DNA of 64,000 bases from Acanthamoeba sp. SK_2022b (lineage: Eukaryota > Discosea > Longamoebia > Acanthamoebidae), in assembly GCA_027943245.1 (NCBI GenBank), contig JANDJZ010000032.1:1-64000 (forward strand). The letters run 5' to 3'. The notes beneath the pieces are model-generated. The model had not been told where the DNA came from, searched no databases, and worked only from the letters and a program-made list of their open reading frames with translations. The position numbers and the translations under genes are program-made. Each line of letters opens with the position of its first letter. The stretch's first letter is position 1. Positions 1 through 64,000 of the stretch are shown here, one piece after another.

Positions 1-89
1 GAGTCTGCGGTCACCGGCGCTAGGATGGGCTCGGCGGTGGGGTCGGGCAATTGTGGCGCTGGTCGAGGAGTGGCAGTGGCAGGGTTCAT
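1..89 (-). CDS. Partial N-terminal exon of an unknown gene, cut by the window edge
   Basis: An open frame on the minus strand starts at an ATG at 87-89 and runs off the left edge. The visible 29 residues are rich in Pro, Ala and Thr (begins MNPATATPRP) and look like a low-complexity N-terminus. A possible 5' leader with a GTACGAG-type donor lies near 240-250. If real, the gene diverges from the F-box gene that starts at 432. No function can be assigned from this fragment. Confidence 0.3.
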   Translation of the reverse strand, partial: MNPATATPRPAPQLPDPTAEPILAPVTAD

Positions 90-431
90 GAGGCGAAGGG
101 TCTGTTGCACTACGAAGGGCAGGCTGAGTCCCACACATTTGTGCACATTGGCGTTGACACGAGACAAGTTGGTAATCAGCAAGATGTGCAAGCATTGAGT
201 ATAGAGATGGAAAAAGAAGGGGGGGGGGGCAAAGAAGAGCACTCGTACCTCATTGCTCCCCGAGGCGAACGACGAGCTGCACAGAAGCCAGGCTCTGTCG
301 CCCGCGTCACCAGAGTTCACGCAGCAGCGCACACCTATGCACCAAAGCTAGGAGGCGGAGAGCAGCAGTTCAGGGAAATGCCCAACACGCAAGGAAAATA
401 AGGCATTCTAGAATAATAAAAAATAAGATAG

Positions 432-2731
432 ATGGATCAAGAAGAGAAGGGGGCAGCTGCACGGGAGCGATCCATTCTGGATCTGCCTCCAGAGGTGCTG
501 CTGCGCATACTGAACGAGGTGGACCTCCTCCAGCAGGGCGCTGCAGTGCTCACTTGCCGCCTATTCAAGGAGCTTCTCTACGCCAACACACTACGCACCA
601 CCCTCGACCTCTCTCTTGCCCCCGTACACCCCTGCCCCACACATTTGTCGTTGTTTATTTATCATTATATTAATTGTTTGTTTTCCTTTTTAGATAATAA
701 GCAATAATAAAGAGTATTCAATTTACTAACGTTATTTGATACAGTACCGAATCTCTGTCAACGATGAGGCGCTCGTGCACTTGCTGCGGCGTCACCCTAA
801 CCTTCAGGCACCCTCGCCCCACATGCAGCAACGCGATTGATGATCCTCTAACACTTTACTATGCACGCTGGAACCGGCTTGTGGACGCGCAGGACCTGGA
901 CATCACCTACTGCTTCCGGCTCACCAGGGCCTCGTTGACCCAGATCAAGACGAGAGTGCGTGCCTTTAACGCTCACAGGGTGCATTGGAGCGAGGCTGAC
1001 TTGGCCACTCTCTCTCTGGTGAAGTCCTCCACCCTGCGCCGGTTGGCGATCGGATGGAACAGCAGGCTGGATTCGACTGTCCTGGCCGAAATCCTCTCCG
1101 GCCTGCCCGATCGTGCGCTTGGCCCCATCCGTTACTTTATTCATTTTATTTAAAAAATTAATCGGTTATTTATTTTATGTGGTTTTTGGTGTAGCGACCA
1201 AGACGTTCTTCTTCTCGGCGGTCCACGAGAAGTCAGGTTGTCCCCAGCTCGAGCACTTGGACCTCAGGTTCGCATCTACATGTACCTTGTGTGTTGTATG
1301 CGCTGGCGTGTGTTGCATCGTGTTAGCTAAACGGTCATTGTGCGCACATAAGGGGATGCTGGAGTTTGGAGGACGCCGACCTGAAGGCCATCTCGCTCTA
1401 CTGCCCCGCGCTGTCGCACGCCAACTTTGACTACTGCGCCTTCTCCGAGGCCGCGCTCGCCAGCTTCCTGACCTCACAGGGCGCCAAGCTCAAAGAGCTC
1501 TCCATCTGGTGGACCGTACGCGCTTCTTACGCACGCCGCGTGTCACAGTGGCGTGCCGTGGCGTGGGTTTGACCGACCGCGTAATGTCGCCAAACAGGAC
1601 GACGCCGAGCGTCCGCCCGGTTGCAACAAGCCGCCGCGATACAGCAAGCTCAACTTCCCGCCGCACGTGAAGGTCTACTCGGAGTACTCTCCGCCCACGA
1701 CGTTCGCCTTCGAATACGACGTGCCCTTTCGTGTACGCGTCGTTATCACTCATCCACGCGTGCGCACATGTGCGCGTTTTTGCGTGTGTGCTGCGTGCGT
1801 GCGTGCGTGCACATGGGAAACTGACACACGTGAATGCGTCGACACACAGCAACAAGTGGAGCAGGCGTCGGAGCAGGCGCAGGCCGAGGACAAGCGCATC
1901 CTGCTGCACATTGCCCTGGAGCGCGGCCTGCCCGGTGGTGATAGCTTCACGCAGCGACTGCACAACTTCTTCACCACCAACAGGGAGATCGCCAAGAGCC
2001 TCAACGACAGGTCCGTCCACGCACACCCTCTCCCCGCCCCGCTCTTTCTCGATTTCCTTTCTTTCTCACTATTTATGTCGACGACAACGCAGCTACGTCT
2101 ACTTGATAGTTGACAACTTCGTGGCCCAGCAGCACCTCTCTGGCCTGGGCATCAGGCCAAGCTTGACTGTACATCCACCCCCTCAAACCCGGCGTGCGAG
2201 CACCAACACGGGAGCGCCGCTCAACGTTGTGAATGCATGTTGGTGGTGGGCCACCGGGCAGGAGTATCCCACGCTCGTCGTGCTGGACAAGGAGGCCAAC
2301 GCGCTGGTGGTCAAGGGCACGGGCGACCTCGAGGAGAACTGCCCTTCGGGCTGCTGCTACAACCCGCAGAAGATCTTCCACTTCCTGAGGAAATGGCAGC
2401 CTGGTACGCGCAGCAGTCGTCGCCGCCTCGCCTCCTCCCTCTGGGTTGGCTACGCCTGACTGCAATCGTGTGGGGGGGGGGGACAAGGTGCGGTGCTGCC
2501 TCCGGCGAGCGCGCTGCCCGACGTGCGGGAGCTCACTTCGCAAGCGCCGATCAACCCGCTCTACAGCTTTAACCCTTTCGGCGGGCTTACCTCGGTCATG
2601 CCCGCCCAACAAGGTTTCTCAACCCCCTCTTTACGCCTTTCTCCGTCTCATTGCCCGCCAGCAAAATGTGTGCTCACCGTCAATTCTTGTTGCCCTGCTT
2701 GGACCGCGAAGAGGTGGCCGATGACTACTGA
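432..2731 (+). CDS. F-box / leucine-rich repeat protein with a C-terminal thioredoxin-like domain
   Basis: The first exon (432-623) encodes an F-box near residues 14-60 (ILDLPPEVLLRILNEVDLL), the segment that normally docks on Skp1 of an SCF ubiquitin ligase. Later exons carry LRR-type segments (LEHLDLR near 1255; LEDADLKAISLYCPALSHAN near 1370; KLKELSIWW near 1500). From about 1590 to 2400 the exons read as a thioredoxin-like fold: an EDKRILLHIALERG strand, a helix with FFTTNREIAKSLND, strand YVYLIVDNF, and EYPTLVVLDKEAN, the usual cis-Pro region. The Trx active site CxxC is absent; the position reads GLPGGDSF. Reading frame continues to a stop at 2729-2731 after VADDY. Introns have GT...AG ends (for example 624-744). 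It could instead be two adjacent genes, the second beginning near 1553, because the join across 1500-1600 is not certain. Confidence 0.6.
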
Positions 2732-2916
2732 GACGAGCATGGGGCTCGTGGGCCGCCGCTCGCGACACTCGGCCGCATGTGTTGTTTTTTTTTTTGTTTG
2801 GGGTCTATTTGCTCGTTAAGAACATTTGAAGGAGATATCAACATCCTGTTGTGTCTCCTGTTCCACTCATCCCCCATCAAAGAGGGATTCATGGTAATGC
2901 CCCAGTGCTGTGTGTT

Positions 2917-3360
2917 CTACAGCAGTTGACCAGCCAAGCTGAACACATAGTTGACCGCCCGTTCCAGCGTGGGGACAGCCCATTCCTTCAGGAAGTTGTC
3001 GATATGTTCGAAGATGGTGTTGAAGAAGCTGGAGATGGCCTGCTTGACGAAGGCAAACCCGTTCTTCCACAGCTGCCCGAAGAACATTGCGATCTTCTTC
3101 CACAGTGTCTCAAAAAAGCCCTCTGCCTCGACCACCGCCTCGATGGCTCTCTTCTCCTTTGGAACGTTCTTAGCGCCTGCAAGCATCCTCTTGATCCCAT
3201 GTTCCGAGATGGACCGAAGCTTCTTCTCAGCCTTCTGCAAGAACGCCTCGTATTCTTGATCGTCCAGAACGTTCACGAGCTGCCCGTCTCCTGCGCTTAC
3301 CAGGCCTTTCGAGATCTCTTGCTCTAGCCCTTGAAAGGCTTCCTTGATGCTCACAAACAT
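2917..3360 (-). CDS. Small helical protein of unknown function
   Basis: A single-exon frame of 147 residues starts at ATG 3358-3360. It is almost entirely predicted helix. The N-terminal half is charged (KEAFQGLEQEISKG; KAEKKLRSISEHG). The C-terminal half is amphipathic and aromatic (FFETLWKKIAMFFGQLW, then SSFFNTIFEHIDNFLKEW), which suggests membrane-surface or lipid binding. There is no signal peptide or clear transmembrane segment. I do not recognise a family. It lies tail to tail with the F-box gene. Confidence 0.5.
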   Translation of the reverse strand: MFVSIKEAFQGLEQEISKGLVSAGDGQLVNVLDDQEYEAFLQKAEKKLRSISEHGIKRMLAGAKNVPKEKRAIEAVVEAEGFFETLWKKIAMFFGQLWKNGFAFVKQAISSFFNTIFEHIDNFLKEWAVPTLERAVNYVFSLAGQLL

Positions 3361-4098
3361 TGTATCATTTGTGCAATAGGACAGATGAGGAAGAGAATAG
3401 GCGCACCTGATGCAGCCCTATTGCTGGAGGCAATCCAAGCGCTCAGAAGTTGCCCTGCCCACCAACAAAGCCAGGCATCAGCGGCAATGAAGATCACTTG
3501 CAGTGGTAGGTTGCTCCACCCTGGTGGGCTCGCTATTGTCAAGATGATCTATTTATCTCAACATCTAATCAGCAGACAGCACCATAGGTCCTCCCCACAC
3601 ACTCTCATCGCAGATGACATCCATAGCCATTAGGTAAGTACTCTTATCCTTTGCGCCGTTGCAATGCCCTATTGTCACCATAGCCAAGCTCCTCTTAACA
3701 TTGAAACCAACCACAGGCTTCTGGGTGGTGAGATCTTGCGGAAGGACTTTCTTCCAACCGACAACCTAGGCGCAGTTCATGATTTCGTTGTTGCCCACGT
3801 TCCTACTGGGTACAGGAACCCACACTTTCTCGGAATCGGACCTGACGTGTGTCTGTTAGGTGTACGGAGTTCGTTTTGATGCCTTCTTGGACTTTCCCGA
3901 AGCAAGTCTTCCAGCCATCAGAGTTCGCGCTATCCCTTGGCAGCCTGGGCTTGGTTCCTAGTGCCGTGCTAATCGTCCACAGGACTCCCTCGATAACCGC
4001 TTCACAGCAGCCACCTCATTCAACTTGACCGTAGCTACACGGAGTATCCAGCAACTACGGCCTCAGCCAAGCTCAAACCTTCATCATCCGATGATCTT
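3361..4098. other. Gene-poor stretch with a possible decayed minus-strand coding remnant
   Basis: No intact gene is visible. On the minus strand between about 4080 and 3600, fragments in shifting frames look protein-like (KVWVPVPSRNVGNNEIMN, then PVVGFNVKRSLAMVTIGH), broken by stop codons without plausible introns. This could be a degraded mobile element or gene, or chance. The lower part (3361-3600) shows nothing recognisable. Confidence 0.25.
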
Positions 4099-4187
4099 TC
4101 ATTCTTTGCAGCCCAGAATGAGGACAGTCGGGAACACCACACGCATGACCTCCTCCTCGTTGTTCAGGCGCAGGGCCTCGAATAGCC

Positions 4188-4257
<70 letters not shown>

Positions 4258-4492
4258 TGGTCACGTGTGTGGCACACGATGGAATCAGCCAGCATTCATC
4301 GAATCGCTGTCCCCTCTATCTAATTGGAGTAGAGCACGGGGCAAGAGAGAGAGAGAGAGAGAGTACTGAGGGCAAAGTTGCTGGACGGGGTCGGGGCTTC
4401 CGGGGTGCTTCTCGCGGAAGGTCTTGAGCGAGGACCACGTCTCCAGATACCCGACGAAATCCTTGAACGGGACCTCCTTCTCGTTATCGATC

Positions 4493-4566
<74 letters not shown>

Positions 4567-5601
4567 CGCGGAGGCGTGTAAGCGTATCGAGACGACGCGC
4601 CCTGGCCTGCGGTTGGAGGCAGAGTGCACCCTCTCTGTGCGTGCGGCCAAAGGGCAGTTGGATGTGCTCGTAGAGCGCGTCCACGAGCGCCCGCTCCTTC
4701 TCCCAGTACGGCCCCAGCGTCTCCGTGTGGTACTGTGCACCCGCCCCTCCTTCCCTCAGACACTCTTGCAATTGCATTGCGCGACACGGCGGGGAGAGCC
4801 CCGACGGCACCTTGCGCAAGAGCGCGTCGGCCTCTGGCGTGGGCAGATGACACAGGCCGTAGCCCCAGATCGCCACGCATCCCTCTGAGGTTGTTTTGAT
4901 TGGGGGGGAGGTTGCAGGCAGCGTTTGTTGGGTCAATGGGCCAGCCCATGAGTAGGGGAGGGGGTAACGCGTACTGGGCTTGAGCACGCGCTTGAGCTCG
5001 TGGTAGAAGGGCTCGAGATGGAACCAATGGGCGGCCTGGGCGGTGGTCAGCAGGTCCACGCTCTCGTCCTCGATGTCCTCCAGCCTCTCGGCCAAGCCCA
5101 CCCTGTACTCCACGTTGTCTGGGCGTATCCTCCCCCCAATCGCCACCATGTCAACGTCAAGTTGCCTCGCCGGGAGGTGTGTACATACCGAGCTTGGTCG
5201 CGGCCTCGATCTGCTTGGGGCTCGGGTCAAAGGCTGCCAGCACCAGGCCCGAGCGAGGTGTGTCCGTGCGTGTCACCTTCAATTGAAACGGTACACGGTG
5301 CAAGTGTTGAACACGTACCGACGACGCGGTCGTAGTGGGTAGCGAGAACCTTGGTGGCCTGTCCCGTGCCGCAGCCAACGTCGACCGCCAGCTCTGGAGC
5401 GGGAGCATCAAGCCCGCAGGTTAAATGAAAGCAGAGAAATAGCGGGGTGGGGGTATACGTACGGCGGCCACTCTCTTGGCCAGCAAAGGACCAGATGCGT
5501 TGGTACAGGCTCTCCGGGTAGTCCGGCCTGAAATTGGCATAGGACGCGGCCTGCGTCGTGAACAGGTGGCCAAACCCTCGCGTCGTGGCTGCAGTCTTCA
5601 T
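4099..5601 (-). CDS. Class I SAM-dependent methyltransferase (type 11)
   Basis: Start ATG is at 5599-5601 (MKTAATTRGFGHLF). The first exons give the family's N-terminal FRPDYPESLYQRI segment, then motif I ELAVDVGCGTGQATKVLA, the DPSPKQIEAA acidic-loop segment, and DLLTTAQAAHWFHLEPFYHE, the typical D...AxAAHWF motif of small-molecule methyltransferases of this class. Downstream exons read GCVAIWGYG, YWEKERALVDALYEHI, VPFKDFVGYLETWSS and a last exon LFEALRLNNEEEVMRV ending TGA at 4099-4101. Two introns are largely (CA/TG)n microsatellite, and both still end in AG at the exon border. Substrate cannot be told from sequence; relatives include trans-aconitate-type and yeast Crg1/Tmt1-type enzymes. 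It is divergent from the LRR-pseudokinase gene, 182 bp apart. Confidence 0.8.
4189..4256. repeat. (TG)n microsatellite inside the last methyltransferase intron
   Basis: About 34 uninterrupted TG units; on the gene strand it is (CA)n running directly into the CAAG acceptor of the last exon. Confidence 0.97.
4497..4563. repeat. (CA)n microsatellite inside a methyltransferase intron
   Basis: About 33 CA units. Read on the gene strand, this is a (GT)n tract that ends at a TGCAG acceptor. Confidence 0.97.
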
Positions 5602-5783
5602 TCTTGTCTATTTTCTTTGTGAATATTCAGAAGATAACATAAAAGAAAATCTTGTTTTTTTTTGTTTTTTGTTGGTGCATGACCCACAGATTGAGACAAC
5701 TTGTCGTTATCCTTGCCGAGAAGGTGCATGCAACTCTTTCTTGCCACACTCACGAGTTGTTGGTTTGCTTATTCTGCAGACAG
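5602..5783. promoter_or_regulatory. Shared upstream region of two divergent genes
   Basis: 182 bp separate the start codons of the methyltransferase (minus) and the LRR-pseudokinase (plus). It contains AT-rich stretches and a T-run (5645-5671). No specific factor site is recognisable. Confidence 0.4.
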
Positions 5784-7509
5784 ATGGATGAGGACGCAGG
5801 GTCCAGGTTGGTGTTCGCCGATGGCGTCTTCCCGAGCGACATCGCCCCGCAGCTAGCCGAGCTCAGGCGCCGGCACGAGCAGAGCGGTGCCAGCAGCGGC
5901 GGAAGTGGCGACGGCGAGCTCAAGGTGGTGGCCATCGTGGCCCGGAACCAGCGCCTCGAGGCTCTGCCCGCCGACCTGCCCTACCTGCCCTCGCTCGCCG
6001 CCCACCTGCGCGAGCTCGACCTCAGCCTCAACCGGCTCGGCCACCTGCCGCCGGCCCTCTCCTGCCTCGAGCGCCTCGAGCTCCTCAACCTCGGCCACAA
6101 CGCCTTTGACGAGGTGCCCTCGCTCGTGCTGACGTCAGCAGCCCTGAGCGCGAGCCTGCGCCACCTGTTCCTCGGCGGCAACCGTCTGTCGTCGCTGCCG
6201 GCCGAGCTGGCCCGGCTCACGCGGCTCGAGAACCTGTCGCTGGGCCACAACCGGTTCGACGCCGTCCCGCCCGTGGTCTACGCGCTCACGTCGCTCCTCT
6301 CCCTATCGCTCAACCACAACGCCATCGCCGGCGTCGCCATCCCACCAGCGGCCGACCACCAGCCCTCGCTCGCGCGCCTCCGCACGCTCGACCTCTCGCA
6401 CAACGCCCTGGCCGGCCACCTCGCCCTCGACCTCCCCCCTTCGCTGACGTCGCTCGACCTCTCGGCCAACGCCGGGCTCACCTCCCTCGCGCTCCTGCCT
6501 CCCGTCGCTACGCGGAAGCTCAAGCGGCTAAACGTGAGCCGGTGCGGGCTCGCCGGCCTGCCGCCGACGCTGGCCGCCTTCGCCCGGCTCGCGACGCTCG
6601 ACTGTGAGGAGAACCCGTGGGACGACGCGCACGGCTACCTGCGAACCCACCCGCTGCCGTCGGCCGTGCTCGCGTGGCTGCGCCTGCGCGACGCCTCGGC
6701 GCCTTCCGAGCTCGCCGGCGGGCCGATGGTCATCCCGCCCGACGCCGTTACGCTTGGCTCGGAGATCGACGTGTGCCCCTCTCCCGCACACGCACACGCA
6801 CGCACAACCGCACACGCAACACGAGCCGGTGGTGATGGTGGTGGGTCGTGACGTGTGGCAGGCCCACGAGCGCCTGTACTCGTTGCGTGATGGACGGCTG
6901 AGCGACGGCCAGGAGTGCACGGTCAAGGTCTTTGCCGACGCCACCCCGCCTGAAGCCGTGGCCCACGAGTTCTCCGTTCTCCAGTGCGCCCACCTCCCCT
7001 CCACCATGTCGGGTGGGCACTTGCCGACCGCGACCATTTCGACGACCAATCATGTGCGTGTGTGTCCACCGGCCAACACAGGTTGCTATATGCCGGCCAA
7101 GACGATTCGCCGCTGCTGGGCATCTGCTTCCGGGGCCGGCAGCAACTGCCCTACCTCGTCTTCCGCAAATGCCTGGTGCTGCCTCCCCCTGCCTGAAGCT
7201 GGGCGAGCCGAGCCGAGCTGCCGGGCTGGTGACGGCGGGGAGTGGGTAGCGGGTGGTGGGGACACTGACGTTTGCGCTGTTATTGGTGGTGGTGAGCAGC
7301 GATCAATGGCGACGCACGTGAAGACGCAGCAGCTCGATTTGGAGGCGCGCGCCCAGCTGGCCTACCACGCCACCGAGGCCGTCGACGCCCTCCTGGCCAG
7401 CATCGACTCGCGCCTCGCCGACGACCAACCGGACGACCATGCCGCCCTCCTGTCGCTTCTCTATCGCGACATCCAGCAGAGCCACAATTGGCTGGTGGGC
7501 CTCCTTGTG

Positions 7510-7599
<90 letters not shown>

Positions 7600-8628
7600 C
7601 CTCACCCGGCGTGGGGGCGTCAGATGCTGGACGACGGGAGGCCCGTGCTCTGTGGCAGCGTTCTCCCTGCCAACGACGGCGATGGTGACACCGACAGCGA
7701 CAAAGACAACAGGAGCCAGAGCGACACTCGGCCAATCCTCTCCCCGGAGCTGCGGCGGCAGGAGCGACGACTGCGACGGCGACGGCAGCGCGACGGCGGC
7801 CAGCGCGACCCGCTCGACCTGCTCTCATCATCGCACACTCCGCGATGGACGCTCGCCCCGCTGCCCTCCGCCTCGTCATCGTCGCCCTCGTCGTCATCAC
7901 CGCAGCTCGTCTACGCGGTCGGCCTCCTCCTGCACGCGATCTTCGTCGACGCGGGCGACCGCGGCGGCCGCCCCAAGCGGCTGCCGATCGAGCTGCCCCT
8001 GGCGGTGCGGCAGCTGCTCGAGTGGACGTGGGAATGGGAGCGGGACGCGCCCGCGCGCAAGCGACAGCCAGCGCAGGCGAGGAGAGAGAGGGCGGCGGCG
8101 GAGCGCGGCGAGCGGCGGCCGGCCCTGCATGACGTCATGTGGCTATGCTTCTGGCTGGGCCACGAGCGGACGCGCATCGACCACAACCACGGGCTCGCTC
8201 TGCGCGACTTTGGGCCCCACCTGGTCCACGACACGGAGCAGGGCGAGGACGAGGAGCAGCGGATGGACGAGGAGACGAGAGACAGCCTGTTGGGCCTGTT
8301 CGAGGAGACGCGGGAGCGGGTGAGCCGACTGGCCATGTCCCTGCGCAGCGTCAAGGAGGAGCAGAAGCGGGAGCAGTACTGGCAGGTGAGCCACGCGGAC
8401 CTCTACTCGGACGATGACGACGACTGCGGCGACTCAACGGACGACGACGACGACGACGAACAGGACGACGATACTGCTCTTCACGTACGTGCCAGGCAGG
8501 CTTTCGCTTACCGCGTCTCACGGCGAATGCATGCGTGTGGACGGTCCATGCAGGGCCCGGGCGGGCTAGTGCAGCTCCAGGCCATGCTGGCGAACATCAC
8601 CAACTCATTCCGGGAGTTGGCCCAATGA
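5784..8628 (+). CDS. Leucine-rich repeat protein with a C-terminal pseudokinase domain
   Basis: Start ATG 5784 (MDEDAGSRLVFADGVFP). Exon 1 (to 6770) encodes about ten LRRs (LRELDLSLNRLGHLPPAL; LRHLFLGGNRLSSLPAEL; LENLSLGHNRFDAVPPVV). After an intron the kinase N-lobe follows: beta3 lysine in CTVKVFADA, alphaC HEFSVLQ, and beta4-5 LLGICFRGRQQLPYLVFRK. The catalytic loop reads YRDIQQSHNWLV, keeping D and N of HRDxKxxN but with Gln for Lys. The strand before the DFG site is MLDDGRPVLC and is followed by GSVLP, so the DFG Asp is missing. There is no GxGxxG loop. C-lobe features remain (VYAVGLLLHAIF; LLEWTWEWE). The tail is rich in Asp/Glu (about 8400-8470). The intron before the DFG region holds a (GT)n(GA)n tract. 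A last intron at 8485-8553 is likely but its length is a multiple of three, so readthrough is also possible. Likely a signalling scaffold without phosphotransfer. Confidence 0.8.
7513..7599. repeat. (GT)n(GA)n microsatellite in a pseudokinase intron
   Basis: About 36 GT units followed by about 7 GA units, between the catalytic-loop exon and the exon that should carry DFG. Confidence 0.97.
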
Positions 8629-8858
8629 GCACGTGGCGCCTTGTTCGATGAGCTGTTCAATCGGGTAATTGTTCGTGTGAGGCTTTTTATCGCCAATCAC
8701 AAATCCTTCTGTTCCGGTGATCACGTTACTCAGAGGCGGAACGTTCACACGTAACGATTACCTAATATGTGAAAAACCAAACCAAAACGTGCGCGACAAG
8801 AACATCATTGCTCACCGCAGTCCACCTGACCCTACACAACGCTATCGCATAACACAAA

Positions 8859-10124
8859 ATGGGACGATGCCGGGCTTGGGCGACAAAGGTGCGCGACTTC
8901 TTCGCGGACCAAGCGGACCAGGCAGAGGACAAGACGAAGGGCGGGTGCTTGGTGGCCACGGTGGCCAACTCGGTCGTATTGATGTCGCATGGTCGAGAGG
9001 AGCACCATGACGACTACTACATGAGCCCGACCCCTAACTGGAAGCTCCGGGTATTCAACGTCATCGTCGGCTTGGTGCAACTTTGCACCGGTATATACCC
9101 ATTTTCCTTTTCTCAACTTGTATTTTTTCATTTATCTTGCTTTTTTTAATGTTATAATCATGTTATAAACAATAACTGAAACGACATTTTACTCCAACCA
9201 GGCGTGATCATTGCCGGCATTACCAAGAGCCACACACAGTTCCCCTGGTATACCGACTTCTGTAAGAGTTGGAAGTCGTCGAGCCCCGATTTCTACGTGC
9301 CCGACCCACACCAGGTGGCAGACGTCTCCATCGGCTACTACTCGGCCGTCTTCCTATGGCTCTCCGCCTTCAACCACTTCCTCACTGCCCTCCCCGGCGG
9401 CTGGCAGCTCTACAAGTACTGGCTGAAGCGCAACCAGAATCACTTCCGTTGGATAGAGTACTCCATGTCCGCCAGGTACTCCACAACCATGTTCTTCTCC
9501 TTTTTATGTTTATCATTTCCTCCTCGACACCAGCATCATGCACGTGATGGGAGCGCAGCTTTCGGGAGCCACCGAGATTCACCTCTTGTTCGCCATCTTC
9601 GTGCTGAGCGCCACCACCATGATCTTCGGTTCCATGCACGAGAGGTACTTTATGATGATTATTATAATTTATTATATCTATAATAACTGTAAAAAATTGA
9701 ATATCCCGTTAATATAAGGGCCAACTGGAAGTACTACGGCTTCAAGTCCAAGGAGCGGCCAAGGAACTGGCAGCCTTTGATCTCAGGCTTCGTGCCCCAC
9801 CTGGGCGGGTGGCTCATCATCCTGTGCTACTTCTTCCAGGCGGTATCAAGGGGAGACCCGCCTGGGTTTGTGTGGGCCATAATCTTCATTATCTTCTTCC
9901 TCGTACGCTCTCCGCCAAGGTGGCCTGCGCTAGTGAGGAGTGCTGATGGCCATGGATGCACATGCACACAGGACAACACGTTTGCGGTGATGTTGTGGCT
10001 GCAGTGGACCGAGTGGGGCATCTTCAAACAGAACTACCTCCTGGGCGAGATCGGGTTCATGATCCTCTCTCTCACCAGCAAGCAGCTCCTCGCGTGGATC
10101 AACTATGGAGGTTCGCAGCGATGA
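8859..10124 (+). CDS. Heliorhodopsin (type 'HeR' retinal protein)
   Basis: Five exons fit the reading frame exactly: 8859-9090, 9202-9475, 9534-9644, 9719-9902 and 9972-10124, giving 317 residues. Helix C carries FRWIEYSMSA, the heliorhodopsin RWxEYS signature, in which Arg160 and the counterion Glu163 are in the positions of R104/E107 of HeR 48C12. The last helix reads GFMILSLTSKQLLAW with Lys304 as the expected retinal Schiff-base lysine. Other hydrophobic helices are IGYYSAVFLWLSAFNHFL, IHLLFAIFVLSATTMI, GGWLIILCYFF and VWAIIFIIFFL. The E-to-K spacing (141) is close to 134 in 48C12. Family members have an inverted topology (N-terminus inside) and light-sensing or unknown roles rather than ion pumping. 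The protein is longer than the usual 250-260 residues because of an N-terminal extension of about 60. Confidence 0.9.
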
Positions 10125-10175
10125 TGCAAAAGCAAGGCATGATGCCCGGCGGGCTTGGTCACCGGTGGACAATGG

Positions 10176-10179
10176 AAAA
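10176..10179 (-). terminator. Pol III T-run after the 5' half of the permuted tRNA-Pro
   Basis: TTTT on the minus strand, 17 nt beyond the 5' half. No T-run lies between the two halves, as expected if one transcript covers both. Confidence 0.5.
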
Positions 10180-10195
10180 GGGAGGGAGAGAACTC

Positions 10196-10278
10196 AATGC
10201 TACCACTGCACCACAGCGCCCGTCACTCGTACGAGCGCCGCCCGGAATCGAACCGGGGTCTTCAGCACCCTAAGCTAA
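10196..10278 (-). tRNA. Circularly permuted tRNA-Pro (anticodon AGG) gene
   Basis: On the minus strand the 3' half comes first. Its anticodon arm is TTAGC / loop TTAGGGT / GCTGA (10278-10262; anticodon AGG at 10271-10269, U33 and G37 kept). Then come variable AGAC, T-arm CCCGG-TTCGATT-CCGGG (10257-10241), acceptor strand CGGCGCT (10240-10234) and discriminator C. A 12-nt linker follows (10232-10221). The 5' half is next: acceptor GGCGCTG (10220-10214), T8-G9, D-arm GTGC-AGTGGTA-GCAT, base 26 (10196). The two acceptor strands pair 7 of 7 (5 Watson-Crick, 2 G-U). Joined head to tail, the halves make a 71-nt cloverleaf with the usual Pro loop. The leader GGGAGG (10310-10305) is complementary to the trailer CCTCCC (10185-10180), followed by a TTTT stop (10179-10176). 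The segment just upstream of the 3' half does not pair with the acceptor, so an ordinary tRNA order does not fit. Exact ends of the halves are inferred. Confidence 0.75.
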
Positions 10279-10462
10279 TCGAAGTATTCCCGTTGCACCA
10301 TGCTCCTCCCAAAATAAAATATCTGTATCATTACCCCTCGACCGAAGAAAGCTGCTTGGGAAGCACCGTAGATCAGGGACCTGCTGGTGAACTTGTCGTT
10401 CTTCCGAATGGAGAACCCCACCGGTTGCGAACACAGGAGATAACGGCAAGCTGGAACTTTGG

Positions 10463-12267
10463 CTACTTGGCGCGGCCAGACAAGAGCGCACACGTCTTCT
10501 TGTGGACCGGCCAGTCCTCCTTCTGGCATTTGACGCTGCCATGCGAGATCTTGGTGAGATGACTCGTTGTGCTGCGTGAAGAAAAGGTGAGAGGGTGCCT
10601 ACCTGCAGTACTTGAAGACGTGGCAAAGGCTACATCTTTTCAACGCAGTCTGTCGCTCGTCGGCCAGACATCCCGCGCAACGATACCTCGCCTTCTCCGC
10701 CTCATCTTCCACGCCGTGGCCGGCGGGCGCGGGGAGAGGGAGGAACGAGGGGAACGAGGGCCGGCCCAGCAGTTCGGTGAAGGGCCGGTCGGCCTTGCCC
10801 GTCGGGTGGTGGAACCAGGTCGCGCCCTGGGCGTAGGAGTAGCAGACCTGCTCGCCCCGCGCGATTGGCCGGAGCGCCACGATGGCCACGCACGGCGCCC
10901 CCCGCCACAGGAACGACACACTGCGCGCGTTGGGAGTGGCCGAGTGGTTGATGAAGCCTGCGGGCACGCGTAGAACAAAGAGAGGGGGGTGTTCACTTTC
11001 GTTCAGCGGGCAGCTGTGAGGCGTCGAACGTGTTGTTGCGGTGTAGGGCCAGCAACCTACTTACCCCCGATGTTGCGGTGGTGTCGAGCATCGATGCCGA
11101 ACCCGGGGATGATTGTGTCGAACGCGTAGTCAGTGCTTGTAAGCTCCTCGTGAGGCGTCAGCATTCCTGGAGGCGAATGGCGGCGTGAGCTACACGGCCG
11201 CACCTACGAAGGTAGGTAGAGCCAAAGAGAGAGGAGGGCAATTTTGTAGACCAGAGTAGAGGGCGATGAACTCGTGCTGGTTGAAGGGCCGGCCAGCAAA
11301 CACGCCGTAGCCAGCGATCTCCTCGATCCAGCACATCACCAGGTGCTGCTCCGCCTCCCACCTCGCCGCATCCTATACATCGCTCTGCCTGACTGAGCCC
11401 CAGCACAAAGTACAGGCGCAGAGCAGAGCAGAGAGGCTGGTGGCTGCTGCTGACCTGAGCGTAGAGGAGGCGGTGCTTCTTAGCATGTGGGGAGTCCTCG
11501 CCGAGGATCTGTGTGAGCATGTAGCGCATGTAGGGTGTCGTCCCCAGGTAGAACGGGCTGTAGGTCCTCATGTCGCAGTCCCGCGCCAGCTGCGTCGTAT
11601 CGAGCCACGACTCCTCGCCCCGCGCCCTGTCCCACACGCGCACTCGGCTCGCAGCGCCCCGCATCCGCACGAGCTCGCCCTCGCCCTCGCCCTCGCCAGA
11701 GGGCGGCCTGGCCGTCTCGACCGAGGGCTGGGTGGCGTGAAAGAGCCAGCACAGGTCGCGCGGCGTGCAGTGCCACAAGTAGGACACGGGCGCAGGATCG
11801 GCCCCAATGGCTCGCGCTACGTGCTCGAGCAGCCACAGCGGCTGTCTCGCCCAGTCCTCTCCGGGGGTCGCTTCGGTGCGCAGTCTGGGCGAGGCGATGG
11901 CGGCGAGGTGGAGCGGGGTGAAGCCCATGATGTCGACCTCCTCCAGCGCAGCACGCAGGGCATCGACTAGTCGCAGGTCGTCTCCTGCCCCGCGGTGCTG
12001 CAGGCGCTCCAGCAGGAGGTTCAGCAAGCCAAAGGAGGCGTCGGGCGAGGGGTCGCGGGGGTTGCTGGGGGTGGGGTAGACCGCCCACATGTGGAGGCCA
12101 CCCGAGCCCTCGTCATCCCGCCACTGCAAGAGGCGCAAGAGTTGGTCGTTCTCCGGTGTGGCGGCGCTGCCGTCTTCGTGCGCCTTCCAGGGAACCTTGG
12201 ACTGGTCGAAGCCGGGCTTGTACAGCTGCCCCACCACTTGGCGGCTTGTGGGCAGGCCCGCCTCCAT
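10463..12267 (-). CDS. SET-domain methyltransferase with a C-terminal MYND zinc finger
   Basis: The first in-frame ATG is at 12265-12267 (MEAGLPTSRQ). An AT-rich, intron-like stretch with a GTGAGT donor just upstream (12382-12262) hints at a further 5' exon reading QLFANK. Exons: to 11455, 11372-11252, 11166-11065, 10957-10603, and a last short one ending in TAG at 10463-10465. The N-terminal 270 residues include an ankyrin-like GFTPLHLAAIA. The SET domain starts IEEIAGYGVFAGRPFNQHEF and ends with FINHSATPNA and GEQVCYSYA, the cofactor-binding NHS and catalytic Tyr motifs. A MYND finger follows (CAGC ... CSLC ... YCSVKC ... H..C). In SMYD enzymes MYND sits inside SET; here it follows it, as in some plant ASHR1-unlike and protist proteins. 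The substrate is unknown. Confidence 0.75.
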
Positions 12268-12517
12268 GCGAAGAACAAAATGAAAAATTAAATGAAATAC
12301 ATAAAATATGGCCAACACACTGGTGATGGTCCGTCATTGGTGGGCGATACTCAGATGCCCCTCGGAACATGTCAAGACTCACCTTATTGGCGAAAAGCTG
12401 ATAGGTCACCCGGTCCCCGCGAGGTATTAATATCAGCTGTGCGAGTTGCGTTTGCCTTCAGTGCCGCTGCGTCCGATCGCCCCGACTCCTTCATTATCTT
12501 TACCTCACCGAGACAAG

Positions 12518-13171
12518 ATGGCAATGCGAGAGGGACGCACTTCCGATATATATCTACTTTTGAACCCCCCTTTGGACCCAGGCCATGAAGTGCCCACGGT
12601 CATCCCTGACTCGTGGCTCTCTTCCCCATCTACCTCCAACTCTCTCAGTCGTCTCCCAACTCCTCTCCATAGCCATCTGCTGTACTTTCACAACAGCGCC
12701 CATCTTCATCTTGACATGGCGCATCTCTCCTTCCTTCCCTGTCTCGACACCACCCACATGCGACGCCCCAGCGAGCTTGACACCACCTTCATGCCCATCG
12801 AGCCTTCTGCTGACCACTCGGCCGCGCAGCTCAAGCAAAGAGGCGGACAGTCATCCCAAATCAAGCCATGGGCAGCGGGGAAACTGCCATCCGAGCACAC
12901 CACTATCCTAGAGCGAACGTTCGCGGTTGACCCCACGCCATCTCTGCCCGCCAAGCGAAGGATGGCCCGCGAGCTGAACATGACCCTGCGCCAGGTTCAG
13001 ATGTGGTTCCAGAACCGCCGGGCGAAAGCCAAGCGACGCGGCGAGCCTATCAACACACGGAAGAAGGACCAGAAGCCAGGCTTGACCTTTCACCACACCT
13101 CCATAAAGAAGGGGAACGACGGCCGACGCAACCTGCACGTCGTCACCACCGTCGACATCGACGAGCTGTAA
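12518..13171 (+). CDS. Homeodomain protein
   Basis: Single exon, 217 residues, starting at ATG 12518 (MAMREGRTSD). A homeodomain occupies roughly residues 126-185: KLPSEHTTILERTFAVDPTP in helix 1 and loop, AKRRMARELNMTLRQVQ in helix 2 and turn, and recognition helix VQMWFQNRRAKAKR with invariant W, F, N and R. The N-terminus is Ser/Thr/Pro-rich. It probably acts as a nuclear DNA-binding regulator. The gene is divergent from the SET/MYND gene, with about 250 bp between starts. Confidence 0.85.
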   Translation: MAMREGRTSDIYLLLNPPLDPGHEVPTVIPDSWLSSPSTSNSLSRLPTPLHSHLLYFHNSAHLHLDMAHLSFLPCLDTTHMRRPSELDTTFMPIEPSADHSAAQLKQRGGQSSQIKPWAAGKLPSEHTTILERTFAVDPTPSLPAKRRMARELNMTLRQVQMWFQNRRAKAKRRGEPINTRKKDQKPGLTFHHTSIKKGNDGRRNLHVVTTVDIDEL

Positions 13172-13296
13172 CAGTAGGAAAAATTCTTTTCTTTTGGGCA
13201 GGAGAGCAGCAACCGTTGCTTGTAATCTTACGTGGATCGATGCAGCGGATTTCTTTTCCTGTCTGACCTGTGGCTGAACAGGTGAGGTACCGGCTC

Positions 13297-14568
13297 TCAC
13301 TGGGCCAACACGCCTCCGTCAACCGGTATCGCGGCGCCGGTAACAAAGCTGCTTTCTTCGGACGCCAGGAACAGGACGCACTTGGCCACGTCGTCGGTCG
13401 TGCCCATGCGCTTGATGAAGTGCTGCTTGACGGCCTGTTCCACCAGTTCCTCCTTGGTGACGCCCAGCTTCTTGGCGTGGCTCGCCGTCGCCGGCGTGTC
13501 AATGCTTCCTGCACACGTGACGTCCATGTGCGCGGGATGAGTGGCGTCATCCAGCCGAAACGAGCCCCGCAGCAACCGCGTCGGGGAAATGGCCGCCGAA
13601 GCGGCGATAGCGCATCGCGAGGCCGCGTACCGGGACACACGCAGTTGACACGGATGTTCCAATCGCCGCAGTCCATTGCCAGACAGCGCGTCAGTTGCAG
13701 TATGGCACCCTGCGCCCCGCAGCTGGCTACGTCAGCGAACGGCAGTCGGGGGGCTGGGACGGTGCGCTGGCACCTTGGTGGTGTTGTAGGGGACGAAGGC
13801 CGGCTGCGCGATGAACGAGCTGATGGAACCGATGTTGATGATCGACCCGCTTCGCTTCTCCTTCATCAGGGGCACGACGTGCTTGGCCATGAACGCGTAA
13901 CCCTGATCATGACACAACGGCAGTTTGCTACTGTTTTAGGCACCTTGGTCAGCAACAGCCCAGAGGGAGGCTCACCTTGACGTTGACGCTCAACACCCGG
14001 TCCCAGTCTTCCGAGGAGACCTCCTCGATCGTGCCAAAGACGAACAGGGCCGCGTTGTTCACCAGCACGTCGATGCCGCCCCACTTGTCCACCACGGTCT
14101 TGACCAGATCCTTAACTGTGTGTAGGTTACAACCAGCGATGAGGGCGTCGCCTGAAGCGGTAGAAGCAGCAGCTGCTCACCTTCGGCCTCCTTCGAGACA
14201 TCGAGCTTGTGGAAATACGCAACGCCCTGTCCGTGCTTGGTTTCGATTTCCTGCACAGTCTGCTGCCCCTCCTTTTCCAACACGTCGCACACCACCACTG
14301 CAGAGCCCCACAGTACCAAACACAGGCCCACGGAAGGGTCAGCTAGCGCCGGCGCTGCCGCTGCCGCTGCTGCCACGGGGTACCTAGGGCCCCTTCGTCG
14401 GCCAGCACGGTTGCGATGGTACGCCCAATCGCCCCTCCAGCGCCTGTGCGCTCGAGAGGGTAAGACGCAACGCGGTAACCTCGCACACTGGAAGAACTTG
14501 CGCAGCAAGGAGGTACCGGTTACGACTGCGACCTTGCCTGCTACCCTCGCGCGCGTCGTTGCTTCCAT
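13297..14568 (-). CDS. Short-chain dehydrogenase/reductase (classical SDR)
   Basis: Start ATG 14566-14568 (MEATTRARVAGKVAVVTG). Exon joins rebuild the cofactor motif TGAGGAIGR (TGxxxGxG type), the acidic end of beta2 VVVCDVLEKEG, VLVNNAALFVFG (NNAG variant), SIINIGSISSF with the catalytic Ser, VPYNTTK with the YxxxK pair, and the C-terminal FVTGAAIPVDGGVLAQ before TGA at 13297-13299. Six to seven exons with GT...AG introns are visible. These proteins reduce or oxidise small alcohols and ketones using NAD(P). D in CDV suggests a preference for NAD. The substrate is not identifiable. Confidence 0.88.
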
Positions 14569-15190
14569 CCTCTCTTACAGGTGCTCCTTTATGGGTTTGT
14601 GGGTCCCTCTGAGTCCTCTCTTTCGTCAAAGAAAATTGCCAAAGAAACCGATCGGAAAAACCCACATTTCAAGCGGGAGCAAAAAAGGAAGCCATGCCCT
14701 CAAAAAGAGAGTCGGGAGGAGCCGCTTCGCTGGGTGGGACTCGAACGCACGGTCTCACAACCAAGAGCGCCGGCGAGGCTCGCGAGCTGTCTGCGCGGCT
14801 GGATCGCTTCAAAGAAAAGGGTGGCTAAAAGAACGCAGATGCAGGGGACCAAAGCTTGCCGCTTACCTCCACACAGCCACCGGGCATCACCAACCATCAA
14901 GAGATGGCCTCTTTAACTTGAGGACTTAAGAGTTTTCGGTATGCTTGTGTGTGATTGATTGCTCCTTTATCTTTGGTTTTACCGGTATGCGCCCCTCCCT
15001 ATTGCCCCCAGCACACTCGCCCGGGCGTGGCGCCATTGAAGGACTGCAAGTTGCGGTCGTTCACGCCCACCAGCAAGGCCAAGGGCAGCGTGTCGCTGCA
15101 TTAGCAATTGCACCTTTCTCCTTGTCGCTGAGCCGACCGGGCCAGCAGATAATTCTTTTATTTTGTTATAAATAAATGGTAATTGCTTGC
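14569..15190. other. Intergenic stretch with a tRNA-like T-arm
   Basis: No protein-coding gene is seen. On the minus strand 14790-14705 there is a box-B-like segment GTGCG-TTCGAGT-CCCAC (one mismatch in the stem) followed by a TTTTT run, which resembles the 3' part of a Pol III gene. I could not fold a complete tRNA with an acceptor stem and anticodon, so this may be a pseudogene or a differently arranged tRNA. Confidence 0.3.
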
Positions 15191-16569
15191 TTACTCGTCC
15201 CCATCTCCTCCAGCAGTGCGACGGCGCCAGGGGATGCGTGTGTGCTCCTTAGCGGCATTGCGACGCTTCTTCTTGACGAGGTACTTGTCGAGCTGACCCT
15301 TCTGCTTGAGGTCAGTGAACTTCTCGAGCAGGTCAAGCGTCTTCTCGTCGCTCTTCTTGGTGTAGAAGGGCTTCTTGCCCTGCAGCACCAGCTCTCGCTC
15401 CAGCTTCTTCCGCGCGGTCTTCTTCGTCTTCTGCTCCTCTTCGCGCTTGGACACCGCGAGTTGGTTGTGCTGCGTTGATCGATCGTTAGCGTCGTGTGGC
15501 GTGCACATGTAATGAAAAATAAATAGTGAATTAGACATGCTACGAACCAGCACTCTGGCGCCAAGGGAAATCCGCTCCTTCTCTTCGGGATCCTGCTCCT
15601 TTCGGAGCTGCTCGCCCAGCTCCTTGAGCTCTTCTTGCTTGTACTCCTCCACGAATGAGTAGCTCTTGCGGAAGAGGTCCTCGTTGAACTTGCCCGACAG
15701 GGAATCGAAGCGAGGATCGCGGAACTTGCGCTGGCTGTTCTTAGGGATCGTCCCAAAGTCGATGTGTCGAGGAGGTCGACGCTTCGAGCTCGCTTCCATG
15801 GGCCTTTGTGTGGAGTTAGCACCGCGCGATTGATGAGCAAAGGAGACGCCTGTGCACCACGCATGATAGCACAACACCCAAGTGAGAGAGGCCTGCGTAC
15901 TGGTTCTTTCCTCTCTTTGCCTTTTCGGCTGCAGGAGAGGAGGCATTGTTGTGTCGGTCCGGCAGCCTCGCATCGCCCTTCTTTTTCAGTTGCTGCAGGT
16001 TTTTAATTGAATCAATAAATTAATCAATAACATGAGATGCTAAATCGATTGAGAGGACTGATCAGCCCTACCTGGAGAACCTCGAACGGCACGCTTGCCA
16101 GGCTCTCCCGCTATGAAAATACGGTTAAATTTAGCTAAGATGAGGAGAGATAAATGAAATTAAGCCACGATTTAGCGCGTACAAGTTGAGTCGCTGTTTC
16201 TTCCTCTTCTTCTTCCTCGTCCTCCTGGTCTTCACTGTCTTCGCCGTGGATTCCATCCACACCATCTTCGCTATCTTCATCTTCATCTCCGTCCTGATTT
16301 TGATCCAATTCCTCTTCTTCATGCATGTCATGCATCTCTTCAACCTCTTCCTCTTCCATCTTCCTCCGCCGGTCCTCGAATCGTCCGCCACCTCCGTGAC
16401 CGCCACGGCTGCCACCCCCTCGACTGCCGCCACGACCACCGCCCCTCCAGCCTCCACGTCCGCCTCGGCTGCCACCGCCCCTGCCTCCACCTCCACGTCC
16501 TCCTCGACTGCTGCCACGACTGCCGCCCCTCCAGCCTCCACCTCCTCGACTGCCACCGCCCCTGTTCAT
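15191..16569 (-). CDS. RRP36: rRNA biogenesis protein RRP36 with an RGG-rich N-terminus
   Basis: Start ATG 16567-16569. The first exon encodes about 60 residues of Arg/Gly/Ser repeats (RGG boxes) and a long acidic run. Following exons give RESLASVPFEVLQ and QLKKKGDARLPD, then the conserved core RDPRFDSLSGKFNEDLFRKS, YSFVEEYKQEELKELGEQLR, and the C-terminal KKPFYTKKSDEK and LKQKGQLDKYLVKKKRRNAA blocks typical of RRP36. The stop is at 15191-15193. RRP36 is a nucleolar factor needed for early pre-rRNA cleavage and the 40S subunit. The RGG plus acidic extension is longer than in yeast. It is divergent from the MED28-like gene with only 59 bp between. Confidence 0.85.
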
Positions 16570-16628
16570 CTTGTCGCTGCTTAAAAGAAAGAAGAAGAAA
16601 AGACAAATAAAGAAAAATAAATTACAAA
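16570..16628. promoter_or_regulatory. 59-bp bidirectional promoter between RRP36 and the MED28-like gene
   Basis: The two start codons face away from each other with 59 bp of A-rich sequence between, so both transcripts must initiate here or inside the neighbour's leader. Confidence 0.5.
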
Positions 16629-17097
16629 ATGGATGAAGGGAACCAGATGGAGGTTGAAAATGGAGAGGGACGATTGATTGCCATGGCACAGCATTTCGAA
16701 AGCCGAATGAACGACATCATCAACCTCATCGCTAGCCCAAATCAACCACAACGTACACCCGCCACAGAAATTAATCGATTTATTTGTAATTGATTTTATT
16801 TATGAATTCACTTATTTATTTTGGCTTGTTTGTGGCTTCGTAGAGCTAGAGGAGGCGATTGCTGAGTTTGTTGAGCTGGGCCGACAGCTACGCCACGAGT
16901 TCGAGCGCGTGCACGAGGAGGAGGCGACAGGCGACCGACGTACGGCCCTGGCGAGGGAGATCGCCCAACTCGAGGCCACCGTCGCGGCCAAGGACGCCCT
17001 CCTGGAGCGCTATGCGCTCAAGATTGGCCAGTGGGAAGACGCCTTTGCCCAACTGGCGCGTGAGCACGAAGACACCGATAGCCATACTTCTCCTTGA
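16629..17097 (+). CDS. Small coiled-coil protein, possibly Mediator subunit 28
   Basis: Two exons (16629-16752 and 16844-17097) join in frame to about 125 residues. The pattern is AIAEFVELGRQLRHEF, a linker, then LAREIAQLEATVAAKDALLE followed by KIGQWEDAFAQL. MED28 has the same layout: a helix with an aromatic end, then an ELxxKDALxxKHxxKLxxWQ coiled coil. If correct, it is part of the Mediator head module. The protein is short and coiled coils mimic each other, so the assignment is moderate. Confidence 0.5.
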
Positions 17098-17249
17098 ACC
17101 CTGTTGCACGTGGTGTTCACCGCTTCGAGTCTTAGGGTCGTGTTTGATGTCTTCGCATGCAGATAGATGAGACTCTGCTCATGAGGACAGGGCAAGCGGT
17201 ATGCGTAAAGACTTTGCTCATGATGTTCGGGGGGTACTTGCAAAATCGT

Positions 17250-18125
17250 TGAATGACAAGGTTTATTGATCTGTCAGTCCAAATAACAACAAGGTTCGAC
17301 CCAACGTGCCTTCGACGTACCTTTGACGTACCTTCCTCAAGCACCTGGCGAACGCGTCCAGCTGGTGTGCTCACTTCATGTCGCCCGACCCTCCTGCAGG
17401 AACATGCACGATCGAGACAGAAGTCCAGTCTGAGCACCAAACTCTCAGACTCTCACACAGCAAACAGCACGAAGCTTTCCTCGACGGCGGCAAGTTGACA
17501 AAGGCGGGCAGGAAGGGGGGATGCTCATAAGCCGTATCTTTGGTTCTGGCGGCCATCGTTGCCTCTTCTTGTCGTTGTCCATCGTCGACTCCGAGGTGTG
17601 CCTGCGTAACACACCCAACCCCCAATCCATACGCAAGTCCAGTCTGAGCACCATACTCAGACTGACACAGGCACGTAGAGGTCGAAGAGAGACACAGGCA
17701 AGACCCTTGAAGACAAGGGCGGGGGTGTGCTCATAAGCCGTATCTTTCTTTCGAAGGGGGAGTACTGGTGGTCTTGGTCGGGTGGTAGAGGGTTGTAGGG
17801 CAGGACTTGTTCGGTGCGTGTGGGTAAGAAGATGACTGACTGACCTACCTCGCCCGAGACTTTTGAGGCTGATTGTTTGATTGTCAGTGGCCATGATCGT
17901 GCTTGCCGCGATTGCGCGCAACGAGGGCGCAGGAGGACTCAGATCTCTGATTATGGATTGGAGCGGGACTGAATTTCGCAGATATTCCCCTTCGTTGACA
18001 TGCAATCCATATCTGGGCCAAGGAATTTTTAGAACACGCTTGCCGATTGGTAGTCTGCAGTTCCGATGAGGTCATGGGTAGAGATCCGGGCGGGTTCTGA
18101 TCAAACTGCCACGTCAGTGCACCAT
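17250..18125 (-). repeat. Dispersed repeat family R, copy A
   Basis: Minus-strand oriented: it begins near 18125 (GAGCC/ATGG block), contains the shared block around 17850-18110 (GATTGTTTGATTGTCAGTGG; TTTCGCAGATATT), two hairpin units with stem AGTCTGAG/CTCAGACT near 17421-17455 and 17640-17673, and ends at a CAATAAACC poly(A)-like signal near 17254. Copies B, C and D share the same order. No conserved protein frame is apparent. The splice-like GTGAGTCTGAG and TGCAG ends suggest spliced transcripts. Confidence 0.7.
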
Positions 18126-18266
18126 CTTACGATGGCTGCTCGAGAAACACGCCCAACGCACGATCAAAGTTGTATGCACAGAGCAAGCAATGTGCTTACG
18201 TGTAGGCCTTTACACGGAAAGAAGAAAACCTCGCTTTAACACCTTCATGCGAACATTGTCTTCTTG

Positions 18267-21200
18267 TCAAAGGGGAGGGCGGTAGAGGCGCAACAAGAGC
18301 GAGAACAGGATGATCGGCAGGGACGAGAGGATCTCGGAGAGGCCCGCGGCGGCGGGCGGGATGGCGAAGCTCGTGCCGGGGTAGAGCACGCCGGCGGCCA
18401 GCGGGACGGCCACGGCGTTGTAGACAAAGGCCCACGCAAAGTTGAGGACGATGACGGCGTGCGTGCGCCGGGCGAGGTGGATCATGAGCAGCACGTCGCG
18501 CAGGTCGCTGCGCATGAGCACGACATCGCCGGCCGCGATCGCGATGTCGGTGCCGCCGCCCACGGCCACGCCCACGTCGGCCTGCGCCAGCGACGGGGCG
18601 TCGTTGACTCCATCCCCCACCATCGCCACGACTGCTCTCCTCTTCTTGTTCTTCTTCTTCATGCCCTTCTCGACGTCATCGCGCTCATCTCGCTCCTTCT
18701 TGAAGCCACAGGCGCCGTCGTTGGTGACGATGCGGGCGTTGAGTTGGAGTTGACGTATCTTGTCGACCTTGTCCTCGGGCACGAGGCCGCCGAGGGCGTT
18801 GGCGTCGACGATGCCCAGCCGGCGCGCCACTGCCCGCACGGTGCGCTGTTGATCGCCGCTCAGCATCCACACGTCCACGCCTTTGGCCTGCAGGCGCCGC
18901 ACGACGTCGTGCGCCTCGGGCCTGAGCGAGTCCTCGAGCGCCAGCCCGCACACGGCGCGCCCATCCACCGCGGCCCACACCACCGTCCGGCCTTGGCCCT
19001 CGTGATCCACTGCGCCGTCGGCGCTGTCGTCGGCCGTGTCGACGGCAATGCCGTTGTCTCGCATCCATGCCCGGTTGCCCACAAGCACCGTGTGATCGAG
19101 GACGCGCGCAGAGAGCCCGCGGCCCGGTACGGCGACAAAGTCGTCGGGCTCGGCGAGCTCGGACACGCCCTCCTGGGCCTCGACGAACCGCACCACGGCC
19201 TTGGCGAGGACGTGCTCGCTGCCCCGCTCGGCCGACCCGATCAGTGCGAGCAATTGTCGGCGCCGCTGTCGCTCGTCGGCCTCGGTGTCGACCGCGTCGG
19301 CGAGCCACCAATGATCGACGACGGAGAGGCGGCCGCAAGTGAGGGTGCCGGTCTTGTCAAAGACCACTGTATCGATGCGCCGGCAGGCCTCGATGATGGC
19401 CCCGCTCTTGATGACCACGCCGTGCTTGGCCGCCACCCCGCTGGCCACCATCACCGCCAGCGGCACGGCGAGGCCGATGGCGCACGGGCACGAGACCACG
19501 AGCACCGCGAAGGCGAACTGGAGCGAGAAGGGCACCCAGTGGTCGCCGTCGGTGTCGACAACCTCGAGGGCGCTCACGCAGAGCCATAGGGCCAGCACTG
19601 CCAGCGCGAGCAGGAGGACGGCCGGCACGAAATAGGACGCTACGACGTCGGCGATTCGCTGCAGTCGCGGCTTGCCGGCCTGGGCGTCCTCCACCAGTCG
19701 GCTGATGGCTGTCACCACAGAGAGGGACCACAGGTCAACACTTTGGAGATCGCTGGCATCGACCGACATGGGGCCGCCAGGGGGCAGGTATACCGGCGAG
19801 CGTGCTTTCGGAGGCCGACTTGGTCGCGCGAACGTGGATCGTGCCGTGTTGGTTGATGGTGCCGCCCAGGACGAGGCTGCCGACGCTCTTGCCCACCGGC
19901 AGCGACTCGCCGGTGACCAGCGACTCGTCCACAGCGCTGGTGCCAAACACCACCACTCCGTCTACCGCGACCTTGGCGCCCGGCAGCACCTGACGCATCG
20001 CCACACGCACGCGCACACTCGAGCATGAGGAATAGGCCATGAAATATGGGAGAGAGACGCTGAGGTTGTAGTCATACCTTGATGAGGTCGCCCGGCTGGA
20101 TGAGCTCCACGTCCGTCTCTTTCTCATGCGAGCTCGAATCGGCAGCGCTGTCGTCAGCAGCGCCAGGCTCGCTCTGGTGGGGCAGCAGCAGCGCAGTCAT
20201 GGCCTGTTCGTTGCGCAGGGAGCTGACGACGTTGCAGGCCTTGCCTCGCGCCAGCGCCTCGAGATAGCGACCCAGCATGATCAGCGTCAGCAGGATGGCC
20301 GACGTCTCGAAGAACGAGTCACCTACCAACCAAGCCATCGCACAGGCGTTAGCAATTGGTGTGTGGCTGAGGGTTGGGGGCGCTGCTCTCTCACCTTGGA
20401 AGCCGGCGCCAGCCATGGCGACGATGACGGCGACGACAGAGTAGACGTAGGCCGTGAGCGTGCTCAGGATGACGAGGGTGTCCATGTTGGCCTTGTGGCC
20501 GTACCGCAGTGCGCGGTAAGAGGACCCGTAGAGGGGCCACGCCATGACGAACTGAATCGGCGTTGCCAGCAGCCAGCACACAAACACACTCACAGACAAG
20601 CCTGTACACGCGTTGAACGTGTGCGATGCAGAGTGAGTAGATCCAATGAGAGAGGGAGAGTGAAGGAGAGCGAGTGGACCTCGGGTGAGCTCCTCGTCAA
20701 AGGCATCGCTGACCGCTGGCAGGTGCGGGAACAGGAACGAGATGAGGAGGACCGGCACGCTCAGGGCGGCGCTCACCCAGAAGCGCCACTGCCACGACCT
20801 GACCTGCTTTTGGGCGCGGGTCTTGCCTGCACGCCAAACAAGAGCGCCTCGTGTGAGAAATGGTCAACGGCCCGACCCAAGAGACCACCAGCCGCGCACT
20901 ACCAGGCTCATCGCGCACTACGGCCACTGAGAGCCCCAGCGCCTCGAGCGCCTCAACGGCCTTGCGAATCCTGGCCTGTAGGTTATATGTGTTTTATGAA
21001 CGTGAGCGCGCGCAGCTCCTTGTATTTGCAGCTTGCCTGACGAGGTACCTGGGCTGGGCTGTAGTCGATGGTCAGGAGCTGTTTCTTCCGCCTGTAGGCC
21101 ACGCCAACGATGCCCGGCTGGCGCTCGAGCTCGGCCAGTGCTGCCGGCAGGTCCGCCGCCGCACAACCTGGCAGGGGCGACACGCGCAGGACCAGGCGCG

Positions 21201-22262
21201 TGGCCGATGCGGGCGATGCCAATTCAGCGCCGAAGCCAAGGGCCCGGATTGCCTTCACAATGACTGTCTCGTCGGTGCGCCGCGAGTCAAAGGTGACCTC
21301 GGCCTTGTTGGTCATGGCGCTGAATTACGTGTGGGGTTGGTTGGAGTCAATTGCCGAGGCCTGCGCCTGTCCGCGCTGGGTCAAAGGCGGGATACTAACC
21401 TCACCACCACGGCAACGACAGCCGGGTTCCGCCTGAGGGTTCGCTCCACGGTCAGCGAGCAGTCGGCACAGTCGAGCCCGCTCAGGTCCAGATGCACCGT
21501 CGCCAGCGCGCCGGCTGAAGGCGCCAGTGGCGGCTGTCGACGAATCGATCAGAACTGCAGTTCTAGCCTCTCGAAATAGAGGTAGATGTGTACCTTCTTC
21601 TCCTGCTCGCCATTCACGTCTCGAGAGGCATCGGTGGATGTTCTAGAACTGGTGAGGAGAGACTCCCCGAGTCCTTGCAGACAGCACAGCGCCGCACAAC
21701 ACAGCTGGCGACAGCACTCGTCGGCCTCCAGGCACAGGCGGCAGCACTCGACGGCCACCTCGGCCGCGGCGTCCATAATGGCCTCGCCACCCATCATCTT
21801 ACCGCTCACGTCCACACCCCACCTGAGCATGGAGTCGCTCAGGCTGTTTGGCATGCCTTCATCACCTCTGCCTTCTTCGAGGTCCCTCTCCTTGCCCTTG
21901 CAGCAAGCCCCGCCGACAGTGCATGGTTGTAGCTGGCTACACGGCCTAACAGCTGTCCCCTTCTCGGTAATCTCCACATCGATGGAGGTTTCCTCAAGGC
22001 TCGATTTCGACTTGCGCGCGGTAGGGCTGGGGGCGGGTTGCAGGCGCAGCATACCGTAGCGGCGCAGGTAGCTCTTGCCCTGGCTCGCTCCACCAGCTCC
22101 AGTCGTGCCATCGATGCAACATCCTTCCTTGCAGCCACTTGTCGTAATCTTGTACTTTTTGGAGGTGGATATGACACGAGGCTTTTCTGTTCCTGTCCGC
22201 TTTGGAGCCGATCTTACCGGCCCACTCCCCCACACCACCTTTGGCCGTGCCTTGCCATCCAT
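18267..22262 (-). CDS. Cu+-transporting P1B-type ATPase with a Cys-rich N-terminal extension
   Basis: Start ATG 22260-22262 (MDGKARPKVVWG); stop TGA at 18267-18269. The first 230 residues carry CKEGCC, ACCKGK and a CC-rich helix (VAVECCRLCLEADECCRQLC). A heavy-metal-associated domain with SGLDCADCSLTVE follows. A second HMA fold has GCAAA instead of CxxC. Core: ANMDTLVILSTLTAYVYS, GDSFFETSAILLTLIMLGRY, the actuator SLVTGESLPV, the metal-site helix VSCPCAIGLAVPLA, the phosphorylation motif FDKTGTLT, GSEHVLAKAVV (SEHPL variant with Pro to Val) and VGDGVNDAPSLAQADVGVAV. The CPC motif plus GxDCxxC indicates Cu(I)/Ag(I) export or loading of secretory copper proteins. A Lys/Arg-rich insert lies before GDGVNDAP. 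It has around ten exons. Confidence 0.92.
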
Positions 22263-22342
22263 CACGGAAATTGAAAGCAATAAGATCTTGTGCGAAACCA
22301 AATCGACAAATCTTGGGCAGACAATGTTCATTTGAAACTGCA

Positions 22343-23100
22343 ATGTTTATTGAGAGACAAATACAACAACAGTTAAAACAACGTACCTTCCTCAGAAGCT
22401 TCTGGCGAACGTGCAAGCCGGCTCAACTTGGCGCTCCGAATGCGACTCTTCCTGCCCAAACACACACGACGTGGCGGTGTTCGGCGGCCATCGCTCGTCG
22501 TTGCTCCTTCTTGTCGTACCGTCGTCGACACTCCGTGGCGTGCCTGCATAAACACACGCACAACCCGACACAAGTCCAGTCTGAGCACCTTAACTCAGAC
22601 TCACACAGGCACAGCAGACGCGGCACGTAGATATCGACAAAGGCAAAACTTGACAAGGGCAAGGGGTGTGCTCATAATCCGTATCTTTAGAAGAGGGTAC
22701 TGGTGGCCTTGGTCGGTCTGGTGAGGTCGGGTAGTAGGGCGTAGTAGGGTAGTAGGGCGGGTAGTAGTTGTGCGGTGAGGGTGTGGAGAAGAAGATGGCT
22801 GACTGGCCTCGCTCGAGACTTTTGAGGCTGATTGTTTGATTGTCAGTGGCTACGATCGTGTTTGCCGATTGAACGTCTAGGAACGCACAAGGGGACTGAG
22901 ATCTTTGATTGTGCTTGGGCAGGAACAGAATTTCGCAGATATTTCATTTCGTTGACATGCAATCCGCAATTTTCAAATCTGACCCAAGGAATCTTGTGTA
23001 TACGCTCGGCGATTGGTAGTCTGCGGTTCCGGTGAGGTCACGAGTATAGATCCGCGCGGGTTCTGATCAAACTGCCACGCAGTGAGCCATCTTACGATGG
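22343..23100 (-). repeat. Dispersed repeat family R, copy B
   Basis: Same layout as copy A with a single hairpin unit (AGTCTGAG...CTCAGACT near 22575-22600), the GATTGTTTGATTGTCAGTGG block near 22830, and the distal block to about 23100. The poly(A)-like end (TTTATTG on plus) lies 80 bp upstream of the ATPase start. Confidence 0.7.
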
Positions 23101-23342
23101 CTGCTTCTACTAGGTTACTCCTTTTGGGATTGTTGCAATGCAATGCAAGGAATGAAGAAAAAGATAAAGAAGAGACTCGGGCTAAAAGGATGCTTAGGTT
23201 AGCGGTCGACCACCCTCAAACTCTCGACGTCCATACAACGGCAAATTACGAGGTACAGTCAGACACCTGTCCTTCGCCGAGCTGTGGACATTTCCATCTG
23301 CCTAGCCCGCATAACGTGTCATGTTGAGCAGGTGCTCAGGGC

Positions 23343-23960
23343 TCAGGACAGAGAGTCGACGCCTGTGGAAACAAAGGTCGAAGTGAGATTATTTATCAAG
23401 GCCTGTCGCCCTGCGACCTTGCGGTTGCGCACACGCACCCCCACGCAACGCGTTGTGTTGGTAATTGTTAGACATGGCAGGAAGAGGAAGTTGAGAGTCA
23501 CTGGTGGTGTACTTGTAAGAGGTCCACCCAAAAGACCGCCAGTGGGGCCATGGCCAGGCGCAGGAGCCTGGCCGGCGTTGGGACCCTGCCGTTGGTGTTG
23601 CAGTGGGCTGTAGCCGCTGGTCTTCTGAGGGCCGCCAGCCCTGCCAGAGCAATTGATATAGCCGCCCCAAAGGAGCTTGCCGGCTTGCCGGACTGCCAGC
23701 AGCGCCAAGGTATCCTCTCAAATGGCCACTGCAGGTTGTGCGCCTGAGGACCACCGACAGGTATCCGCTCTGAGGAGGCTTTCTGTTTGCAGGAAGTTGC
23801 TTGCGTGTGCCGTGTACCCAGGGAGGTCCATGAGGCTCGGGCTGTAGGGCTGGAACGTGGAGGTGGGGCCCGCCCCAGAGCCTCACCCCGCCTTGGCTGA
23901 TGGGAAGAAGTGAGATTGCAAGGACGGAGCAGGACACGCACTGATGAGTCCAGCCCAACG
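23343..23960 (-). CDS. Possible short Pro/Gly-rich gene, unknown
   Basis: A minus-strand frame reads TSTFQPYSPSLMDLPGY, then GKLLWGGYINCSG and GPNAGQAPAPGHGPTGG, with plausible GT...AG introns and a last short exon after a TTTCCACAG acceptor. The composition resembles a low-complexity C-terminal region. No family is recognised and the start is not identified. It sits next to a segment duplicated from the 3' end of the RNF113 gene, so it may be a chimaeric or non-functional gene. Confidence 0.25.
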
Positions 23961-24099
23961 AGAGAAATCGAAAGTAAAGGTTGATTAAGACAGAAGATTA
24001 CTTAAGCCAGAAGATTAATTTGCAGCAACGGAAGGCCACACGGGCGAATCGATTGGCCCAATTTGGCAAAGATTAAGACATGCGAAATCATTGAATCAC

Positions 24100-24935
24100 A
24101 AGGTTTATTGAAGTCAAAAAACAACATTTGGACCAAACGTACCTTCCCTCGAGCGTCTTGCGACCGCATCCAGTTGGCGCTTTGTGTTGACCCTCCTGCC
24201 GGAACACGCACAGCCGAGACACAAGTCCAGTCTGAGCATCATCAAACTCTCCAGACTCACAAGGCACGAAGCTCTCGACGGCGGTAACATTTGACAAGGG
24301 CAGGGTGGGGGATGCTCATAAGCCGTATCTTTGGTTCTGGCGGCCATCGCTCGTCGTTGCTTCTTCATGTCGTACCGTCGTCGACACTCCGTGGCGTGCC
24401 TGCATAAACACACGCACAACCCGACACAAGTCCAGTCTGAGCACCTTAACTCAGACTCACACAGGCACAGCAGACGCGGCACGTAGATATCGACAAAGGC
24501 AAAACTTGACAAGGGCAAGGGGTGTGCTCATAATCCGTATCTTTACTGGTGGCCTTGGTCGGTCTGGTGAGGTCGGGTAGTAGGGCGTAGTAGGGTAGTA
24601 GGGCGGGTAGTAGTTGTGCGGTGAGGGTGTGGAGAAGAAGATGGCTGACTGGCCTTGCTTGAGACTTTTGAGGCTGATTGTTTGATTGTCAGTGGCTACG
24701 ATCGTGTTTGCCGATTGAGCGTCTAGGAATGCACAAGGGGACCGAGATCTCTGATTGTGCTTGGGCGGTAGCAGAATTTCGCAGATATCTCCCTCAGTTG
24801 ACGTGCAATCCAGATCTGAGCCAAGGAATCTTGTGAGCACGCTCGGCGATTGGTAGTCTGCGGTTCCGGTGAGGTCACGGGTATAGATCCGCGCGGGTTC
24901 TGATCAAACTGCCACATCAATAAGCCATCTTCTAA
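24100..24935 (-). repeat. Dispersed repeat family R, cop C
   Basis: Two hairpin units (near 24226-24257 and 24430-24455), the GATTGTTTGATTGTCAGTGG block near 24675, and the distal block to about 24930. The poly(A)-like signal is at about 24101. It is nearly identical to copy B over 24340-24900. Confidence 0.7.
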
Positions 24936-25216
24936 GATCGCACATCGACATAGGCAATGGCCACGCATAGCCTTACTCTTCTTTTTCTAATTCAAAGATT
25001 GTACTTTTTGAGACTGTTGCAATGCAATGCAAGGAATGAAGCAACAAAAAGAGAGGCTTAGATAAGCGGCCAACTGCTCTCGAGGTAAGGTCACCTGTCC
25101 TTCGCCGAGCTGTGAACGTTCCATCCACGTAGCCATCAACATAATGCGTCCAGTTTGCAAGCAGGGCGTGGTGAAAAGGTGAACAAGATCGAAGTGATAT
25201 ATATTTATTGAGGCCT

Positions 25217-26351
25217 CTACTCGCTATCATCGTCGCCTTCATCTGCCTTGGGCTTTGCTTCATGCTTCTTACGGGCGTCCTCGAGCTTTTTCTTCTCTAC
25301 GCGGGTGGGCATGGAGAACGCTCCCCCGGTCTTCTGGGCGCACACAGCGCAGTCGCTCTTGCACTTGGAGAGGGCACACCGCTCGCAGAAGAAGTGGCCG
25401 CACTTGGTCTTGACCGGGTCCGTGAACGCCTTACGGCACACGTAGCACGCAAAGGGGATCTCCTCGTCGTCCTCGTCATCGGCACCGTCGCCGGCCTCGG
25501 CGTTCTGGCTGTGGGCCTTCTGCTTCTGCTGCTCGTTCCAGTCCCGCTCCATCTCCCATCCGCTCTTGTAGTCGCCGCGATCGTGCATGAACTTACAGCT
25601 GTCGCCGAATCCACAGTAGCCTGTACGAATCCCAAGCCAGTCGGTCAAAACATGCACGGCTCACCCAAAGTGCGTCGACGCGTACCAGTTTCCTTGTAGT
25701 CCTTGCAGATATCGGGCTGGTAGTCCCACCGCGAAATGGCGCGTGCATAGAGCGAAGCGCGCACTGGACCCGCGCGGATGCCCGCGCCCTTAATCTGACC
25801 AGAGGTATCGCCCGGGTCGATATACTGCGTGTAGTTGGCCTGTCCTCTGTACACCTTCTTGTTTGAACCTGCCAGCGCTGTACGTTCGAGAAGAGGGTTG
25901 TGTTAGACATCTACGCCAAGTATCACAACGGGAGAGACGCACCTTCTTCCTGCTGCAGCTTTTTGGCGCGCTCGGTGATGGCTGTCGCGTCTCGGTCGCG
26001 CTCCGTCTCGGTCTCCAGCACGGCCGTTGCAATAGCCATCTTGGGCACGGCAGGACCCTGCACAACAACAAACACGTAAGGGGTGCACACCGGCGGATGG
26101 ATGAAAAGCGGGCGTACAGCTGAGCGAGTAGATTCCCAAGTGCCGGGCACGTCCTCTTCGGGCCGTGGCTTCTTGCGATCTTTGGTGGAGGATGTTAGAG
26201 GCTTGCCAGCCCTCTTTCGCATGTTGCCTCCCGGCCGCCCCTTTCGTGCTTTGAAAAATGCGCACACTCCGCCCTCATCCTCATCATCCTTTGCATTCTC
26301 GTCAATCTTTTTTGCATCTTCTATTTGCTGTTTAAGCTCTTCGGCGCTCAT
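25217..26351 (-). CDS. CWC24: RNF113A / Cwc24 homologue: CCCH plus RING zinc-finger splicing factor
   Basis: Start ATG 26349-26351 (MSAEELKQQIEDAKK); stop TAG at 25217-25219. After a basic N-terminus come a helix-rich middle with TERAKKLQQEEG and NYTQYIDPGDTSGQIKGAG, a CCCH finger (PDICKDYKETGYCGFGDSC then KFMHDRGDYKSGWE) and a C3HC4 RING (CYVCRKAFTDPVKTKCGHFF, CERCALSKC, CAVC). This order is diagnostic of RNF113/Cwc24, which binds the 5' splice site in the activated spliceosome before the first step. The C-terminus is charged. Four exons are visible. An AATAAA-like signal is at 25203-25209. Confidence 0.92.
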
Positions 26352-26728
26352 TTTGATCTTGCCGATGGTGTTGGCGAAGCACGGAAGAGTTGCCTGTGGT
26401 TCTTTTCCACGCCTTTTCTGGCTGACGTTATTGAGAAATCAAGAGGAAAAGTATTCTGTCTTTTGTGGTGTTCTCTGCCCCGAAGAATTTCTTCAACACA
26501 AGTACTCTTACTAACCACATCATCGAGAGCTGCAACACCTAGAATGATCGCGACGCGAGGGGACAACGCATGTGCTCCTTCATTCATCCGTCTACTGGTG
26601 ATTGGCGGGAAACCGTTAGACGCAGGCAAACCCTGCCTCTTCGGGGCCTTCGTCTTGGCGTCTTATGTTTTCTTATTTTTGTTTACGCCCAGGCCAGCAA
26701 CAAGCAACCGGTCTCACAGTGAACAAGG
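26352..26728. other. Intergenic, nothing recognised
   Basis: Divergent intergenic space between the RNF113 and shugoshin-like start codons. No RNA gene or repeat is seen. Confidence 0.5.
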
Positions 26729-28441
26729 ATGAGTACACCCGACCAGCTAACTGACGTGTTTGCGAAGCGTGTCCTGCCTCTATCTGCACGAAGGAGCTTC
26801 GTAGGAGGCGGCAGCAGCACTCAAGAGAAGTGCGGAAGCTGCGTAGAGGTACACCCGCTTCTCGGGCATGTCTGTGTCGGTATCGCTACACGATGTAACT
26901 TTTCGACCTCCTTCAGTTGCAAGGCAAGCTCGAAGCCAGCCAAAACCTTGTGCTGCAACTCAAGAGCAAGCTCGTAGAGGGCAAGAAGGAGCAAGAAATG
27001 AGTTCGTACTCTTGCCACTTTGCAAACGACACCGCTGCTCTTGACAATGGCGAGCACTACGTCTTGAACACGCGCAGTGAAAAAGAAGCACACGGAGATC
27101 AACAACGACATCATCCGCGGGAACGTGAGGCTCCAGAGCAGATATCCTTAACATCCTTGATCCTTGCTTGATTGTTTTAGCTTCCATATTCGCCTCAACT
27201 CGCGTAATGTACATGAACTGCAAGCAAGGATCAAGGAGCTTACTCAGGACCGCGATGACCTGTTGCGTCAGGCAGTCAAGCGTGAGAAAGAGATCGTCGC
27301 GCTGAAGGTGCTTCAGACTTGGTCAGCCCGTTCCACTAGAGGAGCCTAACATGATCGTTCGACTCAGGCGGAGAGCACTGCAATCAAGGCCGTCAACGGC
27401 GAGATGATGCAAGTGCTGGATCGCCGCTTGGCACCTCAATTGCTGGAAACGCGCGAGCTGAAGCGGAGGTTTGCAACGAACTCATCTCCACTTCTACAGG
27501 ATATACAGGCGCGGTGCGTTGTCGTCTCAGATTAGGCTGTTGGTGCGCTAGCGCTTACTCGCGTTTGTAGGAGCACTATCTTCAGTCCGGGAGTATTTCC
27601 CGTGACCAACGCCGACCTGAAAGAACCGCTGAAGGGGAGCGATGACCGCACTCGCGTCTCACTCCTGGCGCGCCTCAAGGCTCGTCGTGACTCGGCGAAG
27701 CGTGCAGAGGAAGCCGCTGCGGAAGTCGAGGAGAAACAGATAGCTGCTCCCCTTCGTCCACCGCTTGCGAGACCGCGATCGGATTTAGAGAGCGAAGACG
27801 ACACCGCCGAAGACGCTGACGAAGCGCTACTCCGCTGGCGGTATAGCTGGAGAAACTTCTTCGACGAAGAGAACACAGCGACCACACCTACGACGAGCCC
27901 CAAGAGGAAAGCGGATCCCGGCAGCATCGCGGGTAACAGTCTCAAGACTCCAAAGCGAGTGAAACGTGAGTGGAAGACGAGAGGCCGCTCTTCTTCTGAA
28001 TCGGAGGACTCCTCTTCGCGTACCCCTTCTAGACCTTCCCGTTCGGCGAAGACCAAGATTATGAATCTGCGTGAGCCGCGTCTCGGTGGCAAGCTGCGCC
28101 CTGGCTATCCTGGAACTTTCGACCTTGACGGTGCAGTGCCTCATTGGCGCGACCGCGATTCGACAAGCAGCGAATCTAAGCTACGAACTCCTCGCAAACC
28201 TCCTCGAAGCCTTGCAGAGCTAGGACAGATGAAGACTCCGCTGAAGACGCCGCTGAGTCGTACCGAAACGAAGGCCAAGACTCCCCGAGACGAGCAGACT
28301 TCTCACAAGACCCCGAGGAAGAGGGATGCGTCAGACGTAGAGGTCACTGAGGACGATGGCTTCCGTTACTTCATCAAGGCCACTCCCTCGACCGTTAAGA
28401 GTTCGCTACCCGCTCAGCCCCTTAGCCCTTACGACAACTGA
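26729..28441 (+). CDS. Shugoshin-like coiled-coil protein
   Basis: Start ATG 26729 (MSTPDQLTDVFAKRV), stop TGA 28439-28441. About seven exons. The N-terminal third forms a coiled coil spread over several exons (LQGKLEASQNLVLQLKSKLV; IKELTQDRDDLLRQAVKREK). The C-terminal part is Ser/Thr/Pro and Lys rich with repeated KTPRK/KTPLKTP sites for Cdk-type kinases. Near residue 430 it has KTKIMNLREPRLGGKLRPG, which resembles the basic SGO C-motif (VxYxEPxLxxKLRR) that binds phosphorylated histone H2A. An N-terminal coiled coil that recruits PP2A, plus the SGO motif, is the shugoshin plan for protecting centromeric cohesin. Sequence is divergent, so this is an inference. Confidence 0.55.
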
Positions 28442-28795
28442 TTTTCTAAACCCCGACAAACAGCGAAGCGGCTCTCGTCGCGCCAGCCCTCTGTATGGGA
28501 CTGATCAGGTGGCGGTGACAACATCAGCCATTGCCCCAACTCCAGACTCTCTGTTCGTGTTCGTGGTCTCGACTTGTCATCGGTCGCTGCGGGGAATGGC
28601 AGCGAAATTCGACATGGAAAGGAAAAAGAAACATGTTTTTGCTTTTCTTTTTATCAGTTGTTTGTTTTTGTAGTTCCGGCCGTGGTGAAGGCCAACAACT
28701 TATTTCTTGCGCTCATTTTTTCATCAAACGAACTATTTTTTTGCCGGTGGGCTGGTTGTGTAATTTTTATTATTTTATTTATTTAATTCTGGCAA
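28442..28795. other. Intergenic, nothing recognised
   Basis: AT-rich toward the right end (T-runs 28650-28790), a likely 3' region of the shugoshin-like gene followed by the promoter of the first MFS gene. Confidence 0.4.
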
Positions 28796-30710
28796 ATGGG
28801 TGGTTACGGGGAGGACGGGCTGCTGCCCAAGCAGCGGTCGCAAGCGTGGACTGCCGGCCGCGTGTTGCAAGTGCTCACCACACACAAAGCGCAGACCAGT
28901 ACGTGACCTTAAGCGCGCAGTGCGAGGCGGTTGCTAATGTGTGCACTCTCCTCCAAACAGCGCTGTGCTACTACGGCTGCTTCCTCGCACTGGGCCTGGC
29001 CATTTCCGCCTTGGGGCCGTCTCTCCTCGCGCTGGCCAATAACACCGGCAGCACCGTATGCGAGCTCTCGTGCCTCTTCCTACATCGATTGGGCTAAGGC
29101 CTGCTCGTCATCGCTGATGGCCGCGGCAACATGCAGGTGGCACAACTGGGCTACGTGTTCTCCGCGCGGTCAGTGGGCTACCTCTTCGGATCGATGGTGG
29201 GCGGTCCCCTCTTCGACAAGCTCGACGGCAACAAGCTCCTCGCCGTCGCCCTCTTTCTCACCGCTTTGGGTACTCAGCGCCCTCCCCCTCACCACAAACC
29301 TTCCGCATTCCCCAAGCCCCGTCAATGCGAGCTCAAGCGATCGAGACTCAGGCAACGCCTTGATCCCGATGGTGTCCAACGTTTGGCTGTTGGCCGGCCT
29401 GGCCACTTTGATCGGCCTCGCGTACGTGCTCGGCCGTTCCTTTACCTCTACGCCACCTCTCTTCTCTCTCCTCCCTACGCACCACCTCACCGTCGCACGC
29501 TCGCGGGCCAGGATGGGCTTCTTGGACACGGGCGGCAACGTGAGCATCATCTGGCTGCACGGAGACAACGTCGGTCCCTATCTCCAAGGTGAGTCCCCCC
29601 CTCGCCTTAGGGGCAGCACAGCGATTAAGCCTGACTGTCATGTCCTACCTCACACGCGTTGTCCCCAAATCCAGCCATGCACTTCAGCTTCGGATTGGGC
29701 GCTTTCGTGGCTCCGATGGTCGTCGGTTGGTTCATCGACGTGCACGACGGCGACCCCACCTGGTTAGCCCCCCCCCCCCAAAACCCCATCACCCTCGAGC
29801 CCACGAGGCCACCTGGCCTCAGCCCTGACTCACCCCGTGAGTGTCGCATTCGTTTGCCCTCACAGGGCTTTCTGGGCCATCAGCGTGTGCATGGCCGTGC
29901 TGCCCCTCTGGCTGCTCTTCTTGGGCAGCGCGCCGCGACGCCCAGGCGAGGAGAAGGAACAGGGAGCCACCTTGCCTCGCGAAAAGGTTCGAGCCGCTCG
30001 CCGCCTCATCAACCTCGCTCCTCTCTCTCTCTCTCTCTCTCCCAGAGGCAACTCTGCAGAGGAGCTGACCCGCTGGGCCACCTTCGTGGCGATCAGTTCA
30101 TCGTCATGGCGACCGGTCTCTTCCTGCTGGTCTACGTGGGCGCCGAGGTGAGCGCGGGCGGCTACCTGTACGCCTACGCCGTGATCCGGGACCTGGCGAC
30201 CGAGACCTCGGCGGCCTTCCTGACCTCGCTCTTCTGGGGCGCCTTGACGTTGGGTTCCGCGCCCTTCCCGAAAAGAACTACCGCTCGGCTCACCCTGCTG
30301 CTGTCCTGCGCTCATCGACGTCTTTTCTTGTCTCGTGATGGCACACGCGCGTCGCTCGTCGTGTCAGGGCGATTGATCTCGATTCCCGTCTCGGTGTACC
30401 TCTCCGCGGCCCAGATATTGGGTGTCCTCATGTGCGGCTGCATCGCTAGCAACCTGCTTATGGTCGTCTTCAACAGCTCCTCCACCGTCCTTTGGCTTGG
30501 TCTGCCTTCTCTCTCTCTCTCTCTCCTTTGGCTTCGTGTTCTCACTTGCCTCTCTCTCTCTCTCTCTCTCCATGTACTCGCAGGGACGTTCCTGTACGGC
30601 CTCTCGATGTCATCCGCATTCCCTACGGCCATCCACATGGCCGAGGCCTACGTCTCCCTCACCGGTAAACAACCTGTTGCGCTCTCGTCACTCTCATGTC
30701 GCTCACGTCC

Positions 30711-30786
<76 letters not shown>

Positions 30787-31102
30787 CACTTAAATTAAAG
30801 GTCAAATCACGAGCGTGATGGTGGTAGGCGCGTCGATCGGCGAGATGCTGATCCCGCTCACGGTGGCCAACGTTTCCTTCCACTGGTACAGCCCGGTGAC
30901 GTTCCTCTACATCCTGCTGGTCTGCTCCGTCGGCGGGCTGGTCATCTACGGCGCGCTGCTGGTCATCGGTAGGCCGCTGGCCGAGGCAAAGCGGGCGAGC
31001 GGGTCTGCGGTTGTCGCCGAGGTGGACCAGGAGGAGCTCCTCCCAACCGGCGGGCTCGACAGCACCGCGGCCTACGGGACCTTCGACAAGGAGCACCGCT
31101 AG
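28796..31102 (+). CDS. Major facilitator superfamily transporter, tandem copy 1
   Basis: Start ATG 28796 (MGGYGEDGLLPKQRSQ). About eleven exons give twelve hydrophobic segments, including ALCYYGCFLALGLAISALGP (TM1), the loop 2-3 motif YVFSARSVGYLFGSMVGGPL followed by FDKLDGNKLL, HFSFGLGAFVAPMVVGWFID, and TSVMVVGASIGEMLIPLTVA. The GxLFGSxxGGxxxDR-like motif and the half-to-half layout match the MFSD4 / Na+-glucose-like branch of the MFS. The substrate is not identifiable. One intron is a (CA)n tract (30718-30785). The C-terminal tail is cytosolic and acidic, ending TAAYGTFDKEHR. Confidence 0.85.
30718..30785. repeat. (CA)n microsatellite in an MFS intron
   Basis: About 33 CA units between the exons ending AYVSLTG and starting QITSVMVVG. 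The tandem paralogue lacks it at the same intron. Confidence 0.95.
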
Positions 31103-31358
31103 CGGGCCAAGCCCGAAGGCCCCACGTCAGCTCACGATATTATCATTGCAATAGTAATTGTGCTCCACACCATTAAAGGATGAGAGAAAAGAAAGAGAAA
31201 GAAAACGGAGACACGAAAGAGCGAAGGGTGAGACACTTGGGCTCGGGGCATTACTTTAAGAAGTAAAGAACAGGAGAGACGGCCAAGAACAGGCACGGTG
31301 TCATAACAGTTTCTCGCCGGGCTGCCAACCACAGACTTACACTGCAAACCAAGGAGCC

Positions 31359-33627
31359 ATGGCACGCGACGATGTAGAAGAGGACAAACAGGCAACAGAG
31401 CCGCTCACCGACTATGCCGAACCGTGGAGCGCCGGCAGAGTGCTACGAATACTGGCCTCGAACAAGGCCCAGACGAGTACGTCCTCTTCACCTCCGAGCT
31501 CTCCACACCTTCCGGAGCTCGCAAAGCTCCCCGCAAAGTAACTCCGCGACGATGCTATGTGCTGCCACTGTATGCGGCGTTAGTTGCCTATCTGATACCC
31601 GATTGGCCGCTCATGTACCTGCAGCGCTGTGCTACTATGGCTGCTTTCTGGCGCTGGGTCTGGCCATCGCCGCGCTCGGTCCGGCTCTGTTGGCTCTGGC
31701 AGAGAATACTGGCAGCTCGGTACAGAGCCCATTCCTTGTAAAACAAATAGCGGTACCAGTGTAAAGCTGAAATGACATGATGTAAAGGTGGCGGCGATGG
31801 GCTACGTGTTCTCTGCGCGATCAGTGGGCTACCTCTTCGGATCGATGGTGGGCGGTCCCCTCTTCGACAAGCTCGACGGCAACAAGCTTCTCGCCGTCGC
31901 CCTCGTTCTCACAACCGTCGGTACCACTACTCTCCTCCTTCCTCATGCTGACGAGTCGTTTGGTCTCTGCAAGGGGCTGTCGCTTAACAGTTGGCTGTTT
32001 GTCACATTGCAGGGACGGCCCTCATCCCAGTCGTCTCTGACATCTGGTTGCTCGCCGCGCTGGTCACTTTAGTCGGCCTTGCGTGCGTGATCACATCTTC
32101 TTCCGATTCGAGTTTTGACTGGCGTGACACACACAACTCACGCACACGCACCACAGGATGGGCTTCCTTGACACCGGAGGCAACGTGAGCATCATCCGAC
32201 TGCATGGGGACAACGTAGGACCGTATCTTCAAGGTAACCCCTGTCCTCGAACTTCACACTGTGTGACCTCACCGGCAACGATGGTGTCCCCTCCATTCCA
32301 GCGATGCACTTTAGCTTCGGTTTGGGCGCCTTCGTGGCCCCGATGGTCGTGGGCTGGGTGATCGACATCCATCACGGCGATCCCTCCTGGTACGCCTCTC
32401 CCTCACCGACGCCACGTAGCACTACACGACGCGTTTTTTGGTGTTCCTTGGCCTCAAGGGCGGCGAGCGTTGCAGGGCCTTCTGGGCGATGAGTATCGGC
32501 ATGGCCTTCCTGCCCATGTGGCTCCTCCTGCTCGGCAGCGCGCCGCACAAGACTGAAGAGACCGAGCTCAAGGCCGCCATCTCGCCTCGGGAAAAGGTAG
32601 GAGACCCCCCCGGGCGCTGGCCAATCGCCGGTGATCCTCCTTGGCCGGCCTCCTCATCTATCGGCCTCCTATCCGCGGTTGCAGTTCATCGTCCTAGCCG
32701 CGGGCCTGTTCCTATTGGTCGACGTCGGAGCCGAGGTGACGGCCGGCGGCTACCTCTATTCCTACGCCGTTCTGGAGAATCTGGCCACCGAGACCTCGGC
32801 CGCCTTCCTTACCTCCGTGCTCTGGGGCGCGCTCACCCTCGGTCTGCCCTCCCCTCTCCCTTTCCTATACAGAGCAACGTTCGATCAGCTCGAGGTCTAA
32901 CGCGGCAACGCCTCGCAACAGGACGACTAATCTCTATCCCGGCGTCGCTATACTTCTCGGCGGCGCAGATACTGGGCGTGCTCATGATCGGCTGCGTCGG
33001 GAGCAACCTGCTCATGGCTGTATTCAGCGATTCGTCGACCATCCTGTGGCTCGGTACAGCACACCCCACTTTAACCTGGGAGAGCACCATGTTTTTCGCA
33101 TGTGACACACCATGCTCATCGATGGCGCATTCTTTCATTGTCACCTGCAGGCGCGTTCCTCTATGGTCTCTCCATCTCATCGGCCTTCCCCACGGCCATG
33201 CACATGGCCGAGGGCTACATCACGCTCACTGGTAAGCTCACCCATCTTGCTCTGGCTGCCCTCACCAATATCTAAACAACGCACAGGGAGCATCACGAGC
33301 GTGATGGTGGTGGGCGCATCGCTCGGCGAGATGCTGATCCCGCTCACGGTGGCCAACGTCTCCTTCAACTGGTACAGCCCGGTGACGTTCCTCTACATCC
33401 TGCTGGCCTGCTCCGTGGCCGGCCTCCTCATCTACGTCTCCATGCTCGTGGTGGGCCGTCCGATCAAGAAGGACCCGCATCACCGCAGCCACTCTGGCAT
33501 CATCGTCGAAGAGGAGGACGAAGAGGAGTACCTAGGCGGAGGCGGCGAGGCCTGGATGTCGCTGGCCAGCCAGTACCAACAGCAAGACGGCGCCTATGGC
33601 ACCTTCACCAAGGACCGGTCTGCCTGA
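31359..33627 (+). CDS. Major facilitator superfamily transporter, tandem copy 2
   Basis: Start ATG 31359 (MARDDVEEDKQATEPL), stop TGA 33625-33627. Exon order and most intron positions match copy 1. Identical or near-identical blocks include FSARSVGYLFGSMVGGPLFD, FGLGAFVAPMVVGW and TSVMVVGASLGEMLIPLTVA. The N-terminus is longer and acidic, and the tail has an acidic run (VEEEDEEEYLGG) before GAYGTFTKDRSA. It arose by tandem duplication and shares the family assignment and unknown substrate of copy 1. Confidence 0.87.
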
Positions 33628-33905
33628 GCCCACAAACAATACAAGCCAACAATTTAATCAATCAACACCAGGGAGACGACGGCAATAGAGATGATGATCG
33701 ACCATTCCACTGTAACGCGTCAGTGCTCGGGAGCAGGTTGGTTCCCAGACAACCGTGAGCCCACTGCCGCCGGACACAAAATATTTCTATTAAATTAGAT
33801 AAGTTGGTATCTTGTTGAAAACGAGCACACGACGGGAAGGCGAGCGGCGCCACCTGGAGGAAGGGGCGGCCTTCATTCTTCCGCAAGAATCCTTGACCCT
33901 TTTTA

Positions 33906-34535
33906 ATGGCAGAAATAGTGATTTCCTCCGCCGATTCGTCGTTCGATGAGGTGCTGTCTGATGGCAGCGAGGAGCCAAAGCAACCAGGAGGGGGAGGCAG
34001 CCTGCTGAACCAGCTGCAGGGCGATATGCGCCCTGTAGAGGAATACGTGGGCCAATACGTACAGCCACCATTTAAATATTTCTATTAAAGTTATGATTTG
34101 CTGTTTTTTGTATTATTATCACATAATATTAAATCCCTTTTTTGGCCAAGTATTTTTGAAAAGATAGCAAATAAATATTTTAAAAATATTAACCAATTAT
34201 GTATCTCTTTGGCACACAGCAACTAGGAAAAATTATCGGCAAGGGCGGCTTTGGCACCGTGCACAAGGGACGCAACCTCAACACCGGTACGTGCTCCTCT
34301 CTTTTGCTGTTCGCGCAACGCAACCGCACGCTGCCTTCTTGTCGCTTTCTTACGATCCTTTGGCCACCCTCTTAGGCGAGATCGTGGCGGTGAAGTGCTT
34401 CCGAGCTGAGAAGATCGCCAAGGAGAATTTGTCGGAAGTGATGGTACACATGCACACCTCTGCCTGTCTCTCTCTTTGTCGCCGTGTCCTGTCCTAGCGT
34501 TGGTTCCATTCCTTTTGCTCATTTTCTTGCGCCTT

Positions 34536-34567
<32 letters not shown>

Positions 34568-37100
34568 ACAAAGGGAGAGGCCGAGCTGCTCACGCGCCTG
34601 CAGCATCCCAACATCGTCAAGTTCTACGGCTATGTCAAGACCAGACATTTCCTGGTACGCCCCCCTTCAAAAGGCCTGCTCTTCTCTCTGCCTCCGTTTG
34701 GCCGGTTGGCTGACGCTGCCACGTCTAGTATTTCATATTAGAGTACCTCGAAGAGGGATCGCTGAGCAAGGTGCTGTCGGATTTTGGAGTCATTCCCGAG
34801 AAGCTGGCCGCCTTCTACATCGATCAGGCGCGTCTTCTCTCCCTGGCCTTTCCTCGTTTACGTTCGGGAGGCTCATCACGGTCTACCCCGTTTGCCCCAA
34901 CAACATCTACAGATATTGCAGGGACTGTCCTACCTGCACGCTCGGCGAGTGATTCACAGAGACATCAAAGGGTGCGCCCTATCTCTTTTTTTTTTTTTTT
35001 TTGATTTTTATATATATATATATATATTATTTTCTTATTTACAATTTATTGAATTGCGCAGGTCAAACCTCCTCATCGCGAAGACGGGCGAGGTCAAGTT
35101 GGCCGACTTTGGCGTGTCGGCCCAGCTCAACGAAAGCGAAAAGCGTTTCTCCGTCGTTGGCACTCCCTACTGGAGTACGCGCCAGCCCATCACGCCAACA
35201 CACACGCACACACAGACATCTAACGAATGAATCTTGACAGTGGCCCCCGAGGTCATCGAAATGAGTGGTCACTACACGGAATCCGACATCTGGTATAACC
35301 CCCTCCCCTTCACCCACGCCCTGCTCGCATTTATCTCGTGCGCGCTCTCTCTCTCTCTCTCTCTCTCTCGCTCATATTTATATTGGTCGCTGTTGGCCAA
35401 AATGTCAATTGCTGCAGGAGCGTGGGCTGCCTGGTGCTGGAGCTGGTGACGGGCCAGCCGCCGTACTACAACCAACCGGCCATGGCCGCCATGTTCCGCA
35501 TCGTGGCCGACAGCCACCCACCGCTCCCGCCCAACATCTCGCCCGTACGTCCCCCCCCCCCCAAATTCCTCCTCCTCTTGGTGAGTTGCTCGTTGGCCAG
35601 CCTGACCCCGCGCAACTCTCCCCGGCGCGCAGGATTTGGCGGACTTCCTGCTCAAGTGCTGGCGCAAGGACCCGCTGGAGCGGCCGACCGCCAAGGAGCT
35701 GTTGGACCACCCGTGGCTCAGTATCGCTCGGCAGAGCGCCGTGCAGGCCGGGGTGCTCCCCCCATCTGATTTCTGCACTGCACGCTCCCCGCCTACTCAT
35801 ATTCGTTTGCGTTTGCGTAACAGGGCACGTCTTTGGAGACTGCCAAGTCGTGGATCGAGGATCACAACAAGGACAAGAAAGAGGCAAACGAACACGACAG
35901 GCGAAGGGAGTCGGAGGACGGCACGACGACGGACGATGAGAGCCCGGTAGCAACGATGTACATCAAGTCCAAGCCACGGACGAGCGACACAGAAGACGAC
36001 AACGACGACGGCACAGGCGAGGAGAGCGAAGACGACAAGAATAACTCCGTGCGGATCATCCGCAAGCGCGACCTGCTCAACACGGCGCCCCCTCCTTTAA
36101 CTCCGAGAAGCGCCTCCAAGCACGCGAGCGAGAAAGAACGAAAGGAGAGGGAGAAAAGAGAGAAGAAAGAACGAAGGGAGCGGGAGAAGCGGGAAAAGAA
36201 GAAGGCCAAGCAGGACCGGAAGGGCGGGAGCCTCATCGTGCGCGGCAACGAAGGGCAGTCAGCGGCCGATGCGACCGCGGGCAGCAGCGGGCTGGCCAGC
36301 AAGCGGTCGCGCACGCAGAGCCTCGATCGCCTGACGCCCGCCCTGGCGGACCCGAGCCCTCCACCGACGATCATGATGCCCGCGGCGTCCAGCAACCGCG
36401 GGCCGACGGCCGCCGTCTCCGAAGCCGCCAAGAAGCTCTGGCTGCGCCTCGACGAAGAAATGAAACGCAGCTCTCAAATCAAAAAGGTGCTGCGTTTGCG
36501 TGTGCGTGTGGTTATGTGCAAAGGCTGACAACTTGGCGCGGGTCGACAGGAAATGGATGCGTTGCGGCGGGAGCTGGAGCAGATGCAAGCAGAGAAGAAT
36601 GATCTGCGGGTGAAGCTGGCCGAGATCCGCACCAAGAACGAGGAGATCGCCACGCTCGCCAAGGCCAGTCTCGACTCCACGCTCAGTCACGACAAGCGAG
36701 AGAAGATGCAGCGTCGCCTGGTCACCCTCCTCAGTACCGTCTCCCTTCCAGCGATGCTGTGCGTGCACGTGCGCGCGCGTGTTGTGGCGGCTGACAGTGA
36801 CGGCGTGATGTGACAGAGGAGAACGAGAAATCAGGTTCGCTAGAGTCGATGACCGCCGCCGACGCGATCATGTGGACGTCGCCCAAGGGCAGCAAGAAGG
36901 CGCTACTGGGTGCGTCGTCGCGGCTCATCGGCGCCGAGCGTAAGAAGCGGGGCGGCAAGGCCAGCTGGCTGCGCGGTGGGGGCAGCGGCGGGGAGAGTCC
37001 GGAGCCGGTGCCGGGCGCTGGGGGGTCGTTTGATCACTCGCTCGCGCCCTCTCTCGACACGACTCCTTCGTCGCGCGAAAGCCTGCGGCGCAGTGGGTGA
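33906..37100 (+). CDS. STE-family protein kinase, MAP3K-epsilon / Cdc7-SepA type
   Basis: Start ATG 33906 ([12 protein letters not shown]), stop 37098-37100. The kinase domain follows an 55-residue leader: [16 protein letters not shown] glycine loop, [11 protein letters not shown] (beta3 Lys), [40 protein letters not shown] catalytic loop, [27 protein letters not shown] and [19 protein letters not shown]. All catalytic residues are present. The best family fit is MAP3K-epsilon/SepA/Cdc7p of the septation (SIN/Hippo-like) network. The C-terminal half is a long Arg/Lys/Glu-rich region ([19 protein letters not shown]), a coiled coil ([18 protein letters not shown]) and a Ser/Gly tail. About fourteen exons; one donor (after FYIDQ) is GC rather than GT. 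Confidence 0.88.
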
Positions 37101-37324
37101 CCTCAACCGGTAGATGACAACGATAAGAAAAGAAAATCACCAAAATCAAGATAATTTCGTCATTGCTTATTTTGTTCGGTCTTTCCCTATTAGGCAAATA
37201 ATGATATATTTTTTGATTTTCTATCGTTCTTGTACCGAAGCTCCCACGAGAGTTCTGTCAACGATACGGAGGAAGTGGAAACGCGACGAAGTTGTCAAGA
37301 AGAAAAAGAACATCAAGGTGCCCA

Positions 37325-38818
37325 ATGGGCAGCGTTATGGTGCAGTGGAAGCGAGTTTCAAGAGGTACATTCTGCCTTTTGCTGCCTCGAATCGATCTAC
37401 GTAGCACCTCCCCAGCCCCTCACCTGGCACTCACAGTCACTCATTGTGCTTCAGTGGAGGCCCTGGTCCGCTCTCTGAATCCCACGAGAAAGAAGCACCT
37501 GCTAGTGGTCCTCTACGCTGTCCTTCTCCTTGGCGTACTTACCACACCTTACTTCCTCTATGGCCCATTCGCCCCTTCCGAACACACCAATGAATGGACT
37601 CGACGAGAAGACTTTCCTCAACAGCTGCGATTGTCCTTTGGGTAAGGGCTCCGCTGCCTCCCTGGTGCATCTTCCCGCAGTCTGATGATCGCTCTCCAGA
37701 GAGAAGGAGCATGAACGGACAGTGACCTTCTCAACACCAATCAACGGGTCAGCCTTCGTCACCTACGGTACGACGAGCGGTCATCATGACCGCTCGTCCT
37801 TTGCGGAAACCCTTTTCTTTGAAGAGGAGAACGAACAGGGACTCCATTGGATACACTGGGCAAAACTCAAGGTATCTTCACTCTTGCTGTTTGCCAGAGC
37901 CCATTGAGCCTGACAAGGGCGTCGCAACTGCTCCACGCGGGTGCTGAAGGGTCTGAGTGCTGGGACAACCTACTACTACTCTGCCCGTCTCGACAACCAC
38001 TCATCGCCAGAGTACTCATTCTGGGTGCCGGCCACAGGACCCATGAAGTTCATCGTGTTCGGCGACCTCGGGTTCGTCGGGGGCGGAGGCACCGTTGACC
38101 GTATTCGACAGGAGGAGGTCAAAGTTCCTTCCTGTGGTTGCTTGAGCGATGCAATTCCCAACCTACAACGCACACACCTGCAGATTACTGGGGAGGTGCT
38201 GCCGACGGCGGTAATTCACACTGGCGATATTGCATACCACCTGAACCAAGCCAAAGGGATGGTTCGTCTTGGCTCACAAAAACAACTCTCACCATCGCCA
38301 TCACCTTCAACGCAGCCACTCACTGGATTGATTTATGGTCGTGCGAACAGCTGGGAGACCTCTTCATGCAGATGGTGGAGCCGATCAGTGCTAGAGTACC
38401 CTACATGACATGCGTGGGCAACCATGACCGGGGCTATATGCACCTCTACCGCCACTATGTCAAACGCTTGTATGCCCTGTGTTGCCATGTCGTTATGTGA
38501 TGGTTATTTGCGAAATCACTCAACCTCGTACACCTTGCCCAGCCGGATGCCAGGAGCCGCAGAGCAGAATGGCAACATGTGGTATAGCTGGGACGCGGGT
38601 TTGGTGCACTTCATTGCTCTCACCACAGATCACATCGACGACCACGTCGAGTCCGTGGTTGCTGAGCAGAGGGCGTGGCTCATCAATGACCTTGAGCAGG
38701 CCCAACAGAACAGGTGACCAACGCAACGCGCGTCAATTTTGCTTTCCCTCACACACACACCCCACACACACACACACCCCACACACACACACCCCACACA
38801 CACCCCACACACACCCCA

Positions 38819-38912
<94 letters not shown>

Positions 38913-39562
38913 CTTTCTCTTGGGAATTGCCGGCAGAGCTAATTAGGGGCTAACAGGGCTCAGCGACCTTGGATCATCGTGTACGCACACCACCCGATGT
39001 ACTGCTCTAACTCGGGAGAGTACTGCTCGCTAGATGCGCCAGTCGTGCAAGCAGCCTTGGAGGAGATCCTGTACCAGTACGGGGTAGACGTACTTCAAAT
39101 ATTCTCTTGCCCTGGACTTTACTAAAAACATCCCTTCTTTCGGCAGGTCGACGTCTATATAAGTTCTCATCAACACTCCTATGAGCGATTGTGGCCTGTG
39201 ATGAAGGGTAAAGTCCTGGCCTACCACTACAACAACCTCCAGGCGCCCTTCCAGGTAATCTCGGGCAGCGGCGGCTGTCCTTTGGTGGCCGGCTTCTGTT
39301 TCGACCCCACCTTTGGAGCTCGAGGTACACTTCGCTCAAGTTTTAGCTGCAGGCCGGGCCACAATGTTGAATCTGATTTTCTCGCTTAGGGTTGTGGTCA
39401 GCCTTGCGCTGGTGGTTCCCCGCAATGACGGGCTACGACCGCATGGTGGTTCACAACTCGACGCACCTCTCGTGGGAGCACGTTCTCTCGGGCAGTGGCT
39501 ATGTCGTGGATGCTGTCACCATTGTGCAGTCATCTCATGGACCATACGCTTCCGTCTCATAA
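37325..39562 (+). CDS. Membrane-anchored purple acid phosphatase
   Basis: Start ATG 37325 (MGSVMVQWKRVSRV) and stop TAA 39560-39562. A single N-terminal membrane anchor (LLVVLYAVLLLGVLTTPYFL) precedes a fibronectin-like segment ending GLSAGTTYYYSARL. The metallophosphoesterase motifs follow in order: FIVFGDLGF, HTGDIAYHLN (GDxxY), CVGNHDRGY (GNHD), VYAHHPMYCS and SSHQHSYERLWP (GHxH type). These are the seven metal ligands of purple acid phosphatases. Activity is expected on phosphate esters in an acidic, lumenal or extracellular place. One intron is a long (CA)n tract (38749-38910). Confidence 0.9.
38749..38910. repeat. Imperfect (CA)n microsatellite in a phosphatase intron
   Basis: About 160 bp of CA repeats broken by CCC units in the first half, followed by about 45 perfect CA units. 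Confidence 0.95.
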
Positions 39563-40415
39563 ACCAACCTTGCACCTGCATCGCTGAAAGAATACTACTT
39601 GGCAACAAGTGAGTCTCAGATAACGGTCGGATCAACAGGCAAATTAGACTTTACCGTAGCACGCGTTAGACGATAACTTGGGCGAGCTGCAACACAGTAA
39701 TCGGCGGAAACAGGATGTCATTTCATGTGAGAAGGGCAGTGGCATCTAGTGCCAGGCAAGCTTGTTGCAATTACTTATGGAGCAATGATGTGCTGATGTC
39801 TCCCTCAATCTGAGCAACACAGACATTGATAAGCTTTTTTCATTAGGAGAGATCAAGCTCAAGACTTCTCTAGGTGGAAGGACCCATCATCTTCCTCCAA
39901 CCAGTTGACCAAGGCCTGATACTTCAAGGTTCAGAGGTCAAGGATGTTGGCGTTACCACCGTCAACACTATATTGGTGTATTACTAATGAAATCTGCAGA
40001 GAAACAGTAGTTTCTCTGCAGGTACATATCAGGAAGCCTGTGTTGGTGGAAGCGCTGAGTTACACCGAAAGCTGGGGGCCAGCACTCTCAAGCTATGACC
40101 AGATGGCCATCCAACTGCATCCAGTAGAGCGCCCAGATGGCGCTCCCTGCAGTGCCACCATCACTGAGCAATGTGTGCCTGCAACTGCACTTACTTAACT
40201 GCATTCCTCTCCTCTGTAACTGTATTGGTTCATCACACAATAAACCCTCCTTTCCATAGCCGTTCTCTATGCACCAAAGGATTCCATTCTGAATAAGAGT
40301 AAAATATGGATTCTAAGAAATTGACCGTAATCGAATTCAGCTAAATGTAGGAGCGACGGCATGTAATGTGCACTCAACCGCCAGAAGAAGAGACGATCGT
40401 GTGAGGTAAGAGCTG
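39563..40415. other. Gene-poor stretch with a perfect hairpin
   Basis: No convincing gene. A 12-bp perfect inverted repeat with a 4-nt loop (CTGCAGAGAAAC / GTTTCTCTGCAG) lies at 39994-40021. The surrounding sequence is less GC-rich than the genes and may be a decayed element. Confidence 0.35.
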
Positions 40416-42296
40416 ATGTACTTCGAATTGGTGGTAGCGGGCGTGGAGGCAGGTGACCTGGGGTGGCTTCTCTCCAAGAACCCAGCGAGCGCGTACGCCG
40501 CCCAGTTGCGCGGCGGCCGCACCGTCCAAGGCCAGTGGCTCAAAAGGTACACCTCCCGACCCCTCACCTTCTTCGCCGGCTTCTTCCAAGGAGCTCGCTT
40601 ACTCCCGGATGCGTCTCCAGCGGGACCGACGCAGCGTCGCAATCGCTGCTGTCTGCGGGTGAGGGCGCTGTGACCTACGCCGTCAAAGTGCGAACGGACC
40701 CGGTGCAGTTCATGGAACTCATCAAGAAGGAGAGCATCGGCAGCTACGTTATGTCGCAGCTCTCATGCGTGAGCCCCTTCACGCTGCTCGGCCTCAAGGA
40801 GGTGTTCCGGTCCGTGCTCCAGTCCAAATTCCCGCCAGAGGCCGCCACGATCAAGGACACCCCGCTGCGCTTGCGCGCCGTGCTCGGGCCGTGGGCCCGC
40901 GTCACCGTCGCTCGCATGCGCGGTGTGCTGCGCGAGCTCGGATTCAACAACGTCTACCCGCTCGGCGATCTGCCTGTCGAGGCCAAGCCCACACTCTCGG
41001 GCCCGCACCAGGAATGCATCGGCCAGCGGTACGACCGTGCCTGTGCCGCATGAGCTCCGCCATCAACTCACCTGCTCGCTCTCTCACCATTGTCCTGTGA
41101 CGCCTCCCAGGATGTTCGTGATGGAGGCGGAGAGCATGAAGGTAGCCGAGTTCATCCAAAAGATCTACGTGGCCAGTTACCAGCTCACGCGACGAATGGA
41201 CGTCAACTACCAGCCCGGCGAACGCAAGGAGGTTCGCTCCGCCCTCTCAATCTCCCCTCCCTCGTTTGCAATGCGTGGCATGATGTGTCCTGAGTGAGTA
41301 ATACACGCATTGCCGCATGTAGGCGGTGAGAGTCTATGCAAAGGACTGGTCGCAAGGGCTGACCGGAAGCATTCGCCGTCTGATATTGGCTGAGTACGGC
41401 AACTCGAGCGCGGGAGGTGAGGTCGACAAGTCAAAGGCCAAGCCAAAGAGGGCGGGCGGCGGCAAGAAGGCGGCCGCAGTGGCCATCGATGCCGTCGGCG
41501 CACCGGAGAACGAACCCAGCAAGGCGAAGGCCGAAGCAGAGGACGACGAAGTAGAGGAGGACATGGCCGAGGTGGCGGACGACCTCAACGAAGACGCAGA
41601 GGATCAGGAGGACGAGGAGGAGGAGAGCAGCGCACTGGGCGTCAGCGAGGCCAAGCAGGCCGCCCTCCAGCGCAAGTTCGCGAGGCTGCCGAGGGAGGTG
41701 AGGGAGCGCGAGGCCGCGGAGGGCCGCCTGCACGACAAGCGGCACGCGTTCATTCTCGGGTGGCTCAAGTCCTTCTACGACCGAGCCGACGCCCCCTATG
41801 TCGTCGGTACGAGGTGCCATGGCCTGGCGGTCAATTATTGTCTGACTCATGAGCGATGTCCACACACACGCACGCGTGAGAGTAGACTACGGGTGCGCGC
41901 AGGGCCAGCTGTCGGAGAAGATGCATTATGCTCTTCCCAAGGCGACGATCGTGTCGTGCGACGCCAACGGGACCGTGTTTGGCTGGCGCGTGTTCCGCAA
42001 GAACCGAGCAATCAAGACCGTGCATTGCAACCTGGTTCACCCGCCCATTGGTGCCGAGGCCAAGCTCCCTTTCATTGACAATGCTGCTATCGCGTTGCGT
42101 CCATGCGCGCTTACGCTCACCCCCGCACAACCGCGCATTCTGTCGCAGGTGATGGCAACCACCAGCTGAAGCTGCGGCCCGACGTTCTGGTGTTTACCGA
42201 AGTGATCGAACACATGGAGGAGCCTCACCGCAAGCGTGTCATCGATCTTATAGCGCTGCTTATCCGACCTACTCGCTTGGTATTAGCACACCGCAC

Positions 42297-42369
<73 letters not shown>

Positions 42370-44160
42370 CTCACTGGTAGGACGGCAGATTGTAACCACG
42401 CCCAACGTGGAATACAACGTCAACTTCCCCGGACTGGCCCCGGGCGCCTTCAGGCACAACGACCATCGCATCGAGTACAACCGCCAGCAGTGGAAGGCCG
42501 AGATCCTGGAGCCGCTCGCCCGAGCGGGCTACGCCGTGACCGACCAGGCCCTGGAGCCAGGTGCGACGCTCCCCTCCTGACAGACCGCTTGGTGTACAAC
42601 GCGCCTGAAACCAGGCTTGTTGATGGGCCAGGCAAGCCCGATCAGGCCAGCTTCATCGTCACGGCCGAGCTTACCGACAAGGACGAGCCTCCCCTGGCCA
42701 CCCCGCAGGCCCACGCCTTGCTCAAGTATTGCCCCCCTCTTCTCTGTTTCACTCTATCTCTCTCTCTCTCGCTCGCTTGCTCACTTCACGTGATGTCTTA
42801 ACAACGCACCTGACGTTGGTGGGCAGAGACCTGATGGGGATGGTCGAGCCGCTCTACATGCCCGACACGCAGACCTACGTCGACTCCAGTGTCCTTGTCG
42901 TACGCCGCCACCTCGAGATCACGGGAGAGGGGGGGGGCAAATGGTGGTGGAGTGACCTATCGGGGCTGCGCAATGCGTGGGGGTGGGGTACCGGCCCGTC
43001 GTGTCGTCGCAGGAGGGCTACACCGCTCGGCCTCTGTTGGAGAACGCCGAGGCGCCCTTCTACGCCGCGCCCACCATCGCGCCGGTCATGTACACCGAGG
43101 CCGCTCCGGGCTTCCTCGAGCACCCGCAGTCCGCCTTCGACTATTACCGGAACTTCGGTGACGTCTCTCCCCCCCCCCTTCCCCCAACCTCCCGGCTCGC
43201 CCGTGGGTTGCCCCGAAGCTGACGGCCTCCCTCCGCGTGCTGTCGGTCATGGGCTGAACAGGCATCACACGCCTCGTGGCCGAGAACAAGTACATGGGGT
43301 CGAGGGGACACATACTCGCGTTCCGTCATCAAAACGTGTGCCCCGACAACCTCCCGCTCATCTCCATCATCTCACGATCGGGTACGTCCTAACTCCCTCA
43401 CCCTCTCAACGCGTCGACAATGCGCTACCTTGAAAACAAGCTGACGTGCAATGCCGACGACGGTCGATGCAGGCGCCCCGTTCTTTGATGATGAGAGCCC
43501 GATCCCGTGGGAGTGGCACTCGGAGCTCACCGAAGCCATGGAAAGGGAGGGCTTCGACTTTGTCATCCTGGACGGCGAGGTAGGGCGGTCTCATCTCGGC
43601 CCAAAGCCTGCGCTATGTGTTGTGTTGTGTTGTGTTGCGTTGCGTTGCGTTGCGTTGCGTTGCGTTGCGTTGCGTTGCGTTGTTCGCGCGCGTCGTGGCG
43701 TGGTGCTCATGCATACTGTACAGGTCCTCCCGTGGGTCCTGAAGGCCACTGCGCTCGTGCGCGGCCAGTTCCTGGCGCCTGGCGAGTGCGCGCTGGCCGC
43801 CCGCAAGTGTCTCTATGGCGAGGACTCCCCCGAATACGCCAACGCCAAGTACCGACCCCCCCCGCCGCCGTCGATCCTCGTCTATTCGTCCTCTTGATTG
43901 ACGGTTCGTTGTTTGTTCTGTCGTAGGCGCTTCCTCGACGCTCTCTCCAACTTCACGCAGGACACTCCACCCGAGTTCAGGTGAGCCCTCTCTCTCTCCT
44001 CCCCCCTCCCGTCTGTAGCGCTAATTTAGTCGACCTATCTGCATAGAATCTTCCAGGTGCTGGCGGCGGGCAAAAGCTACGGCGGGGCGGACCCCAAGAA
44101 GGCCGCCTTCACGCCGCAGTACCTGGGGCACTACCTCTCGGTGCCTGCTCTCTCCGACGG

Positions 44161-44228
<68 letters not shown>

Positions 44229-44942
44229 GGGCCAATCGTCTCCGATGCTCATGCGGTTTTGCGCAGGACGTGGAGCGGTACAAGCTGATCAACAGGCTGG
44301 CCACGGAGCACCTGAAGCCGGTCGAGTACCGCTACGTCGACCTCGACTCACCGGCGAGCCGGGAGGAGGCCATCAAGGCCTGGGAAGACTACTGCGCCGA
44401 CGGCGGGGAAGGTAAGGCACACGCACGCCCACTGCACACGCCACCGCAAGAATCGCGTGTCTAACAGACCGTCTGCCCGTCGCCTGCGCAAGGCTGGGTG
44501 ATCAAGATCGCGCCGTCGCTTGTGCAGTGGGATGCCACCGGCAAGCCGATCCTGCCGATGGTCAAGGTGCGCGGCAGGGACTATCTCAGGCTCATCTACG
44601 GCATCGACTACCTGGACTACTCCTACTTCAACATCATCAAGAACAGGTACCTTAACGCCACACACACGGACGCAGGGAAAACAAAGACTAACAAAAAAAT
44701 ACAAAACAAATGAACAAATAAATACAAAAATAACAATAAATAAATATATATTTAAAAAAAAAAAACAAAGGAGCGTGGGCTCGAAGCGAACGCTGTCGCG
44801 TCATCAGACGGAGCTGGCCAACAACATCCTCAAGTGCTTCCTCGGATGCCAGCCACGGCAGAGGCTCAAGTACCTGGCCGCCTTCAACGGACTCGACTTC
44901 CAGACCCTTCGCAACAGCGACAAGGACTACCTCCTCCTCTGA
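40416..44942 (+). CDS. Fusion of bacterial-type Hen1 RNA 2'-O-methyltransferase and Pnkp-type RNA ligase
   Basis: Start ATG 40416 (MYFELVVAGVEAGDLGWLLS), stop TGA 44940-44942. Domain 1 (exons to about 41300) matches the N-terminal domain of bacterial Hen1 (DLGWLLSKNP; TPLRLRAVLGPWARV; KVAEFIQKIYVASYQL). A Glu/Asp/Lys-rich insert follows. Domain 2 is the Hen1 methyltransferase: VDYGCAQGQLSEK, the metal motif TEVIEHMEEPHRK (ExxEH), TTPNVEYNVNFPGL and FRHNDHRIEYN with the metal His. Domain 3 is the bacterial Pnkp ligase: FLEHPQSAFDYYRNFG, AENKYMGSRGHI (motif I, nucleophile Lys), FDFVILDGEVLPW, CADGGEGWVIKIAP (motif IV) and VKVRGRDYLRLIYG (motif V), ending GSKRTLSRHQ. The exon join at 42724-42829 keeps frame (HALLK-DLMGM), leaving no room for a gene boundary. 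The Pnkp kinase and phosphatase domains are absent. In bacteria Pnkp/Hen1 seals ribotoxin-cut RNA and methylates the junction. Confidence 0.87.
42297..42368. repeat. (CA)n microsatellite in a Hen1-ligase intron
   Basis: About 35 CA units between the EVIEH exon and the TTPNVEYN exon. Confidence 0.95.
43617..43681. repeat. (TTGCG)n-type pentanucleotide repeat in a Hen1-ligase intron
   Basis: TGTGT units turning into about nine perfect TTGCG units, in the intron after VILDGE. Confidence 0.9.
44160..44229. repeat. (TTG)n trinucleotide repeat in a Hen1-ligase intron
   Basis: About 23 TTG units between the exon ending LGHYLS and that starting DVERYKL. Confidence 0.95.
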
Positions 44943-45047
44943 GCCAGCGCGCCCGAATGTGGGAGGTCAGAGAGAGCAATAAAATCGAGTGATCGTGTCA
45001 GCGTTGTTTGTACAGGAAAAATGGGGGTGGAGAAACGTTCGGGACGG

Positions 45048-46309
45048 CTAGACGTCTTTGCTGTTCTCTGCCGATCGGGTGACGCTGCCTCGGTCCGTCA
45101 CCCTCCTGAAATCCAAAATCTGCAGCTGCACCGACCAAGAACACAACCCAACAGACAGACGTGAATAAATCATGATCAAAAACAAGTCAAAAGAAAGCGT
45201 TGCGTACGTAGAGAAGGCCGTTGGAGAGCGGGTTGAGGACGAGCAAGCCTGCAGGCTTGTACACCCGATTGTTTTCGCTCTCGAGGAACGCCGAGAGCCG
45301 CTTCATGTTCTACATTGTTGGAAAATAAATGAATATAAATAATACAATAAATCGACGTGGAGCGGAAGTTGAGTACTTTTGTGTACTTGGCATCGCAGCA
45401 GAGGTAGTACGTGTAGAACGTGAGACAGCCAAACAAACTACACGTGCAGAGAAAGAGAGGGAGATGAGTAGGGGTGCACAATGCACTTACACTTTCACAA
45501 ACAAAAAACAGTCGGCAGGGAGGGTCCACCTTTCGAGGCACTGGGAAGTGGTGAGGTTCTCCGAATCAAAGAAGAAGCCGTTGATGGTGGACAGCGTGTG
45601 TTCGAATTCTTCGTGTGACACCTGCCCCACCGACCACGAAAACAAATAAATTAGTATTTCTTTAATTAAATGGGAAAAGGTGCCTGGGTGGCGGGACTCA
45701 CGTACCCGTCCCTGCAGCTGCTGAGGAAAGTGTGTTTCGAAGCGTGGAATGGTGCCCAGGCTGTAATCTCGCTCCACAATCACCTCTCCCTTTCAAAAAA
45801 TAAAAATAAATAACTGCACAATCGCTCGGTTTGAATTGACTTGCGACGGGTACCTGCGGCTCTGAGCCAATGTCACCAGCATCAGCGCCCCCCTGCAGGC
45901 TCAGTTCTCCCAATTCCATTTTGCTATCCAGCTCGCTCCTCTCCGCTTCGCTGATCCGCTTCACTTCCCAACCCTTTTTCTCTTTTTGTTGTTCTTCCTG
46001 TTCGCCGTCTGCGTCCGAGCTGCGGGACGAAGGCGTCCTCAATCGGATGGCTTGCTCGTCGTGGCTTCGTCTTTGTTGAATAAATTTCTTTTTGTTTTTC
46101 TTTTTCTTGTGTTGTTCACCCCATTCGTTCGGACATACGATCTCGGTGGGCCGTGGAGGGGCTTCGGCCAAGGGCGCCGCGGCGTCTTGCTGTGGCGGCA
46201 GCGGCACCTCATCTTGTGCACTGTTCCTATTCAAACTGGGTTCTTCGTGTTGTGTCTCTTCCACCTCAGCTTCAATCTTAACCGTATCGTCATCTTTTGG
46301 TTCTTCCAT
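45048..46309 (-). CDS. Golgin A7 / ERF4 family, palmitoyltransferase partner subunit
   Basis: Start ATG 46307-46309 (MEEPKDDDTVKIEAE); stop TAG at 45048-45050. The N-terminal 150 residues are charged and low complexity. Later exons give VIVERDYSLGTIPRFETHFP, QQLQGR, then FEHTLSTINGFF, SLFGCLTFYTYYLCC and RLSAFLESENNRVYKPAGLL. This is the GOLGA7/ERF4 domain (RDYSxGxxxRFxxxFPxxL ... YxPxGL). Family members bind and stabilise DHHC-type palmitoyltransferases that modify Ras. About six exons. Divergent from the sterol monooxygenase gene. Confidence 0.85.
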
Positions 46310-46672
46310 CGACACTGGCGCACCAAACTGACCATCGACCAACGATGACCGGGGGTGTGAGTCGTACGCCCAGCCCTTCACGCATTTTCCCAGGTGCTCT
46401 ATAACGAGGAGTAGGTTCACCACGTCTGGATTTCGTAGAGACCCAAATTACAAGCAGGACAAGCCCAGGCCAGTCATCGCCAGCAGCTGGCCACTGGGCT
46501 CCGTGCACGAAGGGGCGTCTCGCCGTGGTTGGGCCTTGGTTCGGAAATGGCTAGCTAATAGGAGTTGGCAGCTGGAGGGGCCAACTCAACGACGGTAATA
46601 ACTCTTCCGAGTTGTACAGAAAGCTTCGCTTTGCTTTTGTCACTCGGCCGCCGGAAGCACACAGCAAAGAAG
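46310..46672. promoter_or_regulatory. Shared upstream region of two divergent genes
   Basis: 363 bp between the GOLGA7/ERF4 and sterol monooxygenase start codons. No TATA box or factor site is evident. Confidence 0.35.
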
Positions 46673-47704
46673 ATGGAGAGCGAGTGGGTGGTGAAGGGCT
46701 GGCGGGCCATGTTCGAGGAGTCGGGCTACCCGGAGTGGGTGGTGGCGGGCGTGGGCAGCTTCGTGCTGCACGAGTCGCTCTATTTCCTGTTCCACTTGCC
46801 CTACCTCATCTCCGACTTCATCCCCTCCCACCAGAAGTACAAGGTCCAGCCCACCAAGCCCAACGACTGGCCCCTGTACAAGCGGTGCCTCAAGCAGCTC
46901 TTCTTCAGCCACATCGTCATCCAGCTGCCCCTCATCCTCGCCTCTCACCCAATCTTTGAGCTACTCGGCATCCGCACCGAAGCCGAATTCATCCCCTCGT
47001 GGTGGACAGTCGTGGGTTCATGCGTCCTCTTCCTCATCATCGAAGATTTTTATTTCTATTGGATTCACCGGTACGTTGCCGTAGCCAAATCTGCGGATGA
47101 CAAAGTTATTTATTTTTTATTAAAATTATTTCTTCGTTCTTTTTGTATTACCCACAGATTTTTGCACTGGGGTCCCATCTACCCGTACATCCATAAGATT
47201 CATCACCACCACGCTGCGCCCTTCGGCATCGCCGCCGAGTACGCCCACCCCGTGGAGACCATCTTCCTCGGTCTGGGCACCATGCTCGGTCCGTTCTTGT
47301 TTGCCACCCACCTCTTCACCGTGTGGGCCTGGCTCTTCCTGCGCCTCTTCCAGACCGTCGAGGCCCACGCCGGCTACGACTACCCCTGGTCGCCCAACCG
47401 TTTCATTCCCTTCTGGGGCGGTACATTCACTTTCAGACTTCATTGCCATCACCGCCGTCGTCATCGTCATCATCTCATTCGTTCTGTGTATGCATGTGTT
47501 GCAGGAGCCGAGTTCCACGACTTCCATCACATGGCATTCACGGGCAACTACGCGTCGACGTTCATCGTGTGGGACCGCGTGTTCGGTACCGATACCAAGT
47601 ACCACGAGCACCACCGCAAGCAGCAAAAGGCCAAGAGCAACGTGCACTTTGCCGAGGACAAGGCCGCCAACCAACTCAAGCCCAAGGCCAAGAAGCGTGA
47701 TTAG
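46673..47704 (+). CDS. Methylsterol monooxygenase-like, fatty acid hydroxylase superfamily
   Basis: Start ATG 46673 (MESEWVVKGWRAMF), stop TAG 47702-47704. Three exons. The three His boxes of the superfamily are present: WIHRFLHWG (HRxxH), IHKIHHHHAAP (HxxHH) and EFHDFHHMAF (HxxHH), with the spacing of ERG25/SMO. Membrane segments include LYFLFHLPYLISDF, SHIVIQLPLILA, VGSCVLFLIIEDFYFYW and FLGLGTMLGPFLF. The GYDYPWSPNRFIPFWGG motif also fits SMO. It is expected in the ER, removing C-4 methyl groups during sterol synthesis with a di-iron centre. The Lys-rich C-terminus (KPKAKKRD) may act as an ER retrieval signal. Confidence 0.9.
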   Translation: MESEWVVKGWRAMFEESGYPEWVVAGVGSFVLHESLYFLFHLPYLISDFIPSHQKYKVQPTKPNDWPLYKRCLKQLFFSHIVIQLPLILASHPIFELLGIRTEAEFIPSWWTVVGSCVLFLIIEDFYFYWIHRYVAVAKSADDKVIYFLLKLFLRSFCITHRFLHWGPIYPYIHKIHHHHAAPFGIAAEYAHPVETIFLGLGTMLGPFLFATHLFTVWAWLFLRLFQTVEAHAGYDYPWSPNRFIPFWGGTFTFRLHCHHRRRHRHHLIRSVYACVAGAEFHDFHHMAFTGNYASTFIVWDRVFGTDTKYHEHHRKQQKAKSNVHFAEDKAANQLKPKAKKRD

Positions 47705-47917
47705 TGTTGTGGTTTTTCCTCAAGACACGCTTTTTCTCTGTTGCATCACCTACCCTGTACAATCCTTCAATAAATAAGGTTGTGCGTGTCAATTTCTCTC
47801 TCTCTCTCTCTCTCCGTTCTCGGTCGTCATCGGCCACGCGAGGTGGGTCAGCGGCACCCGAATCGGCGTTGGCCGCGTTTCGTTTTCGTTTGTGTTGTGG
47901 CGGTGTTGCTTGGTGCA

Positions 47918-49830
47918 TCAGACGCGCAGGATCTGCATTTTGGAGGCGAAGGCGATGGAGATCCAGTCGGGCTGGCCCAACGACCACTGCAGCTGATTCA
48001 CCTCGGCCTCGGCGTTGTACGCCAGGATTGGGTCTTGACAACCACCGCCCCAAGCCCAATCGTCAGTTGGCCGCTGGGGGGAGGGGGCGCTTGCTTGTCG
48101 ACACACAGAAAGGAGAGGCACCTTCGATGGGCTTGGGCATGGAACTGAGATCCCAGATGAGCGCCGAGGAGTCATCGCCGGCCGTGGCCAAATGGCACGA
48201 CGAATGCGGAGCCCTGTGTTCAACATGGTGCACGTTTGTTAGACAAGCTGTGTGCGTGTGCGAGAGAGAGAGAGAGAGAGAGGGCGGTACCAAGCCAAAG
48301 AGTTGATACACGAGCTGTGGCCGGTAAGCTCAGCCGCGGGCAGCGAGGGCACGCGAATGTCCAGAATGATGACCTTGTTGCTGTCCATCGAGATGGTAGA
48401 GAGATAGTAGTCGTCCTGGGGAGATGGGTGGAGTTACGCCGTGAGTTTGCATCGCGATGCAAACACCCACCCACAATACACACCACCACCACCACCACCA
48501 CAGAGAGAGAGAGAGAGAGAGAGCAAAGCTGTCATTTAATTACCTGACGATTCCAGCAGAGCCTCAGCAGGGACGACTGCTCGGGGCTCTCATAGATGAT
48601 CGTGGAGTGCTCGAGATTCCTGATACAACACACGCGTTAGAGGGCGAGGCGACAAGTGGGCGCTGAGCAGATCGATGGGGGGGGGCATGGGGCGTGGGTT
48701 GTAGCAACGAGGAGGAGTCAGGACTCACCTGAGGTCAAACATGCGGACCGAGCCGTCGGCGCCCACCGACGCGAAGAGGTCCGTTCCCCGAGCAAAGGCG
48801 ATGTCGTACACTTCCTTGTCGTGGGCGATGAGCTGTGTGAGAGCCGATTGTCTCTGCACCACCGCACACACACGCATAAGCATTCGTCGACGGTCAAATG
48901 GTCGGGTCTCATGGTGAGAGGGAGGGGGCACAACAAACCTCGATGTCCCAGATGGTGCAGGTCGTGTCGATGGAGGATGTGCCCAAGATGTTGGGATTCG
49001 TCGTGTTCCAATCGAACGACGTGAGCGGAGCGCAAAACTCTGAGTTCTTGTTCTATAGCACGTGTGCGTGCGTGTGCGTGTGCGTGTTGGAGGTGAGCTC
49101 ACGACGTCTATTGGAACTGGCGCGCGCGATCGCGGGTTGTGGTTTGGGGGGGGGGGTGCTCACGTTATTGAGGAGGCACTTGAGGCTGACGTCGCCGCTC
49201 TCCCCGACCTGCCACAGGCGCATGTAGTCGCCGGTGGTGCCCAGTAGATCGGGCTTGTCTCCCACCCGATCCGGAATCCACATGATCTTTGTCGCCGGAT
49301 ATGGATGCTGGTCGAGTGCGCGTTAGCTTTGTGTGCGTGCGCGCGTGTTGTGTGCTGCGTGTTTGTTGCTGCTGCGGGGGAGGCCTCGCCGAGCGAGCGG
49401 GTGAACGGGCGGCTGAGCAGTACCTTGAATTCGCCGGTCTGCACGAACTCGCCGGTGTCCTCGTTGAGCTGTACGATGGACACTGCACGACGCCGCACAC
49501 ACACGCGAGAGAAGGTTGGCAAAGGAGAGAGAGAGAGAGAGAGAGCGGCGACGGCGGAGAGGAGAAGAAGATCAAATGATAGGAGGGCTCTAATGACTCG
49601 AATAAATTTGGAGAAAGCAACCACATGCTACCAGCAATAGGATTCCGGAGGGGGGGGGGGCACGAAGAAATTGATGGCGGCATACCTTTGTTTGTGTAGT
49701 CCTCCAGAAAGGAGCCGAGCGCGAGCCTGAATTTCTTGTCAGGCCGCACCGACCAATTCATTCCGTAGATAAGCCATGGCGCCTGGTACGTGTAGATTTC
49801 TTTCTTGCGTGAGTCGTCCTGCTGCAACAT
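47918..49830 (-). CDS. DCAF7: WD40-repeat protein DCAF7 / WDR68 / TTG1 homologue
   Basis: Start ATG 49828-49830 ([16 protein letters not shown]); stop TGA at 47918-47920. The N-terminus [20 protein letters not shown] then [12 protein letters not shown] matches DCAF7 almost position for position. WD repeats follow: [93 protein letters not shown], and [15 protein letters not shown], ending MQILRV. DCAF7 is a seven-bladed scaffold that links DYRK kinases and CUL4-DDB1. About nine exons with short, often (GA)n introns. Confidence 0.92.
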
Positions 49831-50015
49831 CCTTCCGTTCTTTTTTCCGTTCAAGGCCCTCTTGATCAAACGCGGGCAGCACACCACAAGAGGCCAGTCT
49901 GCAATCCAATTATTCAATTTGTCAAATGAAATGTTGTGTCCTTTCTATTTTCATCCGTCGACAAGAATAAAAACAAGAAATAAATAAATGATAAATGAGC
50001 AATAAAGGAAAAAAA

Positions 50016-51496
50016 TTAGAAGTCCTTCACGAGCTCCTCGCTGTAGGCCCAGAGCGCGGCGGCCGTGGCTTCGTCGACGGCGTAGGGCTTGGTCTTCTCC
50101 TCTTTCTCGCTGCTGAAGTACTTGCCGCTTACCTGTTCGATCTCAGACGACACGGCGCAGTACACCGAGGTCCTGATCGGGGGACCACATTGTCAGGCGA
50201 CCTCCCTCACTTCAGACGTGATGCGTGTGCGTGTGGACTCACCTTGCTCCTTCCTCGGCGGTACGGAAGAAGAGGTGGGAGATGGGCTTGACGATCCATG
50301 ACAGGTACCAGGGCGTCTCCCTTCCCAGCTCCGTGTTCTGTTTGGCGGAATCAGTGCTCGATCACGACGCTCGACTCGAGCGGGGGAGCGCCGAATGAGG
50401 GTGGGGAGTAGCGGGGGAGAACGCACGACGGCGCCAGGGTGAACGGCGTTGACGGTGACGCCGACGCCCTTCTCCTTCAGTAGCTTGTCCAAATGGAGCG
50501 TGAAGAGCAGGTTGCAGAGCTTGCTCACGCCATACATCGACATCGAGCTCTATTCCCAGTATGATTAATCATAAGCACGTCATTCCCAGCGTGTATTTGT
50601 GTGCGCGCGCATCGCGCTTGGTGAGTGTTGTGTAGGTGTGTGAGATGCGCGATGCATACCTTGAGGCCGAAGTTGGGCGGATCGGACACGAGCTTGAGGT
50701 CCTCGTTGAGCGGGCCGCAGAATTTGTGGGCCTCGGAGGACACCACCACGATCCTCGCCGGCGACGACGCGGCGAGCGTGTCGAGCAGGAGCGTGGTCAG
50801 GAAGAAGTGGCCCAAATGGTTGGTGGCGAACATGAGCTCGTGGCCCTGCGCTGACGCGCGCTTCTCCGTGGTCACCACTCCTGAGGCCATTCGTGCGCCG
50901 CAGTGGCACAGGTGAGTCATCAAGCAGGGACAGTGGATGAGTGAGTGAGTGGTGAAGAAGCAGCGCACCAGCGTTGAGGATGAGGTAGTGGAGGTGCTGG
51001 TGCTTGGCCAAGAAGGCGTTGACGAAGGAGCGCACGGAGGTCAGGTCGGACAGGTCGAGCGCCATGGCCTCGAGCGACACGTCGTCCACGCTCCGCACCT
51101 GCGGGATGCCGAACGTGGTCCACTCCTTGTGGTCACCGTCGCTCTTGTGGCGCCTCTCCAGCGTCTCCTCGATCTGTGCACGCACGTCGCTGATTGCCGC
51201 TTCGGCTCTCTCCATGTTCCTGCATGCCATCACGACATGCACGCCTAACACAAAATGTTATTATGTATTCATATAATTCAATACTAAATGTTTCTTCATT
51301 ATGTTTTTGATTATATTTTAATATAAAATGAACGTTGGCACACCGTTGGGTGTATACCAAGAGCGGCCATTGCGAGAGCGGTCTCCTTGCCAATTCCAGT
51401 GTTGGCTCCCGTGATTATGCAAACCTTGCCGTGTAGTCCACCCCTGGGGGTAGTTGTTGTTTCTTGCTGCGGTGTGGCATCGCTGGTGCCCTCCAT
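50016..51496 (-). CDS. Short-chain dehydrogenase, retinol dehydrogenase / WWOX-like
   Basis: Start ATG 51494-51496 ([16 protein letters not shown]), stop TAA at 50016-50018. The cofactor motif is [17 protein letters not shown], then [47 protein letters not shown] with the catalytic Ser, and [12 protein letters not shown] with YxxxK, followed by VNAVHPGAV. This is the pattern of retinol dehydrogenase 11-14 and WWOX-type SDRs, which are NADP-preferring (ACRN). A 30-residue insert ([17 protein letters not shown]) is unusual. About six exons. The proximity of retinal-related enzymes and heliorhodopsin in one genome is not evidence of a pathway. Confidence 0.88.
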
Positions 51497-52650
51497 CTTC
51501 GGTGTGGCGTTTCTGTTCTGTCCGCGGCCTCGCGATTTTTTTTTTTTGATTTGCCTCGCGATTTTTTGATTAATGGTCGACAAAAAACCGGCGATTTTTA
51601 TGCACCAAAAACGGCAAAGATGGTTTGTTTGGGCAAGGGCTCGCTAATGCTATAGGGTTGCGCCACGTGGAGCGGAGAGCAGTCTCTACGGGGGCATTCT
51701 CACTACGGGTCGTGGCTGAGACAGCCGGCTGCCTCGGCTGCCAACCAGCGTCCAGGGCACGACAAGGAGGGCTACGTGATGCGGGCAAGACTCAGGCGAA
51801 AAACAAGCGACAACAAGGAGCTTGAGTGGGAACGTCGTCTACTGACGTGACCCAAAGTCGATCCCGGAGTCAACATGTTCGATTTGGGGGGATGTACTTG
51901 GCAGGGTCAAGTCGTCCCAAACCCGCGTTCATGCGGAAACACGACCCAACAAAGGACAAAGTTGCGCGTCTGTCCGTCAAGCTACGCGTCCACCAACCAG
52001 AGCGAGCTGGGGTAGATACAAAGTGGAATTCCAAACACACTACTCGGAACTTCTGGAGAATACCTATTGGCCTATCAACAGCGCGAACACGAAATAGAGA
52101 TATCTGCGGTCGCTCCCGATTGGCGTAAAGATGTTTGATTTTGGTGTGGCGATACCTCAGGACCGCGAGCGCGATTGGCTCGTTGGTCTTCCGGAAGAGT
52201 TACGCCAATCCACAGCGCGGCGGCGAGTGGGGCAAGATAAAAGTCCAAACCACACGGAGCGGCAACTTTTACTCATCCGCCGCACTCTTGTGCAAACAGC
52301 AACCACAGCTACCAGCCGCCGCTCCGCGCCACCTGTTGCTCTACCGCCATCTTTGGACTGTCCGGGCTCCCCCTACCGTCACCCCCACACCTTCATCCCA
52401 CACCATCGAGAAGCCGCCTCCCCTTCATCCTAGGTGAACCTAACCGCCCTCCACTTCTTGGTTGCTGTGGTTCATGGTCCATCTGGGAGAATGCTAGCTT
52501 CTTCTTGAGCAAGAAGAAAGGCAATGGAATGAGCGAACTGGCCGTGTTTGTTGACCATGGCTTTATCTACCCACAGAAGGCAACTAACCAAGAGGCTAGC
52601 CTCTGCTACACCAACATCCCTACCTACCACTACCCATATCAAACTTCAAG
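51497..52650. other. Intergenic, no gene recognised
   Basis: About 1.15 kb with only short, non-conserved frames. A fragment near 52095-52120 (GATATCTGCG...CGATTGGC) recalls wording of the R repeat family, so part may be an old copy. Nothing else is supported. Confidence 0.35.
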
Positions 52651-53931
52651 ATGTCGGACAGTTTCAAGGACGGACGGGTCACCGTGAGCCTGGAGGAGCT
52701 CTCACAGCTGCTTCGAGCAGTGCAAGCGCCCAGGGTCCCCAAGTCAGGTTTGTGGCGGCGTCCCTCTCCCTGCCATCCGCCCACCGCCCATGAACAAACG
52801 CTGACGTCGGTGTCCTTCTTTTTTGTCTCTTGGCTGTTCTCATTCTCTTCTTTGGTTGTTATTCCTTGATTGGCCGTCGCTTTCGCTATTTCTACGACCT
52901 CTGTCACGTCGTTCTATGGTTTGGTCTGGCCAATTCTCGGTCACACAGGCCTGGGCAATCCTGGTCCGCTTGGTCTAGGAAGTTTTGCGCTGACGACCAT
53001 GACGTTGTCCATCTACAACGCGGGCATCTTGACCGACACCAGTGGCCTTGTCATCGCGGTCGCGCTCTTCTATGGTGGCATCGCCCAATTCATTGCCGGT
53101 ACCCTTCGTTTCGTTCTTGCTTTCGTTCTTTCAAGGGCTCTTTTACTCACGTCTATGTTGTTGCTGTTGACAGGGCTTTATGAATACAGGATCTCGAACA
53201 CATTCGGTGCAACGGCGTTCTGTAGCTACGGCGCGTTCTGGTGCAGCTACGCTGGCTTTGTCTACTTCATCGTGCCAACTCTGCCAGCAGCCAAGGTCCA
53301 TGAGGCGTCGGGCCTGTTCCTGCTCATGTGGCTCATCTTCACGCTCTACATGACCGTGGCCTCGCTACGCGTATCGCTCGTCCTTGCTGTTCTCTTCACC
53401 GTGCTAAGCATTACCTTCCTGCTGCTCATGGTCGGAGATTTCGCGTATGGCCCCCTCTCTTTCTTGTGCATGGCTCCGTGGCTCACCACGCACGTGCGTG
53501 CATCTACACACAGCGAGGCCCCGAACGTGACTAAGGCCGGCGGCGCATTCGGAATCATGACGGCGATCATCGCTTGGTACGGAAGCGCAGCGGTGGTGAT
53601 CAACTCGACGTGGGGCCGCACCCTGCTCCCCGTCGGCGTGTTCGTGCAGCCCAAGAAGAAAGTGGTACGCCTTCGAGCCGATACCACACCCCACTCGCTC
53701 GCCGGGCAACTGGTGGCTCACCTTACCCTTGCATTCGAGCAGTCGACGGAGGACGAGCAGAACATGATTCCGCTGATGGAGGTGCGAAAGACCCCGAGCG
53801 AGACCAGTGACGAGCTGAGCCACGATGACGATGACATCGAACACGGCCGCAAGGACAAGGAAGCCGCCGAGCCCAAGAAGAGGGGAGTTCTCAACACCAT
53901 CAAGCAGAAGACATTCGGATCGAGCCACTAA
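52651..53931 (+). CDS. GPR1/FUN34/YaaH family acetate transporter
   Basis: Start ATG 52651 (MSDSFKDGRVTVSLEE), stop TAA 53929-53931. The signature NPGPLGLGSFALTTMTLSIY matches NPAPLGL...TT of the AceTr family. Six hydrophobic segments follow (TSGLVIAVALFYGGIAQFIA; GATAFCSYGAFWCSYAGF; GLFLLMWLIFTLYMTVASLR; VLFTVLSITFLLLMVGDF; FGIMTAIIAWYGSAAVV). The cytosolic tail is acidic and basic, ending NTIKQKTFGSSH. These carry acetate or succinate, often with protons. Four to five exons. Confidence 0.9.
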
Positions 53932-54850
53932 GCCCATTTTTTTGTGTGGTCCACCCTGCAGCGATGGATCCCGCACTCACAATCACACCACAGTGGTTCG
54001 TGGTGGATTGTAGGGCTTTTTGTAAAACACCGTTAATCATATTATGTAAATAGAATCAACCTCTTCCTTCTCTTTCTTGCGGTGGCGAGTTACGGGACTA
54101 ATCGGCCTACAAACCTTGGTTTCGTCTTTTGCAAACCTACCGGCGGTCTTCAGGTTCCCCTCAGCAGGCCGGCGTGCAGGGCAGGCCTTCAGTATCTCAG
54201 GTGCATGTCCCTCTCCGTCGTCCGTCCTTGTGGTCTCACTCCTAGGCGCGTTCCTATGGTAAGGTGGGCGGTCAGACTCAGGGTGGGACTTCTTCCACGC
54301 CGTCAGCCTCATCATCGAGCTCACCGTAGGCAATCTTGTTGGCGTCACTCAGCAGCTCGCTGTCAGCCACCGCTTAACCATCGCCTTCCAATTCAGCATC
54401 GCCTTGCGCTTGTTTCCATCAAGCTTGCCTGCGAGTGGTCGGCGTAGGCCTCGTCAGTGCCGGCTTCGCCCATAAGGCTAGCTTCGGCTTCACCATCGGC
54501 AAGTGGTAGTCTCACCAGTGGCAGCCCCACTGGTGCTCTCTGCTGTGGCCCTCCCCAGCCAGACCACGAGCCACACCACACCGTGCCAGTGGGGGTGAAT
54601 TGGAGATGATGCGCTTGGCGAGCTTTGAGCCACAACAAACATCGCCTCAGAGGGTAACCATGCGCTAGTAGTCGGGACTGTGCGAGAGTGTTGGGGGAGG
54701 GGAGAAGGCGCATGCATCAGATCATCTTGTAGCTGCTTGACCACGATAAAGTTGTCGCATTTAATGCTATTTTCTCTGTCGCTTGGCCTCAAAACTGAAA
54801 AACAAGTAAATTAAGGTTGCAATGGAACGTTACGAAACACGCAAAAAAAA
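53932..54850 (-). pseudogene. Possible decayed coding sequence
   Basis: Between about 54700 and 54300 the minus strand has protein-like acidic fragments in different frames (ASLMGEAGTDEAYADHSQ; ELLSDANKIAYGELDDEADG) separated by stops. No intact frame or start can be built. The remainder of the stretch shows nothing. Confidence 0.25.
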
Positions 54851-54854
54851 AAAA

Positions 54855-55198
54855 GGGTTAGTAGTGCGGGCGGAGGTGGAGATCGATCCGGCGACCACCC
54901 CCTGGCGGCCGGACGGACAGGCCGTACCAACGCTTGCTCACTCTTGTCTACACCCTGGTGTCACCCCGTACTACCGCTTACCCAGACCGTGGAAAGGGAA
55001 TGGGACCGACGCACAGGCCTCTCTCGATCTTTGGCCAAACGCGTTTGTATGCTCGCGAAGAAGGAAAGGTATCTTAGCATAAACAGGGTACCACGAGGGC
55101 GCGGATGGCCTCTGGTAAGCGTTGGTACGGCCAGTCGAGTCCGGCCGCCAGGGGGTGGTCGCCGGATCGATCTCCACCTCCGCCCGCCCTACTAACCC
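54855..55198. repeat. Inverted-repeat element with outward T-runs
   Basis: Two arms of about 82 nt (54855-54935 and 55117-55198) are near-perfect inverted copies containing GGCCGCCAGGGGGTGGTCGC and GGATCGATCTCCACC. Read outward, each arm starts GCGTTGGTACGG, ends CTACTAACCC and runs directly into a T-run (12 on the minus strand at 54854-54843; 7 on plus at 55199-55205). GTTGGTA near the start can pair with TACTAAC near the end. This is the look of a short Pol III transcript, but I could not fold it as a tRNA. Alternatively it is a small foldback element. Confidence 0.6.
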
Positions 55199-55264
55199 TT
55201 TTTTTGGCGTTTTTCTCTACGTTACTTTGTAACCTTCTCATTTCTTGTGTTTTCTCGGGCGTAG

Positions 55265-56075
55265 AGACTGTAAGGTGGCTCACTGACGGGGCAGTTCGAT
55301 AAACCCGCTTGGATCTGCCCTCGTGACCTCACCGGAACCACATACTACCAATCGCCGAGCGCGTTCACAAAATTCCTTGGCCTGGATTTGGATTACACGT
55401 CAACGAAGTGAAATATCTGCGAAATTCTGTTCCGGTCCAATGCGTAATCAGAGATCTGAGTCCTGCAATTGCAGGGCAAACACGATCGTAGCCACTGACA
55501 ATCAAACGACCTGCCACAAAAGTCTCGAGCGCGGGCGGTCAGTCTTCTTCTCATCCGCACCCTCAACTACCCTACTACCCTACAATGCTATATCGACCAA
55601 GACCAGAACCTCCTCGTAAAGATACGGCTTATGAGCACCCCGCCCTTATCAAGTTCTCCCTTCGCCTACGAGCCACGCCTGCTGTGCCTGTGTAAGTCTG
55701 AGTTAGGTGCTCAGACTGGACTTGTGTCTCGGGTGTGCGTGTGTGTGTTAACGCATGCAGGCAACGACGGACAACGACAGGAAGAGGCAACTACTAGCGA
55801 TGGCCACCAGAACCAAAGATACGGCTTATGAGCATCCCCTGCCGCCTTTGTTAGTGTTGCCACCGTAGTCGTAGAGAGATAGCTTCGTGCCTTTTGCTGT
55901 GTGAGTCTGAGAGTTTGGTGCTCAGACTGGACGTGTGTCTCGATCGTGCGTGTTGGTGCAGGAAGCGTTGCACTTGGAGCACCACGTTGAGCGGGCTTGC
56001 AGGTTTGCCAGACGCGAGGAAGGTACGTTTGTTCTAACCGTTGTTGTATCTATCTCGAGCAATAAACCGTGTACT
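55265..56075 (+). repeat. Dispersed repeat family R, copy D (opposite orientation)
   Basis: Same elements as copies A-C but reversed: distal block at 55265-55460, ACTGACAATCAAACGA block near 55493, two hairpin units (CTGAGTTAGGTGCTCAG near 55695 and GAGAGTTTGGTGCTCAGACT near 55907), ending with CAATAAACC at 56060-56068. It carries a GTGAGTCTGAG donor-like and a TTGGTGCAG acceptor-like site around the second hairpin. Confidence 0.7.
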
Positions 56076-56545
56076 TTCTTCTTGGCCTAGTCAACTTGGA
56101 TCCTTCTGCCTCGCGAGGTTGTTTGTCGATTTGCTTCAAAAAGGGATCTTGTTGCTTTTTCGATTTCACTCAAAGGGGGTGTGGGGGCGTGGGCCGGCAC
56201 CAAAGCGTGCAGGAGCAGAAAAGCAGGGCTTAGCGTCACATCCAAAGAGTTCAAGATTACGAACTACAGTATGCTGCGCCTGCAGGTGGCCACCATCCTA
56301 CCACGCACTGATAATGGGAAAGCCTCTAACCGATGGAGATGACCGAGAGAAGAGAAGGAGACGGATGTGGAGCGACCTCAGCAAGGTTCGTCGACAAGGT
56401 CGGGCCAAAGCCCGAGGCGCAGAGGCTCTTGCAGGCCAAGGTGCCACTCGCCTCTTTTTCTTGGGTCGACGGGCACAACACCTGGTGTCGATCGTCCATG
56501 GCCATTGGGTTGTGGTGCATGGTCGAGGTGTCGCCATTGTCCGTT

Positions 56546-56675
56546 TCGCAGACCGTCTAAAACGATCATCGCGGGTTCGAATCCCGCCGTCCTCGTACCA
56601 TCAGAGGGCGTGGCCGAGTGGTTAAGGCGTTGAACTTCTAATTCAAATCTACTTCGAACCTGACGTAGTCTGCGA
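56546..56675 (+). tRNA. Circularly permuted tRNA-Arg (anticodon UCU) gene with leader/trailer helix
   Basis: The 3' half comes first: T-arm GCGGG-TTCGAAT-CCCGC (56571-56587), acceptor CGTCCTC (56588-56594) and discriminator G. After an 8-nt linker (56596-56603) comes the 5' half: acceptor GAGGGCG (56604-56610), T8-G9, D-arm GCC...GGC (56613-56628, with AGTGGTTAA loop), base 26, and a complete anticodon arm TTGAA-CTTCTAA-TTCAA (56630-56646; anticodon TCT at 56637-56639). The acceptor strands pair 7 of 7 with one G-U. Leader TCGCAGACCGTC (56546-56557) is complementary to trailer GACG-TA-GTCTGCGA (56662-56675): 12 bp with one 2-nt bulge, which would hold the two free ends together. The sequence before the T-arm does not supply a matching 5' half, so ordinary order fails. 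The join lies near base 43/44. A TTTTTTT run is at about 56736-56743. Confidence 0.8.
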
Positions 56676-57174
56676 GAGTAAGTGGCAAAGTCCCAGGGCT
56701 CGCGGCACCTGACGCGATCACCACCCAATAGATCTCTTTTTTTGTTAACAACAGCAACTGCTTCCTTGAAGTTCCCCCGTCCATCGGATGCGCTTGCGGG
56801 CCAGAGTGCACTCTGTTACACAGACGCACTCGGATCGGCAGTCGTTGCATCGGCGGTCGTCTGAAGAACTATGGGCGGCGGGCCTGACGTGCTGAATATG
56901 AAGCGGCGAGGGTGCACGAGGAACGAGCTTCAAGTTCATGGCTGCAGATCCGGGCGTCTGGATCACAACCTCACGAGCGAGGAACAGGCGCAGTGCCGCA
57001 TGAAGGTTATCCTGGGCAACACCCATCACATGTCGCTTGCAGAGTGGCTTCCCGCCTATCTGTTATGGCCATGGACGCAGCTTCTTGTCTCCTCTTCAAT
57101 TTAATCAATTAATCAATAAAGAGATATGATGAGAAAGGCTCTCTGCTTCCACCGCAGTGGCGCACACGCCTCAA
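56676..57174. other. Intergenic, no gene recognised
   Basis: Besides the T-run above, only short frames without family resemblance are seen. AATAAA at 57114-57119 may belong to a plus-strand transcript; the ANK/BTB gene ends on the other strand at 57175. Confidence 0.4.
56736..56743 (+). terminator. Likely Pol III T-run downstream of the permuted tRNA-Arg
   Basis: CTCTTTTTTTG, about 60 nt after the trailer helix. No T-run lies between the tRNA halves. Confidence 0.4.
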
Positions 57175-60100
57175 TCAGAAGGCAGAGGTGAGGAGGTGAG
57201 CCTTCTTGACTCGTCGGGCTTCTTCGTCGACCTTTGGCCGCACCTGTCGCACGAGCGCCTTGACGCCCAACAGCTCGCTCAGCCCGAGGATCTCTTTGTA
57301 CAGCGCCGCCTCTTCGTCATTAGATCGCGTGGCTGCCGCGGCCGAGCAGCTCCCGCCGTAGATGTCTGGTGAGCGATCGCCGGCGGCCGTGACGACGGCG
57401 GGGAGACTCATCACGCCCGAGTATAAGAACCGTAGTAGCACGTAGAACGAAGCGTAGTAGTTGTGCTGCTGCTGCTGGCCTCCGCCGTCGCCTTTCCCGG
57501 CCTTCTTGATGGGCATGGCCCATCGTCGCATGTCTATCTCGACGATGGCTTCGTTCTTTCCGGCCTTCGTTCTTTGCTGGGCCTCCGTGGCCAGCTCCGG
57601 GAAGTATGCCAACAGGAGCGGCGATCGCGAGGTAATGATCGCTCGGTGCGCGTGGATGACCACCAGATCGTCCTTCGCCGTGTCGTCGGCGTCATCGCGC
57701 ACGTCGGCCGACGTGAACGTGGGTATGTGCTGCTTCCATTCCTCGTCGTCCGATTCGCCGTCACCACCTGGGTCGCCATAGGTCGGTGGCTCGAATATGA
57801 ACTTGACGTCGGCAAACTTCTCCTGGTTGAACAGGGACACAAAGTCGACTGACATGGTCGACGCTTCCGGCGGCGACGCGGTCGTGGGCTGCGGCCATCC
57901 CAATCGATCAGGATAGAATGAGTGTGAGGCTCGAACTGCGGGAGTGGGCAAGTGACTCGTTGTGACGTACATCGTTGGCCAGTTCGCAGAGCGCGAGGAG
58001 ACCGGTGACGGGATAGATCATCGACAAACCCATCATCTCGTACACGTTGTCTGGGCCACAGACGACCAATCAGCGGGTCCAGTTGATCATAGGAGGGAAA
58101 ATGGAGGCTGGGCCTACCCAGATCGATTTCGATTTCGTCGGTGTAGATGTAGCGGAGGAAGGCGGCGATGGTCTGCTCCTGCACTCCCTCTATCTCCACC
58201 ACGGGCACTTGGCGAACTTTTCACGCGCGCAAGCAAGCCCACATTACAGGGTCAACTCCTGCCGCGGCGTGATTGCGCGTGATCGGGTGAGGCGCCAGAG
58301 TTGTGATTGATGTATCTACGTACCACGACCGCCCGCCAGGGTGATGTCCTCGAATCGGCCCGATTCCTCGATGGCCTGCTCAAAGGCCGGGCAGCGAGCG
58401 CACAGAATGGCCTTGGCCCCGAGAATGAAAGCGTGAGCACGAAAGAACGAACAAAGAAACGAAAAGAGAAGAATCCGTTTTTGCTCACCTGATGGCAGTA
58501 GTATCGAGCGTCGCCGCCGGTGATGATGATGTCCGCGAACGAGGGGTCGTTGAGCGCCTTCCCGAACTTGATCTTGGAGAGCTCGTGATGTTCTGTAGAT
58601 GGGGGAGGGAGAGGGCGCTCATCAGAGCACGTCGGTTGAGCGAGGCAATAGTAAGTGTGTGCGCTACCTTTGAAGTCGGTGGCAAAGGTGTGATTGGTCT
58701 CTGAAATGAGCTCGAACGGCGTGCGGCGTTGCTTGTCGTGTGCGTTGACGTCGCTATTACGCTCTGGTTTGTCGCGGTGGCGCATCATCGAGAGACACAG
58801 TTTGAACAGTCAGCCAGTGACCACCGAACGAGCGAGCGCACAAAGGGGTTACCAGCATACCAATGAGCAGGAAGGCGATGTTCTCGTGGCCAGCGCTGCA
58901 GGCGAGATGCAAGGCGGTCTGACCGGTGGTCGGGTCGGCGACGTTCACCAACAGCCGGGCTGGTCCAACAGCGCCCGCACGGTGCTGATGTCCCCCGCAC
59001 GCGTCGCGATGTGCAACGGGTAGCCCCTCTTGCCCATTTGGTTTGGGCTGCACGAAGGAGAAAATTAAGTCAATGATGCCTCTGAAAGAGATAAAGGTAA
59101 AAAAAGGTGGGCGTTTAATGTACTCGGCGCCGTTCTGCAGGAGCCACTGGACTGCAACGACCATCCCAGGAATGCTGCACGCCAGATGCAGCGGCGTATC
59201 CCCTTTCCTGCACATAAACAATTATTATTATCATTATTTATCTAATAACAATAATAATAATAATTGGGAAAAGCTTTTTGGGAGGCTTGCTTGTTCTCTT
59301 GGGAGATCAGGGCGCCGGTCGCTGTGGTTGCCTTGAAGCCTCCTATCCGCACGAGCAGCTCCCGGTAGATATCCACCAGCAAGTGCTCGGGCAGCTCGCT
59401 AAAGGCCGAGTTGGCACTGATCTGCGCGCGTGTCGGTGGATGAGCCATGCAACGGTTGGTCCTCGGGCTCCGCCTCGTTGATGAAAACAGTGAGCGTGGG
59501 CCGTACCAGCTGGAACGTGTCGGTGTCTTGCGTAATGAAGGCCAGCGCCTTCTCCTTCATCTTGACGTCTTCGTAGATGTGGCCCAGCTGTTATGTGCGC
59601 CCACGCGTGAGCGAGGTGTCCCACAAGCGACACGCGCACACGATCACGGCGTACCTCGTAGATCGGCACAGCGTTGTCGACGCCCACCGCCTCCTCGATG
59701 ATGTTCTCACATCTGAAATGAAATTGGGTCAGTCTCGCGTCCGCGAAAGGAGCAGCGGCAAATGGTTAGCGCTCTGTCGTTACCGTTTTCGGAGCTCCAG
59801 CAGCATGTACTGATGCGAGGCCTGGTAGAGGTCGACCACCGTGTCGGGTTCGATCTGGGGACAGTCGCCGGTATAGCTGAACTCGACCACCTGCGCGCCC
59901 ATCATCATTAGCGTGGCCTGTAAATGTCTGCGCTCCGCCTGGATTTGCCCGCAAAGAGAGGTTACCGAGTAGAAGATGTGATAAGGCGTGTCGGTGATGA
60001 GGATGGGGTCGTCTTCCGTGCATTTCTCCTTGGCCCACGGACCCAACAACATGGCCTTGAAGAACTCGTTTCTGTCGTCAGACGGTCAGCAAGTCGGATC

Positions 60101-62706
60101 GATCATCAACATAAAGACAAATAAAAACATGGAATGGCAAAGCCAGGACGGTATGTGGAGCACCGAACCTCGAGCACAGGATGACCTTGTGCGCATAGAC
60201 GATCTTGCCCTCGATGGAGAAGATGACATCGCTGTACCGCTTATTGTTGAGCATCTTCTTCATGTCCGAAGCGAAGTGGCTGATGAGCAGACGTCGTGCG
60301 GCGTCCACGCGTTTTCGCCTGTGGAGCATGTACATCAGGGCGTCAACACGACAGAGGCAACGATTTCGAGCGAAGGCCAGGTGGTGGACTTTGTACCTGC
60401 GTTCGAGCGATCGGAGAGTGTCTGAGTCGATGGCCTGGCTGCACAGCTCGTGAAGTCGGGTCTCGCCGTAGCGTTCGGCCATGACCAGCACGTCGGACAG
60501 GAAATTGCTCCGCTCCTGCGCGCGCCTCGCGGCCAGGTCGGCCGGCTTGAGGCCCTCGTGGTGGGCCGTGGCCAGCGCCGCCAGCTGCGGGAACTGGATG
60601 TTGTCCGTGTAGAGGTAGTAGAGCATGGCGTGGAACACGTCGTAGCGGCCCTCGTTGACCACGATCTCCAGACGATCGCCGCTACTACCACTCCCGCCGT
60701 TGCTCTCCGCCAGCTCCGCTTCCCTATCGAGGAGGACCTTGCGCCAATAGGGAGAGCGGGCGAACAGGATGAGCCGCGAGCAGAGGATGGCCCGCGAGCC
60801 ATTCTCGAGATGGATGGCGACGTCGCACAGCTTCTCGTCGTTGAGCGTGTTGAGGAGACCCTCCTGGAAGGACTGATAGCACTCCTCGAGCATCTGCAGG
60901 CGGTCGCCCTTGGCCAGCCCATCGAGGGGCGTCTTGCCGCGGCAGTCGCAAGCTTTGATGTCCGCATTACGCTTGATCAGGTGCAGGGCGATGTTGTCAT
61001 GCTTCTCGCTATTGTCGATGATCATCGCCCCAAATCTCAGTTAACATGCCATCATGCATGGAAATTCGATGAGTTGGCGCAGACCAGGCAGTGTGAACGT
61101 ACTTGATGGCGCAATGCAGCGGAGTCGATCCGTTTTCATCTTTGGCGTTGATGAGATGCGGAGCCAGGTCAACCAGCGCTGCCACAACCTTTGTTGTTCA
61201 CACACCATCGCCCACCGCCCACCACCACCCACGTGCGAGAGCAAGTCGCCAATCAGAATGCGAAGATTGTAACGAGAAGTCGCAAGTGCGAGAGGTGGGA
61301 GCAGGAGGGCACCTCATGCACGCCCATGGTGCATGCGATGTGGAGAGGCAGGCGCAGCCTATCGTCAGTGAGAGTAACGTCGATCGCAGGGTCCTTCAAG
61401 AGGCGCTTGGCTATTGCCGTCCCGTGCTCGAACTCCAAAGCCAAGTGCAGCTGCGCGTGGGTGCCGTGGTGAGCGAGCGCTTGAGTGTGCCGCGTGAGCA
61501 AAAAGTGATTCTGGTTACCGGAGTGAGACCGGAGCGATCGGTGATGTTCACATCGACAGATAGGGCGGGAGACAGCAGGAGGTCCACCAAATTATGGCCG
61601 CCCTCAAACTCTGCCGCAAAGTGAATAGCCTGCACCAACAGCCAATCAGCTTGGTCGAGCGGCAAGGCAAAGGCAAGGCAGACGAACCGCACGGCCAAGT
61701 TCATGCTTCAGGAGATGAGGAGGAGCGGTTGCCGCCTTGTCGTTGATGGTGGGCATCCCCTGCTTGAGCGCCTTCTGCAGAAGAAGCTCGGCCACCTATC
61801 CGATGGGACAGCAAAATGCTCATACAGAGGTGAGCGTGACTCGTTTCGAGCGAGATAGTGTAGGGAGAAACGAGGAGGGCACCTTCTCACGCCCGTAGAT
61901 CAACGCAAGCATCAATGGCGTGCGGCCCTTCTCGTCCTTCTTATCGATCAAGGCGCCATGCTGCAGCAGGAGCTAAAGTGCGGGCGTGCGTCACTATCAC
62001 GAGACAAAGCCAAGGCAACGCAGGGCACGAAGAATGCGTCGGTACCTCCGTCACCGAAGCAAAGCCGCTCCGGGCGGCTTCGTGCAGGGGCAAGTCGGCC
62101 TGGTGGACGTTCAAGCAAGGAATGGAATGGAATAAGTCGCATTCCTTGTGCGGATTCTCAAGAACTCAAGCGACTCACTGTGAGCCGGCGACGCCGTACC
62201 GAGTTCGCGTTGGCCCGCATCTCCAACAACTCCTTCACGCATTCAGTGTACCCTGCGTTTGGATGGAGAGGCTTTGAGCATGAGAATGAGATGGACGGGA
62301 GAAAGATACCATTCGCGGCCGCTATCCCTAACGGAGACCAACCCTGGCAGTGGATGTTGGGGTTGACGTTCTCCTTGGCCAATAGACGTATCATCATTGG
62401 CTTGTTGTTCTGAGCCGCCACGTAGAGCGGTGTGCAACCTTTTTTTTAAAATAAAAATTAATAAATTAATAGATAAATTAATATGGTTTTTTCTAGTCGC
62501 ACCGTTTTGCACACCGTTGAGGTTGATGGAATTGCGCCCACTCAGGTGCATCTTCACACGCTCTACATTGCCAGACTTCACAGCTTCCCTGTGTCCTCGC
62601 TCAGTCGCAAGGTCGAGCGAGGATTTGCAAAAGCAGGCAGAACGCACCAGATCGAAGTGAAACCTTTGGATTCCAAGTAGTTTTTTCGGGTTTTGTTGTG
62701 GCTCAT
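57175..62706 (-). CDS. Large ankyrin-repeat protein with four BTB domains in two modules
   Basis: Best start is ATG 62704-62706 (MSHNKTRKNYLESKG) joined to EAVKSGNVERVKMHLSG; stop TGA at 57175-57177. Module 1 has about nine ankyrin repeats (QGWSPLGIAAANG; KDEKGRTPLMLALIYG; LRLPLHIACTMG; ENGSTPLHCAI; CRGKTPLDGLAKG), then BTB1 (EKLCDVAIHLENGSRAILCS, LFARSPYWRKVL) and BTB2 (KRYSDVIFSIEGKIVYAHKV, NEFFKAML), each followed by a BACK-like helical part. Module 2 repeats this plan with KGDTPLHLACSIPG and TGQTALHLACSAGHENIAFL repeats, BTB3 (PSFADIIITGGDARYYCHQ, CPAFEQAI) and BTB4 (EKFADVKFIFEPP ... VIHAHRAIITSRSPLLLAYF). BTB proteins of this kind usually recruit CUL3 substrates or act as scaffolds. More than twenty exons. 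A split into two genes near 59270 cannot be ruled out. Confidence 0.75.
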
Positions 62707-62918
62707 CTTCGCTTCTTCTGTGGGGGGCAGCAAGGCAGGGTGCGTCTGTCAGCGACAGCCGTCCGCTCCGCGTCGCGCCAGCTTGCTTTCCTTCCGGGAA
62801 AGTTCTCCCTATCCTTTTCCTTATTGTTTTCTTGTTAATAACAGAAAATATACCACGACGATCCGGCCACGTCACCAACAAAGGACTGGTGTTCTGCGTG
62901 GCGGACTCAACACTCACG
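62707..62918. promoter_or_regulatory. Shared upstream region of ANK/BTB and AIG1-like genes
   Basis: 212 bp between divergent start codons. No specific signals are recognised. Confidence 0.35.
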
Positions 62919-63629
62919 ATGATGGCGTTGGGCTACTTGCGTCTCGTGTTCCATGCGGTGAGCTTGGGCGTCATCGCATACTCGGTGTTATGGATGCGTC
63001 AGATAGGCCTGCTGGCGCCGTGGCTGGTGTTGATGTTCACCATGTGGGGGCTGGCCACGCTGGCCGCCTTCCTGTGCGTGGCGCTGCTCGTTGACATGTG
63101 GTTGCTGGTGGCAGCCTTGGAAGTACGGGCCAAGAGGCTCGGTAACCGGCTCGTGCGATTCCTGCTCGAGCTGCACGAGTTGCTCTATGCGCTGGCCTTC
63201 TTCTTTGCGCTCAGCATCACCGCTATCTTCTGGGGCCTCTTCTTCTACGACCGAGAGCTCATCTTTCCGAGGGCCTTTGCCTTCCCGGCACTCCTCAACC
63301 ACCTCCAGCACACCTTCCCGCTGCTGGTCCTCGTGATCGAGTTCGTGGCGTTCCACCGTCGCCCACGAGCCTTCTTCCGCCACATCCCGCCCATCACGCT
63401 TCTACTAGAGGTGGGCGTGCTCGTAGGTGGGGTAGTGGCCTACCTGCACCTCACCGCCATGATCTACGCCAAGGCCGGCCGGTGGCCCTATCCGTTCATG
63501 GCCGGCTTCAGCTTCCTCACGTTTCTCGCCTTTGCCTCGGTGGCCGTGGTCTTGGCCACGTTTGTCTCGTGGCTCCTGCGTGCCGGCCGCCTTCACCTCC
63601 ACTACAGGTCGCCGCACAAGGCTTGCTGA
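62919..63629 (+). CDS. AIG1 / FAR-17a family membrane hydrolase
   Basis: Single exon of 236 residues from ATG 62919 (MMALGYLRLVFHAVSL). Six hydrophobic segments. The central block FFYDRELIFPRAFAFP-LLNHLQHTFPLLVLVIEF matches the AIG1/ADTRP motif (DRELVFP...NHxxHTxxxxxxLIE), with the conserved Asn-His and HT region that supplies the catalytic His, and the later HLTAMIYAKAGRWPYPFM matches GxWxYPxL. Human AIG1 and ADTRP are Thr-dependent hydrolases of fatty-acid esters of hydroxy fatty acids. Upstream in-frame codons have no ATG, so this start is preferred. Confidence 0.88.
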   Translation: MMALGYLRLVFHAVSLGVIAYSVLWMRQIGLLAPWLVLMFTMWGLATLAAFLCVALLVDMWLLVAALEVRAKRLGNRLVRFLLELHELLYALAFFFALSITAIFWGLFFYDRELIFPRAFAFPALLNHLQHTFPLLVLVIEFVAFHRRPRAFFRHIPPITLLLEVGVLVGGVVAYLHLTAMIYAKAGRWPYPFMAGFSFLTFLAFASVAVVLATFVSWLLRAGRLHLHYRSPHKAC

Positions 63630-63755
63630 GCCAACGCAAAGGAACACAGGACAGTGTCCTGCGTGAAAAGGGAGGAAATGGCATTTCTTGGAAGCTAAGC
63701 TTGAAAAGCACAGTCGAATAATCAGACCTCGGCTGCATCGTCGCGCTGTGTTGGA

Positions 63756-63934
63756 ATGAGGTCCCAAAGATCGGGCATGCGACCCAGCCCGCCACAACCG
63801 CCGCGACCAGGCCCAAGTCGGGCAGTGTTGAACGGAGCGGAATTGGAGGAGAGGGTGGCGCGCATTTTGAAGCATATGGGCAAATGGAACGTCCGACGCA
63901 ACATCATCATGCGTGACAAATACGGGAACACCAG
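63756..63934 (+). CDS. First exon of a gene leaving the window, possible endonuclease-like N-terminus
   Basis: ATG 63756 opens a Pro/Arg-rich leader (MRSQRSGMRPSPPQPPRPGP) and a helix then strand (ELEERVARILKHMGKWNVRR, NIIMRDKYGN) ending at a CCAG|GTAGAG donor. The pattern 'helix - GxWxVxRNVxxxDxxGN' is typical of restriction-endonuclease-like folds that continue with SEIDVVYG, but that part is outside the window. This is a suggestion only. Confidence 0.4.
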
Positions 63935-64000
63935 GTAGAGCACGGTCCATTTCCTTCTTTTAAATTTGTACATTTTAATTTCTGAAAAATCATCTGTAGC

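Follow-up and report, generated by a model that had tools for sequence, protein, structure and literature searches.

A candidate circularly permuted tRNA-Arg(UCU) gene in Acanthamoeba sp. SK_2022b and tRNA loci of similar layout in the same genome

The window, a stretch of 64,000 nucleotides of contig JANDJZ010000032.1 of Acanthamoeba sp. SK_2022b, has a G+C content of 56-60% and belongs to a contig of 219 kb. Named relatives of two of its proteins were found in Physarum and the dictyostelids (39-46% identity) and in a glaucophyte (48%), and also in oomycetes, chytrids, rotifers and some Streptomyces; the closer relatives are unnamed metagenome proteins. On the forward strand, at 56571-56646, lie the parts of a tRNA-Arg(UCU) in the permuted order that a preliminary description had proposed, in which the T-arm and the 3' acceptor strand precede the 5' acceptor strand, the D-arm and the UCU anticodon arm (Table 1). 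As had also been claimed there, the two acceptor strands pair fully (CGTCCTC with GAGGGCG, 7/7 including one G.U). The T-stem GCGGG/CCCGC forms 5/5 pairs and carries the T-loop TTCGAAT, and the stem of the anticodon arm TTGAA-CTTCTAA-TTCAA likewise forms 5/5 pairs, with the anticodon TCT at 56637-56639. A few bases of the variable loop, up to CATC (56567-56570), probably belong to the 3' half. CCA is not encoded. When the halves are joined through a variable loop of ACATC or ATATC, ARAGORN calls a tRNA-Arg(tct), and the joined sequence follows the consensus cloverleaf (U8, R15:Y48, G18G19, U33, U54U55C56), with G15:C48 if C48 is taken as 56570.

Both halves are enclosed by an outer helix made up of TTTCGCAGAC/GTCTGCGAGA, a 2-nt TA bulge and CGTC/GACG. 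The bulge had been described correctly in the earlier account, which gave the helix 12 bp where 14 bp were counted here; pairing of the flanks extends outwards beyond these 14 bp. A Pol III-type terminator sits 3' of the 5' half and none stands between the halves, there being no run of at least four T from 56547 to 56734. No TATA-like element was seen by eye within the 50 bp upstream of the locus (56490-56545); in the accessible part of a review of permuted tRNAs, such an upstream element is described for the permuted genes of one species, C. merolae (PMC3978253).

Table 1. Features of the Arg(UCU) locus and of the other candidate permuted tRNA loci
Feature	Position or locus	Strand	Details and basis
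5' flank (leader), ends CGTCTAA (56554-56560)	56508..56560	+	homologous to the leader of permuted Leu(UAA); local alignment
5' strand of outer helix, TTTCGCAGAC + CGTC	56544..56557	+	direct reading; flank duplex energy
Arg 3' half: T-arm 49-65 (B-box GGTTCGAATCC), acceptor 3' strand 66-72, G73	56571..56595	+	reading; model R1
Intervening sequence TACCATCA (8 nt), position 73 to position 1	56596..56603	+	direct reading
Arg 5' half: acceptor 5' strand, T8, D-arm (A-box TGGCCGAGTGG), G26, anticodon arm, A44	56604..56647	+	reading; R1; ARAGORN on joined halves
Trailer motif TACTTCGA	56650..56657	+	
3' strand of outer helix, GACG + TA bulge + GTCTGCGAGA	56662..56677	+	
3' flank (trailer) with GAGTAAGTGGCAAAGTC (56676-56692)	56650..56756	+	homologous to the trailer of permuted Leu(UAA)
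T7 run, Pol III-type terminator	56737..56743	+	
Pro(AGG), weak candidate in the same window	10197..10286	-	motif; anticodon arm 10278-10262; T-arm 10257-10241; acceptor 3' strand 10240-10234; C73; 12-nt spacer; acceptor 5' strand 10220-10214 (7/7, two G.U); D-arm
Permuted Leu(UAA)	L117, contig C698		acceptor CCCCAGC/GCTGGGG
Permuted Asp(GUC)	L118, contig C438		A73
Permuted Phe(GAA)	L119, contig C971		C73
Permuted Tyr(GUA)	L120, contig C1028		acceptor CCGCCGG/CCGGTGG; C1-G72; A73
Ala(AGC), weak candidate	L121, contig C52		6/7 acceptor pairs; 26-nt spacer

The locus was scored with a covariance model (R1) made from 18 ordinary tRNAs of the same genome (16 of class I and two Ser), which were permuted by script, the Arg locus itself being left out. 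R1 gives the Arg locus 72.4 bits (E 1.5e-17 over the 64-kb window). Of 91 control loci, which mostly surround ordinary tRNAs and in some cases overlap, the highest-scoring, a head-to-tail tandem pair of ordinary tRNA-Ser, reached 48.4 bits. The locus was missed by ARAGORN on the window and by Rfam at the gathering cut-off; RF00005 reached 28.9 bits for the 5' half (cut-off 29) and 15.2 bits for the 3' side. A linear tRNA reading of the locus was rejected: it stays below 29 bits, and the best upstream candidate for a 5' acceptor strand pairs at 5/7 positions.

The duplex between the Arg flanks was calculated at -60.1 kcal/mol, compared with -39.1 kcal/mol (s.d. 4.7) in shuffled sequences, none of which was as good (0/400). 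At the other loci the number of shuffles as good, again out of 400, was 1 for Leu, 28 for Ala, 31 for Tyr, 42 for Asp, 305 for Phe and 393 for Pro. The free minimum-energy fold of a 141-nt piece (z -2.0, 8/200 shuffles as good) pairs the Arg T-arm with the downstream stretch TTCGAACC and leaves the tRNA unfolded; in a 279-nt piece the Arg tRNA fold lies only 0.1 kcal/mol above the free optimum. This cost of forcing the tRNA fold was 5.5 kcal/mol for Leu, 4.9 for Tyr, 4.7 for Asp, 1.9 for Pro and 12.0 for Phe. The forced Arg fold contains no strict bulge-helix-bulge (BHB) at the junction, near which it forms CGTC/GACG and a 3-bp CGA/UCG helix flanked by 5 and 7 nt; relaxed BHB forms are described in the accessible part of the review (PMC3978253). 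When the Arg structure was laid on the Leu locus, 32 of 47 flank pairs were standard, four of them changed on both sides, and 15 were broken, compared with 18-22 standard pairs of 47 in slid-partner controls. A helix common to the Arg and Leu flanks is thereby supported, not proven.

The permuted Arg(UCU) locus is present once in the genome (44.9 Mb, 1129 contigs). An ordinary linear nuclear tRNA-Arg(UCU) gene, which the preliminary description had set against its own reading, was not found when the genome was scanned, the two linear UCU genes encountered being bacterial. The pattern for a linear, intronless Arg(UCU) gene gave four matches (ten for the reversed control), two of which are not tRNAs according to ARAGORN, while the other two are tRNAs with encoded CCA. 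The neighbours of these two (L034 on C1050, L035 on C1108), recognised by eye, are what we take to be folD and a phage-type integrase; the encoded CCA and these neighbours place both genes on bacterial contigs. All 33 matches to a tRNA-Arg D-arm pattern were inspected: five are not tRNAs, and the 28 tRNA-Arg genes have the anticodons ACG (15), CCU (7), CCG (2) and UCG (4), with no UCU. The joined Arg sequence used as a genome query matched nothing beyond its own two halves. These searches reach intronless genes with the usual arms; a UCU gene that contains an intron, or whose D- and T-arms are both unusual, could escape them.

Codon AGA accounts for 15 of 248 Arg codons in eight ORFs of the window, some of which perhaps read through introns. 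At residue 162 of the C4-sterol oxidase, each of the 120 best of 367 homologues has R opposite this codon. The second AGA of this ORF, at residue 255, faces a gap in 119 of 120 homologues, and the acetate-transporter ORF has no AGA. Judged from the aligned homologues, AGA means arginine in this genome.

Other loci of the same layout were sought in the whole genome with family patterns in which a B-box is followed, after a gap of 16-46, by an A-box. The one-gap patterns gave eight matches (2, 4 and 2), and none was obtained with any of the reversed-pattern controls. Two matches on contig C1037, tandem tRNAs that encode CCA, were set aside as bacterial on the matched strings alone. The remaining six are Arg(UCU), Leu(UAA), Tyr(GUA), Phe(GAA), Asp(GUC) and Pro(AGG), and all have 7/7 acceptor and 5/5 T-stem pairs. 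A search for ACTTCGA in front of a T-arm gave eight matches (reversed control 3), namely Asp, Pro, Tyr, a new Ala(AGC) candidate and four others, which were judged unrelated from the matched strings. One exact pattern each, applied to the viral and to the prokaryotic collection with records near the window left out, gave 0 matches of the same layout.

At least four other tRNAs of the same genome, Leu, Tyr, Phe and Asp, thus appear from their sequences to be encoded in the permuted layout. Their anticodon loops are regular for the isotype, and the C1-G72 pair and A73 of permuted Tyr are eukaryotic Tyr identity elements. The anticodon stem of Tyr and Phe is complete, by eye, only across both halves. 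A tRNA-Phe usually has A73 and a tRNA-Asp G73, from which the discriminator bases of permuted Phe and Asp deviate. For the Asp locus a linear tRNA reading by Rfam, at 30.4 bits marginally above the cut-off (29), is a live competitor; it pairs 5/7 acceptor positions and leaves the D-arm outside the printed match, whereas the permuted reading closes 7/7 with an intact D-arm. The R1 score of the Pro locus, 39.2 bits, falls inside the range of the control tandem tRNAs; ARAGORN calls a linear gene there at 10232-10305 with a poor acceptor stem, and the linear reading by Rfam scores 19.5 bits. Linear copies of Phe(GAA) and Pro(AGG) exist in the genome. Just upstream of the Pro locus a D-arm-like stretch, GGTGCAACGGGAATAC, was observed, which may be a decayed copy, as expected of a tandem-duplication intermediate. 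This second permuted-looking tRNA in the window, the wider family and the bacterial Y RNAs had not been considered in the preliminary description.

The flanks of the seven candidates were compared in 21 pairs on two sides, 42 comparisons in all, against mononucleotide shuffles. The downstream flanks of Arg and Leu align with a score of 76 (shuffle maximum 39, 0/300), the homology running through the T7 run over about 107 nt, and their upstream flanks with a score of 36 (shuffle maximum 32, 0/300) over about 54 nt. Tyr and Phe are alike both upstream (34, 1/300) and downstream (37, 0/300); Pro and Ala are alike upstream (44, 0/300) and unclear downstream (23). Because 42 comparisons were made, no weight is given to seven further pair-sides, six of them at 1-4/300 and one, Asp-Pro downstream, at 0/300. 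The motif ACTTCGA occurs in 6/7 candidates and is absent from Phe; it stands 3' of the 5' half in Arg and Leu and 5' of the 3' half in Tyr, Asp, Pro and Ala. The idea that the downstream TTCGAA is the decayed T-arm of a tandem copy was given up in view of this 5' position of the motif in the latter four. The sequence GAGTAAGNGGCAANGTC (trailer GAGTAAGTGGCAAAGTC) has four places in the genome within one mismatch, and exact matches are confined to the Arg and Leu loci; no tRNA was seen by eye at the matches on C639 and C924.

The homology of both flanks makes Arg(UCU) and Leu(UAA) look like permuted paralogues, which they probably are. Over TGGCCGAGTGGTTAAGGCG the Arg D-arm matches the one of tRNA-Ser exactly; it also comes close to the D-arm of permuted Leu, and is not the D-arm of the other tRNA-Arg. 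This class-II-like D-arm suggests recoding between Arg and Leu, and one of the two was probably recoded from the other. Derivation from a Ser tRNA with a changed anticodon is not supported, in view of A44, where tRNA-Ser of this genome has T44, and of the arginine that AGA faces in all 120 homologues; G73, which is also found in the ordinary tRNA-Arg genes ACG, CCU and CCG here (the UCG gene has A73), was likewise counted against an origin from Ser.

The halves of Arg and Leu would be joined at about 44/45, and those of Tyr, Phe, Asp and Pro at about 27-30 as placed by eye. For Arg the preliminary description had given 43/44, which is moved here to 44/45; its statement that the site differs from the published classes holds against those given in the accessible part of the Soma 2014 review, namely 15/16, 20/21, 37/38, 50/51 and 59/60 (PMC3978253). 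As presented in the same part of that source, the permuted genes of Cyanidioschyzon merolae, the prasinophytes, the Bigelowiella nucleomorph and Thermofilum pendens resemble the Arg locus in placing the 3' half first and in a downstream T run, their intervening sequences of 1-74 bp include the length of 8 found here, the C. merolae genes likewise lack an encoded CCA, and O. tauri too has a permuted Arg(TCT) (PMC3978253). Unlike the systems treated there, the present loci have junctions at about 44/45 and 27-30, no strict BHB was seen, the flanks are conserved and carry ACTTCGA, and the host is apparently no alga (PMC3978253). Judged from the openly available literature, what appears to be new is the lineage and the junction site at about 44/45; permuted tRNA genes themselves were already known.

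We are fairly confident that the Arg locus is a nuclear circularly permuted tRNA-Arg(UCU) gene, probably the sole AGA decoder of the genome. The basis for this is the order of the sequence, the pairing, the homology of the flanks and the lack of a linear copy within the searches, from which we infer every step of expression and processing. Pol III would make a single transcript ending at the T7 run, and its flanks would form a long helix with interruptions, so that the outer ends of the halves meet in the region of the variable loop. Cuts near 44 and near 45-48 would be made by an endonuclease, most probably the one that splices tRNAs, and a ligase would join the halves into a circle. RNase P and tRNase Z would then excise the 8-nt TACCATCA loop, and CCA would be added. 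In the algal pathway, as given in the accessible part of the review, the splicing endonuclease cuts the junction, ligation of the ends yields a circle, and the spacer is taken out by RNase P and tRNase Z (PMC3978253). A dedicated route for permuted tRNAs can be suggested only tentatively, and we hold it to be doubtful: a conserved scaffold (ACTTCGA, GAGTAAGNGGCAANGTC in Arg and Leu, and the terminal stem), not a classical BHB, would place cut and join and so allow the tRNA to be broken in its variable loop or in the upper part of the anticodon stem; the same scaffold would have carried tRNAs across identities, from permuted Leu(UAA) to the only Arg(UCU) of the genome.

An uncut transcript could instead act as a YrlA-type non-coding RNA, its tRNA-like domain being carried by a stem to which a Ro60-type protein might bind; we regard this as improbable. 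According to the accessible parts of two sources, a bacterial Y RNA superposes on tRNA via circular permutation (PMC11472068), and bacterial Y RNA has a long terminal stem, YrlA being described with D, T and acceptor arms (PMC8394870). The Arg locus resembles YrlA (RF02553) in the permuted order of its T-arm, closed acceptor arm and D-arm, which would sit on a putative terminal stem, and the flanks of the permuted loci can pair and end at T runs. The RF02553 model matches Tyr at 48.9 bits (E 2.2e-9), Phe at 35.4 (1.7e-5), Arg at 24.2 (0.006) and Leu, at chance level, at 19.9 (0.52). None of these four scores, however, reaches the curated cut-off (69), and no match up to E 10 was obtained for Asp, Ala or Pro. 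In the Tyr alignment the tRNA-like part alone matches, the stem being unmatched with 10 and 5 positions of its two strands skipped; since YrlA is itself a permuted tRNA, any permuted tRNA should match it in the tRNA-like part. Unlike YrlA, the permuted loci keep full anticodon arms, whose loops fit the isotypes, and tRNA-Arg(UCU) would otherwise be missing. No article joining 'YrlA' with 'permuted' was found in the open literature.

It is considerably less likely that two tandem tRNA genes shed their outer halves and left a non-functional, permuted-looking relic, AGA being read by an undetected linear gene. Such a relic fits the proposed origin of permuted genes by tandem duplication and loss of the outer halves, as set out in the accessible part of the review (PMC3978253), and the decayed appearance of the Pro and Ala loci and the linear Phe and Pro copies point the same way. 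The stems of Arg, however, are all intact, with a spacer of 8 nt, its flanks are conserved with those of Leu over about 54 and 107 nt, and the searches made found no linear nuclear UCU gene. An artefact of assembly or contamination is hardly credible, for although the assembly contains bacterial contigs, the window is part of a 219-kb contig, the named relatives of its two proteins are mostly eukaryotic, the Arg tRNA has no encoded CCA, and five strong loci of the same design lie on five contigs.

If the permuted gene for tRNA-Arg(UCU) and its relatives are expressed, permuted tRNA genes would not be chiefly a peculiarity of algae and archaea, and a decoder that the cell needs could hang on a step through circular RNA. 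That two different tRNAs have homologous flanks offers a handle on the origin and spread of permuted genes, and on how the splicing system places cuts outside the anticodon loop. In organisms of this kind, essential tRNAs would escape a census of tRNA genes made with standard programs, and also any tRNA-seq analysis that maps to such a census. In the green alga Auxenochlorella, according to the accessible part of the report, permuted tRNA genes were noticed after tRNAscan-SE had given an incomplete set (PMC12636532). The same program was used in two of three amoeba-genome papers, Acanthamoeba being included among the three, as stated in their accessible parts (PMC12872441, PMC11702301); in the main texts of these two and of the third (PMC4053784) no word beginning 'permut' occurs.

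Two minor observations were made on other sequences. Nine loci (L066, L067, L089 and others) hold 96-base linear tRNA genes with an apparent intron and the D-arm TGGCGCAATTGGTAGCGC, which ARAGORN calls Ile(gat). The Arg spacer TACCATCA and the Asp spacer ACACCATCAA (L118) both contain ACCATCA, perhaps a processing signal.
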